Origin: Desulfobacterales bacterium
GTDB taxonomy: Bacteria; Desulfobacterota; Desulfobacteria; Desulfobacterales; Desulfosalsimonadaceae
Assembly (NCBI GenBank): GCA_007134875.1
Contig: SLJY01000040.1
Span: 1-64,000 of the forward strand
Direction of reading: 5' to 3'
Length of the DNA: 64,000 nucleotides
A program made the translations under genes and the position numbers. Of the stretch, positions 1 to 64,000 are shown in pieces; position 1 is the first letter of the stretch, and each line of letters starts with the position of its first letter. Below the pieces are notes generated by a model. That model worked only from the letters and a program-made list of their open reading frames with translations. It was not told the origin of the DNA and did no database searches.

Positions 1-866
1 CCATCAGCCGTGATCAAAAGTTCTTTGGCAGTTGGGTATACGAGTTTTCCCATTTGCTGCCACCATTGCTTGATAGTGGATACCGCAAACTGGGCGGTGT
101 CGTGATCTGTACCAACACTAACCCAACCCTGATTATTGGCAAGATCATAAACACCATAAGGGATTCCCTTACCGAGGGCTAAACTCAAAAAATCATACGT
201 TTCAACCTCTTCCGGTTTTCCTTTGGGTTGATATTCACGGCCGGCATTTGTGAAACGGCCAATAAGCTCCTTTTTCTTTGTGTCAACTGATATTACTGGC
301 TGGTTGCGATGCTGGAAGTCTTTCACTTTCTCATTGATGAATTCAAATTGAGCATTCCGATCAGGATGGGATTTACCTTCCATCTTTTTCCGGGTTCCCT
401 GAAGGCTATAATTCATATCAGCCAGTAATTGTCCAACTTTAACATGACTGATATTGTGCCCCTTGCTTGTTAATTCTTTTGCTAATCTTCGAGTGCTTTT
501 ACATGTCCATCGCAGAGGTGAGGCAGGATCCCCCCTTGAGATTGGCTCAACCAAAGAATCAAGGAGCTCAAGCAAAATGATGTCAGTGTCGGCCAATGAT
601 TTCCTGCCACCACCTTTTTTTCTGACCCGCCGGGACTTGTCGGAACCATCAGATGTGATTCTTTCTGATCGAGCGTTAATTTCTCGAAGACCTGCCCTGA
701 TGGTGCTTTCAGCAATTCCGGTAGCTCTTGAAATCGCACGGACTCCACCATGGCCGATAATTCGAGCTTCTGTCGCAGCCCATACTCTTCGACTACGCTC
801 ATCTAATTCGGGCTCGATTATTTCATATTTTGCCCTTATTGCTTCCACTACATCGGAGGTAATCAT
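1..866 (-). mobile_element. ISAzo13-family transposase, N-terminal part (runs off left window edge)
   Basis: Reading the minus strand from ATG at 866..864 gives MITSDVVEAIRAKYEIIEPELDERSRRVWAATEARIIGHGGVRAISRATGIAESTIRAG...RGDPASPLRWTCKSTRRLAKEL...ending WWQQMGKLVYPTAKELLITADG at the edge. These are ISAzo13 transposase motifs. The frame is absent from the ORF track because it is open-ended. Confidence 0.88.
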
Positions 867-949
867 ACCCACAATGTATCAGGTCGTAAAAGTTATTGCA
901 AGTTAAAAACCGATGATTTGTTTATTTCCAAACCCTAAGAGGAGTTGTC

Positions 950-1996
950 ATGCCAGATCAGTGGATGATTTACGGCGCTACCGGCTATACCGGCGCGTTG
1001 ATTGCGCGGGAGGCCGTCCGGCAGGGGCTTAAGCCCGTGCTTGCGGGCCGCGGCGAGGCGGCTGCCGCCATTGCGGGTGAGCTGAACCTGGAGTCCAGAA
1101 TTTTTTCCTTGAAAGATGCCGATGCGGTGCGGAAGGGCCTGGAAGGCATGAGGCTTGTACTGCTTACGGCGGGGCCGTTTTCCGCAACCAGCGCTCCCGT
1201 GGTGCAGGCATGTCTCGATCAGGGCTGCCATTACCTGGATATCACGGGCGAGATCGACGTGTTCGAGGCCGTGCTCGCGCGTGATGCAGAGGCCCGGGAC
1301 CGGAACGTGGCCTTGTGTCCCGGGGTCGGTTTCGACGTGATTCCTACAGACTGCGTCGCCGCCGTGCTGGCAGACGCTCTTCCGGATGCCCATATGCTTC
1401 GCCTTGGATTTGAATCGCGCTCGGGCTTTAGCCCGGGGACGGCCAAAACGTCCGTGGAGGGTTTTGCAGGCGGCGGCAGGATCCGTCGCAACGGGCGTAT
1501 TCAGCGGGTGCCGCTGGGCTACAAGTTCGATCGGATCGATTTCGGCGCAGGCCCCCGGCTGGGCGTTACGATTCCCTGGGGGGATGTGTCTACAGCGTAT
1601 TATACCACAGGCATTCCCAATATCGAAACCTATATCCCGATCTCACCGAGAAACGCGCGGCGTATGATGGTGGCCAACTGGATACGACCGCTGGCGGCCC
1701 TTCGGCCGGTGCAGGCCCTGATGAAGAAACGTGCGGGAAAGGTCCGCGGCCCCGACGAAAACAAGCGCAGCCGCACCCCGGCATATGTCTGGGGGGATAT
1801 CCGCAACGGGAAAAAAGAGGTCCGGACCGCACGGGTGGTGACCGCCAACGGATACGATGTCACTATTCACGGCTCGCTATCCGTGGTGCGGCATTTGCTG
1901 GAAAACCATGCAGCAGGGGCGTTGACCCCCTCCCGGCTTATGGGTCCGGACTTTGTGAGCCGGCTGCCGGGGTGCGGCGAAATTGAAATCGAGTGA
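950..1996 (+). CDS. saccharopine dehydrogenase NADP-binding domain protein / trans-acting enoyl reductase family
   Basis: 348 aa ORF; N-terminal MIYGATGYTGALIAREAVRQGLKPVLAGR Rossmann motif; GAGGAG RBS upstream. Confidence 0.85.
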   Translation: MPDQWMIYGATGYTGALIAREAVRQGLKPVLAGRGEAAAAIAGELNLESRIFSLKDADAVRKGLEGMRLVLLTAGPFSATSAPVVQACLDQGCHYLDITGEIDVFEAVLARDAEARDRNVALCPGVGFDVIPTDCVAAVLADALPDAHMLRLGFESRSGFSPGTAKTSVEGFAGGGRIRRNGRIQRVPLGYKFDRIDFGAGPRLGVTIPWGDVSTAYYTTGIPNIETYIPISPRNARRMMVANWIRPLAALRPVQALMKKRAGKVRGPDENKRSRTPAYVWGDIRNGKKEVRTARVVTANGYDVTIHGSLSVVRHLLENHAAGALTPSRLMGPDFVSRLPGCGEIEIE

Positions 1997-2159
1997 TCGT
2001 GTTGTTTGCTGCCTTCCCCGTTCCCGGTCCATTGCCCGCCATTGATTGTCGCACCGTCCCGGCTTGTCCGGATATCGTTTCCGACCAGGCGGGTGAGAGA
2101 AGTGCCTTTAGCCGCAAGCCTGTTTATGCTATACCACAATACAAAAATGGAGGCGGTAT

Positions 2160-4139
2160 ATGGCATTGATCGGTATGCGGGGCGTGTGCTGGGGATTCGG
2201 CGGCACGCCCCTGCTGGAAGATATTGACCTGCATATTGAAAAGGGCGAGCGCGTGGGCCTTCTGGGACGAAACGGCCTGGGAAAATCGACCGTGCTGCGC
2301 CTGCTGTCCGGCGAGATGACGCCGGATGCCGGGGAGGTGTGGGTGCAGCCCAATACCACGGTGGCCGCCCTGGAACAGGAAGTCCCCCGATATCAGCGCG
2401 GGAAGGTGTTTGACGTGGTAGCCAGCGGACTCGGCCCGGTGGGTCGGGATATCGCCCGCTACCGGGTGCTTACCGAAAAACCGCATGGCGAAGAAACCCC
2501 TGGCGGATCAATGGAGGCTACGGAAGAAGAAATCCGCAGCCTGCAGCAGAAGCTCGATGCCCAAAATGGCTGGGGGCTTCAAAATCAGGTCGAGACGATC
2601 GTTTCGCTTGCGGGGCTGCCGGCGGATGAGGATTTTTCCGTGCTCTCGGCGGGAATGAAACGGCGCGTGCTTTTTGCAATGGCAGCTGTCTCCGGCCCGA
2701 ATGTACTGCTGCTTGATGAGCCTACCAATCACCTGGATGTCGAAGCCATCACCTGGATGGAAGACTATGTCCTGCAAAACATCAGGACGCTTGTTTTCGT
2801 TACCCACGACCGTGCTTTCCTGCGGCGGGTCGCCACCCGGATCGTGGAGTTGGAAAGGGGCCGCGCCGTATCCTGGTCCTGCGACTATAACACCTACCTC
2901 ACCCGCCGGGAGGCCGCCGAAGAAGCCCGCGAAAAACAGGAGGCGCAATTCGATAAAAAACTTTCCGGGGAAGAAGCATGGCTCCGCCAGGGTATCAAGG
3001 CCCGTCGCAAAAGGAATCAGGGCAGGGTCCGGGCGCTTCTTTCAATGCGCAGGGAGCGGGAGAACCGCCGCAAATCTCAGGGTTCCGTGAATTTCCAGGT
3101 GGATGACTCCGCCCGGACCGGAAAGATGGTGATCGAAGCCAAAAAGATCTGCCTTTCATTTGGCGGTCAGCCGGTCATCGACAATTTTTCGACCCGCATC
3201 CTCCGGGGAGACCGGATCGGTATCATCGGCCCGAATGGTATTGGCAAATCCACGCTTCTCGATGTCATGCTGGGAAACACTGTTCCGGATTCCGGAGCCG
3301 TGCGGCACGGAACCGGGCTTCAGGTGGCGTCCTTCGATCAATTGCGCAGGAACCTGGAAGAGGACAAGACCGTTGCAGACAACATCGGCGAGGGCAACGC
3401 CTTTATCATGATCGGCGACCGGAAAAAACACGTGATCAGCCATCTCAAGGACTTTCTTTTTACGCCGGAGCGGTGCCGCACGCCCGTGAATATCCTGTCC
3501 GGCGGTGAAAAGAACCGGCTGCTGCTGGCCCGGCTCTTTGCGCGACCCGCCAACGTGCTCGTGCTGGATGAGCCCACCAACGACCTGGATATCGAAACAC
3601 TGGAGCTGCTCGAGGAAATGCTGTTCCAGTTTGCGGGCACGGTACTGCTCGTGAGCCACGACCGGGAGTTCGTCAACAACGTGGTCACTTCCACCATTGT
3701 ATTCGAGGCGCCGGGCCGCCTGGTGGAATATGCGGGCGGATACGACGACTGGATGGTCCAGCGCCGGGTGGGCCAGGAACAGCGTGCGAAACAGCCGGAA
3801 GGGCAGGGACGAAAGGAGCGGAAGCCGGAAAAGGAGCCCTCCGGAGACCGCCGAAAATCCAGGAGCCGTACCGGCCTGAGCTTCGCGGAAAAGCGTGAAC
3901 TGGAATCCCTTTACGAGAAGATTCCGGATCTTGAATCCGAACACGAGGATCTCTGCACCCGTCTGTCTGATCCGGAACTTTACAGGCAAACCGGAAAAGA
4001 GGATATCGCGGTCATAAAAAACCGGCTGCAGGCGATTGAAAAGGAAATCGGGCAGGCCTGGGAGCGCTGGGAGGTCCTGGAGGCGATCGCCAACCCGGAG
4101 CACAACCGGCAAAACCAGGATCAGGAGCAGGGGCGGTAG
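2160..4139 (+). CDS. ABC-F family ATP-binding protein (Uup/EttA-like)
   Basis: 659 aa; two Walker A motifs (GRNGLGKST, GPNGIGKST), two LLLDEPTNHLD/LVLDEPTNDLD motifs, C-terminal coiled coil. Confidence 0.93.
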   Translation: MALIGMRGVCWGFGGTPLLEDIDLHIEKGERVGLLGRNGLGKSTVLRLLSGEMTPDAGEVWVQPNTTVAALEQEVPRYQRGKVFDVVASGLGPVGRDIARYRVLTEKPHGEETPGGSMEATEEEIRSLQQKLDAQNGWGLQNQVETIVSLAGLPADEDFSVLSAGMKRRVLFAMAAVSGPNVLLLDEPTNHLDVEAITWMEDYVLQNIRTLVFVTHDRAFLRRVATRIVELERGRAVSWSCDYNTYLTRREAAEEAREKQEAQFDKKLSGEEAWLRQGIKARRKRNQGRVRALLSMRRERENRRKSQGSVNFQVDDSARTGKMVIEAKKICLSFGGQPVIDNFSTRILRGDRIGIIGPNGIGKSTLLDVMLGNTVPDSGAVRHGTGLQVASFDQLRRNLEEDKTVADNIGEGNAFIMIGDRKKHVISHLKDFLFTPERCRTPVNILSGGEKNRLLLARLFARPANVLVLDEPTNDLDIETLELLEEMLFQFAGTVLLVSHDREFVNNVVTSTIVFEAPGRLVEYAGGYDDWMVQRRVGQEQRAKQPEGQGRKERKPEKEPSGDRRKSRSRTGLSFAEKRELESLYEKIPDLESEHEDLCTRLSDPELYRQTGKEDIAVIKNRLQAIEKEIGQAWERWEVLEAIANPEHNRQNQDQEQGR

Positions 4140-4201
4140 TTAAGGAATGTAAAAGGGTGGCGGAAGGGGAGGATTCCCTGAACCGCTTATGAAGGAGGCA
4201 T

Positions 4202-4690
4202 ATGGAATCAGGCGTCGTCCTGCTCTGGCTGCTGGCCGTTCTTCTTACGGCCGCCGGCCTGGCCGGCCTTATTCTGCCGGTGCTTCCCGGGCCGCCGATG
4301 ATATTTGCCGGACTGGTCCTGGCAGCGTGGGCGGAAGGCTTTGTCCACGTTGGATATGCCGCCATTGCGATCATGGCGGTGCTGGCTGCTGCGGCCTCCC
4401 TGGTCGATTTTCTGGCAGGGGTGCTTGGCGCAAGGCATTTCGGTGCAAGCAGAAAAGCCATGGCAGGGGCCCTGGCCGGGGTGGTGGTCGGGCTTTTTTT
4501 CGGTATTCCCGGTATTGTTGCCGGCCCTTTTATCGGCGCGGTTATCGGCGAGCTTGCCGCTCGCAAGCCCTTCCGGGCCGCCGGTTTGGCGGGCGTCGGA
4601 ACGTGGCTGGGCATGGTGATCGGCGCCGCTGCAAAGGTTGCCTTAGGGGCGCTCATGATCGGCGTGTTTCTGGTTACCCGGTTCCTGTGA
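4202..4690 (+). CDS. DUF456-family membrane protein
   Basis: 162 aa, Gly/Ala-rich TM segments typical of DUF456 (AGLAGLILPVLPGPPMIFAGLVLAAWAEGF); AAGGAGG RBS. Confidence 0.8.
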   Translation: MESGVVLLWLLAVLLTAAGLAGLILPVLPGPPMIFAGLVLAAWAEGFVHVGYAAIAIMAVLAAAASLVDFLAGVLGARHFGASRKAMAGALAGVVVGLFFGIPGIVAGPFIGAVIGELAARKPFRAAGLAGVGTWLGMVIGAAAKVALGALMIGVFLVTRFL

Positions 4691-4718
4691 CGGTTTGTCG
4701 CCCACTATTGGGGTTTGA

Positions 4719-6011
4719 TTAGGGCATTAGCCTCGATTTGACAAAAGCCGTCATGTTTTTGATTTCCTCGTCCGATGCCGTTCCGAAATCAAGCCGTTTG
4801 TCCCGGAGAACCGGGGAAATTGCATTCAGGACCTCCGCCGAAAGCGCACCATACTGCCCGGCAAAGGCGGAAATTCTTGCATGTAGAGAGTATTCAAGGC
4901 GCTCTCGCGGCGGCTTCGCCAAATATTCATCAATTGTCGCAAGCATTTTGCCCCGGTCCTTGGGAAGGCTTCCGAATACCGGCAGCAGGTTGGTGGCCGA
5001 ATCGCTTAAAATTTCAACCGGCACGCGGATTTCTTCGATCATTTTCCGGATTTCCCGTGCCGCCGTGTCATCGTCCGCCTCTGTGAACTCGCCTTTTCTG
5101 CGCATATCGTCCAGCGGCATTCCCTCGAAGATTTCCAGCGTCCGGATCCGCACGTAGTCCGGGGCCGCCTCGTTGATGACGCGGGCGGTTTGGACGGCAT
5201 GGGATTCGGACAGCTCCATGCCGCCCAAACCCGGCATCACGTAAAACGAACAGGAAAGGCCCGCCCGGGCGGTTTTCAGAGACCCTTCCACGTGATCCTC
5301 CGGCGTTTCGCCCTTTTTGATTTTCTTTAAAACATCCGCGCTGCCGCTTTCGATGCCGAAATGCACCCGGTCGAGACCGGCCTCTTTAAAAGCGGCCAGT
5401 TCGCCCTCGGAGCGAATCCTTGCCGCTGTGCGCGTCCGGCCGTATACCGTGAAGCGCTCGATTCCCATAAAATGCTTCCGTATGTGGCTTGTGCCCAGGC
5501 CCATAAATTCCGGCTTAAGGATCAATGAATCCGCATCACCAAGGAAGCAGGTGCTGCCCCCGGCTATTCGCCAGGACATGAGGTGTTCCACGCAGTCCGT
5601 AATATCCGGGTATTCAACGAACCAGGAGGAAAACCATCGCATCCTGGGATCCGGCGAATTTTCCAGCGGAAGACAGCGGTGCCGGTCCGTGACCCCGGCT
5701 TCCTCCCGGGCCTTCCGGATCCGCTGGACCAGCGACAGGGCCCGCTCCTGGATGACCTTGGAATACATCGATCCCCCGATGCCGTTTTCTACCATCAACT
5801 CATTTAACAGACCGGCGCTTTCAATATCGGCTATCACCTCGCTTACCGGCCGTTTGGCGAATTTTGCGCCGGTTTTGTAGATGGGGCAGAACCCGCACTT
5901 GTTCCAGTAGCAGTTGCGGGACAGGCGAAATGTCAGGGAATTGTTTTCAGTGGGCGGCCGGATGGAACAGATCTCAAACGGCCGTACACGTGCCAGTCGT
6001 TCGTTTTCCAT
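4719..6011 (-). CDS. radical SAM protein
   Basis: 430 aa; CYWNKCGFCPIYKTG cluster motif, VHFGIESGSADVLKKIKKG, FYVMPGLGG. Confidence 0.85.
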   Translation of the reverse strand: MENERLARVRPFEICSIRPPTENNSLTFRLSRNCYWNKCGFCPIYKTGAKFAKRPVSEVIADIESAGLLNELMVENGIGGSMYSKVIQERALSLVQRIRKAREEAGVTDRHRCLPLENSPDPRMRWFSSWFVEYPDITDCVEHLMSWRIAGGSTCFLGDADSLILKPEFMGLGTSHIRKHFMGIERFTVYGRTRTAARIRSEGELAAFKEAGLDRVHFGIESGSADVLKKIKKGETPEDHVEGSLKTARAGLSCSFYVMPGLGGMELSESHAVQTARVINEAAPDYVRIRTLEIFEGMPLDDMRRKGEFTEADDDTAAREIRKMIEEIRVPVEILSDSATNLLPVFGSLPKDRGKMLATIDEYLAKPPRERLEYSLHARISAFAGQYGALSAEVLNAISPVLRDKRLDFGTASDEEIKNMTAFVKSRLMP

Positions 6012-6078
6012 CGGATTTTCTCCTTTTAAAAAGGGGACTTCCTTATCTTATTTGATCCTGAACTGAGCGATTTTCGAA

Positions 6079-6119
6079 TTAGTGGCCGAACGAAAACCAG
6101 CGTTTTTCTTTCAGCCACG
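6079..6119. repeat. dispersed intergenic inverted repeat, family A (short copy)
   Basis: TTAGTGGCCGAACGAAAACC ... TTTTTCTTTCAGCCAC. Confidence 0.65.
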
Positions 6120-6340
6120 GATTTGCCGCAGCGACAAGGCAATTGCATGTACCTGCCTTTATTGTTATACAAATCAGACGGCTTTGTAAATGCTCATTCG
6201 CTATGCAACTTCCTGCATTGATGCGGTTAGAATCGTTTGTGAAATGAGATAGTTTGTATTATAGTTTTTTGTAATCCCGACTTCTGCTGTGATCCATACA
6301 GCATCAGCAATACCAAACCAAAAAGTACAAGGAGGAAGCA

Positions 6341-6679
6341 TTGTTCATCATCAATAGGGACGCCGTGATTCTCAAGGGCAAAAAGCCGCTTGCGGACTGG
6401 ATCAACAGCATTGATCCTGAAAACCCCGTATCGGTTGACGACGTGCGGGAGGACAGCACCGTCATCCTTCTGCCGCCGTGCAATGGCAAAGAAGAAGCAC
6501 TTTTCATTATTGAAAGCAATTATGAAGCGCTTTTCTTCGGGGAAATCGAGGGATGGATTGCCGATGATTCCATGTGGCCCGAGAGCGTCACCCTCGAAAC
6601 CTTCCACGAATGGTTCGATGTGGAGTACCACTCCATGATCTTTGACGCTGTGGAAGAGGATATCGAAAAAGAAGAGTGA
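6341..6679 (+). CDS. hypothetical small acidic protein (TTG start)
   Basis: 112 aa ORF preceded by GGAGGAA RBS with TTG start at 6341; no family recognised. Confidence 0.6.
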   Translation: MFIINRDAVILKGKKPLADWINSIDPENPVSVDDVREDSTVILLPPCNGKEEALFIIESNYEALFFGEIEGWIADDSMWPESVTLETFHEWFDVEYHSMIFDAVEEDIEKEE

Positions 6680-6693
6680 ATATTGAAACACGG

Positions 6694-6868
6694 TAGGGGG
6701 ACGTCCTTAACTTATTAACTTTTCGACCCCCCGGGTAATGGATTGCCTTGATCCAATCCATTGCGAAGTTGCTTCATTTTTGTCATACGGCATTGATTGC
6801 CGGGGTGCTTGATGGGCAAGCCACGGATTTGTTGCTGCAATAAGTTAATAAGTTAAGGACGTCCCCTA
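6694..6868. repeat. 175 bp element bounded by a 27/28 bp inverted repeat
   Basis: TAGGGGGACGTCCTTAACTTATTAACTT (6694-6721) vs AAGTTAATAAGTTAAGGACGTCCCCTA (6842-6868), one-base indel. Confidence 0.9.
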
Positions 6869-8031
6869 TTTTCGGTGAGCCATTGAAGGTGGCCGCGTTT
6901 TTTGATGATTGCGGCCTCGGGGCATATTTCAAGGCAGCAGTAGCAGCGAATGCAGATGTTGTAGTCGTAGCACGGGGTTTTGCCGCCGTTCTCCGGTTTG
7001 CTGATGGCTCCGGCGGCGCAGATGGTTTTGCACTGAAGGCAAAGCGTGCAGCGATCCGCGAGAGGCACGGGGCGATCAAGCAGCATGTTCCGGAAAGCCG
7101 GAGTGTTGAAGGGCCATCGAAACACACGGGAAAATCCCTGGGAGCCGGTGGCCGGCCGGAAGTCATCCATGCGAAGATCTTCGATGGATGCCCCGGCAAT
7201 CCGTATATCCTCGGGGGAGGATACGCCGTAATTCCGCCTGAATCCCTCCGTCAGGGTCGCTACCTTCTCGATATCGATTCCTGCAATCTGTGCAGCCACG
7301 AAGTCCACGGCAATACCGTTTTCACCGGCCAGTACCGCATGCAGCCACCGCGGCGTTCCGGATGTGCCGGGGCCCTCCCCCTCCATTGCGCAGACCGCGT
7401 CCATAAGGTGCAAAATCGGCTTCGAAGGGGCGAAGGCGTAGTGCATGGCGCCGTAGAGATCCAGGAGAAAACCGGCCAAAGATACGGGCGTGGGGGCCCG
7501 GAGGTGCATTTTCGATTTTTCGAGGCCGTGGATGGCGCCGAACAGAACTTTTACCGCGCCGGTGATATGCGTGATACCGTGGGTTTTGAACTTGGGCAGG
7601 CTCACGATGACATCCGCGTCGGAATACTCCTCCGAGATATCGATGTGCCTGAATATTTCGGCGTGTGCATAGTGAAGACTCCGGGTGCGTGAAGGATCAC
7701 CGATAGCAACACCTTCGCTTTCCACAACCCGGGCGTAGCTTGTTTTCTTGACGGTGCGGGCAAGCGAGTGGATGGCCGGCGATTCCAGAAGCACGGGCGT
7801 GCCGCCGTTTTCCCGGACAACCTGAACCGCCGCCCGGAAAAATTCACTGTGGGTGACAATCGCCTTTTCGTCCCTGGACGGCACCAGCAGGTTGGGCTTG
7901 ACCACTACCCGGGCATTGTGGAAAACGCGCGGGTCGAATCCGATATTACCGATGCTTTGCCGAATCGTGTTCTTCAAGCGGCGGTTGTCGTAATCCGGGC
8001 ATCGCAGGAGTGAAACAAGGGGCATCGTCAA
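6853..8031 (-). CDS. DUF362 domain-containing 4Fe-4S protein
   Basis: 392 aa; VVVKPNLLVPS, VSLPKFKTHGITHITGAVKVLFG, C-terminal CTLCLQCKTIC and CIRCYCCLEICPE ferredoxin motifs. Confidence 0.88.
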   Translation of the reverse strand: MTMPLVSLLRCPDYDNRRLKNTIRQSIGNIGFDPRVFHNARVVVKPNLLVPSRDEKAIVTHSEFFRAAVQVVRENGGTPVLLESPAIHSLARTVKKTSYARVVESEGVAIGDPSRTRSLHYAHAEIFRHIDISEEYSDADVIVSLPKFKTHGITHITGAVKVLFGAIHGLEKSKMHLRAPTPVSLAGFLLDLYGAMHYAFAPSKPILHLMDAVCAMEGEGPGTSGTPRWLHAVLAGENGIAVDFVAAQIAGIDIEKVATLTEGFRRNYGVSSPEDIRIAGASIEDLRMDDFRPATGSQGFSRVFRWPFNTPAFRNMLLDRPVPLADRCTLCLQCKTICAAGAISKPENGGKTPCYDYNICIRCYCCLEICPEAAIIKKRGHLQWLTENRGRP

Positions 8032-8120
8032 TGTCTTTTCCGGTTAGACCGGCGGTTCGTGAGTTGGAAGACTTCGTTTTCAGTGGCGTCAGATCACGCC
8101 TTGTATGATTGTATCCCATT

Positions 8121-8700
8121 TTAACACAGAAAAGCCGCCGGTGAAAACGATTGTCCGTATTGCCACACTTGTTTGAACAATTCCGCCACCTCGTTGGGGT
8201 CGGATACGGGTCGGGCATTGAACAGGGCGGGGGCGTCCGCAAGCGCATGAAACGGCGCCGTGGCCAGGGATTCTCCGGTTACGCCCACTTCGCTCAGGCG
8301 CTTGGGATGACCTGCGCTCTCCATGAGACTTTCAAGGGTTATAGCGCCGGACAGGTCGGAAACGCGAGGATCCATGTTCGCGATGCTCACGCCCAGGGCC
8401 AGCTTATCCGTTGCAAAATCGACATTGAAATGCATAACCGCCGGCACTGCGATGCCGCACGCAGCGCCGTGCGGCACGTTGTTCAGCATGCCCACCGCGT
8501 AAGCCATGGAGCGGGCCAGCCCCGCCTGGGCAATGGCAACTGCCCATCCCCCCGCCCCCGCTGACGATGATATCCACACCCCGCTCCCGGGCCATGTCCG
8601 CAACCTTGTCCACGGTTTTCAGGTCCGTATCCTGCTTGATTTCGATAAGCATGCCGATGCAGAAATCGCCCAGGGCTTCTTCGACGCGCGCAGCCAGGCT
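8121..8700 (-). pseudogene. iron-containing alcohol dehydrogenase remnant (5' truncated, internally deleted, frameshifted)
   Basis: Minus-strand frame 1 reads ARVEEALGDFCIGMLIEIKQDTDLKTVDKVADMARERGVDIIVSGGGG (Fe-ADH N-domain). It jumps to another frame reading AIAQAGLARSMAYAVGMLNNVPHGAACGIAVPAVMHFN (Fe-ADH C-domain). The central core is missing. Confidence 0.8.
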
Positions 8701-8701
8701 A

Positions 8702-11056
8702 TCACTCCGGGTCCAGGACTTCCCGTATCTTGGCGGAAAGCGTTTTCAGGGAGAACGGCTTTTCGATGAAGTGAACGCCTTTTTTAAGGATATTGTGACG
8801 CGCGATCACGTCGGCCGTGTAACCGGACATAAAAAGCACCCGGATGTGGGGGTGGACAGTGCTGAGCCGGCTTGCGAGTTCGAATCCGTTCATATCAGGC
8901 ATGATGACATCGCTCAGAAGCAGGTCGATACGTCCCTCCCGCTCTTTCACCGCCGCCATGGCCTGGTCTGCCGATCCGGCCGCCACGGCCGTGTAGTTCA
9001 GTTTTTCGAGCATGATCCTGGTGATATTGAGCACTACTTCATCGTCTTCCAGAATCAGGATGGTCTCTCCATCGCCGGACCGCGAATGATCTTGTTTGGC
9101 TGATTTTTCGATCGGACGGCCGGCCTCATCAACGTGTCGGGGAAGGTATATCTTCATTGTGGTTCCGACGTTTGGTTCACTGTAGACATTGATGAATCCG
9201 CTGTTCTGCTTGACAATACCATAGATCGTGGCAAGGCCTAAGCCGGTTCCCATCCCTTTTTCCTTGGTCGTAAAGAACGGCTCGAACAGGTTTTTCTGGA
9301 TTTCCGGGGCCATGCCGCAACCGTTATCGCTAACCGCCAGCATTACGTACTGTCCGGGGAGAAACCCCCTTCGCAGAGAGCAGTAGTCCTCATCCAACTC
9401 GATATTCCCGGTTTCCATGATAATCCGCCCTTTGTCGGAAATGGAGTCCCGGGCATTGGCCACAAGGTTTAACAGGACCTGGTCGATCTGGGAGACATCC
9501 ATTTTCACGGTCCAGATTTCGTCAGCCGGACGCCAGAGCATCTCGATATTTTCACCGATCAGCCGCCGGAGCATGGAAAGCATGTTGGATATGCTGTCGT
9601 TCAGGTCCATCGGCTCGGGCGAGATGGTCTGTTTGCGTGCGAAAGCCAGCAGTTTTCGCACGATGATCGTGGAGCGCCTGCCGGCGTCGTGGATTTTGTA
9701 GGCTTTGTCATACATGGGGTCGGCGGGGGAGAGGACATCGATCATCATTTCGGCATAGCCGTTGATGATGGTGAGCATGTTGTTGAAATCATGGGCGATA
9801 CCGCCGGCAAGCCGGCCGATGGATTCCATTTTCCGGGACTGGTGGAGCTGTTCGCTGAGCCGGTTTTGCTTCTCCTCGGCGCGTTTCTGTTCAGAAATAT
9901 CCGTAACGAATCCTTCAAGGGCGGTAAGCTCCCCGTTGGTATCCGGTACGCCCCGGCCCTTTTCCCATACCCACTTCTCCCGTCCATCGGCCGCAATGAT
10001 CCGGTACTCCATTTGAAAAGAGCGATTTTGGTCAAGGGCGGCCTGGATGGTGTCCTGAACCCGGGCACGGTCTTCGGGATGGATCATGAACCCATAGGCG
10101 CTTCTGGCATTGCCGGCCAGCTCCTGCGCTTCAACGCCAAGCAGCGTCCGGGATCCGTTGCTGATGAATTCCATTGTCCAGTCGGGGTCGTTTTTGCACC
10201 GGTAGACCATCCCGGGAAGGTTTGTGATGAGGGTAAACAACTGGCGTCTGCTTTCCTTCAGTGCATCCTCGGCGCTTTTCAGGTCAGTGATATCAGTCAG
10301 CACGCCTTGGAGGCCGGTTACTTTGCCATCCTCGATGATCCGCCTGGCGCTCGTCCGGACCCAGATGCTCCTGCCTTCCTTGTCGATGAAACGGTATTCC
10401 GAAGGTTCCACGATCCCGGACATGACCTTTTGGTACTGCGCTATCCTTCCGTTAATGTCTTCCGGGTGGACAAATTCGGTGAAATTCCGGCCAATGACCT
10501 CATCGGTCCGGTAACCTCCAAGGAATTCGATATTGGGAGATATATAGGTTATTGTTGCCTTGTCATCGATGCGGTAGATGATATCGTTGAGGTTTTCAAC
10601 AAGCATCTGATATTTTTGTTCCGTTTGCTTCCGGGCGTCTATGTCGGTTGTAAATCCATGGTAGTGGGTGATATTGCCATCACAATCCCGAACGACCCGG
10701 GCGTTGATAGAAACCCAGAAGGCCGATCCATCCCGGCGGCGCAGGCGGTATTCGTAGTTGGTTACCTCTCCCCGGGATTCCAGGATTTTCCGGAATTCCT
10801 CCCTGTCCGCGGGGTTGAAGAAGAGCTGTCTGCCGATATCGGTTATGGTCCCGAGCACCTCTTCCGGGGATTCATAGCCGTACATTCTGGCCAGTGCGGG
10901 GTTCAGGGCAAGGAAACGGCCTTCGGGCGTTGACATGAAGATGCCGATGGGCGCGTTCAGGATCATCTCCTGGTTGTTCCAGAAATGCTCCCGCTGATTC
11001 GATTGGTTCTGCATGTTTTTCGGGGGAGTGTCATCAGGCATTAATATCTCCGACAT
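8702..11056 (-). CDS. multi-PAS hybrid histidine kinase with C-terminal receiver
   Basis: 784 aa; PAS/PAC repeats, [22 protein letters not shown]-box, ATPase domain, receiver [13 protein letters not shown]. Confidence 0.92.
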
Positions 11057-11371
11057 ATCGTTTAGCGATTATCCTGCGGCACCGGTGAGCGGCTGCCGGT
11101 AAAAAGGTTATATATACGAATCACTGGCAATGATCAATGGAATCGGACAAAGTTTCGGCTGTCCTCATGCCCGGGGCCTGATGTGCGGGATGTTTCGTTT
11201 GCCCGGGGAGCTGAACGGATTTTTTTACCGAAGAGCTTGTAATGGATGCGGCTATGGTTATTTGGCGAATTGGAAACCGGCGCCTTCGGAACGGAAAGCA
11301 TTATATCCCTGCCGCCCGGGCAATTCTGTTGATAACCTTCTATCGGGGATTCGAGCCTTGATTTCGAGCTG

Positions 11372-11935
11372 TTATGCTGGATCGAGCGCTCCGGGCAGCG
11401 AGGCCTGGTGCTGCATGAACTCTGCATGGCCATCTGCAAGGCCAATGCTTGCCAGTACGGGCCCCGCAGCAAACCCCAGGTTTCCTCCAATGGAAAAAAC
11501 GGCCATACCGGTTGCCTTGCCGCCGCCGCTGGAATATCGAGCATACTTGGATCCCTCTGGATGGTAGGCTGCTATTCCGAGGACGCTGACAAGCACGGCT
11601 GCGAGCAGGAGCGGATAGTTCGGAATGATCCCTGTAAGTGAGATTCCCAGGCCAGCCAGAAGGCCGCCCAGCGGTATAAGCCATGGAAGACGGACCCGGT
11701 CGCTGAATATGCCGAAGGCCGGCTGAATCACGGATGAACTCACATTGAATATCAGCATTGCAAAGCCTGCCTGGAACTGGCTCACAGCCAGCACGGGCTG
11801 TAGATAAGCCAGCATCATCGGCAATACGCCCTGATTCAGGTCCGTCACCCCGTGGCCTGTGCCCAGCAAAGCAAGGATTTTTTTGTTGGTTTTCATGTGA
11901 ACGGGACCATGATAATGGTTTAAAGTTTGATACAC
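11372..11935 (-). pseudogene. MFS transporter (fosmidomycin-resistance Fsr-like), N-terminal fragment
   Basis: 187 aa ORF: MKTNKKILALLGTGHGVTDLNQGVLPMMLAYLQPVLAVSQFQAGFAMLIFNVSSSVIQPAFG..., ending in the first half of the expected ~400 aa fold. Confidence 0.72.
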
Positions 11936-12405
11936 TCGTAAAAAGTCTCGATCGGATTTGATACAATAAACAGATCCATGGGAACAAGAATCAGCGGTAC
12001 CGGCGCGGTGGTTGGCAAAAGAATGGTGTCTAAAAAGGAGTTTGTCTCGATATGCAGCAAAAATGGTGACAAAACATCACTGGCAAGGGGGTTTGCCGAT
12101 AAAGTCAAAGCGGAAAACAAGTAAACCAGTGCGGAATGGATTCGTGTGCGAACCGGTATTGAACAGCGCGCATGGATTGATACCTGGCACACCCGGCAGG
12201 ATGGTCTCGAGGGGCCTGGGATTACCATGGATCAATGGGCGAAGGACCCGTCATCATTTTTACTTTTTTTGTAAAAGCGAACATGCCCGGCAGAAGACCG
12301 GCCATCAAGATGTTGTCAAAGTAACCCGCCCTATATTGCTTTTAACAATCTCCGAATGGCGCCGGATAGCGGACCGACCGCTGGCACCGGTGGAGAGGAT
12401 CGCCC

Positions 12406-12551
12406 CGGCGGCGGCCTCCTTTGCCGGCGGCCAGATTGGTGCGCGAATCATGAGCACCCGGATCCAACCGAAGACCGTTCGCATTGCGTTCAGCTATATC
12501 TTGTTTTTCCTGTGCAGCAGGCTGCTGTATCAATTCCTTGCTACTTTCTGA
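12406..12551 (+). pseudogene. TauE/SafE-like permease, C-terminal fragment
   Basis: Tail of ORF 12012..12551 reads APAAASFAGGQIGARIMSTRIQPKTVRIAFSYILFFLCSRLLYQFLATF*, resembling the terminal GaxlGarls.ri.p..lr..f TM segment of TauE/SafE; the rest of that ORF looks non-coding. Confidence 0.5.
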
Positions 12552-12815
12552 CAAAAACCTGCCACGAGGAAGCCGCGTCCAAATTTATACCGGGTTAAAA
12601 GTATTGAAAATCGCCCGAAGACGATCAGATGGAGATTATACACAAGGACAGGTAAGTTAGGAGGTTTTATGAACAGCAATCATTCCGATAACGGCAGCCG
12701 CCTTGTGTTTCCAAAGGAGTCTCTGTGTTCATGTATCTGATTTTGCCGGCAAACTTGACAAAGGCTGAATTTTTTGCAAGAATCATAAAATGATCCATTT
12801 TTAAAAAGACACGAA

Positions 12816-12961
12816 TGAGTGGCCCAACGAAAACCGGGATTTTTCGTCAAGGTCAAGGACGGCGAAAATTTTAACCTATTATATACTCTGCGTATTTTGA
12901 GGATTAAAATTTGAGCCGGGCGCGGAGATTGGCGAAAAAGGCGGTTTTCGTTGAGCCACGA
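12816..12961. repeat. family A repeat, long copy with 41 bp internal extra segment
   Basis: GAGTGGCCCAACGAAAACCGGGATTTTTCGTCAAGGTCAAGGACGGCGAAAATT...GCGAAAAAGGCGGTTTTCGTTGAGCCACGAAT. Confidence 0.85.
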
Positions 12962-13007
12962 ATCAGGAGCCGCATGGATCATTAAGGTACACAGGGGATT
13001 CAGGAAT

Positions 13008-14441
13008 ATGCAGATTTTAGAGAAGATTAACCGAATTTACCGGGACAGTGCTTTGTTTTACCGGTATTTTTTCCTGTCTCTGGCTGTTTTGCTGCTCCTT
13101 TTCCTTCTCCCGAATATTCAGGACGGGGAGGGTGATCCGAGAAAGGCCGAATTCAGTGTGCTGGATACGATTCTTGACAGGGGAGAACTGATCGTTTTGA
13201 CGCGAAACGCCCCCACTACGTATTACTATGGCCCGGATGACCGGGAGGGCTACGATTACGATCTGGTCATGGCCTACGCCGAGCATTTGGGCGTGGATGT
13301 CCGTTTTGAAGTAAAAATCTCGGTTGATGAGGTCCTTGGCGCACTGGCCGTCGGCAAAGGCCATATCGCCGCGGCGGGCCTCACGAAAACCGACGCGCGC
13401 AAGGAAGAGTTCCTGTTTGGTCCCTCCTATTTCCAGGTTCAGCAGCAGTTGGTCTGCAGAAGAGGAAACGCGGTGCCGGGTTCGGTCAAGGAGATGGCCG
13501 ATGTTTCTATTGAGGTCACCGCATCGAGCAGCTATGTCGAAAGACTGGAGGAACTGTCCGAAAAAGAACCCGGGCTGGCCTGGCTGGAGACCGATCGTAC
13601 CACGGAGCAGATTCTGGAGCGGGTATGGCGGGGGGATGTCGAATGCGCGGTTGCCGACTCCAATATCGTTAATATCAACCGGCGCTACTTGCCGGAGCTG
13701 GTTGTTGCAATGCCGCTGACGGATTCGGAGGATATCGCCTGGGCGCTGCCGAAAGGGGCGGAAGACCTGAAAAACAGTATTCACAAGTGGTATGCCGAGG
13801 TCGAAGAAGAACTTTCCCCTGTATTATACGGCCGCTACTATGCGCACGTGGAAATCTTCGATTACGTGGATACCGCCCGCTTCAAACGCCGCATCCGTGA
13901 ACGCCTGCCGAACTACAAGGAGTATTTCGTCGAAGCCGGAGAGCAATACGGCATCGACTGGAAGCTGCTTGCCGCCATGGCATACCAGGAATCCCACTGG
14001 GACCCCCATGCAAGAAGTCCCACCGGCGTTCGGGGGATGATGATGCTGACCCTGCGCACCGCGGGACAGCTCGGGGTTGACAACCGGCTTGATCCCCGCC
14101 AGAGCATAATCGGCGGAGCACGTTACTTTGCCAATCTCCATGAACGCGTGCCGGAAGAAGTGGAAGAACCGGACAGGACCTGGATTGCGCTGGCCGCATA
14201 CAATGTCGGCATGGGGCACGTTTTTGACGCGAGAGGGCTGGCCAGGGACCTGGGTAAAAACCCCGATTCCTGGGTGGAGTTTAGCCGGGTCCTGCCATTG
14301 CTTTCCTATCCGCAATACTACAGGAATCTCCGGTATGGGTATGCCAGGGGCAATGAACCGGTGCGGTACGTATCGAGAATCAGAAACTATTATGATATAT
14401 TAAGAAATGAAGTGGAAAATATGAACGGGGAGAGGGGATAA
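13008..14441 (+). CDS. mltF: membrane-bound lytic murein transglycosylase F
   Basis: SBP_bac_3 domain followed by SLT domain (AAMAYQESHWDPHARSPTGVRGMMMLT); start placed at MQILEKIN rather than 12951. Confidence 0.9.
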   Translation: MQILEKINRIYRDSALFYRYFFLSLAVLLLLFLLPNIQDGEGDPRKAEFSVLDTILDRGELIVLTRNAPTTYYYGPDDREGYDYDLVMAYAEHLGVDVRFEVKISVDEVLGALAVGKGHIAAAGLTKTDARKEEFLFGPSYFQVQQQLVCRRGNAVPGSVKEMADVSIEVTASSSYVERLEELSEKEPGLAWLETDRTTEQILERVWRGDVECAVADSNIVNINRRYLPELVVAMPLTDSEDIAWALPKGAEDLKNSIHKWYAEVEEELSPVLYGRYYAHVEIFDYVDTARFKRRIRERLPNYKEYFVEAGEQYGIDWKLLAAMAYQESHWDPHARSPTGVRGMMMLTLRTAGQLGVDNRLDPRQSIIGGARYFANLHERVPEEVEEPDRTWIALAAYNVGMGHVFDARGLARDLGKNPDSWVEFSRVLPLLSYPQYYRNLRYGYARGNEPVRYVSRIRNYYDILRNEVENMNGERG

Positions 14442-14487
14442 CCGGGCCCTGAAATCTTTATATCAATAATGGATTGGAGGGTTTTTC

Positions 14488-14710
14488 ATGAAAGAAACGG
14501 TGCTGTCGCAAAAGCGAGGAAAAAATGGCGCGAAGCGATGTGGCCGCCGCACTGCGAACCATTGCCGATAAACTCGGTTCCGGGCAACTTGTTTTATCAA
14601 TGGGTGGGGATCGGGTGTCGCTTGAAATTCATGAAAATGTTACCATGGGGCTTAAAGCGTAGTGGGAAGCGGGCAGGCGTGACGGTATCAAAAAATCCTT
14701 AGAGATATAA
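14488..14710 (+). pseudogene. amphi-Trp domain protein with frameshift and in-frame stop
   Basis: MKETVLSQKRGK | (A6 run, +1) | MARSDVAAALRTIADKLGSGQLVLSMGGDRVSLEIHENVTMGLKA*(TAG)WEAGRRDGIKKSLEI*. Confidence 0.65.
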
Positions 14711-14868
14711 ATCGTGTGGCGGGAAGGAGAGGAGGGGGAAGGCAAAGCTCCCGCAGGGGGTGTAACGATTTCCTGAAAGGACCCGGCTCCAGATGATTCA
14801 TTCTTTTTTTGTTGTGCTGCTTATCCGTTTTGGGATAAAAGGTTACGGAAAAAGGAGATCGAAAGGCA

Positions 14869-15642
14869 ATGCGCAGTTTCATTCCGGCCCCGGCCCCGGC
14901 CCTGGCCTTGGTGCTGGTTTTTATTTTTATCGTTGGCGCCTGTAAAAACCCAGTGCAAAATTCGACCGAAGGCAGCAGGGAAGGCATGTCCGACAGAATC
15001 GTGGTTCTCGTCCATGGCTATGGAAAAGATTCAGATGATATGCGAAGTCTCGGTAATTTCCTCGACGAGGCCGGTTATACGGCCGTGAAAGTCGATTTGC
15101 CCCTTACCTTCGATTCCGTTGAGGAAGCTGCGAACGTTTTTGAGCGGGAGGTGGCGGAACTGCTATCGACTCTTCCGGATGAGAAATCGGTCGCCATGGT
15201 AGGCCACAGCACCGGCGGGCTGGTGATCCGTTATTTCCTGTCGCATTCTCCCCTTTATCCCCGCGTGGACCGGGCGGTTTTGGTCGCCACCCCGAACAGG
15301 GGGAGCGCGCTTGCGGAAATGGCAGGAGACTTTTCCGGCCTGCTCGTGGAGACCTTTGCAACACTCGATTCCCTCCGGCCCGAAAAAATTTCCAGGCTGG
15401 CACTCAATGATCCCGATGAAACCAGCATCGGTGCCATTGCAGGAAGCAAGGGGAATCTCGTTTTGGGCGGTCTTCTGGAAAAGGAAAACGACGGACGGGT
15501 GGAAGTTGAATCCGTCTTTTATCCGGAACTCGACGATTTTATCATCCTACCCTATAACCACCACGAAATTCACCACAGCAGACAAACCGCATCCCTGGTG
15601 ATCCGCTTTATCGATACAGGCTCATTTACCGCTTCCCCTTGA
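14869..15642 (+). CDS. alpha/beta-hydrolase lipoprotein (lipase-like)
   Basis: 257 aa; signal with FIVGAC lipobox-like motif; VVLVHGYGKD, nucleophile elbow GHSTGG. Confidence 0.78.
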   Translation: MRSFIPAPAPALALVLVFIFIVGACKNPVQNSTEGSREGMSDRIVVLVHGYGKDSDDMRSLGNFLDEAGYTAVKVDLPLTFDSVEEAANVFEREVAELLSTLPDEKSVAMVGHSTGGLVIRYFLSHSPLYPRVDRAVLVATPNRGSALAEMAGDFSGLLVETFATLDSLRPEKISRLALNDPDETSIGAIAGSKGNLVLGGLLEKENDGRVEVESVFYPELDDFIILPYNHHEIHHSRQTASLVIRFIDTGSFTASP

Positions 15643-16002
15643 CGCCGTGCTTTGATTTATAGGCAAAGCCGTGTTAACCGATTATGTCTGCCGCAATCCA
15701 TTCCGGCGGCGACCGGTCCGGATTTGTGATTCAGGCTATGTTGTTTCTGCATGGATCGGGTCAGGGTTGTCGCATGTGTCAAATATAAACACCATTGCGT
15801 ACGATCCTGGCCGGATCGTCTTTGGGTTGGCTGAAGCGTAACAGAATTACAAGCTGTTGATTATAATAATAATTTTATAATATTAGACAATCTTTTCCGT
15901 TGATTGGCACACCCTCTGCACTATGTGAATGTATCAAAGAAAACCAAAAACAATAACGGACTTCTTTGAAATGATTCAATTAACCCGAAAAAGGAGGATG
16001 CC

Positions 16003-16146
16003 ATGAAAAAACTGTTTTTTCTTGTACTGGCCGCAATGCTTATGGCAGGTTTCACCCTCGGGTGCGAGCCGCCCGCCGAGGAGCCGATGGATAATGGTGG
16101 GTTCCAAGAGCCCCAGGATCCCGGAGGGGGCCAAGAAACCTTCTGA
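16003..16146 (+). CDS. small putative lipoprotein (47 aa)
   Basis: MKKLFFLVLAAMLMAGFTLGCEPPAEEPMDNGGFQEPQDPGGGQETF*; AAGGAGG RBS; followed directly by a strong terminator. Confidence 0.65.
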   Translation: MKKLFFLVLAAMLMAGFTLGCEPPAEEPMDNGGFQEPQDPGGGQETF

Positions 16147-16162
16147 AGCCACGGATGGAGGA

Positions 16163-16196
16163 CCGGGAGGAAGAAAATTCTTCCTCCCGGTTTTTT
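16163..16196 (+). terminator. rho-independent terminator
   Basis: CCGGGAGGAAGAA-AA-TTCTTCCTCCCGG stem followed by TTTTTT. Confidence 0.92.
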
Positions 16197-16367
16197 GTCA
16201 AACCGTCCCCCGCTAAAGACCGCTCACTCCTTGCCGCTGAGTGCGGAGAATCTCTTTTTTAACAATCATCTTCATGAAGCTTGCTTCTGCAAAGCCGCCT
16301 TTTAAAAGACAAATTCCTTGCTTATCCCCCCGGATCATGGTTATACCTATTCCATAGAGTTTAAAAT

Positions 16368-16520
16368 TTGATGAACCCGTAAAATGTTGCGATCAGGCGG
16401 CTTTGTGAAAAGTTCAAGATCGGTATGCCCGCAATTCCGAAAAACGCGGAGTGCGCGGAATACGTTAAATTCTGTGAAATTTTGCGCAGGCGCAGGTATT
16501 GGACTTTTACGAAGTTGTCA
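16368..16520. repeat. dispersed intergenic repeat, family B
   Basis: TTGATGAACCCGTAAAATGTTGCGATCAGGCGGCTTTGTGAAAAGTTCAAGATCGG...TTTTGCGCAGGCGCAGGTATTGGACTTTTACGAAGTTGTCA. Confidence 0.85.
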
Positions 16521-16603
16521 AACTAGAAAATCGCTTAGTTTGCATACGAAGCTTCTATAAGTCGATACAGCCGACAACCCAAGAACAGATGAAAGAGGAT
16601 GAC

Positions 16604-18247
16604 ATGACTGTTCATGAACTGGCGGGGCAAAAGGCGCCGCGGGAACTGCTGGATCACATTCCCCGGCTCGTTGCCGCATATTATCACAAGACGCCGGACC
16701 CGGCGGACCCGGCGCAGCAGGTGACGTTCGGCACCTCCGGGCATCGGGGATCCTCCCTGGACGGAAGCTTCAACGAGGATCACATCCTGGCGATTTCCGC
16801 AGCAATCTGCGAATACAGGATATCGGAGAGTATCTCCGGGCCCCTGTTTCTGGGAATGGACACGCACGCGCTGTCCGAGTCGGCGTTCGTCTCGGCCCTG
16901 GAAGTATTTGCTGCGGCAGGCGTGGACGTCATGATCCCCGCTGACATGGGCTATACGCCAACGCCCGTGATATCTCATGCCATTTTGACCTGGAATCGGA
17001 AAAACAAGCAGGCGCCCGCCGATGGTGTCGTGATCACCCCGTCCCACAACCCGCCAAGAGACGGCGGGTTCAAGTATAACCCGCCCCACGGCGGCCCGGC
17101 CGGCGCGGACGTCACGGATGTTATCGCAAAGCGGGCCAACGAACTGCTGGCCAAAGGGACCGCCCGGGTCCGGCGCATACCGTTTGAAAAGGCCATGAAG
17201 GCAGAGACGACTTTAAAACACGACTACGTTACCAGCTACGTAAACGATCTGGAAAATGTCGTGGACATGGAAAGCATCGCACGGGCCGGGCTGCGGATCG
17301 GCGTGGATCCGCTGGGAGGCTCCGCCATCGGCTACTGGGAGCCCATTGCCGATCGATACGATATCGAAATTGAACTCGTTAACCGCACCATCGATCCGTC
17401 TTTCGCGTTCATGCACGTGGACAAAGACGGGAAAATTCGCATGGACTGCTCGTCCCGTTATGCCATGGCCGGACTCATCGGGCTGAAAGAAAAATTCGAC
17501 ATCGCCTTTGGAAACGATCCGGACGGCGACAGGCACGGCATCGTGGTCCGGGGGTCGGGGCTGCTCAATCCCAACCATTACCTGTCCGCCGCCATCTGGT
17601 ATCTGTTTCAAAACCGGCCCGACTGGCCGGACAATGCCGCCGTGGGGAAAACACTGGTTTCAACGGCCATGATCGACCGGGTGGCCCGGCACTTAGGTCG
17701 TCCCCTGTCCGAGGTTCCCGTGGGATTCAAGTGGTTCGTCGACGGCCTTCTGGACGGCTCCTTCGGGTTCGGCGGGGAAGAAAGCGCAGGCGCGTCCTTT
17801 TTGCGCAAAGACGGCACCGCCTGGTCGACGGACAAGGACGGCATCATCATGAACCTTCTGGGGGCCGAAATCCTCGCAGTCACCGGAAAGGACCCCGCAG
17901 GGAGCTACAAGGAGCTCGAAGACCGTTTTGGCCGATGCGTCTATGAAAGAATGGACGCCCCGGCGGATCGCGGGCAGAAGGAAATTCTGAAAAAGCTTTC
18001 CCCGGGGCATATCCGGGCGGATACCCTGGCGGGGGAGCCCATTGCGGCCCGCCTTACCCGGGCACCCGGCAATGACGCGCCCATCGGCGGGATCAAGATC
18101 GCCTCGGAAAACGGCTGGTTCGCAGCCCGGCCTTCCGGAACCGAGGACATTTACAAGATATATGCCGAAAGCTTCAAAGGGGAAAAGCATCTTCGCCGGA
18201 TTCAGGAAGATGCCCGGCGGATTGTTCACGCGGCCCTGGAGAGGTGA
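16604..18247 (+). CDS. pgm: phosphoglucomutase (alpha-D-glucose phosphate-specific)
   Basis: [55 protein letters not shown]; start placed at [11 protein letters not shown]. The 16499 start falls inside a repeat element. Confidence 0.93.
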
Positions 18248-18307
18248 TGGGGGCCGGAAAGAAGGGGTGCGGCTGCAGCCGGGCGACTGCAGCCGCCGGA
18301 TCCCGTT

Positions 18308-18763
18308 TTACCATGATTCGGGATACCCGGTGTCTATAAAGGCTTTTTCCATTTTCAGCTTGTGCGACCGCTCCATGGCTGCAAGTTCAAGCAGTATTTT
18401 TTTCTGCGCCTCATCGGTGCATTCTTGAGCAAGGGCGGCATAGACCTTCATGGCCTCTTCTTCCTTTTTCATGGCAAGGGCGAAGGCATCCGCCGGCCTC
18501 ATCTCCGCAGACACGCGCGGGGTGGCGATGGTTTCCGAGACATGAAAGTCCGTTGATTCATTAAACGGAAGTTCATCGGGCGTGGATTCCAGAAACCGGC
18601 GCAATGTATCCTCGTGGCGCTTTTCTTCTTCTGCGAAGGAAAGAAACATTTCCTTCAGAAGGTTGTTTTCAAGTGCCTCAGCAGCTTCTCGGTAAAACAC
18701 CTGGGAATCGATTTCACTTTGTATGGCATCTTCCAGAATTTTACGGTACGCCAAACGATCCAT
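18308..18763 (-). CDS. ferritin-like / rubrerythrin-family protein
   Basis: 151 aa; ExxxxFYREAAE...EEEKRHEDTL...EEEAMKVY...ERSHKLKME diiron-type helices. Confidence 0.78.
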   Translation of the reverse strand: MDRLAYRKILEDAIQSEIDSQVFYREAAEALENNLLKEMFLSFAEEEKRHEDTLRRFLESTPDELPFNESTDFHVSETIATPRVSAEMRPADAFALAMKKEEEAMKVYAALAQECTDEAQKKILLELAAMERSHKLKMEKAFIDTGYPESW

Positions 18764-18944
18764 TCGTATCTCCTCTTGTTGGGTGGCATGTTTCCGGGTG
18801 CATGCTGTCCATAGTCAGGATCATCAACCAGTAATAATTAGGACATAATCGTTTCCTGTCAACAAAGACTGCAAATTTTATATGCCCCGGGCCGGTCTTT
18901 CGTAATGATTTGCAAAGCGTTCGGGGATATACTACAATAACTGA

Positions 18945-19050
18945 TGAGTGTCCGAACGAAAACCGGGATTTTTCGTCAAGGTCAAGGACGGCGAAAATTT
19001 GAGCCGGACGCAGAGATTGGCGGAAAAGACGGTTTTTGTTCAGCCGCTAA
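18945..19050. repeat. family A repeat
   Basis: GAGTGTCCGAACGAAAACCGGGATTTTTCGTCAAGGTCAAGGACGGCGAAAATTTGAGCC...GGTTTTTGTTCAGCCGCTAAT. Confidence 0.85.
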
Positions 19051-19144
19051 TGAAGAACATAGAGAGACCCTGCCCGTGTGCCGGTGCGAGCCGGCATCCT
19101 GATTTGCAGCGGACATCAAGGCCTGTACCACCGTATTCCGGAGC

Positions 19145-20701
19145 ATGTGGATGGAATCTTCCGAGCAGTGGACGATCGTTTTGATTGATGATGAAAAGGA
19201 TATCCGCGACGTTGTGCGGATTGCCCTTGAAGATGTAGGATATATTGTTCATACGGCGGCGGACGGCCGCGAGGGCCTTCAGCGGGTGCGCGAAACCCTG
19301 CCCGAGATCGTCATCACCGATATCCGGATGCCGGTGATGGACGGGCTTGCCGTACTTGATGCGGTAAAAAAGGAATTTTCCGAAACCGAAGTGATCATTA
19401 TCACCGCGTTTGCGGACATCGAGTTGGCCATCCGGGCACTGCAGCTCGATGCATCCGATTTCGTGACCAAGCCCCTCAACTACGACGCCCTGCATCTGGC
19501 GCTTTATCGCGCCATCCAGCGCTTTACCTCAAGAAAACAACTCAAGGATTACATGCAGCTTCTTGAGCGGGACAAGACGATTACCGCGCGCGAACTCGTC
19601 AGGAGCATCAACTTTCAGCGAAAGCTTATCGAAAGCTCCATGGATGCCATTGCGGCCTGCGACATCGAAGGACGAGTCATCCTGGCCAACCGGAGTATGG
19701 AACAACTCACAGGCGTCGAAAAGGACCGCCTGATTTCAGAAATATCCATTGATCGCCTGTTTCCCGAAGATGAGCGGGAAAGGATGGAAAAAGAACTCGA
19801 CAGCGACGCTTTCGGCGGCAGACACTGCCTCTCCCTTTTCGAGACCGTGCTTTTTGACGCGAAAAAGCGCCGGATCCCGGTGCAGGTCTCGGCCATCCGC
19901 CTGTTCGAGGACGACCGGCTCGAAGGACTGGTGCTGTTTATACGCGATTTGCGGGAGTTCTACCGGCTTGAACGGGCAATGGAGGACCAGGCAAGGATTC
20001 TGCAGCAGGACAAGATGATCTCTTTGGGGCGCCTTGCCGCGAGCGTGGTCCATGAAATCAACAACCCGCTGTCCGGTATCCTCAATTACGTCCGGCTCAT
20101 GAGGCGCGGCGTGGATAAAAAGCAGGTGGATCCGGAGCGACTGGAGAAGTTTTCCAGGTACCTGGAAATCGTGGACCGGGAAATAAGCCGCTGCTCCCAT
20201 ATCACCGGCAACCTCTTGGCGTATACCCGGAAATCGCCGCCTTCCTTTGAAACCGTGTCGATCAAGGACCTGCTCGAGCAGAGCATCCTGCTTTGCTCCC
20301 ACAAGCTGGAGCTTCAGAAAATCGTTCTGTCAACGGATATCCCCACCATTTTGCCGAAAATAAGCGGTGATTTCAACCAACTGCAGCAGTGTGTCTTAAA
20401 CCTTGTCTTCAATGCCATCGACGCCATGCCCGGAGGCGGGCACCTTTCTGTTTCAGCCGCCTATGATCCGGCGGAAAAAAGCCTTATTCTGGATGTGGGA
20501 GATACGGGTTCGGGGATCAAAGACAAGGAGCTTCCCCGAATTTTCGAGCCCTTTTATACCACCAAGCAGGAAGGCTACGGCGTGGGGCTGGGGCTCTCCA
20601 CGGTCAAAGAGATCATGCAGCGCCACGGGGGGGATGTCCGGGTAAAAAGCACGGGGTCGTCAGGCACCGTCTTCCGGTTGGAACTGCCTGTTTCCGATTA
20701 G
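19145..20701 (+). CDS. receiver-PAS-histidine kinase
   Basis: 518 aa; N-terminal receiver (LIDDEKDIRD, VITDIRMPVMDG, KPLN), PAS, VVHEINNPLSGILNY H-box, ATPase. Confidence 0.9.
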   Translation: MWMESSEQWTIVLIDDEKDIRDVVRIALEDVGYIVHTAADGREGLQRVRETLPEIVITDIRMPVMDGLAVLDAVKKEFSETEVIIITAFADIELAIRALQLDASDFVTKPLNYDALHLALYRAIQRFTSRKQLKDYMQLLERDKTITARELVRSINFQRKLIESSMDAIAACDIEGRVILANRSMEQLTGVEKDRLISEISIDRLFPEDERERMEKELDSDAFGGRHCLSLFETVLFDAKKRRIPVQVSAIRLFEDDRLEGLVLFIRDLREFYRLERAMEDQARILQQDKMISLGRLAASVVHEINNPLSGILNYVRLMRRGVDKKQVDPERLEKFSRYLEIVDREISRCSHITGNLLAYTRKSPPSFETVSIKDLLEQSILLCSHKLELQKIVLSTDIPTILPKISGDFNQLQQCVLNLVFNAIDAMPGGGHLSVSAAYDPAEKSLILDVGDTGSGIKDKELPRIFEPFYTTKQEGYGVGLGLSTVKEIMQRHGGDVRVKSTGSSGTVFRLELPVSD

Positions 20702-20702
20702 T

Positions 20703-22097
20703 TTATGCCTCCCCCGAATCCTGGCCTGCGGAGATGTTGTAGCGCTTGATCCGGTTCCATACCGTAACCCGGGAAACGCCCAGTATTTCGGCGGCCCGGG
20801 AGCGGTTGCCGCCGGTTTTGCGAAGGGCTTCGATCAGCTCCTGTTTTTTTTTCTCGTCCCGGTTCATGGCCCGCTGGCTTCCCGCTTTATGGACGGTATG
20901 ACCGTTTTTTCCGTGCAATACATCCGGTGGAAGGTGTTCGGGCTGGATCAGGGGTTGATCGCATGTGACAAAGGCATATTCGAAAGCGCTTTTGAGCTCC
21001 CGGACATTGCCCGGCCAATGGTAGTTGACGATTACCTCCATGGCCGCATTGGAAATGCCGCCGACCGATTTGTTGCTTTTGAGCCGGATGCGGTGGAAAA
21101 ACGCATCCGTCAAAAGGGATATGTCGCCGTTTCTGTCCCGAAGACGCGGAACCCGGATCGGAATCACGTTGATCCGGTAGAAAAGATCGTCCCGGAAGGT
21201 GCCCTCGTCCATGAGCTTCTGAAGGTCCCGGTTGGTTGCGGTGATGATCCGCACGTCTGTGTGAACGGGGCGGTTGTCTCCGACCCGCTCAATGGTCCGG
21301 TCTTCCAGGACGCGGAGCAGCTTGACCTGGGTCGACAGGGGGAGATCGCCGATTTCATCGAGAAAAATGGTGCCGTTGTTCGCCGCCTCGAAACGGCCGG
21401 TACGGTCCTGGTATGCCCCGGTAAACGCACCTTTCCGATGGCCGAACAGTTCGCTTTCCAGCAGCGAATCGTTTAGCGCTGCGCAGTTGACCTTTATGTA
21501 CGGATGCTCCTTACGGCGGCTGATGGTATGAATCGCCTGGGCGACCATTTCCTTTCCGGTGCCTGACTCCCCGAATATGATCACGGGCGCATCGGAGCGT
21601 GCCGCATTTTCAATCAAATCGTAGACCTGCTGCATGGGAAGCGAATTGCCAAGCAGTCCGTGAAATCCGTTTTCGGAGCATAACTCACTCCTTAACGCGC
21701 TGATCTGCGTTTCTTTTTCCGCCAGTTCCGTGATGTCCGTTATGGTTTCCACCGCCCCGATGATGTTCTCGTTTCCGTCCCGAAGAATCGATGCGTTTTT
21801 CAGAACCGGGATGAATTCGCCGTCGCTGGTCTGAATCACGGCCTCCCGCATATTGAGGAATCCGGTTTTAAAAAGATGGCACCAGTGCTCGCCTTCTTTT
21901 TCGAGAACAACTTCGCAGATGTTGCAATTTAAGAACGTGCAGGGCTTGCCGAGCAGCTCGTCCCGGTTATAGCCGGTAATATCGCTCATGGCCTGGTTGA
22001 CGGAGACGATCACGCCCTTTTTGTCGACGATCATCACACCGTCCTTGATAGTGTCCACCACGGTTTTCCAGTATTGGTTCAGGTCTTTTTCATGCAT
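20703..22097 (-). CDS. sigma-54-dependent Fis-family regulator with PAS sensor domain
   Basis: 464 aa; Cys-rich PAS (GKPCTFLNCNICEVVLEKEGEHWC), GESGTGKE, ELFGHRKGAFTGA, Fis-type HTH at C-terminus. Confidence 0.94.
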   Translation of the reverse strand: MHEKDLNQYWKTVVDTIKDGVMIVDKKGVIVSVNQAMSDITGYNRDELLGKPCTFLNCNICEVVLEKEGEHWCHLFKTGFLNMREAVIQTSDGEFIPVLKNASILRDGNENIIGAVETITDITELAEKETQISALRSELCSENGFHGLLGNSLPMQQVYDLIENAARSDAPVIIFGESGTGKEMVAQAIHTISRRKEHPYIKVNCAALNDSLLESELFGHRKGAFTGAYQDRTGRFEAANNGTIFLDEIGDLPLSTQVKLLRVLEDRTIERVGDNRPVHTDVRIITATNRDLQKLMDEGTFRDDLFYRINVIPIRVPRLRDRNGDISLLTDAFFHRIRLKSNKSVGGISNAAMEVIVNYHWPGNVRELKSAFEYAFVTCDQPLIQPEHLPPDVLHGKNGHTVHKAGSQRAMNRDEKKKQELIEALRKTGGNRSRAAEILGVSRVTVWNRIKRYNISAGQDSGEA

Positions 22098-22116
22098 GGC
22101 TGACCCTGTTCGTTGT

Positions 22117-22154
22117 GTTAAAATTTTAACATTTGTTAAAATGTAATTTTAAAC
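22117..22154. promoter_or_regulatory. tandem palindromic operator, probable UAS for the divergent sigma-54 regulator
   Basis: Perfect palindrome GTTAAAATTTTAAC (22117-22130) followed by imperfect GTTAAAATGTAATTTTAAAC (22135-22154) in the divergent intergenic region. Confidence 0.6.
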
Positions 22155-22215
22155 ATCTTAACGAATAAATGCAACAAATAAGAATAATTCCTTATGAAAT
22201 CTGCGAATTATTTTT

Positions 22216-22231
22216 TGGCACCATTATTGCT
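22216..22231 (+). promoter_or_regulatory. sigma-54 -24/-12 promoter
   Basis: TGGCAC-CATTA-TTGCT matches the TGGCAC-N5-TTGCW consensus with correct spacing. Confidence 0.85.
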
Positions 22232-22333
22232 AGTGTAAAATGCAAAAGCGAAAGGCAATACTTTACTGTGCATAAGCATGCAGTGAAAGCAAGGTCGGTA
22301 AAACATGAATACAACCGTTCAGGAATTTTAGTT

Positions 22334-22579
22334 TTGAATCGTCAAGCGGATCATACACTCGATCTGAGGGGTTTTATCGTGCCAATCGCCCTGCTGAAAG
22401 TAAGCCAGGTGTTCCGTGAGATGCTGCCGGAGCAGACGCTGGAAATCCATTGTCACGACGAGGATATCAAGTGTGACCTGCTGAAGATTCTGCCGGCGTT
22501 TTCATATGAATTGGTTTTTGCCGAAGAAACAACCGACGGCAATTCCTTTCGACTGCAAATGAAAAAAAAGCATGGGTAA
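22334..22579 (+). CDS. TusA-family-like protein lacking the CPxP cysteine
   Basis: TTG start (uncertain); HTLDLRGFIVPIALLKVSQVFREMLPEQTLEIHCHDEDIKCDLLKILPAFSYEL matches the TusA fold pattern. Confidence 0.65.
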   Translation: MNRQADHTLDLRGFIVPIALLKVSQVFREMLPEQTLEIHCHDEDIKCDLLKILPAFSYELVFAEETTDGNSFRLQMKKKHG

Positions 22580-22589
22580 GGAAAGGCGA

Positions 22590-25500
22590 ATGAGCATACG
22601 AATCGGATGTTACGTCTGTCACTGCGGAATCAATATTGCCGGAAAGGTCCATGTGGACGAAGCCGCCGCATTCGCCGGTACGCTTCCGTCCGTGGTGATA
22701 TCCCGGGACTACAAGTTCATGTGTTCCGACCCGGGCCAGGAGATGATCGAAAAAGACATTCACGAATACGGTCTAAACCGCGTCGTGGTAGCGTCCTGCT
22801 CGCCCCGGCTGCACGAAAAGACGTTTCAGGGGGTCTGTCAGCGTTCGGGGATCAACCCGTATTATTTTCAGATGGCCTCCGTACGGGAACAGGTCTCCTG
22901 GGTGACGGCCGATGCGGATGATGCCACCCGGAAGGCCAAGACCCAGATCGCTGCTGCCGTCAACCGGGTCTGCTTTCATGAAAAACTGGCAACCCGTCAG
23001 GTTTCGGTCCATCCGGACATCATGGTGGTGGGTGCGGGCATAGCCGGCATGCAGGCGGCCATGGATATCGGGCGGGCGGGAAACAAGGTGTACCTGGTGG
23101 AAAAAGCCCCCACCATCGGCGGGCACATGCTCCAGTTCGACAAGACTTTTCCCACCCTGGACTGCGCCGCGTGTATCGGCACGCCGGTTATGGTGGAGGT
23201 CGGCCAGCAGCCGAACATCGATTTGATGACTTACTCCGAGGTATCCGATGTCACGGGATATATCGGCAACTACAATATCACGGTGCACAGAAAGCCCCGA
23301 TATGTTACCGAGGGCATATGCACTGGCTGCGGGGAATGCGAAAAGGTCTGCCCCATATCCCGCCCCAGCGAATGGGATGTGGGACTCAAAGAGCGCCGCG
23401 CTATTTACCGCTCCTTTCCCCAGGCGGTCCCCATCGCCTACGTGATCGACAAAAAGGGAACCGCGCCCTGCAAGGCAACGTGCCCCGCCCATGTATCGAT
23501 CCAGGGGTATATCGCCCTGACGAACCAGGGAAAATACCGGGAAGCCTTATCGCTGTTCCGCCAGGATCATCCGTTTCCGGCGGTGTGCGGGCGAGTATGC
23601 CACCATCCCTGCGAAGGGCAATGCACCCGCAACGACGTGGATGAGCCTTTGGCCATTCGCGAGCTTCACCGCTTTCTCTCCGACCTGGGCATGGCCGAAG
23701 GATGGGATGAACCCGAAGACGCGCCTTTGCCGGGCGAAGAAAAAGTGGCGATTATCGGCTCCGGCCCGGCCGGTCTTTCCGCGGCATATTTTTTGGCCCG
23801 CAGGGGATATGCCGTAACCGTATACGAGAAGCTTCCGGTTGCGGGGGGCATGATGGCCGTGGGCATTCCCGAATACCGTCTGCCAAGAGACATCCTCGCT
23901 CACGAGATTGCCCTGATCGAAAAGATGGGGGTCTCTATTGTGACCAATACGGCTTTCGGTACGGATATTACCCTGGAAAGCGTAAAAAGCGACGGGTTCA
24001 AGGCCGTTTTTATGGCTGTCGGCCTTCATGGGGGAAGAAAGCTTGGCGTCGAAAACGAGGACACCAGCGGGGTTCTTCAGGGCGTTGACTTCCTGCGGGA
24101 TGTTGCCATGGGGAACACCGTGGATATCGGAGAAGAGGTGCTCGTTATCGGTGGCGGAAACGTGGCCGTGGATGTGGCGCTTACCGCAAAGCGAAAGGGT
24201 GCCCGAAGCGTTACCATGATCTGCCTGGAAAAGCGCGGCGAAATGCCGGCCTGGGAGCACGAGATCCGGGATGCCGTGGAAGAGGGGATTCATATCGTCA
24301 ACAGCTTTGGTCCCAAATCCTTTTTCATCGACAACGCATCGGGGAAGGTATCCGGCATCGAGTTCAAGAGCTGCACGGCCGTTTTCGACGAAGCGGGCCG
24401 CTTCAATCCGTCTTTTGACGAATCCGCATGCCAGCCCTATTTCGCCGATACCGTCATCATCGCCATCGGGCAGGCGGCCGATCTTGATTTTGCGGACTCC
24501 CAGCAGGTGGCTGTATCGCCAAGAGGGGGGCTTGAGGCAGACCCTGTAACCCTCCAGACGCCGCTTGAATGGGTCTTTGCAGGCGGGGATGCCTTTTACG
24601 GGCCGAAATCGGTAGTGGATGCGGTGGCATGCGGTAAGGAGGCCGCCGAGAGCATATACCGCTACATTAACGGTATGGATCTTTACGAGGGCCGGCAAAA
24701 ACAGTGGGATTACGTAAAACCGGATATCCCCCCGGAAACCATCCCGGAGATCCGTCAGAAACGGGAACATACCGAATGCCTCGACCCGGCCGAACGTGTT
24801 GCCAACTTTTGCGAAGTCTACGCGGGTTTCAATGAGGAGCAGGCCCTGCGTGAAGCTTCCCGGTGCTTGGAATGCGGCGTCTGCTCCGAGTGTTACGAAT
24901 GCCTCAAGGCCTGCCAGCCAAACGCAATCAACCACGAGATGCAACCCGAGGACCTGGAGGTCAAGGTGGGCAGCGTGGTCATTGCCACCGGTTTCGATCT
25001 CATGGACCCGGAACCGCTCAAACAATACGGATACGGCAAATACGCCAACGTGTTTACGAGCCTTGAATTCGAGCGGCTCAACAATGCCACCGGGCCTACT
25101 GGCGGACAGATCCTTATGAAAAACGAACAGGGAGAGTTCGAGGGCAAGCCCAAAAGCGTGGCGCTCATCCACTGCGTGGGCAGCCGGGATGCCAACTACC
25201 ATGAATACTGCTCCCGTGTCTGCTGCATGTATGCGTTGAAATATTCCCACCTGATCAAGGAAAAAGTGGGTCATGATACGGAAGTCTATGATTTTTACAT
25301 CGACATGCGGTGTTTCGGCAAGGGCTACGAAGAATTCTATCGGCGCTGCCAGGAGGAAGGGACCCGTTTTATACGGGGCAAGGTGGCTGAAATTACCGAC
25401 AAGGCGAAGACCGACCAAGAAAAGGGCAAGCTCATCGCCATCGGCGAGGATACGCTTCTGGGTAAACGGGTCCGGGTGCCGGTCGACATGGTCGTGTTGT

Positions 25501-25997
25501 GCATGGCCATGGAAGCCCGCCCCGATGCCAACGAGATTTGCCGCCTGTTCGGGATAAGCCAGGGGAAAGACGGATTTTTCCTGGAGGAGCACCCCAAGCT
25601 GGGGCCGCTGTCCACCTCCACGGACGGGATTTTTCTGGCCGGGGCCTGCCAGTCCGCCAAGGATATTCCGGATACCACCGCGCAGGCGTCCGGGGCCGCG
25701 GCCAAGGCGCTTTCGCTAGCCCATCGGGGCGTCGTGGAGGTGCCGTCCGCGATTTCCTGGATCGATCCGGATATATGCGCGGGGTGCCAGGTTTGCATAG
25801 GCCTTTGCGCGTACGGCGCCATCGAGTTCGATCAGCGCCGCGGTATATCGGTTGTCAATGAAGCCCTGTGCAAGGGGTGCGGGAGTTGTTCCGGTTTTTG
25901 CCCGAGCAACGCCGCCCAGGTACGCCATTTCAAGCCGGGACAGTTGATGGCCGAACTGGAGGGGATTATCGATACGATTCACCAAGTGGGTCTTTGA
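22590..25997 (+). CDS. hdrA: HdrA-like FAD/Fe-S heterodisulfide reductase subunit A with GltD/NfnB-like insertion
   Basis: Start placed at MSIRIGCYVCHCG; GAGIAGMQAAMDIGRAGNKVYLVEK, ferredoxin motifs, inserted GltD-like block (CPAHVSIQGYIALTNQGKYREALSL...GSGPAGLSAAYFLARRGYAVTVYEKLPVAGGMMAVGIPEYRLP), then the HdrA C-half (CVGSRDANYHEYCSRVCCMYALK). Confidence 0.92.
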   Translation: MSIRIGCYVCHCGINIAGKVHVDEAAAFAGTLPSVVISRDYKFMCSDPGQEMIEKDIHEYGLNRVVVASCSPRLHEKTFQGVCQRSGINPYYFQMASVREQVSWVTADADDATRKAKTQIAAAVNRVCFHEKLATRQVSVHPDIMVVGAGIAGMQAAMDIGRAGNKVYLVEKAPTIGGHMLQFDKTFPTLDCAACIGTPVMVEVGQQPNIDLMTYSEVSDVTGYIGNYNITVHRKPRYVTEGICTGCGECEKVCPISRPSEWDVGLKERRAIYRSFPQAVPIAYVIDKKGTAPCKATCPAHVSIQGYIALTNQGKYREALSLFRQDHPFPAVCGRVCHHPCEGQCTRNDVDEPLAIRELHRFLSDLGMAEGWDEPEDAPLPGEEKVAIIGSGPAGLSAAYFLARRGYAVTVYEKLPVAGGMMAVGIPEYRLPRDILAHEIALIEKMGVSIVTNTAFGTDITLESVKSDGFKAVFMAVGLHGGRKLGVENEDTSGVLQGVDFLRDVAMGNTVDIGEEVLVIGGGNVAVDVALTAKRKGARSVTMICLEKRGEMPAWEHEIRDAVEEGIHIVNSFGPKSFFIDNASGKVSGIEFKSCTAVFDEAGRFNPSFDESACQPYFADTVIIAIGQAADLDFADSQQVAVSPRGGLEADPVTLQTPLEWVFAGGDAFYGPKSVVDAVACGKEAAESIYRYINGMDLYEGRQKQWDYVKPDIPPETIPEIRQKREHTECLDPAERVANFCEVYAGFNEEQALREASRCLECGVCSECYECLKACQPNAINHEMQPEDLEVKVGSVVIATGFDLMDPEPLKQYGYGKYANVFTSLEFERLNNATGPTGGQILMKNEQGEFEGKPKSVALIHCVGSRDANYHEYCSRVCCMYALKYSHLIKEKVGHDTEVYDFYIDMRCFGKGYEEFYRRCQEEGTRFIRGKVAEITDKAKTDQEKGKLIAIGEDTLLGKRVRVPVDMVVLCMAMEARPDANEICRLFGISQGKDGFFLEEHPKLGPLSTSTDGIFLAGACQSAKDIPDTTAQASGAAAKALSLAHRGVVEVPSAISWIDPDICAGCQVCIGLCAYGAIEFDQRRGISVVNEALCKGCGSCSGFCPSNAAQVRHFKPGQLMAELEGIIDTIHQVGL

Positions 25998-26186
25998 GAC
26001 AGAAGACGGAGTGCGGAAAATTCGTGGTTGCTGATTGGCGGCGTCGGGATCGGAGAGGAAAACAACCGATCCCGGCTCCCATGGCAAACGGGATAAAGAT
26101 AACGCCGCACCGGATTTTGCGGGGATAGCCCCCGGCCGCTGCGGCGGACAGAGCAACAGACACCGAAAACCAAAGGACAATATACC

Positions 26187-26609
26187 ATGGATGACTTCGA
26201 ACCGACCATCATCGCTTTTGTGTGCAACTGGTGCACCTATACGGCCGCCGATCTTGCGGGTACATCGCGGCTCACCTATCCAACCAACGTCCGGCTGATC
26301 CGGGTGATGTGCACGGGGATGGTTGACCCCAAGTATATTATCAAGGCCTTTCTGGAAGGCGCGGATGCTGTGCTGGTCTCCGGGTGTCACCCGGGCGACT
26401 GCCACTATATCAACGGAAATTATAAGGCGCGGCGCCGTATGAAGCTGCTCAAGGCCATTTTGCCGCGCTACGGGTTTTCCGAACAGCGGCTCAAGCTGAC
26501 ATGGATCGGGGCGTCCGACGGCATCCAGTTCGCACGCACCATACGGGAAATGGTGGAAGAAATCAAGGAACTCGGACCCAACGAGGCCCGAAATGCGGCG
26601 GTGGTCTGA
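26187..26609 (+). CDS. mvhD: MvhD-like hydrogenase iron-sulfur (delta) subunit
   Basis: 140 aa; FVCNWCTYTAADLAGTSRLTYPTNVRLIRVMCTGMVDPKYIIKAFLEGADAVLVSGCHPGDCHYINGN. Confidence 0.93.
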   Translation: MDDFEPTIIAFVCNWCTYTAADLAGTSRLTYPTNVRLIRVMCTGMVDPKYIIKAFLEGADAVLVSGCHPGDCHYINGNYKARRRMKLLKAILPRYGFSEQRLKLTWIGASDGIQFARTIREMVEEIKELGPNEARNAAVV

Positions 26610-26699
26610 GCGGGATCGGCCGATGCTAAAATGACCCAATCGTTAAAAAAATACCAATACGAAAACAAACAGCACATCCTTTAGTGATGGAGGCATTTC

Positions 26700-27845
26700 A
26701 TGGCAAAAACCGCGCTATATGACATTGCGGATAAGAACCTGCAGGGGGCGCTTGCTTCCTTTCTTCAGTCGCTGCTTGCAGACGATAATATCAGCGCCGT
26801 CATGGTCCCCATGCGGCAGTCCGGAAACGATACCGTTATGCAGACCCTGGTGACCGATCCGGAGCAGCTATCCGCTGCGGACCCTTTTTCGCCGGCATTT
26901 CCCATGAATGCCGCCCGCCTGGTTTCGCGCCTTACGAAGCGCTCTCCCGGGGAAACCGTTGCGACGGTGCTGCGCCCCTGTGAAATCCGGGCTCATATCG
27001 AACTGGTTAAGCTGAAGCAGGGGCAGGTGGACGATATCATCATTATCGGCATCGACTGCCCCGGGACCCTTCAAAACAATGACTTCAGGAAATTAGCGGG
27101 CAAGGATCCGGAAAGCACAACGGATCGTTTCCTCACGGCTGCGCTGGACGGTAAAACGCAGTTCGACGAAGCGGTCGAGCTGCCTCCCGCCTGTAAAATC
27201 TGCACGCATCCGGTTCCGGAGGGCGCTGATATAGGGATCGGCATTTTCGGAATGGATATCAAAAAGCAGTTTCTGCTGAGTGCCGGGACGGAAAAGGGCG
27301 AAGGTTTACTGGACCGGCTGGGCCTCAATGTCCAGGAGCCGCCGGATGGACGAGAAGAGGCCGTTGGGTCGATTGTTTCGGCTCGCGAAGCCAGTCAGGG
27401 CGAGGTGTTCGCGGCGGTTCACGAAAAAACCGATACCCCGGAAAAACTGGCCGAATACCTTTCCGGCTGCATCAACTGCTACAACTGCCGGGTTGCCTGC
27501 CCGGTCTGTTACTGCCGGGAATGCGTATTCGTCACGGATGTTTTCGACCACGACCCGTTCCAGTACCTCCGGTGGGCCAAGCGGCGGGGAAAGATCCGCA
27601 TGCCGACGGATACGGTCTTTTACCACCTTACCCGGATGGCGCATATGACAACGGCCTGTGTCGGCTGCGGGCAGTGCTCCAATGCGTGCCCCAATGATAT
27701 CCCCCTGGCCGAGTTGTTCTCCATGACCGCGAGCCATACGCAGAACGCCTTCGACTACGAGGCGGGAAGGAGCCTGGAGGAAGATCCGCCCCTTGCAGTG
27801 TTCAGGGAGGATGAATTTGCCGAAGTGGTTGAGATCAAGCATTGA
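26700..27845 (+). CDS. FrhB/FdhB-like Fe-S protein (coenzyme F420 hydrogenase/dehydrogenase beta-subunit-like)
   Basis: 381 aa; LRPCEIRAHIELVKLKQ, GCINCYNCRVACPVCYCRECVF, CVGCGQCSNACPNDIPL. Confidence 0.82.
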   Translation: MAKTALYDIADKNLQGALASFLQSLLADDNISAVMVPMRQSGNDTVMQTLVTDPEQLSAADPFSPAFPMNAARLVSRLTKRSPGETVATVLRPCEIRAHIELVKLKQGQVDDIIIIGIDCPGTLQNNDFRKLAGKDPESTTDRFLTAALDGKTQFDEAVELPPACKICTHPVPEGADIGIGIFGMDIKKQFLLSAGTEKGEGLLDRLGLNVQEPPDGREEAVGSIVSAREASQGEVFAAVHEKTDTPEKLAEYLSGCINCYNCRVACPVCYCRECVFVTDVFDHDPFQYLRWAKRRGKIRMPTDTVFYHLTRMAHMTTACVGCGQCSNACPNDIPLAELFSMTASHTQNAFDYEAGRSLEEDPPLAVFREDEFAEVVEIKH

Positions 27846-27906
27846 TATGTGATTTCCGGAGTCAGGGAAACATCCGGATGCCAAGAAAAACAAGGAGCAT
27901 GGATAT

Positions 27907-30900
27907 ATGAAACCCAAGATCGGACGCGCCCTCGTGGTCGGAGGCGGCATCAGCGGCATCCGCGCCGCTCTGGACCTTGCCGAAACCGGATACCCGGTCA
28001 CGCTGGTGGACCGGGCGCCGCACCTGGGTGGCGTTTTGAGCCAGCTCGACAACCAGTTCCCGACCAATCACTGCGGCATGTGCAGGATGCTTCCCCTGGT
28101 GGATCGCGATGCCGGTGCCCAGTATTGTCTCAGGAAGGGGTTGTTCCACGAGAATATCGATATCCGTACATCCACACAGGTCGTGGGAATCGAGGGGGAA
28201 GCCGGCAACTTCACGGTTCGCCTGAAAAGACAGCCGGGGTTTGTCGATCCTGTCGCCTGCATCGGATGCGGGCGATGCGCGGACGCTTGTTCCGTTTCCG
28301 TGGCTGACGATTTCAATGCGGGCCTTTCCATGCGAAAGGCCATCTATCTGCCGGTTCCCCATATGCTTCCCAATACCTACGTTATTGATCCGGCTGCCTG
28401 CACGCGTTGCGGCGAATGCATAAATGTCTGCCCCACGGGCGCCATACGGCTGTACCGGGAAGGTCGGCAGGATTTCAGCGTTCTGGTGGTGGATGACGAG
28501 TATACCGTGCGCGATTCCATCAAGGAGTGGCTGGAGGAGGAGGGCTTTTCCGTCGAAACGGTCGGTTCCGGGGAGGAAGCCCTTGATCTGATCAAACAGC
28601 AGTCCTTCCGGATGATGCTGCTCGATATCAAGATGCCGGGTATTGACGGCGTGGAGGTTCTCAAGAAGGCCAAAGATCTTTTTCCGGATATGACCGTGGT
28701 GATGATGACCGCGTATGCAACCGTTGAAACAGCGGTTGAAGCCATGAAAACGGGTGCAATGGATTACCTCATGAAGCCTTTCGATCCGGAGGATCTTGCG
28801 GGCAAGGTCATCGGGGTCTACGAGGCGGAAGAAGCCGCCCGGGCCGAGGAGATCGAAGCCGGCGCAGTGGTTTTCTGCGGCGGATCCGAAGGCTATGATC
28901 CGTCAACCGGGAAGAACACCTTCGGCTATAAGGTGTTTTCCGACGTGGTGACCGGCCTGGAGTTCGAGCGTCTCATCAGCGGCACAGGCCCCGGCGGTGG
29001 CGGAGCGCTCCTGCGGCCGTCCAACGGCGAGCCGGTTAAAAAGATTGCGTGGATCCAGTGCGTCGGATCGAGGGACTTGCAGACAGACTCGGATTACTGC
29101 TCCGGTGTTTGCTGCATGTACGCCATCAAGGAGGCCATGCTCGCAAAGGAACACGGGCCCGAAGACCTCGAGTCGACCATTTTTTACATGGATATGCGAA
29201 CCGTTGGAAAGGCGTTCCAGCGTTTCCGGGATGCCGCGGAAACGGACCAGGGCGTCCGGTTTGTCCGGGGGCGGGTGCATACGGTCTACCAGGATACGCA
29301 TACCGGAAAGCTGGTTGTCTCCTATCCCGGCGAAAAAAGCCGGCGCATCGAAGAAGACTATGACATGGTCGTGCTTTCCACCGGCCAGAAGCCCTCATCC
29401 GGAACGGACAAGCTCGCCGAAGCCGCCGGCATCGAGCTAAACCCCTGGGGATTTGTCCGGGGTGAGCCGTTTCTGCCCGCAAAGACAAGCCGGGAAGGCA
29501 TTTTCTGCGGAGGGTCTTTTTCCGGCCCCAAAGACATTGCCGAATCGGTGATATCCGCATGTTCCGCATCCCTTCTGGCTTCTGCGACCATGCATTCGGC
29601 AGGCAAGGGCATCGCCGTTGCCGGGGATGACACGCCGGAATACATCGATGTCTCCCACCAGGCCCCCAAAGTCCGCGTCATTTTATGCGAGTGCGGGGGA
29701 AGCCTGCCCGAAGGGATCGATCTGAGGCGGCTTGCAGCCGGTCTGGAAGCGGACCCCTTCGTGGAAAGCGTTTCGTTTGTTTCCCGGATTTGTACGGAGG
29801 AAGGGTGGGAATCCCTGGCGGAAAAGGTAAAAACCAAGGGATATAACCGGCTGCTGGTAGGTGCATGCACGCCCTATGCCTATACCCGCAGGATTCGCGA
29901 ACTGGGCGGAGAAGTAATGCTCGATCCTTCCCTGATGGATGTCTGCGATATCCGGAGCCCCGAGTTTGCCTACGGCGAGGAAACCGGTGGCGATGCGATC
30001 GAAAAGGCAATGAGGCGCTCGCTTTCAACAGGCATATCCCGCCTGCGGTCGGTCGACCCGCTTCCGAAGCAGACTGTGCCGGTAACCCGCAGCGCCCTGG
30101 TTGTCGGGGGCGGCATTGCCGGTATGACAGCGGCGCTCGCCATTGCCGAACACGGATACGATGTTCACCTGGTGGAAGCATCCGAGCACCCCGGCGGAAA
30201 CCTGGGATGGCTGCATTCCACCGTTGAGGGAAATGATACGGCCATATTGCTCGAAGACACGACCCAGCGCATAGAAAAGCATCCCCTCGTGCACGTTCAT
30301 ACCAATACCACGGTGGTTAGCGCCTTCGGGGAGGTCGGGAATTTTTTCACGACCATTGAAACCGCGGATTCCGGCCCGCAGACCATACAGCACGGGGTGG
30401 TTCTCATCGCCACGGGTGGCCGGGAGGCGGAGACCCGATCCTACGGTTACGGCACGAGCGATGCCATCGTCACGCAGAAAGAGCTCGAAGAAAAGGTGGC
30501 CGCCAAAGCGATCGATTACAGCGCGATCGAATCGGTCTGTATGATCCAGTGCGTCGATTCCAGGGAGGAGCCAAGAAACTACTGCAGCCGTGTCTGCTGC
30601 CCATCGACGCTCAAACACATTCTTCAAATGAAACAGCAGAATCCCGATATTTCGGTCTATATCCTTTACAGGGACATGATGAGCCCCGGATTTGCGGAAA
30701 GCTGGTACACAGAGGCCAGGAAAGCCGGCGCCGTATTCATCCCCTATACGACGTATGCGAAACCCGTTGTTTCCCAAGGGGAAGAAGGCGGGTCAAAGGT
30801 CGTGATCAGCACCCGTGAACCGCTTTTGGACGCCGATGTACAGATCCATGCGGACCTGCTGGTCCTGGCAACCGGCATTGTGCCGAACCTGCCGGAAGAA

Positions 30901-31341
30901 CTGGCGGGGGCGTTCGGCGCGGAATGCGATGAAGACGGGTTTTTCAGGGAAGCCGAGTCCAAGTGGCGTCCCGTGGACAGCCTGAAGGAAGGGGTGTTCG
31001 GATGCGGCATTGCGTTGGGCCCCGGTTCGATCGAAGGCTCGGTTGCCACGGCCGGCGCCGCGGCCCAGCGGGCGCTTCGCATTTTGTCGAAAAACGCCAT
31101 TTCCCCGGCGGCGGTAACCGCCCGGGTGCGCCACAGCCTGTGCGTAACCTGTGAACGTTGTATCGCGGTCTGTCCTTATGGTGCGCGTTCGATCGATCCG
31201 GATACCAACAGGGTCCTGGTCAACGCGGTCATGTGCCAGGGTTGCGGGAACTGCGCGAGCGAATGCCCCAACAGTGCATCGGTCCTGGACGGATTTTTCG
31301 ACGGCCGCATGCTCGATATGATCGACATGGTCATGGAATAG
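27907..31341 (+). CDS. tandem double HdrA-like FAD/Fe-S oxidoreductase with embedded response-regulator receiver domain
   Basis: 1144 aa; first HdrA module interrupted after CTRCGECINVCPTGAI by SVLVVDDEYTVRDSIKEWLEEEGFSVETVGSGEEALDLI...MMLLDIKMPGIDGVEVL...VVMMTAYATVETAVEAM...YLMKPFDPEDL. HdrA then resumes (GAVVFCGGSEGYDP...CVGSRDLQTDSDYCSGVCCMYAIKEA), followed by a second HdrA module and C-terminal 2x[4Fe-4S]. Confidence 0.93.
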   Translation: MKPKIGRALVVGGGISGIRAALDLAETGYPVTLVDRAPHLGGVLSQLDNQFPTNHCGMCRMLPLVDRDAGAQYCLRKGLFHENIDIRTSTQVVGIEGEAGNFTVRLKRQPGFVDPVACIGCGRCADACSVSVADDFNAGLSMRKAIYLPVPHMLPNTYVIDPAACTRCGECINVCPTGAIRLYREGRQDFSVLVVDDEYTVRDSIKEWLEEEGFSVETVGSGEEALDLIKQQSFRMMLLDIKMPGIDGVEVLKKAKDLFPDMTVVMMTAYATVETAVEAMKTGAMDYLMKPFDPEDLAGKVIGVYEAEEAARAEEIEAGAVVFCGGSEGYDPSTGKNTFGYKVFSDVVTGLEFERLISGTGPGGGGALLRPSNGEPVKKIAWIQCVGSRDLQTDSDYCSGVCCMYAIKEAMLAKEHGPEDLESTIFYMDMRTVGKAFQRFRDAAETDQGVRFVRGRVHTVYQDTHTGKLVVSYPGEKSRRIEEDYDMVVLSTGQKPSSGTDKLAEAAGIELNPWGFVRGEPFLPAKTSREGIFCGGSFSGPKDIAESVISACSASLLASATMHSAGKGIAVAGDDTPEYIDVSHQAPKVRVILCECGGSLPEGIDLRRLAAGLEADPFVESVSFVSRICTEEGWESLAEKVKTKGYNRLLVGACTPYAYTRRIRELGGEVMLDPSLMDVCDIRSPEFAYGEETGGDAIEKAMRRSLSTGISRLRSVDPLPKQTVPVTRSALVVGGGIAGMTAALAIAEHGYDVHLVEASEHPGGNLGWLHSTVEGNDTAILLEDTTQRIEKHPLVHVHTNTTVVSAFGEVGNFFTTIETADSGPQTIQHGVVLIATGGREAETRSYGYGTSDAIVTQKELEEKVAAKAIDYSAIESVCMIQCVDSREEPRNYCSRVCCPSTLKHILQMKQQNPDISVYILYRDMMSPGFAESWYTEARKAGAVFIPYTTYAKPVVSQGEEGGSKVVISTREPLLDADVQIHADLLVLATGIVPNLPEELAGAFGAECDEDGFFREAESKWRPVDSLKEGVFGCGIALGPGSIEGSVATAGAAAQRALRILSKNAISPAAVTARVRHSLCVTCERCIAVCPYGARSIDPDTNRVLVNAVMCQGCGNCASECPNSASVLDGFFDGRMLDMIDMVME

Positions 31342-31415
31342 TTCCCGAACGAAAGCCGGGGTTTTTCGATAAGGTCAAGGACGGCGATAAAGACGGTTTT
31401 CGTTCAGGCGCTGGA
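31341..31415. repeat. family A repeat inside the hdr operon
   Basis: GTTCCCGAACGAAAGCCGGGGTTTTTCGATAAGGTCAAGGACGGCGATAAAGACGGTTTTCGTTCAGGCGC. Confidence 0.8.
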
Positions 31416-31437
31416 ATTAACAAACAAGGATACATAT

Positions 31438-32010
31438 ATGGAACCTGCAGTAGACACCCAAACGGCAGCTCCGGACCGGTCGCTTATCAAAAAACTGGCT
31501 CCCGCGCGAAAACAACTCCTGGCATGCATTCAGTGCGGGACATGCAGCGGGTCGTGCCCCAATGCCGATGCCATGGACGTATCCCCGCGCTATCTGTGGC
31601 GCCTGCTGCTCACGGATAATGCGGAGGAAATATTCAAAACCCGGACATTTGCCCTGTGTTCGACCTGCTATACCTGCACCCTTCGCTGTCCGAGGGGCTT
31701 GCAGATCACCGACGCCATGAGCCTGCTCAAGCAGGTGGCGGCATCGGAAAACCTGCCTTTGTACAAGCGGAGCATCCGTTTTTACCAAAGCTTCATGGAA
31801 AGCGTTCGCCGGCACGGCCGGGTGCGGGAAATGGAATTTATGACCCTCTATTTCATGTCCATGAAAAATCCCGTCATCCCTTTGAAATTCACGCCTTTGG
31901 GGATGCGGCTCATGGCCAAGCGCAAGGTGTCCGTCGAGATTCCTTCCAAGGGTACGCAAAAACTGGATGCCATGTTCAGGAAAGCAAGGGAAATCGAGGA
32001 GCAATCATGA
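31438..32010 (+). CDS. hdrC: HdrC-like heterodisulfide reductase subunit C
   Basis: 190 aa; CIQCGTCSGSCPNADAMD and CSTCYTCTLRCPRGL motifs. Confidence 0.9.
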   Translation: MEPAVDTQTAAPDRSLIKKLAPARKQLLACIQCGTCSGSCPNADAMDVSPRYLWRLLLTDNAEEIFKTRTFALCSTCYTCTLRCPRGLQITDAMSLLKQVAASENLPLYKRSIRFYQSFMESVRRHGRVREMEFMTLYFMSMKNPVIPLKFTPLGMRLMAKRKVSVEIPSKGTQKLDAMFRKAREIEEQS

Positions 32011-32891
32011 CATACATATACTATCCCGGCTGCTCCCTGGAAGGGACCGCGGCCGAGTACAGCATCTCCACCATGGCGCTTTTCGAAACGCTGGGGATCG
32101 AGTTGATAGAACTTGACGACTGGACCTGCTGCGGCGCAACCGCCGCGGAGGGTGTCAGCCACCTGCTTTCCTTCGCGCTGCCGGCCCGGAACCTGGCCAT
32201 GGCCGAAAAAATGAAGGCCAAATCGGACATTCTCGTTCCGTGCAGCGCATGCTACCTGAATCTCAAGCGGGTGGAACAGGGAATCAAAGATGATCATTCA
32301 CTGCTCAGAAAGATCAACCAGGTTCTTGAGGCAGACGATCTTGTGCTCAAGGGGACCGTCAGAACCCGGCACCTCCTTGATGTCCTTGTAAACGATGTGG
32401 CGCTGGATGATATCGCCTCGAAAATCGTGCGCTCCCTGGAGGGTTTCAGTATCGCACCGTATTACGGATGCCAGTGCCTTCGCCCGTACGCCGTTTTTGA
32501 CGACCCGGAAGCGCCGCGCTCTATGGAATCGTTGATAACCGTCGCCGGCGCATCTGTGTATCCGTGGGACATGGGCGGGCGATGCTGCGGGGCATCGCTT
32601 ATGAGTACGGCGCCCGAAGCGGGCATCGAGTTGGTTGCAGCTCTGCTTGAAGGTGCGCAGGGTGCCGATGCCATCGTCACGGTATGCCCTATGTGCCAGA
32701 TGAATCTGGAGGCCTACCAGAAAAAGGCCTCCAAACAACACCATACACATTACGAGGTCCCGATTTTGTATCTGCCCCAACTGCTCGGTCTGGCAATGGG
32801 ATTAACCGACGACCAGATCCGACTGGATATGAACCTGTGTGTGCCCGGTTCGTTCCGGGAGAAACTGGCAAACACCCTTCAGCCCGCATGA
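32007..32891 (+). CDS. hdrB: HdrB-like heterodisulfide reductase subunit B
   Basis: Start at ATGA overlap with hdrC stop; YYPGCSLEG, WTCCGA...PCSACYLNL and YGCQCLRP...GRCCGAS...CPMCQMNL CCG domains. The tracker start 31656 is too far upstream. Confidence 0.92.
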   Translation: MTYIYYPGCSLEGTAAEYSISTMALFETLGIELIELDDWTCCGATAAEGVSHLLSFALPARNLAMAEKMKAKSDILVPCSACYLNLKRVEQGIKDDHSLLRKINQVLEADDLVLKGTVRTRHLLDVLVNDVALDDIASKIVRSLEGFSIAPYYGCQCLRPYAVFDDPEAPRSMESLITVAGASVYPWDMGGRCCGASLMSTAPEAGIELVAALLEGAQGADAIVTVCPMCQMNLEAYQKKASKQHHTHYEVPILYLPQLLGLAMGLTDDQIRLDMNLCVPGSFREKLANTLQPA

Positions 32892-32931
32892 GCATCACGA
32901 TAATACGGGCATCGCGGAATCATGGATGCAG

Positions 32932-34788
32932 ATGGAACATCGTTTTCAAAACAGCATTGTCGCGAAACTGACAATCCTTTTGTCCGGGGTGATTCTTGCC
33001 CTGGGGCTTGTGTTCGGGGTTATCGGGAATTTATTTCCGGGCCGTGAAGCGGCCGGTTTGTTGTTCATTGCAGCAGGGATTGCCGTTTTCGCCCTCTGCT
33101 TGTTTATTGTGCGATTTATTCTTATTCTATATATACGACAACCGCTGGCGCGCCTGGCCGAAACAGCCGCGCGGATTGCGGAGGAAAAGCCGCATGAAAA
33201 CATGACCGAGGCGGCAGGCGATGATGAGATCGGCCGGCTTGCCCGCGCCGTGGCAAAAACCGCCGACACCATTGAATACAAGCGTCACGAGATTGCCCAG
33301 GAGCACAGCGAATACCAGAATCTGTTTGAAACCGTTCCGTGCCTGATCACCGTGCAGGACAAAAATCTCCGGCTTATCCGGTACAACCGGGAATTTGCGC
33401 AGAAATTCGATCCCCGCAAGGGGGATTACTGTTATTCCGTATACAAGGGGCGAGACGAGAAGTGTGAAAACTGCCCCGTGGAAAAAACTTTCCGGGACGG
33501 CATGTCCCACACGTTCGAGGAGGCGGGCTACAACCGCGACGGAAAGCCGATGCGCTGGGTGGCCCGTACCGCACCGATCCGGGATGAAAACGGAGCGGTG
33601 GTGGCGGCAATGGAGATGAGCCTGGACGTGACCATCAAGCGGGAACTCGAGGAGAAGCTGGAGGCTTCCCAGCGTCGCTACCAGGCGATCTTTTCCAATA
33701 TTCCGAACCCGGTTTTCGTACTCGATCCGGAAACCATGGAAATCCAGGACTGCAACGACTCCGTGGAGCCGGTGTACGGATATGCCCGGGATGATGTTCT
33801 TGGCAAGTCTTTCTGGATGTTTTTCGAGTCGGGGGACCGGAAGGAATATGAAGCCAGAATTCAAAGCGGCGCTTTTTTGCACCAGATCCGCCAGAAGGAT
33901 AAAAACGGAAATCCCCTGTTCGTGGACATCCGTTCCTCCCGAACCGCATATCCCGAATGGGAGGTGCTGCTGGTGACCACATCGGACATCACCCAGCAGC
34001 TTGAAACGGAGCAGCAGCTTATCCAGGCTTCCAAGATGACCACCCTGGGCGAAATGGCAACCGGCATCGCCCACGAACTCAATCAGCCGCTTTCCGTGAT
34101 GAAAACGGCCAGCTCATTCATGCTGCAGAAATTTGAATCCGGCGGGGAGGTGAAAAAAGACATTCTGGCGAACATGCTCGGCAAGATCGACGCCAACGTA
34201 GACCGGGCAACCAATATCATCAGCCACATGCGGCAGTTTGCCAGAAAATCGGAGCTGGACCTGGAAAGCGTGGATGTCAACCACGTAATGGCGCTGGCAT
34301 CGGAAATCTTTTCGGAGCAGATGAAGGTCCGCGGGATCCGGGTGGATTGGAACCTGGCCGATAACCTTCCGCTGATCCGGGCCAATTCGAGCCGGTTGGA
34401 GCAGGTTTTCGTCAATGTCCTGATCAATGCGCGGGATGCCATCGAGGAGCGATGGGGTGATGTCCGAGTGAACCCGGAGGACAAGGCCATATCGATAACG
34501 ACGAGTGCCTCAAGCGATGAGGCCTTCGTGGAGATCTGCGACACCGGCAACGGCATCGACGAATCGATCATAGACAAAATATTCGAGCCGTTTTTTACCA
34601 CCAAGTCGGTGGGGAGCGGAACAGGCCTTGGATTGTCAATCAGCTACGGAATCGTCCGGGAATGCGGCGGGACAATCCAGGCGTTCAACAGGCAGTCCGG
34701 GGGAGCATGCTTTACCATGCGGTTTCCCGTTCATGAAAACCAGCAACAGGAGAATGCCAATGGCAAAGAAAGTCATGGTGGTGGATGA
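32932..34788 (+). CDS. membrane PAS-PAS histidine kinase
   Basis: Two TM segments, HAMP-like region, PAS with CYSVYKGRDEKCENCPVEKTF, second PAS, GIAHELNQPLSVMKTA H-box, ATPase. Confidence 0.9.
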   Translation: MEHRFQNSIVAKLTILLSGVILALGLVFGVIGNLFPGREAAGLLFIAAGIAVFALCLFIVRFILILYIRQPLARLAETAARIAEEKPHENMTEAAGDDEIGRLARAVAKTADTIEYKRHEIAQEHSEYQNLFETVPCLITVQDKNLRLIRYNREFAQKFDPRKGDYCYSVYKGRDEKCENCPVEKTFRDGMSHTFEEAGYNRDGKPMRWVARTAPIRDENGAVVAAMEMSLDVTIKRELEEKLEASQRRYQAIFSNIPNPVFVLDPETMEIQDCNDSVEPVYGYARDDVLGKSFWMFFESGDRKEYEARIQSGAFLHQIRQKDKNGNPLFVDIRSSRTAYPEWEVLLVTTSDITQQLETEQQLIQASKMTTLGEMATGIAHELNQPLSVMKTASSFMLQKFESGGEVKKDILANMLGKIDANVDRATNIISHMRQFARKSELDLESVDVNHVMALASEIFSEQMKVRGIRVDWNLADNLPLIRANSSRLEQVFVNVLINARDAIEERWGDVRVNPEDKAISITTSASSDEAFVEICDTGNGIDESIIDKIFEPFFTTKSVGSGTGLGLSISYGIVRECGGTIQAFNRQSGGACFTMRFPVHENQQQENANGKESHGGG

Positions 34789-35113
34789 CGATCCCAATAT
34801 CGTTCGCTACATTACGACCGTACTAGAGGATGCGGGCTATGAAACATGCAGCGCGAGCGACGGGGGAGAGGCGTTTGAGGTGCTCAAAGAGAACAAGCCG
34901 GACCTGATTACCCTGGATCTCGACATGCCGGAAGAGTGGGGGCCCCGGTTTTACCGCAGGTATTCGAAGCAGCCCGAGTACAGGGATATTCCGGTTGTCG
35001 TGGTAAGCGGCCTGTCGGGCATTACCCATGCCATCAAAAGTGCGGTGGCCGTTGTCCAGAAACCGTTCGAGCCGGACGAGCTTCTGGATATCGTCAAAAA
35101 GACCATCGGCTGA
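34760..35113 (+). CDS. single-domain response regulator
   Basis: MAKKVMVVDDDPNIVRYI...LITLDLDMPEEWGP...VVVVSG...VQKPFEPDELL; AGGAGA RBS; overlaps kinase 3' end. Confidence 0.9.
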   Translation: MAKKVMVVDDDPNIVRYITTVLEDAGYETCSASDGGEAFEVLKENKPDLITLDLDMPEEWGPRFYRRYSKQPEYRDIPVVVVSGLSGITHAIKSAVAVVQKPFEPDELLDIVKKTIG

Positions 35114-35188
35114 CACGCAGGCCGCATCCATCGCGGCCTGAAGATCAGGTATTCGACCGCGGTGAAGGGCAAAGGGACGCATTTGCAA

Positions 35189-36748
35189 ATGGAAATTCCG
35201 GCTTTCAATACCGTGCTGCTCGTGGATGACGAAGAGGACGTCCGTGAGGTGATGGGCATATCCCTGGAAGATCTGGGATACGAGGTGATCTATGCATCCG
35301 ACGGGGATGAGGCGATCGAGCGCTTCCGGGAGCACACCCCGCCCATTGTCCTGACCGATATCAAGATGCCGGGCATGGACGGGATCGAACTTCTGGAAAA
35401 GATCAAGCGGATCGATCCCGAAACCGAGGTAATCATGATCACCGGGCACGGGGATATGAATTTCGCGGTGAGAAGCTTTCGCTTCGACGCCACGGACTTC
35501 ATCACCAAGCCCATTGGAGTGGAAGACCTGGAAAGAGCCCTGAAGCGGGCCCGGGAAAAGATCACGGTCAGAAAGCAGTTCTACGATTACACCCAAAATC
35601 TGGAGGCGATGCTCTCGCAAAAAAGCGGCGCTCAGCCGATGGGTGATGCCAAGACCAAAGGACTGATAGAGGCCGGCGGCCGGTTGCCGGCCGGGTCGGG
35701 AACGCTTCAGGAAGTGCTCGAACATCTGCCCTGCTATATCGCCGTCTATGATCCGGACCTGCGCATCGTGGAGGCCAATTCCTACTTTGAGGAAAACTTC
35801 GGCGACCGGCGCGGTGAGCACTGCTACCGGGTCTGCATGGACCGGGAGGAGCCGTGTCCGGAGTGTCCCGTTAAAAAAACCTTTTCCCGGGGTAAATCCT
35901 GTCAGCACGAAACTGAGTATATCACAAGGGACCACCGGACACGAAAGGTCCTGGTCTGGACCCTTCCGGTATTCGACGCGTCCGGAAAAACCGTGGAGCA
36001 GGTCATGTCGGTGGCCACCGACCTGGAGCAGATAAGCGAACTCCAGGACAGGCTTTCCTCGCTGGGCCTGATGGTCGGCTCCCTTTCCCACGGCATCAAG
36101 GGGCTTCTTACCGGAATCGACTCCGGCATGTACCTGATCAACTCCGGGCTGGCAAAGGAAAACGGTGAGCGCACCCGGGAAGGGGTCCAGATCGTCCAGG
36201 AGACCACCGAGCGGCTCAAGCGCGTGGTTCTTGATATTCTGTTTTACGCCAAGGAGCGGGATTTTACCAAGGAAAAGATCGCAGTCCGCTCATTTGTTGA
36301 TGAAATGAGCCGGGTGGTGGACTCCAAGATCCAGTCCTACGGCGTTTCCTTTGTGACGCACTGCGAAGAGGATCCGGGTGAATTCACGATCGATGCAACC
36401 TGCATGCTGCAGGCCGTGATGAACATCTTCGAAAATGCTATCAACGCGTGCGCGGAGGACCCGGACAAAACCAAATCCCACGCCATAACCCTTACAGTGC
36501 GGCCTGAAGATAAGCAGGTTTGCTTCGATATCGCGGATACCGGCAAGGGGATGGACGAAGACACCCGAAACGCCATGTTCAACCTGTTTTTTTCCACCCG
36601 CGGGAGCAAGGGGACCGGGCTGGGGCTGTTCGTCACCCGGCAGATCATCGAGGATCACGGCGGGAGCATCGGGGTGGAGTCCGAGCCCGGCAAGGGGACC
36701 GTCGTTACGGTCTGCATTCCCCGGGACTATCAGATGCCGGGAACCTGA
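35189..36748 (+). CDS. receiver-PAS-histidine kinase
   Basis: VLLVDDEEDVREVM...VLTDIKMPGMDG; PAS with CYRVCMDREEPCPECPVKKTF; SLSHGIKGLLTGIDSGMYLI H-box; C-terminal ATPase GTGLGLFVTRQI. Confidence 0.9.
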   Translation: MEIPAFNTVLLVDDEEDVREVMGISLEDLGYEVIYASDGDEAIERFREHTPPIVLTDIKMPGMDGIELLEKIKRIDPETEVIMITGHGDMNFAVRSFRFDATDFITKPIGVEDLERALKRAREKITVRKQFYDYTQNLEAMLSQKSGAQPMGDAKTKGLIEAGGRLPAGSGTLQEVLEHLPCYIAVYDPDLRIVEANSYFEENFGDRRGEHCYRVCMDREEPCPECPVKKTFSRGKSCQHETEYITRDHRTRKVLVWTLPVFDASGKTVEQVMSVATDLEQISELQDRLSSLGLMVGSLSHGIKGLLTGIDSGMYLINSGLAKENGERTREGVQIVQETTERLKRVVLDILFYAKERDFTKEKIAVRSFVDEMSRVVDSKIQSYGVSFVTHCEEDPGEFTIDATCMLQAVMNIFENAINACAEDPDKTKSHAITLTVRPEDKQVCFDIADTGKGMDEDTRNAMFNLFFSTRGSKGTGLGLFVTRQIIEDHGGSIGVESEPGKGTVVTVCIPRDYQMPGT

Positions 36749-36762
36749 GTGCGGTGCGCCAG

Positions 36763-36889
36763 GTTTGATGCACGCGTGAAACGTTGCGACCAGGGGTTTT
36801 GCAACAAGTTCAAGATCGAGACCTGCGCAACCCCTTAAATTCTAAGGGATTGCGCATGGCGAAGATAAAGGACTTTTTCCGAGGCCGTC
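36763..36889. repeat. family B repeat (diverged)
   Basis: TTTGATGCACGCGTGAAACGTTGCGACCAGGGGTTTTGCAACAAGTTCAAGATCGAGACCTGCGCAA...GGACTTTTTCCGAGGCCGTCA. Confidence 0.7.
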
Positions 36890-37661
36890 AGTTTGGTTCT
36901 CCGACTCTGAACGTGAGCGTGGCGGTATAGGAATGCCGGTCGCAGACGTCCGGATCGGGATAATCCTCGGATTCATTGGCCATGATCATCCACAGCCCGC
37001 CATTTTCAAGGCGCACTTCCGCGAGTCCCTCCTCGTTGGTTTTCAATTCCAGCCCGAATTCGTCGTCTCCGTTGTAAGCGTCCCAGGTTGCATAAATGCT
37101 TCCCGTAAAGGGTTTTCCGCGAAATGTCACTTTTACGGGCAGGCGATCCCCGGCAGAAAGGGTTGCCGGGTCGGCTGCGGGTATGATTTCGAGATCGTGG
37201 TCCAGTTTCTTTTGTACATCGCCATTGCCGCGCTCCACCGGAAAGATAGCTTTCATGGTGTTGGTGGAAAATCCGCAGCTGATCGCGTTGGGATGATCCG
37301 CGCGGGAACCGCGCTTTCCGCCCTGAGTGGTCCGGGAATAATAGCTTTCTTTCTGGATGACTTCAATGATATGGGTTCCGGCTGTTTCAATGCCGGACAA
37401 GGCATAGGCGGGGGCTTGGTTGACGGGTATTTCTCGCGCGTTGCCGTCCGGGGAAATCAGGCGAATCGACGCCACCCGGTCCGGGTCAAGCACTCCGTCG
37501 TCGGGGAAGCGATGGCCCCATCCGATCTCGAATTCCTGAATCCCGCCGTTTTTTTCGTGAAGCGTGATCCACGGAAAGTGTGCATAAGCGGGTGCCGCCA
37601 GCATGACGGCAAGCATTGCTGCCGGGATTATGGTCCGGGTTTTTACTTTCATCGGTTTCAT
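36888..37661 (-). CDS. DUF4198 domain-containing periplasmic protein
   Basis: Signal peptide (MKPMKVKTRTIIPAAMLAVMLAAPAYAHFPWITL...) and DUF4198-like body; probable start MKPMKV rather than 37724. Confidence 0.75.
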   Translation of the reverse strand: MKPMKVKTRTIIPAAMLAVMLAAPAYAHFPWITLHEKNGGIQEFEIGWGHRFPDDGVLDPDRVASIRLISPDGNAREIPVNQAPAYALSGIETAGTHIIEVIQKESYYSRTTQGGKRGSRADHPNAISCGFSTNTMKAIFPVERGNGDVQKKLDHDLEIIPAADPATLSAGDRLPVKVTFRGKPFTGSIYATWDAYNGDDEFGLELKTNEEGLAEVRLENGGLWMIMANESEDYPDPDVCDRHSYTATLTFRVGEPN

Positions 37662-37781
37662 CCTTATACGTTGTCGGTTTTCGTTTGTTCCCCGGTTCCC
37701 TTGTTGTTTCGCGTTTTCCTGCATATCAATAGTATAGACGCCGCAACGAAGGAACAGGGACTTGGGTTGCGCAAAATTTTT

Positions 37782-39836
37782 TTACAGGTTTCCGGCAATG
37801 CTTATTCCAAAACTGCGACCCATGCGATGGGCATGATATTCTTCGCCCCGGTGCGACTCGAAGACGTTGCCCGCATCCAGGGATACCCTCATCCGGTCCG
37901 TAAGCTGCCGCCAGATCCGGATATCGACGATGTAGTGGGAATCGATGGAATCATCGTTGGCGGTGTCTCGGTATTGGCTTCCGACAGCCGTCCAGGTGCT
38001 TTCAATGCCCGTGCGTCCCGTTGCGCTCACGTACCCCGGGACGAGGCTTACCGTGTACTCGGGAACAAAGGGCAGGTCGTTTCCGGTGCTCCGGTCTTCC
38101 GCGCGCGTCCATCCCGCACTTCCGCGCAGGATGAAGCCGACCCGGCGCAGGTTACTGAAGGAAAGCTCGACGCCTTCTATGCGGGCTTCATCGATATTCC
38201 GATAGCTAAGGACGGGATAATCATCGCCGTCGATGGTTACGATCCCGCCGGTATCGTAGCGGACCACCTTGTCTTTGAGATCCGTGCGGAAAGCGCCGAT
38301 GCGGGACCACCATCCATTATCCGGAAATGCGCGCTCCACGCTGATGTTGTAATTCACGGCGCGTTCCGGGGAGAGGTCCGGATTGGATTGCCGGAAATCG
38401 TTTCCATGGCGGTACATGTCGTCATAGTACAGCTGACGGATGGTGGGAGATTTGAATGCCCGGCCGACGGACATGCGCCATGTGACATCCTCCGCGGATT
38501 GGATGGCGGCGGAAAGCTTCGGGTTGAATTCGCCGCCGAAAACCGAGTGGTCTTCCCAGCGGATGCCGGGTACCAGGGTGATTCGCCTGTTTTGCAGAAA
38601 GATTTCATCCTGGAGGAAAATGGCGTAAATATCGATGTTTCGGTCAACACCGATTTCGCTTTCCAGGGAACCGTCGCCCGCGAAATTGTGAATGGTGTAA
38701 TCAAGGCTTTGCCGCTGGGCCTCTGCGCCCATGGTCAGCCACTGGCTGCTTCCGTACCAGGTGTAGATAGCCTCCGCCTGATCGTAGCCCGTATCGCCTA
38801 CCCGGTACCCATGGGTGAAACCCGGATACCCCTGAATGAAATCCTGCTTGTAGGCATATCCGGAAAGCCGCCACGACTCGATGGGGCTGTCGTATCGCAG
38901 CGACGTGGAAATCCGGTACTCATCGATTTCCCGATCATACCGGTGATCCGTCACCGTCCTGCTGGTCTCCCTCAGGGAGCGGGAAAAATCGCCGCTGATT
39001 TCAGCCGTTACGTTGCCCCCGAACCCGGTGCTCCAGCGCGCCATGGCCGAATCCCGGGTTGTTTGCTGCGGCAATCGGCCGGTTCCTTCGTCCGCTTCCT
39101 GCGCAAGCTGGATGAGCAGCCCCGATGCCCGTCCCACCGGAGATCCGAAGGATGCATGCGCCTGCCGCCTCCGCCGGGTGGATTCCTCCACGGAGTATCC
39201 TTTTCGCGGCATTACGTCGTAAACCCCGTAACCGGCTCCAACGGTACCCGAGCGCTTTTCCGGCACGGAACGGGTGATGATGTTGATGACGCCCGCCATG
39301 GCGTCCGCGCCATACAGGGCGGAGCTTGCGCCCTGGACGATTTCCACCCGCTCGACCATGGAAAGCGGAATCCGGTTCAGGCTGACGCCATAATCTCCGT
39401 GTGCACCCAGACCGCCGTGAACCCGCTGCCCGTCCACCAGAATCAGGCCATAGCCGTCATTGAGCGGAAGTCCCCTCAAAGTCAGCCGGAGATTGTCCGC
39501 ACCGATCGTATCGTCGAGATTGGTGACCGACATGCCGGGAACGCCCCGCAGAAGCTGCGGCAGATTGTTTGCGGAAGACCGATCGATCTCGTCTCTTGAA
39601 ATAAGCACCGTATCGACCGGCACGTCTGAGAGCGTATGGGGAGAGCGGGTTCCCGTTACCACAACGTCGTCATAAACGATGTGTTGCCCCTCACCGGCGC
39701 GTTGCTGAGCCCGGTTGTCTTGTCTCCCGTTATCGGCGAAAGCGGATACCGGCGCGGACAATAAAATACATAAAACCGTAAGCAGGCAAAAGCCGCTACA
39801 AGCAGCGAGGCGGGCGTTACTGGCCATACGAGTCAT
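37782..39836 (-). CDS. TonB-dependent outer-membrane receptor (BtuB/CirA-like)
   Basis: Plug domain VVVTGTRSPHTLSDVPVDTVLISRDEI, beta-barrel C-terminus; start placed at MTRMASNARLAA with AAAGGAGC RBS. Confidence 0.9.
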   Translation of the reverse strand: MTRMASNARLAACSGFCLLTVLCILLSAPVSAFADNGRQDNRAQQRAGEGQHIVYDDVVVTGTRSPHTLSDVPVDTVLISRDEIDRSSANNLPQLLRGVPGMSVTNLDDTIGADNLRLTLRGLPLNDGYGLILVDGQRVHGGLGAHGDYGVSLNRIPLSMVERVEIVQGASSALYGADAMAGVINIITRSVPEKRSGTVGAGYGVYDVMPRKGYSVEESTRRRRQAHASFGSPVGRASGLLIQLAQEADEGTGRLPQQTTRDSAMARWSTGFGGNVTAEISGDFSRSLRETSRTVTDHRYDREIDEYRISTSLRYDSPIESWRLSGYAYKQDFIQGYPGFTHGYRVGDTGYDQAEAIYTWYGSSQWLTMGAEAQRQSLDYTIHNFAGDGSLESEIGVDRNIDIYAIFLQDEIFLQNRRITLVPGIRWEDHSVFGGEFNPKLSAAIQSAEDVTWRMSVGRAFKSPTIRQLYYDDMYRHGNDFRQSNPDLSPERAVNYNISVERAFPDNGWWSRIGAFRTDLKDKVVRYDTGGIVTIDGDDYPVLSYRNIDEARIEGVELSFSNLRRVGFILRGSAGWTRAEDRSTGNDLPFVPEYTVSLVPGYVSATGRTGIESTWTAVGSQYRDTANDDSIDSHYIVDIRIWRQLTDRMRVSLDAGNVFESHRGEEYHAHRMGRSFGISIAGNL

Positions 39837-39883
39837 ATTTGCTCCTTTTCTGCTGCGCCGGGGAATAGCCGGCAGGTTCGGGG

Positions 39884-39933
39884 AAAAAAAAAGCCACGAA
39901 AGACGGCTTATAAAAAGCGCTCGCCTTCGTGGC
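39884..39933 (-). terminator. terminator/attenuator hairpin in the leader of the TonB receptor gene
   Basis: Minus strand: GCCACGAA...TTCGTGGC stem followed by T9, about 50 nt upstream of the receptor start codon. Confidence 0.7.
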
Positions 39934-40066
39934 TGATTTGCATGGTAAAACAAATTCTTAGGGTTCCGGAAAATCGGATCCGTCTTTGCCCGTGAACTTT
40001 GGGTGCACGGCTCATAGCGGCTTCTGCCGCCGGTTTTTACAGATTGCTCCGCATGTTATCCGTCAA

Positions 40067-40714
40067 CTACCAATCCCCGGCTTGCAGGTCAAGTTCTTTT
40101 TTTTCAGCCCATCGTCCCTGGCCGTCGTGCAGCAGATGGTTATCATCTGATAATCGATACATAAAGATTCGATACTGCCTTGCGATTTCTTCGCCGGGAT
40201 GATTCGTTTTCCAGGCAATTGCCCGGAAAAAATGTACCCGGTCCCGGTTTTCCGATTGTGCCAGGTCCAACACGGATTCGGGAACATCCTCCCGGACGGG
40301 CCCGACGCGTCCCGACAGCGTTTCGCCCAGTAGTGCATTGCGTTTGGCATCATTCAGATCGTCTTTTCGTTCCTTCATCTGCCGACGGGCCACCATGAAC
40401 TGTTCGTCTTCGGCTAAGTTCGGGGCCAGGTCCGACGGTCCGGTTTCGTCGTTGTCCGAAGGCTTCGGGGCAGGCCCTGAGGGTTCGCTATCGCCGTCAG
40501 CCCCGGAAATGGGCTCCTGGTTAAGCATGAGCGCCTTGAACAGTTGCTGTATTTCAGGACGGATATCGGCTGTCAGGCATATCTGAGGCGTTTCGGTGTC
40601 CCGGTCGGCAGCTGTTTCACCCCGGTGCGGTGCGCAGGAAATAAAGGCTGCGAATAACGAAAGTACCGCGATAATCAGGATAACGGGTTTCATAAAGTGC
40701 ATCCTGCTTGTCAA
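40067..40714 (-). CDS. lipoprotein, DUF1318/YdbL-like
   Basis: Signal with FAAFISC lipobox; RRQMKERKDDLNDAKRNALLGETLSGRVGPV...RVHFFRAIAWKTNHPGEEIARQY. Confidence 0.6.
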   Translation of the reverse strand: MTSRMHFMKPVILIIAVLSLFAAFISCAPHRGETAADRDTETPQICLTADIRPEIQQLFKALMLNQEPISGADGDSEPSGPAPKPSDNDETGPSDLAPNLAEDEQFMVARRQMKERKDDLNDAKRNALLGETLSGRVGPVREDVPESVLDLAQSENRDRVHFFRAIAWKTNHPGEEIARQYRIFMYRLSDDNHLLHDGQGRWAEKKELDLQAGDW

Positions 40715-40717
40715 TTT

Positions 40718-40872
40718 TGACGACTTCGTAAAAGTCCAATATCTGCGTTACGCGCAATTTCTCGGAATTTTACGTACGCCAGGTACGCTGCATTCTTCGA
40801 AATTGCGCAAGCCTTGATCTTGGAGTTTTTACAAAGCCGTCGGATCGCGACTTTTTACGGGTTCATCAATTT
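40718..40872. repeat. family B repeat (reverse orientation)
   Basis: TGACGACTTCGTAAAAGTCCAATATCTGCGTTACGCGCAATTTCTCGGAATTTTACGTACGCCAGGTACGCTGCATTCTTCGAAATTGCGCAAGCCTTGATCTTGGAGTTTTTACAAAGCCGTCGGATCGCGACTTTTTACGGGTTCATCAA. Confidence 0.88.
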
Positions 40873-41085
40873 TGCGATCCGTGAATATTGCGACGGCTTT
40901 TTCCGAGGCCGTCATATTGTGCTTGTCAAGAGCCGGTTCATGAATTACAACGTCTACAATTCGGTGCTTCCTGGTTGGTTTTCCGTCCCATCCGTGGCCT
41001 GACCGGCTTGAAAGATGGGCCGATCCGGTTTTGGTTGAAATTGGACTTTTTCCGAAGCCGTCAATAATTATTTCAAGGTGATGTT

Positions 41086-41340
41086 TTGACACAGAGACGC
41101 ATTACGCCCAGCTATGTATTTTTCTATATTCTTTTTTCCCAGGATACCTGGCGCATCCTCATCGGGCTTATGGTTTCGCTCTTTGTGACACCGCAGATTT
41201 TCACGCCGGACATGGACTTGGGGGCCCGCCTGGTATTGTATGCCATGCTCGCCGCGATCGGCTACGCCGGAGCCGGCATTCCGGCACGACTGATCGTCGG
41301 TGGGTTCAAAAAGCTGATTCTCGGCGATAAAGTGCCATAG
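41086..41340 (+). CDS. small hypothetical membrane protein
   Basis: 84 aa ORF with two hydrophobic segments. Confidence 0.55.
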   Translation: MTQRRITPSYVFFYILFSQDTWRILIGLMVSLFVTPQIFTPDMDLGARLVLYAMLAAIGYAGAGIPARLIVGGFKKLILGDKVP

Positions 41341-41460
41341 TGCCCGGGGTGAGCATGCCGCCGTTTTGTATACCAACTTTTATGCGGCTGCATTATTGTC
41401 GCTCAAAGTCCGCGAATCTGCAACCGGAAAATTCAGCCGGGCCCATGGTGCCCGAAGGAA

Positions 41461-41556
41461 AATCGTGATTTTTTCGTCGCTACATCCTATGTTCCTGACG
41501 CCTCAGTTTAGGTGACACAGAAATCGGCGAAAAAGACGGTTTTCCTTCAGCCGATA
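41461..41556. repeat. family A repeat (degenerate)
   Basis: AATCGTGATTTTTTCGTCG...AAATCGGCGAAAAAGACGGTTTTCCTTCAGCCG. Confidence 0.6.
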
Positions 41557-41575
41557 GATTGATAAGGGCGGAAAT

Positions 41576-43306
41576 ATGACCGTACACAACAGGGAAATCG
41601 CTGCCGCATTTGCCAGGATTGCCGATCTTCTGGAAATCCGGGGGGATAATCCGTTCAGGGTGCGTGCATACCGGGAAGCAGCCCGGGTACTCGAAGACAT
41701 GACCGAACCCGTAGAGCGGATGGTAAAAGACGGCGCCGACCTCACCCGAATCAAGGGTATCGGAAAGGATCTGGCCGAAAAAATCAAGGCGTTTGTCGAA
41801 ACGGGGCGGCTCGAATATCTCGAAAAACTGGAATCGGAAATCCCGGCCTCCCTGCTTGAGCTGATGAAGATCCCGGACCTCGGTCCCCGCCGGGTGGCGG
41901 TTATCCACAAAGAATTGGGGATCGAGACCGTCGAGGAGCTCCGGGCGGCCATCGAGACAGGAAAGATATCCTCTCTTAAGGGATTTGGCGAAAAATCCGA
42001 ACAGAAAATTTTCCATGCACTGTCTGAGATCCCGAACAAAAAAAATCACAGAATGCTTCTTGCGGACGTGGCGGCTTCCGCATCGTCATTTCAAAAATAC
42101 CTGGAAGAGCAGCCCGGCGTGGAGCGCGTCAGCCTGGCCGGAAGCTACCGGCGGGGAAAAGAGACGGTGGGCGATCTTGATATCCTCGTGATCTGCCGGG
42201 AAGGGTTCGAAGAAACCGTGATGGCGTCTTTTGTCCGTTTCGGGGAGGTGGCGCGCGTGCTGTCAAGGGGCACGACAAAAAGCGCCGTTGTTCTTCGAAG
42301 CACCCTCCAGGTAGACCTCCGGATTGTCGAAAGGTCGTCCTATGGTTCGGCCATGCATTATTTCACCGGATCCAGGGCGCACAACATCGCCATACGGAAG
42401 CTTGCCGTGCAAAACAAGTACAAGATCAATGAGTACGGGGTTTTCGAAGAAGGCAAAAAGATCGCGGGGGAAACCGAATCCGGGCTCTATGAAGCCATGG
42501 GGCTTCGCTACATCGCGCCGGAGCTTCGGGAAAACCTTGGGGAAGTAGAGGCCGCAAGGGAAAACCGGCTACCCCGCCTGATCGGTATCTCCGATATCCG
42601 CGGCGACCTGCACATGCACACCACCCGGACGGACGGCCGCAACACCCTGGCGGAGATGGCTGCTGCCGCCAGGGATCTCGGATACGAGTACATCGCCATT
42701 ACCGAGCACTCCCGTAAGGTGGCCATGGCGGGCGGGCTCGATGAATCAGGCCTGCGGCAATACATGGCGGTTATCGATGCTGAAAATGAAAAGATCGACG
42801 GCATCACCATTTTAAAAGGGATCGAGGTCGATATCCTGCCCGGCGGGGAGTTGGACCTGCCGGATTCGGTTTTGCGGGATCTCGATATTGTAGTGGGCTC
42901 GGTTCATTACCAGCAGCGTTTTCCGGTCCGCCAGCAGACCGAGCGGGTCATCCGGGCCATGGATAATCCGCATCTTCAGATCCTGGGGCATCCCACCGGG
43001 CGCCTTCTCAACCGGAGGGAGCCAATGGATATCGACCTGGAGCGGATTATCGAGGCCGCGAAGGAAAGGGACGTTATCATCGAACTCAACGCCCAGCCAG
43101 ACCGGCTCGATCTGCCTCATAACTACTGCAAGCTTGCAGCGGAAATAGGGGTGCCGATCGCGGTCTCCACGGATGCACACAGCACGGAAAATCTGCTGCG
43201 GATGAAAAACGGGATCACCGAGGCCCGGCGGGGATGGCTCACCAGGCAGGATGTGATCAATACCCGCCCCCTTGCGGAAATGACAGGAATGCTTCGCCGG
43301 CGTTAG
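41576..43306 (+). CDS. polX: DNA polymerase/3'-5' exonuclease PolX
   Basis: HhH motifs, GSYRRGKETVGDLDILV nucleotidyltransferase motif, C-terminal PHP domain (DLHMHTTRTDG, EHS). Confidence 0.95.
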   Translation: MTVHNREIAAAFARIADLLEIRGDNPFRVRAYREAARVLEDMTEPVERMVKDGADLTRIKGIGKDLAEKIKAFVETGRLEYLEKLESEIPASLLELMKIPDLGPRRVAVIHKELGIETVEELRAAIETGKISSLKGFGEKSEQKIFHALSEIPNKKNHRMLLADVAASASSFQKYLEEQPGVERVSLAGSYRRGKETVGDLDILVICREGFEETVMASFVRFGEVARVLSRGTTKSAVVLRSTLQVDLRIVERSSYGSAMHYFTGSRAHNIAIRKLAVQNKYKINEYGVFEEGKKIAGETESGLYEAMGLRYIAPELRENLGEVEAARENRLPRLIGISDIRGDLHMHTTRTDGRNTLAEMAAAARDLGYEYIAITEHSRKVAMAGGLDESGLRQYMAVIDAENEKIDGITILKGIEVDILPGGELDLPDSVLRDLDIVVGSVHYQQRFPVRQQTERVIRAMDNPHLQILGHPTGRLLNRREPMDIDLERIIEAAKERDVIIELNAQPDRLDLPHNYCKLAAEIGVPIAVSTDAHSTENLLRMKNGITEARRGWLTRQDVINTRPLAEMTGMLRRR

Positions 43307-45759
43307 ACCGGATGTAACCAGAGGCGTCCAAATGGGGGGAGGGTCATTCGAAGACTCTTTTCGTGCGGGCTGCAAACTTCGCCGGTAAAGCGATCCACCC
43401 ATGTTTTTCTGCCGGCCGAAAACTCTGCCGCCTGCTTCAGGGCCGATACATTGACCACCACGAGACTTTCCGCATTGCCCGCGCGGTTCGATACCATCGC
43501 CACAGGAGGGTTTCGATGCGAAACAACCCTCGCCTCTCTGCCCTGGGGATGCAGGGAGGGGTCCGCATCCGCGATTTCGATCAACTGCCGGATGCCGTCC
43601 GCGATGATTCCGTGGATATTTTCCGGATCGGCCAGTTTTTCCGTAAGATTTTCCAGGCTGCACCGCGTTCGTTTGATATCCCTGTATTCGCCCGTTTGCC
43701 GCATCCGGTGCAGGTCGTTTGGAAGGCCCGCCATGTCGTTGAAATAGATCGAGCGGACGTTTCGGCCCATGAGGGCAAACGCAAGCGTGTACAATCCCAG
43801 AAACCGCTTCGCTTCGAGTGTTATATCGTCTATCCGGATCATGGCGTCGCGGGTGGCGCAGCACAACTCGTAGGGCTCACGCCCGTTGATCAGTTTTTCG
43901 GCAAACAGGTCCATTATGGTGGAGGGCGCCTCATCTTCGGGGTATACATTGATCCTGTCCGCCAGGTCTTTTCGGGTACGGATTTCTTTTTTCAGAATCA
44001 GCGGGCCGCCGGACGTATTTTTTTTGGAAGGTGAACCCGGGGAAGCATCGAACAGGCGTTCGGCCGTTTCCCGGAAGTTGACCCCCGCAGTCCGGCACAC
44101 CGCCATCAATTCTTCCGGGTTGCATTGTCTCTCAGGCGTTTTTTTGTACTTGATCAGGCCGCCGTTTTGTATAACGGTTTGAGCCAGAGATGCCCTTTCG
44201 GAAAAATCGAGCAGGTCCATGCTCCCCCGCACGGATTTGCCGTCGTGGGTTTCCGCCACGCTGAATCGGATGGATGTTTCCGGGATATCGTATTGCCGGA
44301 TCAGTTTTCCAATGCGCTCCAGGGTCCTTGCATTTCCGGTGTTGAAGACAAGGGGGAGAACGCAGGGCAGGTGGAAGTCGTACATCATGGGCGGGGCGGC
44401 ATCCCTGTCGGACATCCGAGACAAAACGGCGCCCAGCCGATCGTTGACCTCCAGGTTCGCAACGATCCGGGGCGATACGCATGCCATGGAAAGGTAGAGT
44501 ATTTTCATCAGCTTTTTGACTTCAGGCAGCCCGAAGCAGGATGTGTTGGGCTTCTTGAAGGCATAGTCGGCCGCATCCAGGCGGAGCATGTTGAGATCCA
44601 GCCCGAGATACCAGGAAAAATCGTCGGCAAGCATTGACAGTCCTTCGAAGCTCTGCGTATTCACATCCGCCTGGACATGGGAAAACGTGGTCATTACGCG
44701 GACTGTCTCGCCGAACACCGCCTGGTCGTAGGTTTCGTATTTGCAGGCAATCCGCGCCGCATCATGAGCCGGAATGCCGGCTGCCGTAAGAAGATCCGAA
44801 ACCGAACGGATATGGGATGCGAAAATATAGGGCGGATTCGTGGTTTCCTGGATTTCGGAGAGCCTAAAAACGGTGTCCGGATCCCCCCCCTGCCGTTTAA
44901 GGTACTTGCGGAAAGGGGGAATATGGATGTAGTCCCCGTTCAAAAGCACCTGGTCGTTTCGGATTTTTTCAAAAACAGACAATATCCGTATGATTGCGGG
45001 GTCGAGATGGTCGGGTGCGAGAATGTCATTGACAGCCGCGCATTGTTCCTCCAGGTTCATCCGGGCGAACAATTCATCCGCGGGCTGCCGGCGGAAAACC
45101 GTAAACAAAGGAAACGGGCGCGGCCGGAAAACGGCGTCGAACGCCCCGGATGCGGCAAGTTTCCGGTAGTTGTTTTCGGAATAAACGTAAAACCGTTTTC
45201 CCGCATCGTCGTCTCCTTCCAAAAACGCCTTAAACCATGGGTTGTCAATGTCCACGTGGTTCAATACGAAATCGGCCATGGAAAACCGGGTCTCCGTAAG
45301 GCGGGAAAAAACGTCGTTGTCTCCGAAGCGCTCATGAATCCGGTCTCTTTCCACCTGGGAAAAGTATCCGTCATTGAACCGGTCCTCGGCGATCCGGCAT
45401 GCCGGCAGAATATGCAGTCCGCCGACGGACGGGAAGTATGTTTCCAGAAAATGATCCAGGGTTTCAAGGGTGGGCTCGTTTTTTTTGTGGATGCTGTCCG
45501 GGTAGGCAATAACCACGGTGCGGGGAAGGACACGGGAGAGCGGGTCGTCCGGTTGGAAAGAAAGGTCTTTTTTTCTGATCCGCTCCGGCTTGTTTTGCCA
45601 TACCGATTCAAGGCGTTCAATCCAGTACTCGGAAGTGTCTTCCGCCAGCCGTCCGTATTCGTATTCTGGATAGATCTCAGCAAAAAGATCGTCGATGGCG
45701 TCCGTGACATCTTCGCTGAGGGGCTGCCAGGCGGTGTTTGCTATCCCTTTCCGTGTCAT
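43303..45759 (-). CDS. GH13 sucrose-phosphorylase-like glycoside phosphorylase (818 aa)
   Basis: FVLNHVDIDNPWF, LNMLRLDAADYAF nucleophile region, AETHDGKSVR; overlaps polX stop. Confidence 0.8.
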   Translation of the reverse strand: MTRKGIANTAWQPLSEDVTDAIDDLFAEIYPEYEYGRLAEDTSEYWIERLESVWQNKPERIRKKDLSFQPDDPLSRVLPRTVVIAYPDSIHKKNEPTLETLDHFLETYFPSVGGLHILPACRIAEDRFNDGYFSQVERDRIHERFGDNDVFSRLTETRFSMADFVLNHVDIDNPWFKAFLEGDDDAGKRFYVYSENNYRKLAASGAFDAVFRPRPFPLFTVFRRQPADELFARMNLEEQCAAVNDILAPDHLDPAIIRILSVFEKIRNDQVLLNGDYIHIPPFRKYLKRQGGDPDTVFRLSEIQETTNPPYIFASHIRSVSDLLTAAGIPAHDAARIACKYETYDQAVFGETVRVMTTFSHVQADVNTQSFEGLSMLADDFSWYLGLDLNMLRLDAADYAFKKPNTSCFGLPEVKKLMKILYLSMACVSPRIVANLEVNDRLGAVLSRMSDRDAAPPMMYDFHLPCVLPLVFNTGNARTLERIGKLIRQYDIPETSIRFSVAETHDGKSVRGSMDLLDFSERASLAQTVIQNGGLIKYKKTPERQCNPEELMAVCRTAGVNFRETAERLFDASPGSPSKKNTSGGPLILKKEIRTRKDLADRINVYPEDEAPSTIMDLFAEKLINGREPYELCCATRDAMIRIDDITLEAKRFLGLYTLAFALMGRNVRSIYFNDMAGLPNDLHRMRQTGEYRDIKRTRCSLENLTEKLADPENIHGIIADGIRQLIEIADADPSLHPQGREARVVSHRNPPVAMVSNRAGNAESLVVVNVSALKQAAEFSAGRKTWVDRFTGEVCSPHEKSLRMTLPPFGRLWLHPV

Positions 45760-45798
45760 TGAATTAGTCTTGTCATGATTTCATTAACTGCTTAGTGC

Positions 45799-47424
45799 CT
45801 AATATCCATCCGGCTCCCCGTATGCGCCGGCCACCTCGTCGATTCGTTTTGCAATCTCAAGCAGTTCAAAGTCTTTCCATCTTCCGCCGACGATCTGCAT
45901 GCCGATCGGCAGTCCTTTTTTCGAGTATCCCGCGGGAATGGTAACAACGGGGTTCCCGGTAACATTGAACGGCGTGGCGTATGCCCCCATGGCGGTCCAG
46001 TAGTTGAGCTGCTTGTCGTCCACATGCAGCGGGCGGGTATAAATCGGCATGTTGAGCCGGACGGCATCCGGGGGGCGGTGTTCGATGGCCGGAAGGGCGG
46101 CCGCCGGGCATATAAACGCATCCCATTCGTCCATGAACCGGTCAAAGGATGCGATCAGCTGGTCCCTGCGGCTGAGAACCTCCACGGATTTTGTCACGGA
46201 CAGGGGATAGACCATCTGCATGAGCGGTGAACGCGCCCTGTACGACCAGCCGAAAACGAATGAAAACATGCGTATATAACCCGGCTGGTTGTACATCAAC
46301 TGAATGTCGTTCATCTCTCCCCAGCTTTTCCATACCGCCTGGAAATCATAGTCCGGATCGATCCGGACGACGGTGATCCCGGCATCGGAGAGCTTTTTGA
46401 TGAATTTTTTCATTGCTTCCCGTGTGTCCCCGGTAACCGGAACGTTTCCGAACTGGTCGGACCAGGCGATCCGCAGAGAGTCCAGGTCGGGCCCGCCGTG
46501 TTCTGATGGCTTCTGAACGGGCGTTACGGTGGCGTCTTTTCCATCGGGCCCGGCGATAATTTCAAATACCAGCTCAAGATCGCGAACGGACCGGGCGATG
46601 GGGCCGATGGCGGCCATATGGCGTACGGCACGTTTTTCCGGGTTGAAAAGCCCGGGGAAACTTCCATGGCGCGATACGGTATTTTCTGTTGGCTTGAAGC
46701 TGTAAGTTCCTGTAAAATGAGCGGGAATCCGGAGGGATCCGCCGATATCGCTTCCGATGTCGATGGGGCTCATACCGGCCGCTACCGCGGCTGCACCGCC
46801 TCCGCCGCTGCCTCCCGGCGTCCGCTCCGGGTCCCATGGATTGCTGGTCTTGCCGAACACATCGTTTCGGGTTTGCAGGTCCATGGCAAGATAGGGCAGG
46901 TTGGTTTTGCCGATAACAATGGCGCCGGCGTCCTTCAATCGCTCGACGACGGTTGCGTCGAACAGCGTCACCTGTTCCTTCATATCCGGGTGCGCATTGG
47001 TGGTTCGCATGTTCCGGACCGCAAAGTGGTCTTTTATGGTTACCGGAACGCCGTGCAAGGGCCCCCGGATCTCTCCCCGGGTAAAGGCTTCGTCCGCCTC
47101 GGCGGCGCGCCGGATCGCGTTGTCGCCATCTATGGTGATGATGGCATTCAGATCGGGATTGTGGAGATAAATGTGATTCAGGTGCGCCCGGACCAGTTCT
47201 TCGGATGTAACCTCTCCATTCCTGATCGTTTCCGCCATTTCGACAGCCGTATAGAATACATAAGGTCTGCCGCTTTCCCGCGGGGCATCCTGCGGGGCCT
47301 GGTAGGGCTTCGGGGGAGGCGTGGTCTGGCACCCGGTGGCTGTCAAAAAAAAGATGACTCCTGCCAGAATCGTAACGTGTTTGAAAACGTCTGAAAACGG
47401 TTTGCCCTGTGTTCGTTTCATCAA
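45799..47424 (-). CDS. amidase (amidase signature family), putative lipoprotein
   Basis: Signal FFLTATGCQ; GPLHGVPVTIKDHFAV, GSGGGGAAAVAAGMSPIDIGSDIGGSLRIPAHFTG. Confidence 0.9.
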   Translation of the reverse strand: MMKRTQGKPFSDVFKHVTILAGVIFFLTATGCQTTPPPKPYQAPQDAPRESGRPYVFYTAVEMAETIRNGEVTSEELVRAHLNHIYLHNPDLNAIITIDGDNAIRRAAEADEAFTRGEIRGPLHGVPVTIKDHFAVRNMRTTNAHPDMKEQVTLFDATVVERLKDAGAIVIGKTNLPYLAMDLQTRNDVFGKTSNPWDPERTPGGSGGGGAAAVAAGMSPIDIGSDIGGSLRIPAHFTGTYSFKPTENTVSRHGSFPGLFNPEKRAVRHMAAIGPIARSVRDLELVFEIIAGPDGKDATVTPVQKPSEHGGPDLDSLRIAWSDQFGNVPVTGDTREAMKKFIKKLSDAGITVVRIDPDYDFQAVWKSWGEMNDIQLMYNQPGYIRMFSFVFGWSYRARSPLMQMVYPLSVTKSVEVLSRRDQLIASFDRFMDEWDAFICPAAALPAIEHRPPDAVRLNMPIYTRPLHVDDKQLNYWTAMGAYATPFNVTGNPVVTIPAGYSKKGLPIGMQIVGGRWKDFELLEIAKRIDEVAGAYGEPDGY

Positions 47425-47623
47425 GTGTGTCCCCGGGTGAAAAAGTGATGTGTTGCGGATATGGGATCTGATCGCTACGTTTTACGGATGCGTCATTCAC
47501 TAAGGAATAATACCTTTTTTCGGGGTCGCAATTCAACAATGAAAAGAACAGCGGTAAACGAAAAAGTCGTTTTGATTCCTCCTTGACTGTTATCGGCAAT
47601 ATCGGTATAGGTTTCGCATTCAT

Positions 47624-47797
47624 GTCGACTTCGTAAAGGACGACCTCGCAAAAAAAGTCCAAATATCTGCGCTTGCGCGCAATCCCAAAGAATCTCATGT
47701 ACGCTTAGTGCGATGCATTCTTCGGGGTCGCGCAATCCGTGATCCTGAACTTTTTACAAAACCGTCAGCCGCGATATTTTACGAGTCCATCAAATCT
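47624..47797. repeat. family B repeat (reverse orientation)
   Basis: GTCGACTTCGTAAAGGACGACCTCGCAAAAAAAGTCCAAATATCTGCGCTTGCGCGCAATCCC...CTTTTTACAAAACCGTCAGCCGCGATATTTTACGAGTCCATCAAAT. Confidence 0.85.
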
Positions 47798-47815
47798 GCA
47801 AGAGGAGTTTGTTCC

Positions 47816-48781
47816 ATGACTATCAGGGAGATACCGGCCGAAACGCTCGATCCCGTTCGTTTTATCGCGGAAAAATGCGAATCCCTTGCCGCGGAAACCG
47901 CCGGCGGAATTGCCGTGAATGCCCTTTCCGGCGGCGTCGACTCTTCCGTTACGACCATGCTGGCCCACCGCGGTCTTGGCGATCGACTCAAAACCTTTTT
48001 CATCGACAATGGCCTGATGCGGAAAAACGAGCCCGAATTCGTCGTGGAAACCATGGAGAAGCTGGGTGTTCCGGTGGTCCTGGTCGACGCGAAAGACGCG
48101 TTTTTTTCCGCGCTCAAAGGCGTCAGTGATCCGGAGCAGAAACGACAGGTGATAACCGATACCTTCTATAAAGCGGTCTTCGGCCGGCTCGTGAAGGAAA
48201 GCGGGGCGGCATTTCTGCTTCAGGGGACCATATACACGGACGTTGAGGAGACGGTCGCTGGAATCAAGCGGCAGCACAATATTCTTTCCCAGCTTGGCAT
48301 CGACACGGAGGAAGCTTACGGGTACAAGGTGATCGAGCCGCTGATCGAGCTTAGAAAAACAGGCGTCCGGGCCGTGGGAAAGGCGCTCGGTCTGCCCGAG
48401 TCGATCTGGAACAGGCCGCCTTTTCCGGGACCGGCTCTGGTGGCGAGGGTTATCGGGGATGCCACGCAGGAAAAGATCGACTTGATCCGTGAGGCCACGG
48501 CCATTGTGGAAGAAGAACTCGCCGGTGTAAATGCCTTTCAGTACCTGGCTGTGCTGCACGAGGATCGCGTGACCGGCGTACGGGACGGCAGCAGGCGCTA
48601 CGGCAACCAGGTCGAGATCCGCTGCTGGGACTCTTTGGATGCAACCGAGGCCAGGCCGACCCGGCTGCCGTTCGATCTGCTCGAAGCGATGGCGGCCCGC
48701 ATTACCAGCGAGATTCCGGAGGTGGTCAGCGTAACGTACAATATTACGACAAAACCGCCTTCCACCATCGAGGCGCTGTAG
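47816..48781 (+). CDS. guaA: GMP synthase-like ATP-pyrophosphatase subunit without glutamine amidotransferase domain
   Basis: NALSGGVDSSVTTMLAHRGLG PP-loop; WNRPPFPGPALVARVIG; C-terminal dimerisation domain SVTYNITTKPPSTIEAL; start placed at MTIREIPAE. Confidence 0.82.
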   Translation: MTIREIPAETLDPVRFIAEKCESLAAETAGGIAVNALSGGVDSSVTTMLAHRGLGDRLKTFFIDNGLMRKNEPEFVVETMEKLGVPVVLVDAKDAFFSALKGVSDPEQKRQVITDTFYKAVFGRLVKESGAAFLLQGTIYTDVEETVAGIKRQHNILSQLGIDTEEAYGYKVIEPLIELRKTGVRAVGKALGLPESIWNRPPFPGPALVARVIGDATQEKIDLIREATAIVEEELAGVNAFQYLAVLHEDRVTGVRDGSRRYGNQVEIRCWDSLDATEARPTRLPFDLLEAMAARITSEIPEVVSVTYNITTKPPSTIEAL

Positions 48782-48865
48782 AAGAAGCCGGCAGGCGCCG
48801 GCGGCGCTTAAAGCCCGTTATAAGCTGAAACAAAAGCCGGAACCCGATTAAAAAAAGGAGATAGT

Positions 48866-49621
48866 ATGCCTGTCAGAATCATGCCGTGCCTGGATATGCA
48901 AAGCGGAAGGGTCGTCAAGGGAGTACAGTTCGTGAATATTCGGGATGCGGGCGACCCGGTTGAGTGCTGTGTTGCTTATTGCGAAGCAGGTGCTGATGAG
49001 CTGGCCCTGCTTGATATTACCGCGACTGTGGAGGGTCGCGACACCATGCTCGACGTGGTAGCCCGGGTTGCGGAAAAGGCGACGATTCCGTTTACCGTGG
49101 GCGGCGGGATCAAGGACGTTGAGACCGCCAGGAAGGTTCTTGATGCCGGTGCGGACAAGGTCTCCACGAGCAGCGCCGCATTCCGCACGCCTGCCGTGAT
49201 TGACGAGATGATACGTGAACTGGGCGCACAGCGGGTTACTGTGGCCATCGATGCGGCAGCCAATCCGGCGCTTCCCTCCGGCCACGAGGTATATGTGGAC
49301 GGCGGCCGTACCCCCACGGGCGCGGATGCCGTGGAGTGGGCGAAAGCCGTGGATGGTTTCGGTGTTCAGACGATCCTTCCGACCTCCAAGACGACGGACG
49401 GAGTCAAAACCGGATACGACCTGGATCTGATTCGGAAGATCAAGGCCGCGGTATCCGGGGAGGTCGTGGCCTCCGGCGGCGCAGGAACCATGGCGCATTT
49501 TTTCGAGGCGGCGGAGGCCGGTGCGGATATCCTGCTGGCGGCATCGGTGTTCCACTTCCGGATCATATCGATCCCGGAACTGAAGCAATACCTGGAAAGC
49601 CGCGGGGTTCCGGTCTTATAA
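48866..49621 (+). CDS. hisF: imidazole glycerol phosphate synthase subunit HisF
   Basis: MPVRIMPCLDMQSGRVVKGVQFVNIRDAGDPVE; GGGIKDVETARKVLDAGADKVSTSSAA. Confidence 0.92.
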   Translation: MPVRIMPCLDMQSGRVVKGVQFVNIRDAGDPVECCVAYCEAGADELALLDITATVEGRDTMLDVVARVAEKATIPFTVGGGIKDVETARKVLDAGADKVSTSSAAFRTPAVIDEMIRELGAQRVTVAIDAAANPALPSGHEVYVDGGRTPTGADAVEWAKAVDGFGVQTILPTSKTTDGVKTGYDLDLIRKIKAAVSGEVVASGGAGTMAHFFEAAEAGADILLAASVFHFRIISIPELKQYLESRGVPVL

Positions 49622-49631
49622 CGTTTGCCGG

Positions 49632-49681
49632 AAAACCCCGGCATCCCGGCGGGCAAACGAGGTGAAACCATCCGGGGTTTT
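49632..49681 (+). terminator. putative terminator after hisF
   Basis: AAAACCCCGG ... CCGGGGTTTT inverted repeat. Confidence 0.5.
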
Positions 49682-49792
49682 CAGTTTTGCTGCATCTGCT
49701 TTGTCAGCGGATGTCTCGCATAGCCGGCTATAACCGGGCATCCGCGTCCTCGTGTCTGCGGCAAACCCGATAATCGCTCAGATCAGTCCCCA

Positions 49793-50683
49793 TTAAACAT
49801 CCCTGGATACCGGGGAAAACGAAAACGGCTCCAGCAGCCCGTTTTCAAGATCCGCCCAGAGCATTTTCCCCTGAAACGGCCGGCCGCGACCCAGCAGCGC
49901 CTTGATCACTTCCATGGCCTGCAGGGATCCGATCATCGCGGGCGCTACCGGGGGGGTTCCCAGTACGGATTCCGCTGTTGTCCCGTCGCCTGCATCGAAA
50001 AGATCCTCCCGCAAGGGATCTTCCGGAAACAGTGTCATCAGTCGGCCTTCGAACCCTGAAATCGTTCCGTGAATCATTGGGATATGAAGGAGGCGGCACG
50101 TGTTGTAAAGCAGACTGCGACTTTCGAGATTGTCCAGGCAGTCCACGGCCGCATGGCAACCTTCCAGGAGAGCCGTGGCGTTTTCATCCGTCATCCGGAC
50201 GGCGTGCGCCGCAATCGATACGGCCGGGTTGACGGCTTCGATACGCTGTTTTGCCATATCGGCCTTATTGCGGCCCAATGTCCTCAGATCGGAGAGAAGT
50301 TGGCGGTTAAGATTGGATTCGTCGAAGCCGTCGCAGTCGATGACCACCAAAAATCCGGTGCCAACCCTTGCCAGCAGTTCGATGACATACCCTCCCAGGC
50401 CGCCCGCCCCGACGATGGCCACCCGGCTTTGCGCAAGCCGCAGCTGCTCCCGGCTGCTGATACTTCCCCGGTTCCGGATATAGCAAAGCGGCCATATTTC
50501 TTCTTCCAGAGCCCGGCAATACACATCGCCGATCGGAATGTCTCCCGCGTTTTCTTCGGATGCAGCCGATTTCGCATCCGCTATGGCGATCGCTTGGACG
50601 ACGCTTCCTGTTGCATCGGTTACGGGAACAGCGCGCTTCCGGATTGCATCCGCAAGACCGAACCGGCTACCGGATGGGTTCAT
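49793..50683 (-). CDS. ThiF/MoeB/HesA-family adenylyltransferase
   Basis: VAIVGAGGLGGYVIELLARVGTGFLVVIDCDGFDESNLNRQLL; start placed at MNPSGSRFG. Confidence 0.85.
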   Translation of the reverse strand: MNPSGSRFGLADAIRKRAVPVTDATGSVVQAIAIADAKSAASEENAGDIPIGDVYCRALEEEIWPLCYIRNRGSISSREQLRLAQSRVAIVGAGGLGGYVIELLARVGTGFLVVIDCDGFDESNLNRQLLSDLRTLGRNKADMAKQRIEAVNPAVSIAAHAVRMTDENATALLEGCHAAVDCLDNLESRSLLYNTCRLLHIPMIHGTISGFEGRLMTLFPEDPLREDLFDAGDGTTAESVLGTPPVAPAMIGSLQAMEVIKALLGRGRPFQGKMLWADLENGLLEPFSFSPVSRDV

Positions 50684-50687
50684 ATCG

Positions 50688-51410
50688 TCACTCCGCAACA
50701 AAAAGGAACAACGAGTCGATGTAATACGGATCGTCTTTTTCCATGGCATCTGTGATATGCCTGTACATCCGCTTTTTGTGTTCTGCGAAGATGCCCCGGT
50801 TTTTGGCGAAGCTTTTTGCAAAGCTAAGGGCGTCCGCCATCATCTGCCTGGCATCGGTGCCGGCCTTGACCAGAACATGATGGGCTTCCAGTTCCGCAGC
50901 CCCCGCGCGTTTGCCGGTGAGCATCAGTTCGTTTAGCTTGTATTGCAAAATGGCTTTTTGAAGGATCGGGATCATCGAAGGCAGAAACGGGATGCCCAGG
51001 TCGACTTCCGGCAGGCAGAAATACCCCCGGTCCGATTTCATGAACCGGAAATCGCAGGCGCATGCCAATATGGCGCCATTTCCGAAAGCGTGTCCGCCAA
51101 GGGCCGCAATGACCGGCACCGGAAAAAGCAGGATGTTTCGGAAGACCTTGTTCATGGAATACATGAAAGCCTTGATATCGTCGGTCGCGTTCTCGTTCAT
51201 CCGGTTTCCGATCCAGTCCACATCAATGCCGAGCGACCAGAACTTTTCACTGCCCGAGGTGATTACGGCGGCGGTTACGGTGCTGTCGGAACGGATTTCA
51301 TCCAAAATGTCGTTAAAGGCTTTCGCAAAATCGGGGTTATGACGATTTTCCTCGTTGCTCATGGTGACAACGGCGACGGATTCGTCTTTTTCCCAGCAAA
51401 GAATAGGCAT
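50688..51410 (-). CDS. enoyl-CoA hydratase/isomerase family protein
   Basis: 240 aa crotonase-like; VITSGSEKFWSLGIDVDWI, VIAALGGHAFGNGAILACACDFRFM. Confidence 0.87.
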   Translation of the reverse strand: MPILCWEKDESVAVVTMSNEENRHNPDFAKAFNDILDEIRSDSTVTAAVITSGSEKFWSLGIDVDWIGNRMNENATDDIKAFMYSMNKVFRNILLFPVPVIAALGGHAFGNGAILACACDFRFMKSDRGYFCLPEVDLGIPFLPSMIPILQKAILQYKLNELMLTGKRAGAAELEAHHVLVKAGTDARQMMADALSFAKSFAKNRGIFAEHKKRMYRHITDAMEKDDPYYIDSLFLFVAE

Positions 51411-51426
51411 GTTGACCCCTGTATAG

Positions 51427-51876
51427 TCAATTATTGGATGAGTCCCGGTTTCTTTCAGAAGGTTGCTCCGGCTGCTTTTTCAGATCTTCCAGGCGCTTGA
51501 GGACTTTTTCCTGCACCGCAAGCAGTTCCTGTTTCAGGATCTGCAACTCCTCCATGCGGCTGTTGATCTCCTTTAGCTTGATCTTGCCGTACTGGAGGGC
51601 CTTGATCAACTGCTTCTCCTCGTCGATATCGAAATCCGCCATGCCGATCATTTCGGAGATCTCATCAAGGGAGTATCCGAGGCGTTTGCCGCGCAGGATG
51701 AGCTTCAGCCGCGCACGGTCCCGCCGGGTGTAGATCCGGTGGTTTCCCTTGGTGCGCCGGGGCGAGATGAGCCCTTTTTCCTCATAGAACCGAATCGTTC
51801 GCGTGCTGATATCCAGTTCATCCGCAAGCTCGGATATGGAAAATGTATTTGTGGCCGCAGTCTTTTTCGTATTCAT
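51427..51876 (-). CDS. MerR-family transcriptional regulator
   Basis: FSISELADELDISTRTIRFYEEKGLISPRRTKGNHRIYTRRD; start placed at MNTKKTAATN. Confidence 0.9.
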   Translation of the reverse strand: MNTKKTAATNTFSISELADELDISTRTIRFYEEKGLISPRRTKGNHRIYTRRDRARLKLILRGKRLGYSLDEISEMIGMADFDIDEEKQLIKALQYGKIKLKEINSRMEELQILKQELLAVQEKVLKRLEDLKKQPEQPSERNRDSSNN

Positions 51877-51950
51877 TGCATATCCATCAACAGTTGCTCT
51901 CAGCCCCGCGGCAACCGCCTCCTCAAGCCGGAATGGCGCCGGGCCCACGG

Positions 51951-53396
51951 TTAGTAAGATCTGGCGGAATGTTTTCTCACGACTCTTTCGTCCGGACGAA
52001 CGGGTTTTTGCCGCAGGACGGCTGTGTCGCCGGCGTATTTCTGGTCCTCGGGCATGCCGGCAACCGAGAGCCATTTGTCGGAGCCGGTTATCCGGCACCG
52101 TACAAACCGGTTGACAATCGCATCCCCGGACGTGAGCTCTTCGTTTGGATGAATATATACCGGAATGTAGTTGGAGGAAAGTCCTTTACAACAAAAACCA
52201 TCTGCATCCGACGGTGTTTCTCCGATCACTTCCAGTACGCGTCCGGTCATGGAGGCGTAGAATGCCGCTGTTTTTTGTCTTCCTGTATCCTTGAGTATAC
52301 GGGCTCTTTCCCGTACCACCTCCGGAGGCACCCGGTCCGGGTACGAAGCCGCGGGAGCCGGCGGTCGCGGCGAAAAGGGAAAGACATGCAGGTAAGTGAT
52401 CGGCAGGCTTTCGATGAGTTTCCGGGTGTTTTCAAATGCCGCTGCAGATTCGCCGGGAAAACCCGCCATGACGTCGGCGCCGATGGCTGCGTCCGGAAAG
52501 CGGCTTCTGATTTGCCGGATGGTTTCGGCAAACGCTTCGGGCCTGTAATGGCGATTCATCCGCTTCAAAACAGAAGCGTCTCCGCTTTGCAAGGGAATGT
52601 GAAAATGCCGGCAGATCCGATGATCATTTTCAACCCGGTCAAGGAGCGCACGTGTAATCTCGGCCGGTTCGAGGGAGCTCAGGCGGAGTCGGCCTATCGC
52701 CGGATGGGACAGCAGGGTGTCCAATAACACGTGAAGGTCGGTGCCGCCTTCCAGGTCCACACCCCACCGGCCGAGGTGGATCCCGGTTACGACGATTTCT
52801 TTCGCCCCTTTCCGGATCAGCGCGTCCATTTCATTCAGGGCTTTTTCCGGCGGGAGGCTTCGGCTCCGGCCCCGGCTGTAGGGAACGATGCAATAGCTGC
52901 AAAACGCGTTGCAGCCGTCCTGCACTTTGAGAAACGGTCTGGTCCTTTGACCGAAAGCCGGCGATGGCATCGGTGTAAACAGGGTTTCTTCCCGGCTGTT
53001 TCCCGGTACCCGGTAAGAAAAAGAGTCATCAGGGCCTGATGAGTGCTCATAGCGGATAAAGTCGAACAACCGGTGCTTGTCCGCCTGCCCGACAATATGA
53101 TCCACACCGGCGATATCCCGTATTTCATCCGGCTTCATCTGGGCATAGCAGCCGGTGACGACGATGGTAGCGCCCGGATGCCTGCGGATGGTTTTTCGGA
53201 TTGCCTGGCGCGACTGCATGGCCGCCCTGGCGGTCACGCAGCAGGTATTGATTACGCATGTGCCGGAAGATCCTTTTTCCGGCTTCCCGGCTGCGGAACT
53301 TTCGCCATGCGCGGCAAGCGCCTCGGATTCCGACTGGTTTACCTTACAGCCGAGCGTTATGATTTTGAGATAGGGTTCCATAGGGATTTTTTTCAA
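51951..53396 (-). CDS. mtaB: tRNA (N6-threonylcarbamoyladenosine(37)-C2)-methylthiotransferase
   Basis: TLGCKVNQSE, CVINTCCVT, VQDGCNAFCSYCIVPYSRGRSRS. Confidence 0.92.
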   Translation of the reverse strand: MKKIPMEPYLKIITLGCKVNQSESEALAAHGESSAAGKPEKGSSGTCVINTCCVTARAAMQSRQAIRKTIRRHPGATIVVTGCYAQMKPDEIRDIAGVDHIVGQADKHRLFDFIRYEHSSGPDDSFSYRVPGNSREETLFTPMPSPAFGQRTRPFLKVQDGCNAFCSYCIVPYSRGRSRSLPPEKALNEMDALIRKGAKEIVVTGIHLGRWGVDLEGGTDLHVLLDTLLSHPAIGRLRLSSLEPAEITRALLDRVENDHRICRHFHIPLQSGDASVLKRMNRHYRPEAFAETIRQIRSRFPDAAIGADVMAGFPGESAAAFENTRKLIESLPITYLHVFPFSPRPPAPAASYPDRVPPEVVRERARILKDTGRQKTAAFYASMTGRVLEVIGETPSDADGFCCKGLSSNYIPVYIHPNEELTSGDAIVNRFVRCRITGSDKWLSVAGMPEDQKYAGDTAVLRQKPVRPDERVVRKHSARSY

Positions 53397-54480
53397 TCCA
53401 GCCGCCGGCGATTATTGTGTCATCCTGCCAGCACACCGCAAGCTGGCCGGGCGTAACCGCGGCCTGGGGTTTTAAAAACTCGATGATAGCCGTCGACTCA
53501 CCCGCCGGAATAAGAGCAGACTTGACCGCCCGGTGCCTGTAACGGATGCGGGTTTTCACGGCTACGGGTCCGGGCGGCTTTCCATCGATCCAGTTTACCC
53601 CGGAAATATAGCATCTCTTCTGATATAATTCATCCTCAAATCCGACAACAAGTCGATTTTGCGTGGTATCGATATCCAGCACATAATACGGCCGCGCCGC
53701 GGGACAGTTGATCCCCCGTCTCTGACCGATGGTATAGCGAAACAGTCCCCGGTGGCGGCCGATCACGTTCCCGGCCGAATCGACGATGTCTCCTTCACCG
53801 TCCGGGTGCTCGATTCTGGCGGCAAGAAAATCCTGGCAGGCGGTGTTCCGGATGAAGCAGATGTCCTGGCTTTCCTTTTTGTAAAAAGGTTCCAGGCAAT
53901 TTTGTGCGGCAATGGCACGGACTTCCGCTTTGGTTTTGTCCCCGAGCATGAAGCATGCGGCTTCAAGCTGCTCCGGGCGCAGCATGGCCAAAAAATAGCT
54001 CTGATCCTTGGCTGCATCGGCGCCTTTTTGCAGCACGGGTTTTCCGTCCGACGTTTTTTCGATGCGGGCGTAATGGCCGGTGGCGATGCGGTTTGCGCCC
54101 AAAGCGCGGGCGTGGTCCAGCATGAGGCCGAATTTGATTTCCCGGTTGCAGACCACGCAGGGGTTCGGCGTTTTTCCGGATTGGTAGGCGTCGATAAAAT
54201 AGCGGACCACCCGGTTTTGGAATTCCTCCCGGATATCGATGATGCGGGTTTCGATTCCTGTCAGGCGGAAAAGGTAACCGGAGATGCCCTCCGCCGGGTT
54301 TTGCCCGGATGCCGCTTCACCGGATGCCGTTTCAAAGCCGGTGATGAAATGCAGGCCGACGACATCGGCACCCTGCTGCTTTAACAGAAAGGCGCTGACG
54401 AGGGAATCAATGCCGCCGCTGAGTGCAACGGCGGTTTTGGCTTCGGAAAAACGGGGCATGTGCCGGCCATCCGGTTGCAT
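53344..54480 (-). CDS. mnmA: tRNA-specific 2-thiouridylase MnmA
   Basis: VALSGGIDSLVSAFLLKQQG, PNPCVVCNREIKFG, ATGHYARI, KDQSYFLAML, SQDICFI. Confidence 0.94.
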   Translation of the reverse strand: MQPDGRHMPRFSEAKTAVALSGGIDSLVSAFLLKQQGADVVGLHFITGFETASGEAASGQNPAEGISGYLFRLTGIETRIIDIREEFQNRVVRYFIDAYQSGKTPNPCVVCNREIKFGLMLDHARALGANRIATGHYARIEKTSDGKPVLQKGADAAKDQSYFLAMLRPEQLEAACFMLGDKTKAEVRAIAAQNCLEPFYKKESQDICFIRNTACQDFLAARIEHPDGEGDIVDSAGNVIGRHRGLFRYTIGQRRGINCPAARPYYVLDIDTTQNRLVVGFEDELYQKRCYISGVNWIDGKPPGPVAVKTRIRYRHRAVKSALIPAGESTAIIEFLKPQAAVTPGQLAVCWQDDTIIAGGWIEKNPYGTLSQNHNARL

Positions 54481-54512
54481 TCTGGACTCGGGTTATCCCG
54501 GAAGAAGTCGGC

Positions 54513-55208
54513 CTATCCGGTTTTTTCGCTGCGGATCAACAGGGTGGACGGATCGAGAAAAAAAGCGTCCTTGTCGTTTTCACCTGCAACCTGGCGTACA
54601 AAGATGCGTTCGTTTATCGGCTCCAGGCGGATCATCAGGTCGAACCATCCGGTGACCGGGACAAGCCGAACGGGGATCCTGTTTTCCTCCACCGGTTCAT
54701 CCCGGTGCGTTCGGACGGTGAACCAGAATACCAGGTTGTTTTCATTCACAAAGGATTTCAGACCGGATAAGGCCTCTTCGGAAACCTTTTCAAAATTGAA
54801 GTCATCGATCAGGATGACTGTTGGTATAAATATTTCCTGCGAGATCAGCTCGTTGACTCTTTTCTGGAGCTTTTCCACGCTGAAGGTTTCCGTCTCGAAC
54901 GTCATGATAAAGCGTTGATGCAGAAGGTTGTCGCCTGTCCGGCTGATACCCGTGTGCTTGCGCTCCTGGGAGAGTCTTTGGAAAACTTCGCGGTACCAGA
55001 GATCCACTTTGTCAACGGGATCCTGGGTGGAAATATGCAGAATGTTTTTCCCCCGGAGCATCTCGGCAACGGCCAGCTGAACCAGCAGGGCGGTTTTCCC
55101 GACGCCGGCGCGGGCGAAAATGGCCCCGAAGGTGCCGGGTGGTAACGCCTGCCCTTCAACGTTTTCGGATGTATCCGGAAGGATGGTGTTGAATATGTTT
55201 TTCAGCAT
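54513..55208 (-). CDS. RecA/KaiC-like P-loop ATPase of unknown function
   Basis: 231 aa; Walker A ARAGVGKTALL; Walker B-like TVILIDDF. Confidence 0.6.
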   Translation of the reverse strand: MLKNIFNTILPDTSENVEGQALPPGTFGAIFARAGVGKTALLVQLAVAEMLRGKNILHISTQDPVDKVDLWYREVFQRLSQERKHTGISRTGDNLLHQRFIMTFETETFSVEKLQKRVNELISQEIFIPTVILIDDFNFEKVSEEALSGLKSFVNENNLVFWFTVRTHRDEPVEENRIPVRLVPVTGWFDLMIRLEPINERIFVRQVAGENDKDAFFLDPSTLLIRSEKTG

Positions 55209-55226
55209 CGATTCTACTCCTTAAAT

Positions 55227-57302
55227 TTATTTCGAATCGCGTTTTTTGGCGATTTCCTCCACGATGGAACGGGGAACTCCCTTGTATGCGTGAAATTCCA
55301 TGGTGAACTGCGCTTTCCCCTGGGTCAGGGAGCGCAGAACGGTTGCGTATCCAAACATTTCCGCAAGCGGGACATGTGCTTCGATGGTCGAGGTGGCGCC
55401 TTCATCGTGGGATCCCAGGATCATGCCGCGGCGTTGGTTCAAGGATGACATGATGTTTCCGAAGAATTCGCCGGGCGTTTCGACCACGACTTTCATGACC
55501 GGTTCCAAAAGAACAGGCCCTGCTTTTTTGTATGCCTCCTGGAATGCACCGCGGGCAGCGGCCTGGAATGCCATTTCAGAGGAGTCGACGGAATGCGAGG
55601 CACCGTCCGTCAGTACCATCCGGACGCCTGTGACGGGGTATTTCATCCAGGGACCTTTTTTCATGGATTCGACAAAACCCTTTTCACATGCCGGGATATA
55701 ATGCGTGGGGATGTTTCCGCCGGTTACCTTGTTGTCGAACTCGAACCATTGCTCTTCAGCCGGTTCCATATAGCCAGCCACCCGGCCGAACTGGCCTGCG
55801 CCGCCGGTCTGCTTCTTATGGGTGTAATCGAAGTCCGCCCGTGACGTGATGGTCTCACGGTAGGCCACCCGGGGTTCGCCGGTGGCGATTTCGCAGCTGT
55901 ATTCCCGGCGCATTCTTTCCAGGTAGATTTCCAGGTGCAGCTCGCCCATGCCGGAAATAAGCGTCTCGCCGGTTTCTTCGTTATATCCTGTGGTAAACGT
56001 GGGGTCTTCCTTCACGAATCGGTTTAAGGCTTTGGACATGTTGGCTTCCGATTTGTGGTCTTTCGGCTTTACGGAAAGGGAGATGACCGGGTCGGGAACG
56101 TACATCGACGACATGGAAATATTGATCCCGGGCGTCACGAAGGTATCGCCGGATGCGCAGTCGATTCCGAACAGCGCGCCGATGAAGCCCGCCGGGATAG
56201 CCTCCACCTCCTCCATCTTGTTGGCGTGCATCCGGACGATGCGTCCCACCTTGATCTTCTTGCCGGTCCGTACGTTGATCATGGTCTGGGATTTTTCCAT
56301 GCGTCCCTGGTAAACCCGGATATAGGTCAGCTGGCCGTATGACGTGTCTTCCAGCTTAAACGCGAGTGCCACGAGGGGGGCCGTATTATCGGGCCGGAGC
56401 GTGACCTTCTCCTCGTTGTCCTCGATATCGAGTGCATGGTTTTCCACATCGACCGGAGAGGGGAGGTAATAGCAGAATCCGTCCAGTAGCGGCTGAATAC
56501 CCTTGTTTTTATATGCCGAGCCCATCATAACCGGGGTAAGACCCCGGTTTTGTACTCCTTGGCGAATGGCTGTCCGGATGAGCTCCGGCGCAATGGTCTC
56601 TTCTTCCAGAATCGCTTCGGTCAGCTCGTCGGAAAACATGGATGCGGCATCAAGCATTTCCTCGCGCCTGCTTTGCGCTTCATCGGCAAGCGCCGCAGGG
56701 ATTTCGTCTTCCCGGACTTCCTGGCCGAATTCATCCTCGAAATAAAGGGCCTTCATGGTCGTCAAATCGATGACGCCCTGATGTTCGGACTCAAGCCCCA
56801 CGGGCATTTGCAGCACCACGGGGTTGTGGCCCAGCTTCTCCCGGAGCTGGTTTACAACCCGTTCCGGATTTGCGCCGCTGCGATCGCACTTGTTTATAAA
56901 TGCGATGCAGGGAACGTTGTAGCGTTTCATCTGCTGATCGACGGTGATGGATTGGGACTGCACCCCGCCGACGCCACAAAGCACCAGGACGCTGCCGTCC
57001 ATTACCCGGAGCGCGCGTTCGACTTCTATTGTGAAATCCACGTGTCCGGGCGTGTCGATAATGTTGATTTCATGGTTTTTCCAGGTGCAGTAGGTCGCGG
57101 CGGAGGCTATGGTGATACCGCGCTCTTTTTCCAGTTCCATGGAGTCCATCGTGGCGCCGACGCCGTCTTTGCCGCGAACTTCGTGGATTCGATGAATGCG
57201 CTTGGTAAGAAAAAGAATACGTTCCGTCAGGGTTGTTTTGCCCGAATCGATATGTGCACTGATACCGATATTACGGACATTCTTGATTTCATTGGATGCC
57301 AT
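55227..57302 (-). CDS. fusA: translation elongation factor G (IDSGKTT-type)
   Basis: [47 protein letters not shown]; start placed at MASNEIKN. Confidence 0.93.
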
Positions 57303-57410
57303 CAGTAATACTGCCTTCAAAATTGTCGAATGTGATCAATTAGCTGCGGAATACCCGCTGTTCTGTGGGAGGATGCGCGCCGGTATCTTCCCCGGACTTT
57401 CATTGTATTT

Positions 57411-57487
57411 CGTGGCTGAACGAAAATCGTCTTTTCCGCCGCCCTTGACCTTGGCGAAAAATCCTGATTTTCGTTCGACCACTAATT
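57411..57487. repeat. family A repeat (reverse orientation)
   Basis: CGTGGCTGAACGAAAATCGTCTTTTCCGCCGCCCTTGACCTTGGCGAAAAATCCTGATTTTCGTTCGACCACTAATT. Confidence 0.85.
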
Positions 57488-57626
57488 AAAAAGCCGTTGA
57501 ACTCCCGGTTGGTTTCCAGGCCGGCAAAAGGAAAGTCGCTTGCTTTGATAAAAATTTGTTTTTATAATCCGATTCACGAGAGCTTGTCAAATGAAAAAAT
57601 GAATCACGGGATTTTTTTTGAAGCCG

Positions 57627-58073
57627 TCACGGCTCCGACTTTACCAGCCGGTCCAGGATTAATCCGAAAAAACCGGTTCCCTGGGTGGAAGAGAAGAGCC
57701 ATCCCATGTGAGTCATGCAGGAACTGCAGACAGCAACCTGCCAGGAATGGGGGGGGAACCATGAGAATTCGTCCGTGGGAGGCCCGGCAAGAGCACATCC
57801 GGGTGCGAGTTGAAAGCACCCGATTTCGAATACGATTCCGTGGGGATTGGCAAACGTGTGGCAATGGGCGCCATCCACTGCCGTGCGGCCGGATTCTGAT
57901 GTTATAACGGCCATACAGTTGCGGCACAGCAGCCGGTCGTCTTCCGGATCGGTCTCTTCTGTTTCCGGCTCTTCCGCCACTGTCGCGAGTTCGCCGGGGC
58001 TTTCCGTTTCCCCCGGCTGGCGGTTCCGGATCTTGAAGGCGAAAGGGCAGGGGATAGTGTATTTGTTACGCAT
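57627..58073 (-). CDS. CULT-domain (cereblon-type) protein
   Basis: 148 aa; LLCRNCMAVITS...VDGAHCHTFANPHGIVFEIGCFQLAPGCALAGPPTDEFSWFPPHSWQVAVCSSCMTHMGWLF...GFFGLILDRL, with two CxxC Zn-ligand pairs and three Trp at cereblon-pocket-like positions. Confidence 0.85.
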   Translation of the reverse strand: MRNKYTIPCPFAFKIRNRQPGETESPGELATVAEEPETEETDPEDDRLLCRNCMAVITSESGRTAVDGAHCHTFANPHGIVFEIGCFQLAPGCALAGPPTDEFSWFPPHSWQVAVCSSCMTHMGWLFSSTQGTGFFGLILDRLVKSEP

Positions 58074-58235
58074 CGGACATCGTCATTTGAAAAAAGAAAA
58101 TTGCAATCCGGATTCATAGCCATTCATCCCGATTGTATAATCCACAACATAAGGCAACGAGACCGTATTGTCAAAGCTGGGCAGCAGCAAGCGCGGGTAA
58201 TTGCATCGCCTCTTTCCCCCCAAAACCTATCGGAT

Positions 58236-58425
58236 CATTTTGGAGGGTCGCGGGGTTACCCTTTCGCAACTGTGAGTGGCCGCTGCCAGCTTCTACGGCT
58301 TGATAAGCCGCACCCTGAAAACTCGCTCCGCTCGGACATTCAGGGTGCCTGGCTTATCTTCGCCTCGAGCTGGCACAGCTCCTCCCAATGTTGCTCGAGG
58401 GTAACCCCGCGACCCTCCAAAATGT
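58236..58425. repeat. 190 bp nested palindrome with terminal inverted repeats
   Basis: CATTTTGGAGGGTCGCGGGGTTACCCT ... AGGGTAACCCCGCGACCCTCCAAAATG ends plus inner stems (CTGCCAGCT/AGCTGGCA, GATAAGCC/GGCTTATC, GCACCCTGAA/TTCAGGGTGC). Confidence 0.9.
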
Positions 58426-58826
58426 GTCAATTTGTAGCCTTTGGTGCTGTAACATCATGAAACCCTGATCGTGATAATCCGGGTATATGATGCGCTTCCT
58501 TATATCCTTCCCGGGGCCGGTCATGGATTTTTTTAAATGCATACAGCATATATAAACAGGTCACTTTATAACTGTTGGGTTGGTTTGACGAAAAGTTATG
58601 TGGTATGTTGATATACATAGCGTATTTGCCGGCGCCGTCACCCGGATGGGGCGCATTCAACCCGGGTCGCGGGCGATCGTCCGTAAAAAGGCGGTGCAGG
58701 GAAAACCGCCTGGTCGGTCCCCGTTTGGACGAAAGTCTTCTTGACACGATATATAGCATGGTGCAAGCATGGATCGAAACGGACCCGGGGCCGGCTGCTG
58801 AAACGGAGCAAGAGGGATGTGACTCA

Positions 58827-60731
58827 ATGTGCGGTATATATGGAATCGTCTCCGGGGTGCTCGATGAGAATACCCTCAGCCATAGATTGGCGGAAATGGG
58901 CAAAGCCCAGGAACACCGGGGGCCCGACGGCCGAAAAGAGGCGGTTTTTCACACCCCGGATGCCGATGGCACGCTGTTGGTGGGCCTGGGGCTGGCAAGG
59001 CTTGCGATCCTGGATCTTGTTACCGGCATGCAGCCGATCCGAAGCCGGTCCGACAACACCACCATTGTTTGCAACGGACAGATTTACAATTACATCGAAC
59101 TCGGGTCCCAGGTTTCCGACTGCGATTTTGTCTCCAAAGGGGATGTCGAGGTGGCACTCCATCTCTACAGAAAAAAAGGAGCTCCATTTCTCGATGAATT
59201 GAACGGGATGTACGCGGGGGCCATCTATGATCCCCGCGCCGCCAAGGTGCTTCTGTTCCGGGACCGCTTTGGCATCAAGCCGCTGTATTACGCGGAAAAT
59301 GAAAACGGATTTGCTTTTTCATCCGAAATCCGCCCCTTGTTCGGTGCGCTTTCCATTCGGCCCGAAATCAACCGGGAAAAGCTCCATGCCTACTTCACGT
59401 ACCGGTATGTGCCCGGGAGCCGGACGATGTTCCGCCAAATCCGCAGAGTCCCCCCGGGGTCGTTTCTCGTGTATGATCTCAACACGAAAACCATTGAAAT
59501 TAAGCGGTACTGGAACTACAATCCCGGAGAGCACAACGCTTCCTGGAGCCTGCCGGAGGCGTCGGAGCGGTTTTTCGGGATTTTTACCGATGCCATTGAC
59601 ATCCGGCTCCGCTCCGATGTGGAACTCGGCAGCTTTATCAGCGGCGGCATTGATTCGTCGGCCGTATCGTCCGTTGCCGCAACCAGAATCCCGGATTTGC
59701 GGCTCTATACCATATCGTTTTCAGAGAAAAAATACGACGAGCTTCCGCATGTAAAGCGCCTGCTTCGCGCCATGCATCCCCGGTTTGCAGGCGCACGGCT
59801 GGAGCATGCCGTGTGCGGGCGTACGGTGATGAACGCCCTTCCCGAAATCGTTGCTTCCGTGGAAGAGCCGATTTCTTTAGGCACCGTGCTTCCCACCGAC
59901 CAACTCTGCAGGCTTGCAGCCCGGGATGTCAAGACCGTCCTGACGGGGGAGGGGGCGGACGAAATTTTCGCAGGTTACCGGAAGTTCATGATCGAAGCGG
60001 CTGCAGCCGGGTTTTACGGGTTTACACCCGACAGGCGGCGGCAACTGTTAAAAGAATTTCCGGAACTACCGGCAATCCTGGCGGACAAAAACGGGCAAAA
60101 CGATCCCGGCGGCCGCTACATCCGGTCCGAGGTATTGTTCGGGCCGGAAGAGCGGAAGCGTCTGCTGGGATTTGAAGCAGGCGAGCCGCTTTTCGAAGCG
60201 GATGCAAGGCCTTTGCTTTCCGGCCGCGAGCATCCGCTTGATGCGGCCATCGCATACGAAACCCGTTTTCGCCTGCCCGATTACGTTGTTTTGCGCCTGG
60301 ATAAACTTTCCATGCGCCATTCGCTGGAGACCCGGACTCCGCTACTGGATTATCGGCTGGCGGAGTTTGCGGCAAGCCTGCCTGCCGTCATGAAAACCAA
60401 TCTCATGATGAACCGGGAGAAGTTCATTTGCAGCTATGCGTATCTGAAAAACAACATCCTGGACCCGGTATCGGCGTTTCGGCGGAAGCAGCCGTTTACG
60501 TTCCCTATGGCCGACTGGTTTGCCGCTCCGAATGAACTGCCCGGATTTATACACGATATTTTGTCCGGCCAAACGGTGGCCCGGCAGAATCTGCTGGACC
60601 CGGATTTCGTCCGGGAGATTGCTGCCGGCGTGTCCGGTGAAAACGTTGAGCCGCATACCCTCGTTTCCACCGCGGACAAGCTTTTTTCAGTGATCGTGTT
60701 TACATTGTGGGTTGAACGAATGATCCGATAA
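58827..60731 (+). CDS. asnB: asparagine synthase (glutamine-hydrolysing)
   Basis: MCGIYGIVSGVL with Cys2 nucleophile; LGSFISGGIDSSAVSSVAA PP-loop; start moved from 58575. Confidence 0.93.
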   Translation: MCGIYGIVSGVLDENTLSHRLAEMGKAQEHRGPDGRKEAVFHTPDADGTLLVGLGLARLAILDLVTGMQPIRSRSDNTTIVCNGQIYNYIELGSQVSDCDFVSKGDVEVALHLYRKKGAPFLDELNGMYAGAIYDPRAAKVLLFRDRFGIKPLYYAENENGFAFSSEIRPLFGALSIRPEINREKLHAYFTYRYVPGSRTMFRQIRRVPPGSFLVYDLNTKTIEIKRYWNYNPGEHNASWSLPEASERFFGIFTDAIDIRLRSDVELGSFISGGIDSSAVSSVAATRIPDLRLYTISFSEKKYDELPHVKRLLRAMHPRFAGARLEHAVCGRTVMNALPEIVASVEEPISLGTVLPTDQLCRLAARDVKTVLTGEGADEIFAGYRKFMIEAAAAGFYGFTPDRRRQLLKEFPELPAILADKNGQNDPGGRYIRSEVLFGPEERKRLLGFEAGEPLFEADARPLLSGREHPLDAAIAYETRFRLPDYVVLRLDKLSMRHSLETRTPLLDYRLAEFAASLPAVMKTNLMMNREKFICSYAYLKNNILDPVSAFRRKQPFTFPMADWFAAPNELPGFIHDILSGQTVARQNLLDPDFVREIAAGVSGENVEPHTLVSTADKLFSVIVFTLWVERMIR

Positions 60732-60747
60732 ATTACGGGATGGCTCA

Positions 60748-61674
60748 TTGGAAGACGTGTTTACCGAAAAATCGCTTGCCGAGACGTTTTGCCGGCATTA
60801 TTTTGATGCGCTGGCGGTCTGCCTGCCCAAAACGCATCGAACCTACGGATTCGAATACGAGTTTCTGCCTGCCGGCATGCTGGGAATTCAGGATATGGCC
60901 AGGATTGACCGGGTTCTGGAAAAGCTTGGCGGTCAGCAGGCCGGCGGGGACCGGGTATTTGAAAACGGTATGCTCGTGACGTTCGAGCCCGGCGGTCAGA
61001 TCGAATACTGCAGCCCCCCGCTGCATGCCGATGAGCTGGAAAAGTTCGAAGAATTGCTGTCATTTATCGGCTTTGTGAATGATCGGATCCGAAGCGCCCT
61101 GGGGATCGAATACCTGGCCGTCGGTTTTTTGCCCGGACGCGCCAATTACCCTTTGTGCCTGCGTTCGCCCCGCTACCTTCAACTGCACAGACGCCTGGCA
61201 AAGGCCGGAACCCGGGGGCATGAAATGATGAAGGGAACGGCTTCGATTCACCTGCATATCTCCATCGGCAATCTCGATGAACTGCTTCCCTTGTTTTATT
61301 TTCTGTGCGAACTTTCGGGGAGCGATGATTTCGGTATGTCTCCGGAACGCAGGCATATATGGAATCGCACGGATCCGACCCGGAGCGGCCCTCCTCCCTG
61401 CTGCTCCGAATCCCTGGGCGGGCCTGAAGCGCTTATCGAACGCTTGATCCGTTATGCCATGGAGGTCGTGGTTCTGGGGGAGGAGGTCCCCTTCGGGAAG
61501 TCGACCGATCGATCCTTTTCAGCTTTTCTTTACCACATGACGACCATATTTACCGATGTGCGCTTCAACCTGAAAGGCCCGACGCTGGAACTGAGAACCC
61601 CTGACAGCATGCCCATTGACAATTTCCGCTCCAAATGGCTGCAATTTATTGATATGGCAAAAACGATCCATTAA
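60748..61674 (+). CDS. glutamate-cysteine ligase family 2 (GCS2)-like protein
   Basis: 308 aa; YGFEYEFLPAGMLG, FEPGGQIEYCSPPL, GTASIHLHISIGN, LELRTPDSMP resemble GCS2 family motifs. Confidence 0.7.
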   Translation: MEDVFTEKSLAETFCRHYFDALAVCLPKTHRTYGFEYEFLPAGMLGIQDMARIDRVLEKLGGQQAGGDRVFENGMLVTFEPGGQIEYCSPPLHADELEKFEELLSFIGFVNDRIRSALGIEYLAVGFLPGRANYPLCLRSPRYLQLHRRLAKAGTRGHEMMKGTASIHLHISIGNLDELLPLFYFLCELSGSDDFGMSPERRHIWNRTDPTRSGPPPCCSESLGGPEALIERLIRYAMEVVVLGEEVPFGKSTDRSFSAFLYHMTTIFTDVRFNLKGPTLELRTPDSMPIDNFRSKWLQFIDMAKTIH

Positions 61675-61729
61675 TTAATCAATCGATGGAACCCAGGCTG
61701 GGCTCAGCTTGGGACGAAAGGAGACAAAG

Positions 61730-61990
61730 ATGGCCAAAGTTGAAATTTATACGACCCTCGCCTGCCCGTATTGCGTCAATGCCAAGGAACTGCTGGGCCA
61801 CAAAGGGGTTTCCTTTTCCGAATATCGCGTGGAAGGGGATCCGGATTTGATGGCCGAGGCAAAAAAAAGGAGTGGGGGGCGCATGACGGTGCCTCAGATT
61901 TTTATTGACAATGAGCATGTAGGAGGGTATGATGAGTTAAATGCCTTGGATCGGGAAGGTAAACTCAACCCGATGTTAGGTCTAAGCTGA
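61730..61990 (+). CDS. grxC: glutaredoxin (GrxC-type)
   Basis: MAKVEIYTTLACPYCVNAKELLGHKGVSF...MTVPQIFIDNEHVGGYDEL. Confidence 0.93.
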   Translation: MAKVEIYTTLACPYCVNAKELLGHKGVSFSEYRVEGDPDLMAEAKKRSGGRMTVPQIFIDNEHVGGYDELNALDREGKLNPMLGLS

Positions 61991-62160
61991 TTTCTCATTT
62001 AATTTTTTATGAATTTTCGGCAGAATCAATACCACTTACCGCCGAAGCCGTTTTATCGGTGTCAATCTGTGTGATTTGCGGGCTATATTTTTGATTGGCC
62101 TGCGCCTTATATAGTGTCTGCAGATTCCGCAGTTGATCATTCTTTTTTTGGCCAAGCCTA

Positions 62161-62318
62161 AAACCTGATGTACTCGTGAAAAGTCTCGATCCGGCGGCTT
62201 TGTAAAAGTTCAAGATCAAGGCTTGCCGGGTTTCGAAGAATGCAGCGTACTTGGCGTACCTGAAATTCCTAGAAATTGCGCGCAGGCGCAGATATCGGAA
62301 TTTTACGAAGCCGTCAAA
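62161..62318. repeat. family B repeat
   Basis: CTGATGTACTCGTGAAAAGTCTCGATCCGGCGGCTTTGTAAAAGTTCAAGATCAAGGCTTGCCGGGTTTCGAAGAATGCAGCGTACTTGGCGTACCTGAAATTCCTAGAAATTGCGCGCAGGCGCAGATATCGGAATTTTACGAAGCCGTCAA. Confidence 0.88.
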
Positions 62319-62419
62319 GCCTGTTCAGCGCTATCCCTCAGTTCGCAGTAAACTAGAGCATCATATCCGCCCGGCCTCCAAGCCGGGGTGATGACGGTGT
62401 CATTGTTCAGAGAGGAACA

Positions 62420-62782
62420 TTGATGATGGAGGAAAAGGAAAATAGGCGGAAAAATACACGAGCTGCCGTCTGGGACAATGTAGTGGCAAGTGTGGAAATT
62501 GATGAGCCGTACAAGCAAAAAGGCAAAGGCAAGGTTACGATCAAGGCCCCTGTTCGGGATATCGGTTCCAAAGGGATGTTTGTCGTTTCCGAAGAGTCGG
62601 TTCCTATGAATGCCAAAGCGGAAATCAGCATCGACTTCGATTCCCGCCGTCCCGGCACACTTACCATTTCTGCCCAGGGGAAAACGGTCAGGCGATCCGA
62701 TGACGGATTTGGAATACAGTTCAAGAAAATCAACCTCAAGCACCTCATGGAATGCATCACGGGGCGCATGAATCGTTCCTGA
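62420..62782 (+). CDS. PilZ-domain-like protein
   Basis: 120 aa; RRKNTRAAVWDNVVASVEID...VRDIGSKGMFVVSEESVPMNAKAEISIDF...GKTVRRSDDGFGIQFKKI. Confidence 0.8.
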   Translation: MMMEEKENRRKNTRAAVWDNVVASVEIDEPYKQKGKGKVTIKAPVRDIGSKGMFVVSEESVPMNAKAEISIDFDSRRPGTLTISAQGKTVRRSDDGFGIQFKKINLKHLMECITGRMNRS

Positions 62783-62802
62783 AGGCAGCGACCGGCAGTT
62801 TA

Positions 62803-62997
62803 TCAGCGAATTTTTTTCCGGTTTCCCCGGCGGGCATCTATGGATGACGCAATGGCAAAAGGCAATGTCGTGAGAAACTCAAACACAAATCCGATTGCTG
62901 CAATACAGTAGACAAGGGGCATCTTCACGGCATAAAACTTCAGGTTTTTCAATTTTGATGCCCCTCGATAGCCGTTTGCAGGAAGTGGCCGGTTCAT
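62803..62997 (-). CDS. small hypothetical membrane protein
   Basis: 64 aa with one hydrophobic segment. Confidence 0.4.
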   Translation of the reverse strand: MNRPLPANGYRGASKLKNLKFYAVKMPLVYCIAAIGFVFEFLTTLPFAIASSIDARRGNRKKIR

Positions 62998-63047
62998 TTT
63001 TTGTTATGAGCTTTTGAGATGTCAGGCGCGTTTACCGGACCATAACG

Positions 63048-63083
63048 AAAGAGGGTCTTTCCGAAATCGGCAAGACCCTCTTT
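63048..63083. terminator. bidirectional terminator hairpin
   Basis: AAAGAGGGTCTTT / AAGACCCTCTTT stem, downstream of tRNA-Leu on the minus strand. Confidence 0.75.
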
Positions 63084-63097
63084 GTATTCATACATTA

Positions 63098-63184
63098 TGG
63101 TGCCGAAGGCCGGATTTGAACCGGCACGGGCGTAGCCCACTACCCCCTCAAGATAGCGTGTCTACCAAATTCCACCACTTCGGC
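63098..63184 (-). tRNA. tRNA-Leu (anticodon GAG), CCA encoded
   Basis: Minus strand GCCGAAGTGGTGGAATTTGGTAGACACGCTATCTTGAGGGGGTAGTGGGCTACGCCCGTGCCGGTTCAAATCCGGCCTTCGGCACCA: 7 bp acceptor, CTATC/GGTAG anticodon stem, loop TTGAGGG, long variable arm. Confidence 0.95.
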
Positions 63185-63202
63185 ATGCTCTTTATACCAC
63201 TA

Positions 63203-63517
63203 TCACCTGTCGCCGCTATTATCTGCGGGCACCTGCTGTTCTTCCTGCTGCATTGGCGGCAGATAATCGGAGATAACCGATTCCTGGCCGCTTTTGGCGA
63301 CATAAGCCAAGGTAAGAGACGTGAGCATGAAAACCACCGCCACCGCGGTCGTTGCCTTCGTCAAAAAGGACGAGGCCCCGGAGCTGCCGAATACCGTTTG
63401 ACTCCCGGAGCCGCCGAACATGGATCCCATGTTCTGCCCCTTTCCGGACTGAAGCAGCACGATCAGGATCAGCGAAAAGCAGGCGATAAGATGTATGACA
63501 ATAACAAGCGCATGCAT
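63203..63517 (-). CDS. secG: preprotein translocase subunit SecG
   Basis: LIACFSLILIVLLQSGKGQNMGSMFGGSGSQTVFGSSGASSFLTKAT. Confidence 0.94.
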   Translation of the reverse strand: MHALVIVIHLIACFSLILIVLLQSGKGQNMGSMFGGSGSQTVFGSSGASSFLTKATTAVAVVFMLTSLTLAYVAKSGQESVISDYLPPMQQEEQQVPADNSGDR

Positions 63518-63522
63518 AGTCG

Positions 63523-64000
63523 TTATGTTTTATGGCTGATGATTTTAAAAAAGGTTTCGGGATCGAGGCTGGCCCCGCCGACCAGCGCACCGTCGATATC
63601 CGGCAGAGCCATCAACAAAGAGATATTGTCCGGCTTAACACTGCCTCCATAGAGTATCCGCGTTTTTGCCGCGACGTTATCGTCAAAACGGGCTGCAAGG
63701 ATTTTCCGAAGGTATTCGTGAACTTCCTGCGCCTGTTCGGGAGTGGCTGTTTTGCCTGTTCCGATGGCCCAGACGGGTTCATAGGCGATCACCGCAGATC
63801 CCATCTGATCCGGAAGTACCCCTTTTAACCCTTTTTCCATCTGTTTGTCAAGCACTGAAAACGTTTTTTCCGCATCTCTTTCGGATTCGTCTTCGCCCAC
63901 GCAGATTACCGGCTTCAGGCCGGCATCCAGGGCGGCGAAAATTTTGCGGTTGACGGTTTCGTCGGTCTCCCCGAAAAACTGGCGGCGCTCGGAGTGCCCG
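63523..64000 (-). CDS. tpiA: triosephosphate isomerase (5' part beyond window)
   Basis: [24 protein letters not shown]...[25 protein letters not shown]...[12 protein letters not shown]. Confidence 0.95.

Follow-up and report, generated by a model that had tools for sequence, protein, structure and literature searches.

The usual outputs of receiver domains are DNA binding, second messengers and motility, and in response regulators with an enzymatic output, such as the CheB, GGDEF, HD-GYP and PP2C types, the receiver is N-terminal. This also holds for the REC-fused basic amino acid decarboxylases (PMC8503589), in which a receiver is covalently joined to an enzyme. Modules that sit at, or adjoin, the inserted ferredoxin domain of HdrA have been described in ANME-1 HdrA 9-11 (PMC9012536) and in HdrL-type proteins, where the module is an NfnB-like NAD(P)H flavoprotein. 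In methanogen Hdr, this inserted ferredoxin domain is thought to be the electron exit toward ferredoxin (PMC9012536), and the movement of an arm appears to gate electron transfer (PMC12350162). The 64,000-nucleotide stretch of Desulfobacterales DNA analysed here (the window) encodes an HdrA-type flavoprotein, REC-HdrA, in which the module at this place is instead a signalling domain. The arrangement differs from the decarboxylases and from other enzymatic response regulators in that the receiver (REC) is internal, its pocket is intact, and the enzyme is an Fe-S flavoprotein of energy metabolism. In the literature searched, which covered few subscription papers, we found no HdrA described as holding a receiver whose chemistry is intact. 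One gene of this kind was very likely named in 2009: the gene order at our locus from Desulfobacterium autotrophicum HRM2 (L190, genome G188), where the receiver is intact, fits that of hdrA4 locus VIII (PMC2702500), and the main text of that report places hdrA4 next to hdrB/hdrC and makes no mention of a receiver in it.

An earlier note, made from the DNA letters, had proposed a complete receiver between the ferredoxin module and the FAD half of an HdrA subunit, and domain search, structural alignment and structure prediction all bear this out. Response_reg was matched by Pfam at residues 192-300 (E=4.4e-32), with Fer4 and FAD/NAD-binding families on either side. In a phmmer search against the PDB, residues 6-183 aligned to 144-311 of HdrA in 5ODC and residues 314-513 to 317-514, so that REC interrupts HdrA cleanly between residues ~311 and ~317; tandem HdrA homologues without the fusion have just four residues at this position. 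The remainder of the protein is a second HdrA copy, residues 586-1134 aligning to the N-terminal HdrA domain (~586-720) and the C-terminal ferredoxin domain (~1071-1125), with a second FAD domain (~728-1060) also present, an arrangement comparable to the tandem copies of fused HdrA (PMC9012536). The insert has a slightly lower GC content (0.546) than the rest of the gene (about 0.60), while its GC3 matches.

An AlphaFold2 model of REC-HdrA (mean pLDDT 80.3, pTM 0.78), whose best structural matches are HdrA chains, shows the CheY-like order of strands and helices in residues 191-311, with a short β5. The last receiver helix, α5 (294-311), reaches a strand of the FAD domain (314-318) via two residues; the orientation of REC is not readable from this model, as the output came without inter-domain error. 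HdrA-family features are present, namely an FAD domain with inserted and C-terminal ferredoxin domains, encoded together with HdrB and HdrC. The NfnB/GltD-like insertion that marks HdrL is absent from REC-HdrA, its place being taken by REC; another locus, L090, has an NAD(P)H-oxidoreductase insertion comparable to the NfnB-like one. None of the Pfam families shown for REC-HdrA is an HTH or sigma-54 output domain. In the FAD first half, C56 and C59 of an FPTNHCGMC motif are invariant among the 68 homologues aligned, and so, in a 20-sequence alignment, are the cluster cysteines C118/C121/C124/C128, C165/C168/C171/C175, C398/C402/C403 and C1110-C1120. The FAD domain, both ferredoxin domains, the N-terminal domain and the HdrB, HdrC and MvhD partners are shared with HdrA of HdrABC-MvhAGD (5ODC, M. 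thermolithotrophicus) and of Elp-Hdr (8RVY), whereas the tandem HdrA, the receiver after the ferredoxin domain and the NAD(P)H-type HdrL plus FrhB that replace hydrogenase set REC-HdrA apart. Flavin-based electron bifurcation by REC-HdrA is predicted solely from this homology.

Table 1 Features of the rec-hdrA locus in the window. Conservation counts refer to 68 aligned REC-HdrA fusions.
Feature	Position	Strand	Evidence or remark
HdrL-type HdrA/NAD(P)H-oxidoreductase (Fer4_20, Pyr_redox_2)	22572..25997	+	Pfam; 56/68 gene-called neighbourhoods
MvhD (FlpD, PF02662)	26187..26609	+	Pfam family; position conserved
FrhB/FdhB-like Fe-S flavoprotein subunit	26700..27845	+	Pfam; 56/68 neighbourhoods
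REC-HdrA, tandem HdrA-type flavoprotein with embedded receiver	27907..31341	+	1144 aa, ATG, frame intact
FAD (thioredoxin-reductase-like) domain, first half, HdrA copy 1	27907..28236	+	Pfam, homologue alignment, 5ODC alignment
Inserted two-cluster ferredoxin domain	28237..28464	+	Fer4 matches; 5ODC alignment
REC, residues 190-304, in place of 4-residue linker	28474..28818	+	Pfam, boundaries, predicted fold
Acidic pair D196/D197	28492..28497	+	D196 (28492-28494) 67/68; D197 (28495-28497) 64/68
Predicted phospho-acceptor D240	28624..28626	+	kept in 68/68
Switch residue T268	28708..28710	+	kept in 65/68
K290	28774..28776	+	kept in 66/68
FAD domain, second half, HdrA copy 1	28846..29601	+	Pfam; 5ODC alignment
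HdrA copy 2	29662..31281	+	Pfam; 5ODC alignment
HdrC (4Fe-4S)	31438..32010	+	Pfam; conserved neighbourhood
HdrB, two CCG domains	32007..32891	+	4-base overlap of its start with the hdrC stop
HK1, membrane HAMP-PAS-PAS-HisKA-HATPase kinase	32932..34788	+	CxxCP motif in PAS
Single-domain receiver protein	34733..35113	+	start uncertain, 34733-34760
HK2, REC-PAS-HATPase hybrid	35189..36748	+	Pfam

The window lies in a fragmented assembly of 231 contigs, where contamination, or an assembly error or frameshift of the kind the earlier note had itself raised, could have produced such a gene. The survey of the Desulfobacterota that the note called for settles the matter. Of 390 genomes sampled from the same class, 157 gave a match to a query spanning ferredoxin domain, REC and FAD domain, all in one domain order, a few of these matches being short and maybe partial genes. 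Sampling across the phylum contributed eight more, from other classes of Desulfobacterota, and a scan of species genomes matched Desulfonema magnum 4be13 and Desulfoferrobacter suflitae. The same architecture thus recurs in independent genomes, among them the closed chromosomes of Desulfonema magnum and Desulfobacterium autotrophicum. The complete sequences number more than 60, each in a single open frame and all with the insert at the same site, which rules the artefact out, and we regard its probability as practically nil. In a single genome (G370, locus L204), the REC-HdrA gene is split by an in-frame TGA or a frameshift. On an HdrA tree built with the REC columns removed, a branch with support of 100 sets all fusions apart, and several independent fusions are therefore unsupported; the tree comes from a quick search, in which the sampled non-fusion proteins all lie across that single branch.

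The positions assigned beforehand to D196, D197, D240, T268 and K290 and to their codons proved exact, and a receiver without an Asp pocket, which would have undermined the proposal, is not what the homologues show, each of these residues being kept in 64-68 of the 68. Outside the pocket, R202, S204 and Y287 are invariant in the 64 non-degenerate fusions and W208 is found in 60 of them; R202, S204 and W208 are α1 docking residues. Pairwise dN/dS was computed by domain, and the ratios are rough because some dS values are saturated. For most intact pairs, REC had the lowest ω of any domain or came close to it, with values such as 0.031, 0.046, 0.050 and 0.054. For one intact pair, an ω of 0.031 in REC compares with 0.084-0.146 in neighbouring domains; another intact pair, L162/L182, has a higher value, 0.23.

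The gene order HdrL, MvhD, FrhB, REC-HdrA, HdrC, HdrB, followed by kinases, is conserved. Both kinases to which the earlier note had pointed are real, with the domain compositions given in Table 1, and the hydrophobic N-terminal stretches and HAMP domain of HK1 indicate that it is probably membrane bound. A kinase is encoded within 8.5 kb of the gene start in 56 of the 63 REC-HdrA loci that have at least 5 kb downstream, on the same strand in 48, and near 9 of 33 non-fusion HdrA loci, counts that express association only, since the loci share ancestry and the controls are unmatched by taxon or HdrA type. The first kinase has the H-box HE[LIVF]x[QNT]P in 53 of 53 cases and the CxxCP motif in 41 of 53. 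In four genomes with an intact REC and no adjacent kinase (HRM2, D. magnum, G277 and G521), a nearly full-length HK1 match, 42-56% identical, is encoded elsewhere. Across the sample, uncorrected for shared ancestry, HK1 orthologues occur in 141 of the 157 genomes with REC-HdrA versus 77 of 233 others. HK1 is likely the kinase for the embedded receiver; its presence in those 77 genomes and near other genes means that it has other partners as well.

Several other features of the neighbourhood deserve mention. A cysteine motif, CY followed by CxxCP, is present in the PAS domains of both HK1 and HK2 and may serve in redox chemistry or metal binding. Directly before hdrL lies a TusA-like gene (22169-22579), a place at which many relatives have a single-domain receiver, and upstream of the operon the window encodes a further REC-PAS-HisKA-HATPase hybrid kinase (19145-20701) and, on the minus strand, a PAS-type sigma-54 activator (20703-22097). 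In four related loci, a Usp-REC-Usp protein is encoded directly downstream of hdrB (L152:12662-13999; L153:12686-14008; L154:10827-12149; L183:12872-14203, minus strand), and its receiver is 60-66% identical to the REC of the window HdrA, which suggests that a single kinase set may address several outputs.

These additional receivers also bear on a reading in which the flow of information is reversed, with REC-HdrA serving as a reporter or phosphate sink for the redox state or flux of Hdr. The state of Hdr would alter uptake or loss of phosphate by the receiver and thereby set the phosphorylation of the other receivers of the operon. Consistent with this, several receivers lie nearby in the window (the single-domain protein and that of the hybrid HK2), related loci supply the Usp-REC-Usp proteins and in some cases NtrC-type regulators, and both window kinases have the Cys-rich PAS motif. 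However, no DNA-binding receiver protein was found from ~9 kb upstream to 13 kb downstream in the window, and a sink would not need a conserved mechanical link to the flavin domain; we consider this reading unlikely.

A few lineages provide counter-cases in which the receiver has decayed. In the three genomes of family f110 (L210, L211 and L212), D240 is kept while the pocket is broken by loss of the acidic pair, of T268 (T268A) and, in two cases, of K290 (K290H). REC ω in these broken-pocket pairs rises to 0.43 and 0.56. Partial erosion of the pocket is also seen in L149 (genome G020), with a REC ω of 0.22 against its sister L151, compared with 0.064 between the intact sisters L150 and L151. 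Purifying selection on REC thus appears, from these ratios, to relax where the pocket erodes. The three broken-receiver proteins are nested among the fusions on the HdrA tree. Of the four genomes in which the receiver has decayed or is decaying, G020, G657 and G766 yielded no comparable match to HK1; the fourth, G429, has a broken REC, yet retains HK1-like kinases elsewhere in its genome. Such lineages constitute natural controls. The possibility, foreseen in the earlier note, that homologues would reveal a degenerate, unphosphorylatable insert accordingly fails in general and holds only within this one nested lineage, with partial decay in one further genome; for the window it is rejected. 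The persistence of the f110 domain with a broken pocket does imply that the fold can stay without its chemistry, as would be expected had REC been captured as a rigid connector that is unphosphorylated in most species. Elsewhere, though, the pocket is nearly invariant, ω is lowest at REC and kinases are associated with the gene, making a mere structural spacer very improbable.

With the domain, its site, the intact pocket, the strong constraint and the kinase association established by sequence and structure comparison, we conclude that REC is, as far as sequence can tell, a working, phosphorylatable control module of the Hdr complex. REC-HdrA would then be a response regulator that has an Hdr-type redox complex as its output, is driven by a kinase and tunes electron flow, a reading we hold to be probable. 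For the broader claim, that an Hdr-type and presumably bifurcating flavoprotein is a direct target of two-component phosphorylation, such that a membrane sensor tunes the flow of low-potential electrons and bypasses transcription, we see the chances as evenly balanced. In such a mechanism, HK1, probably together with the hybrid HK2 and the single-domain receiver, would phosphorylate D240; both phosphorylation by HK1/HK2 and its effect on electron flow are inferred. The inserted ferredoxin domain, the putative low-potential electron exit, is connected to the FAD domain through the receiver. A change in α4-β5-α5 could pass via the long α5 helix (294-311) into the FAD strand at 314, altering the position, docking or electron transfer of the ferredoxin domain. 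The HdrL-MvhD-FrhB-HdrA-HdrC-HdrB complex might in this way be turned up or down quickly, without transcription.

Hinged as it is between ferredoxin and FAD domains, the receiver occupies a favourable position for controlling how electrons leave or how ferredoxin docks, and phosphorylation may gate either step. The original suggestion that electron flow or assembly is gated by the phosphorylated receiver is plausible. Its second half corresponds to a further reading, in which phosphorylation makes REC dimerise or dock to the membrane kinase, so that assembly, stoichiometry or position is controlled rather than turnover of a fixed complex. The NtrC-like α4-β5 region is strongly conserved, HK1 is probably membrane bound, and methanogen Hdr works as a dimer (PMC9012536, PMC12350162), all of which would fit. 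The tandem HdrA may, however, itself supply the dimer partner, as proposed for fused HdrA (PMC9012536), and we judge control of assembly or localisation to be distinctly unlikely.

If tuning of electron flow by REC phosphorylation is borne out, a large group of marine sulfate reducers would have a direct link from environmental sensing to energy conservation. Our comparison suggests that electron flow may be under the direct control of a sensing system, without gene expression as the intermediate step. How anaerobes regulate electron bifurcation post-translationally, an open question, thereby becomes accessible to experiment through an identified residue, D240, and identified kinases.

Some non-fusion HdrA operons likewise encode single-domain receivers or histidine kinases as separate proteins (L082, L094, L098, L109, L110, L124, L134, L137 and L143), and many of the HdrA proteins concerned are HdrL-like, with 1400-1500 aa, hinting at receiver-Hdr links in trans. 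HdrA selenoproteins are known, and other HdrA genes of the source genome have an in-frame TGA (L005:1501-2028; contigs C18 and C120 of G000). The TGA in C18 falls at FPTNDCAM[U], the position of C59 in the window protein, and therefore probably encodes selenocysteine.
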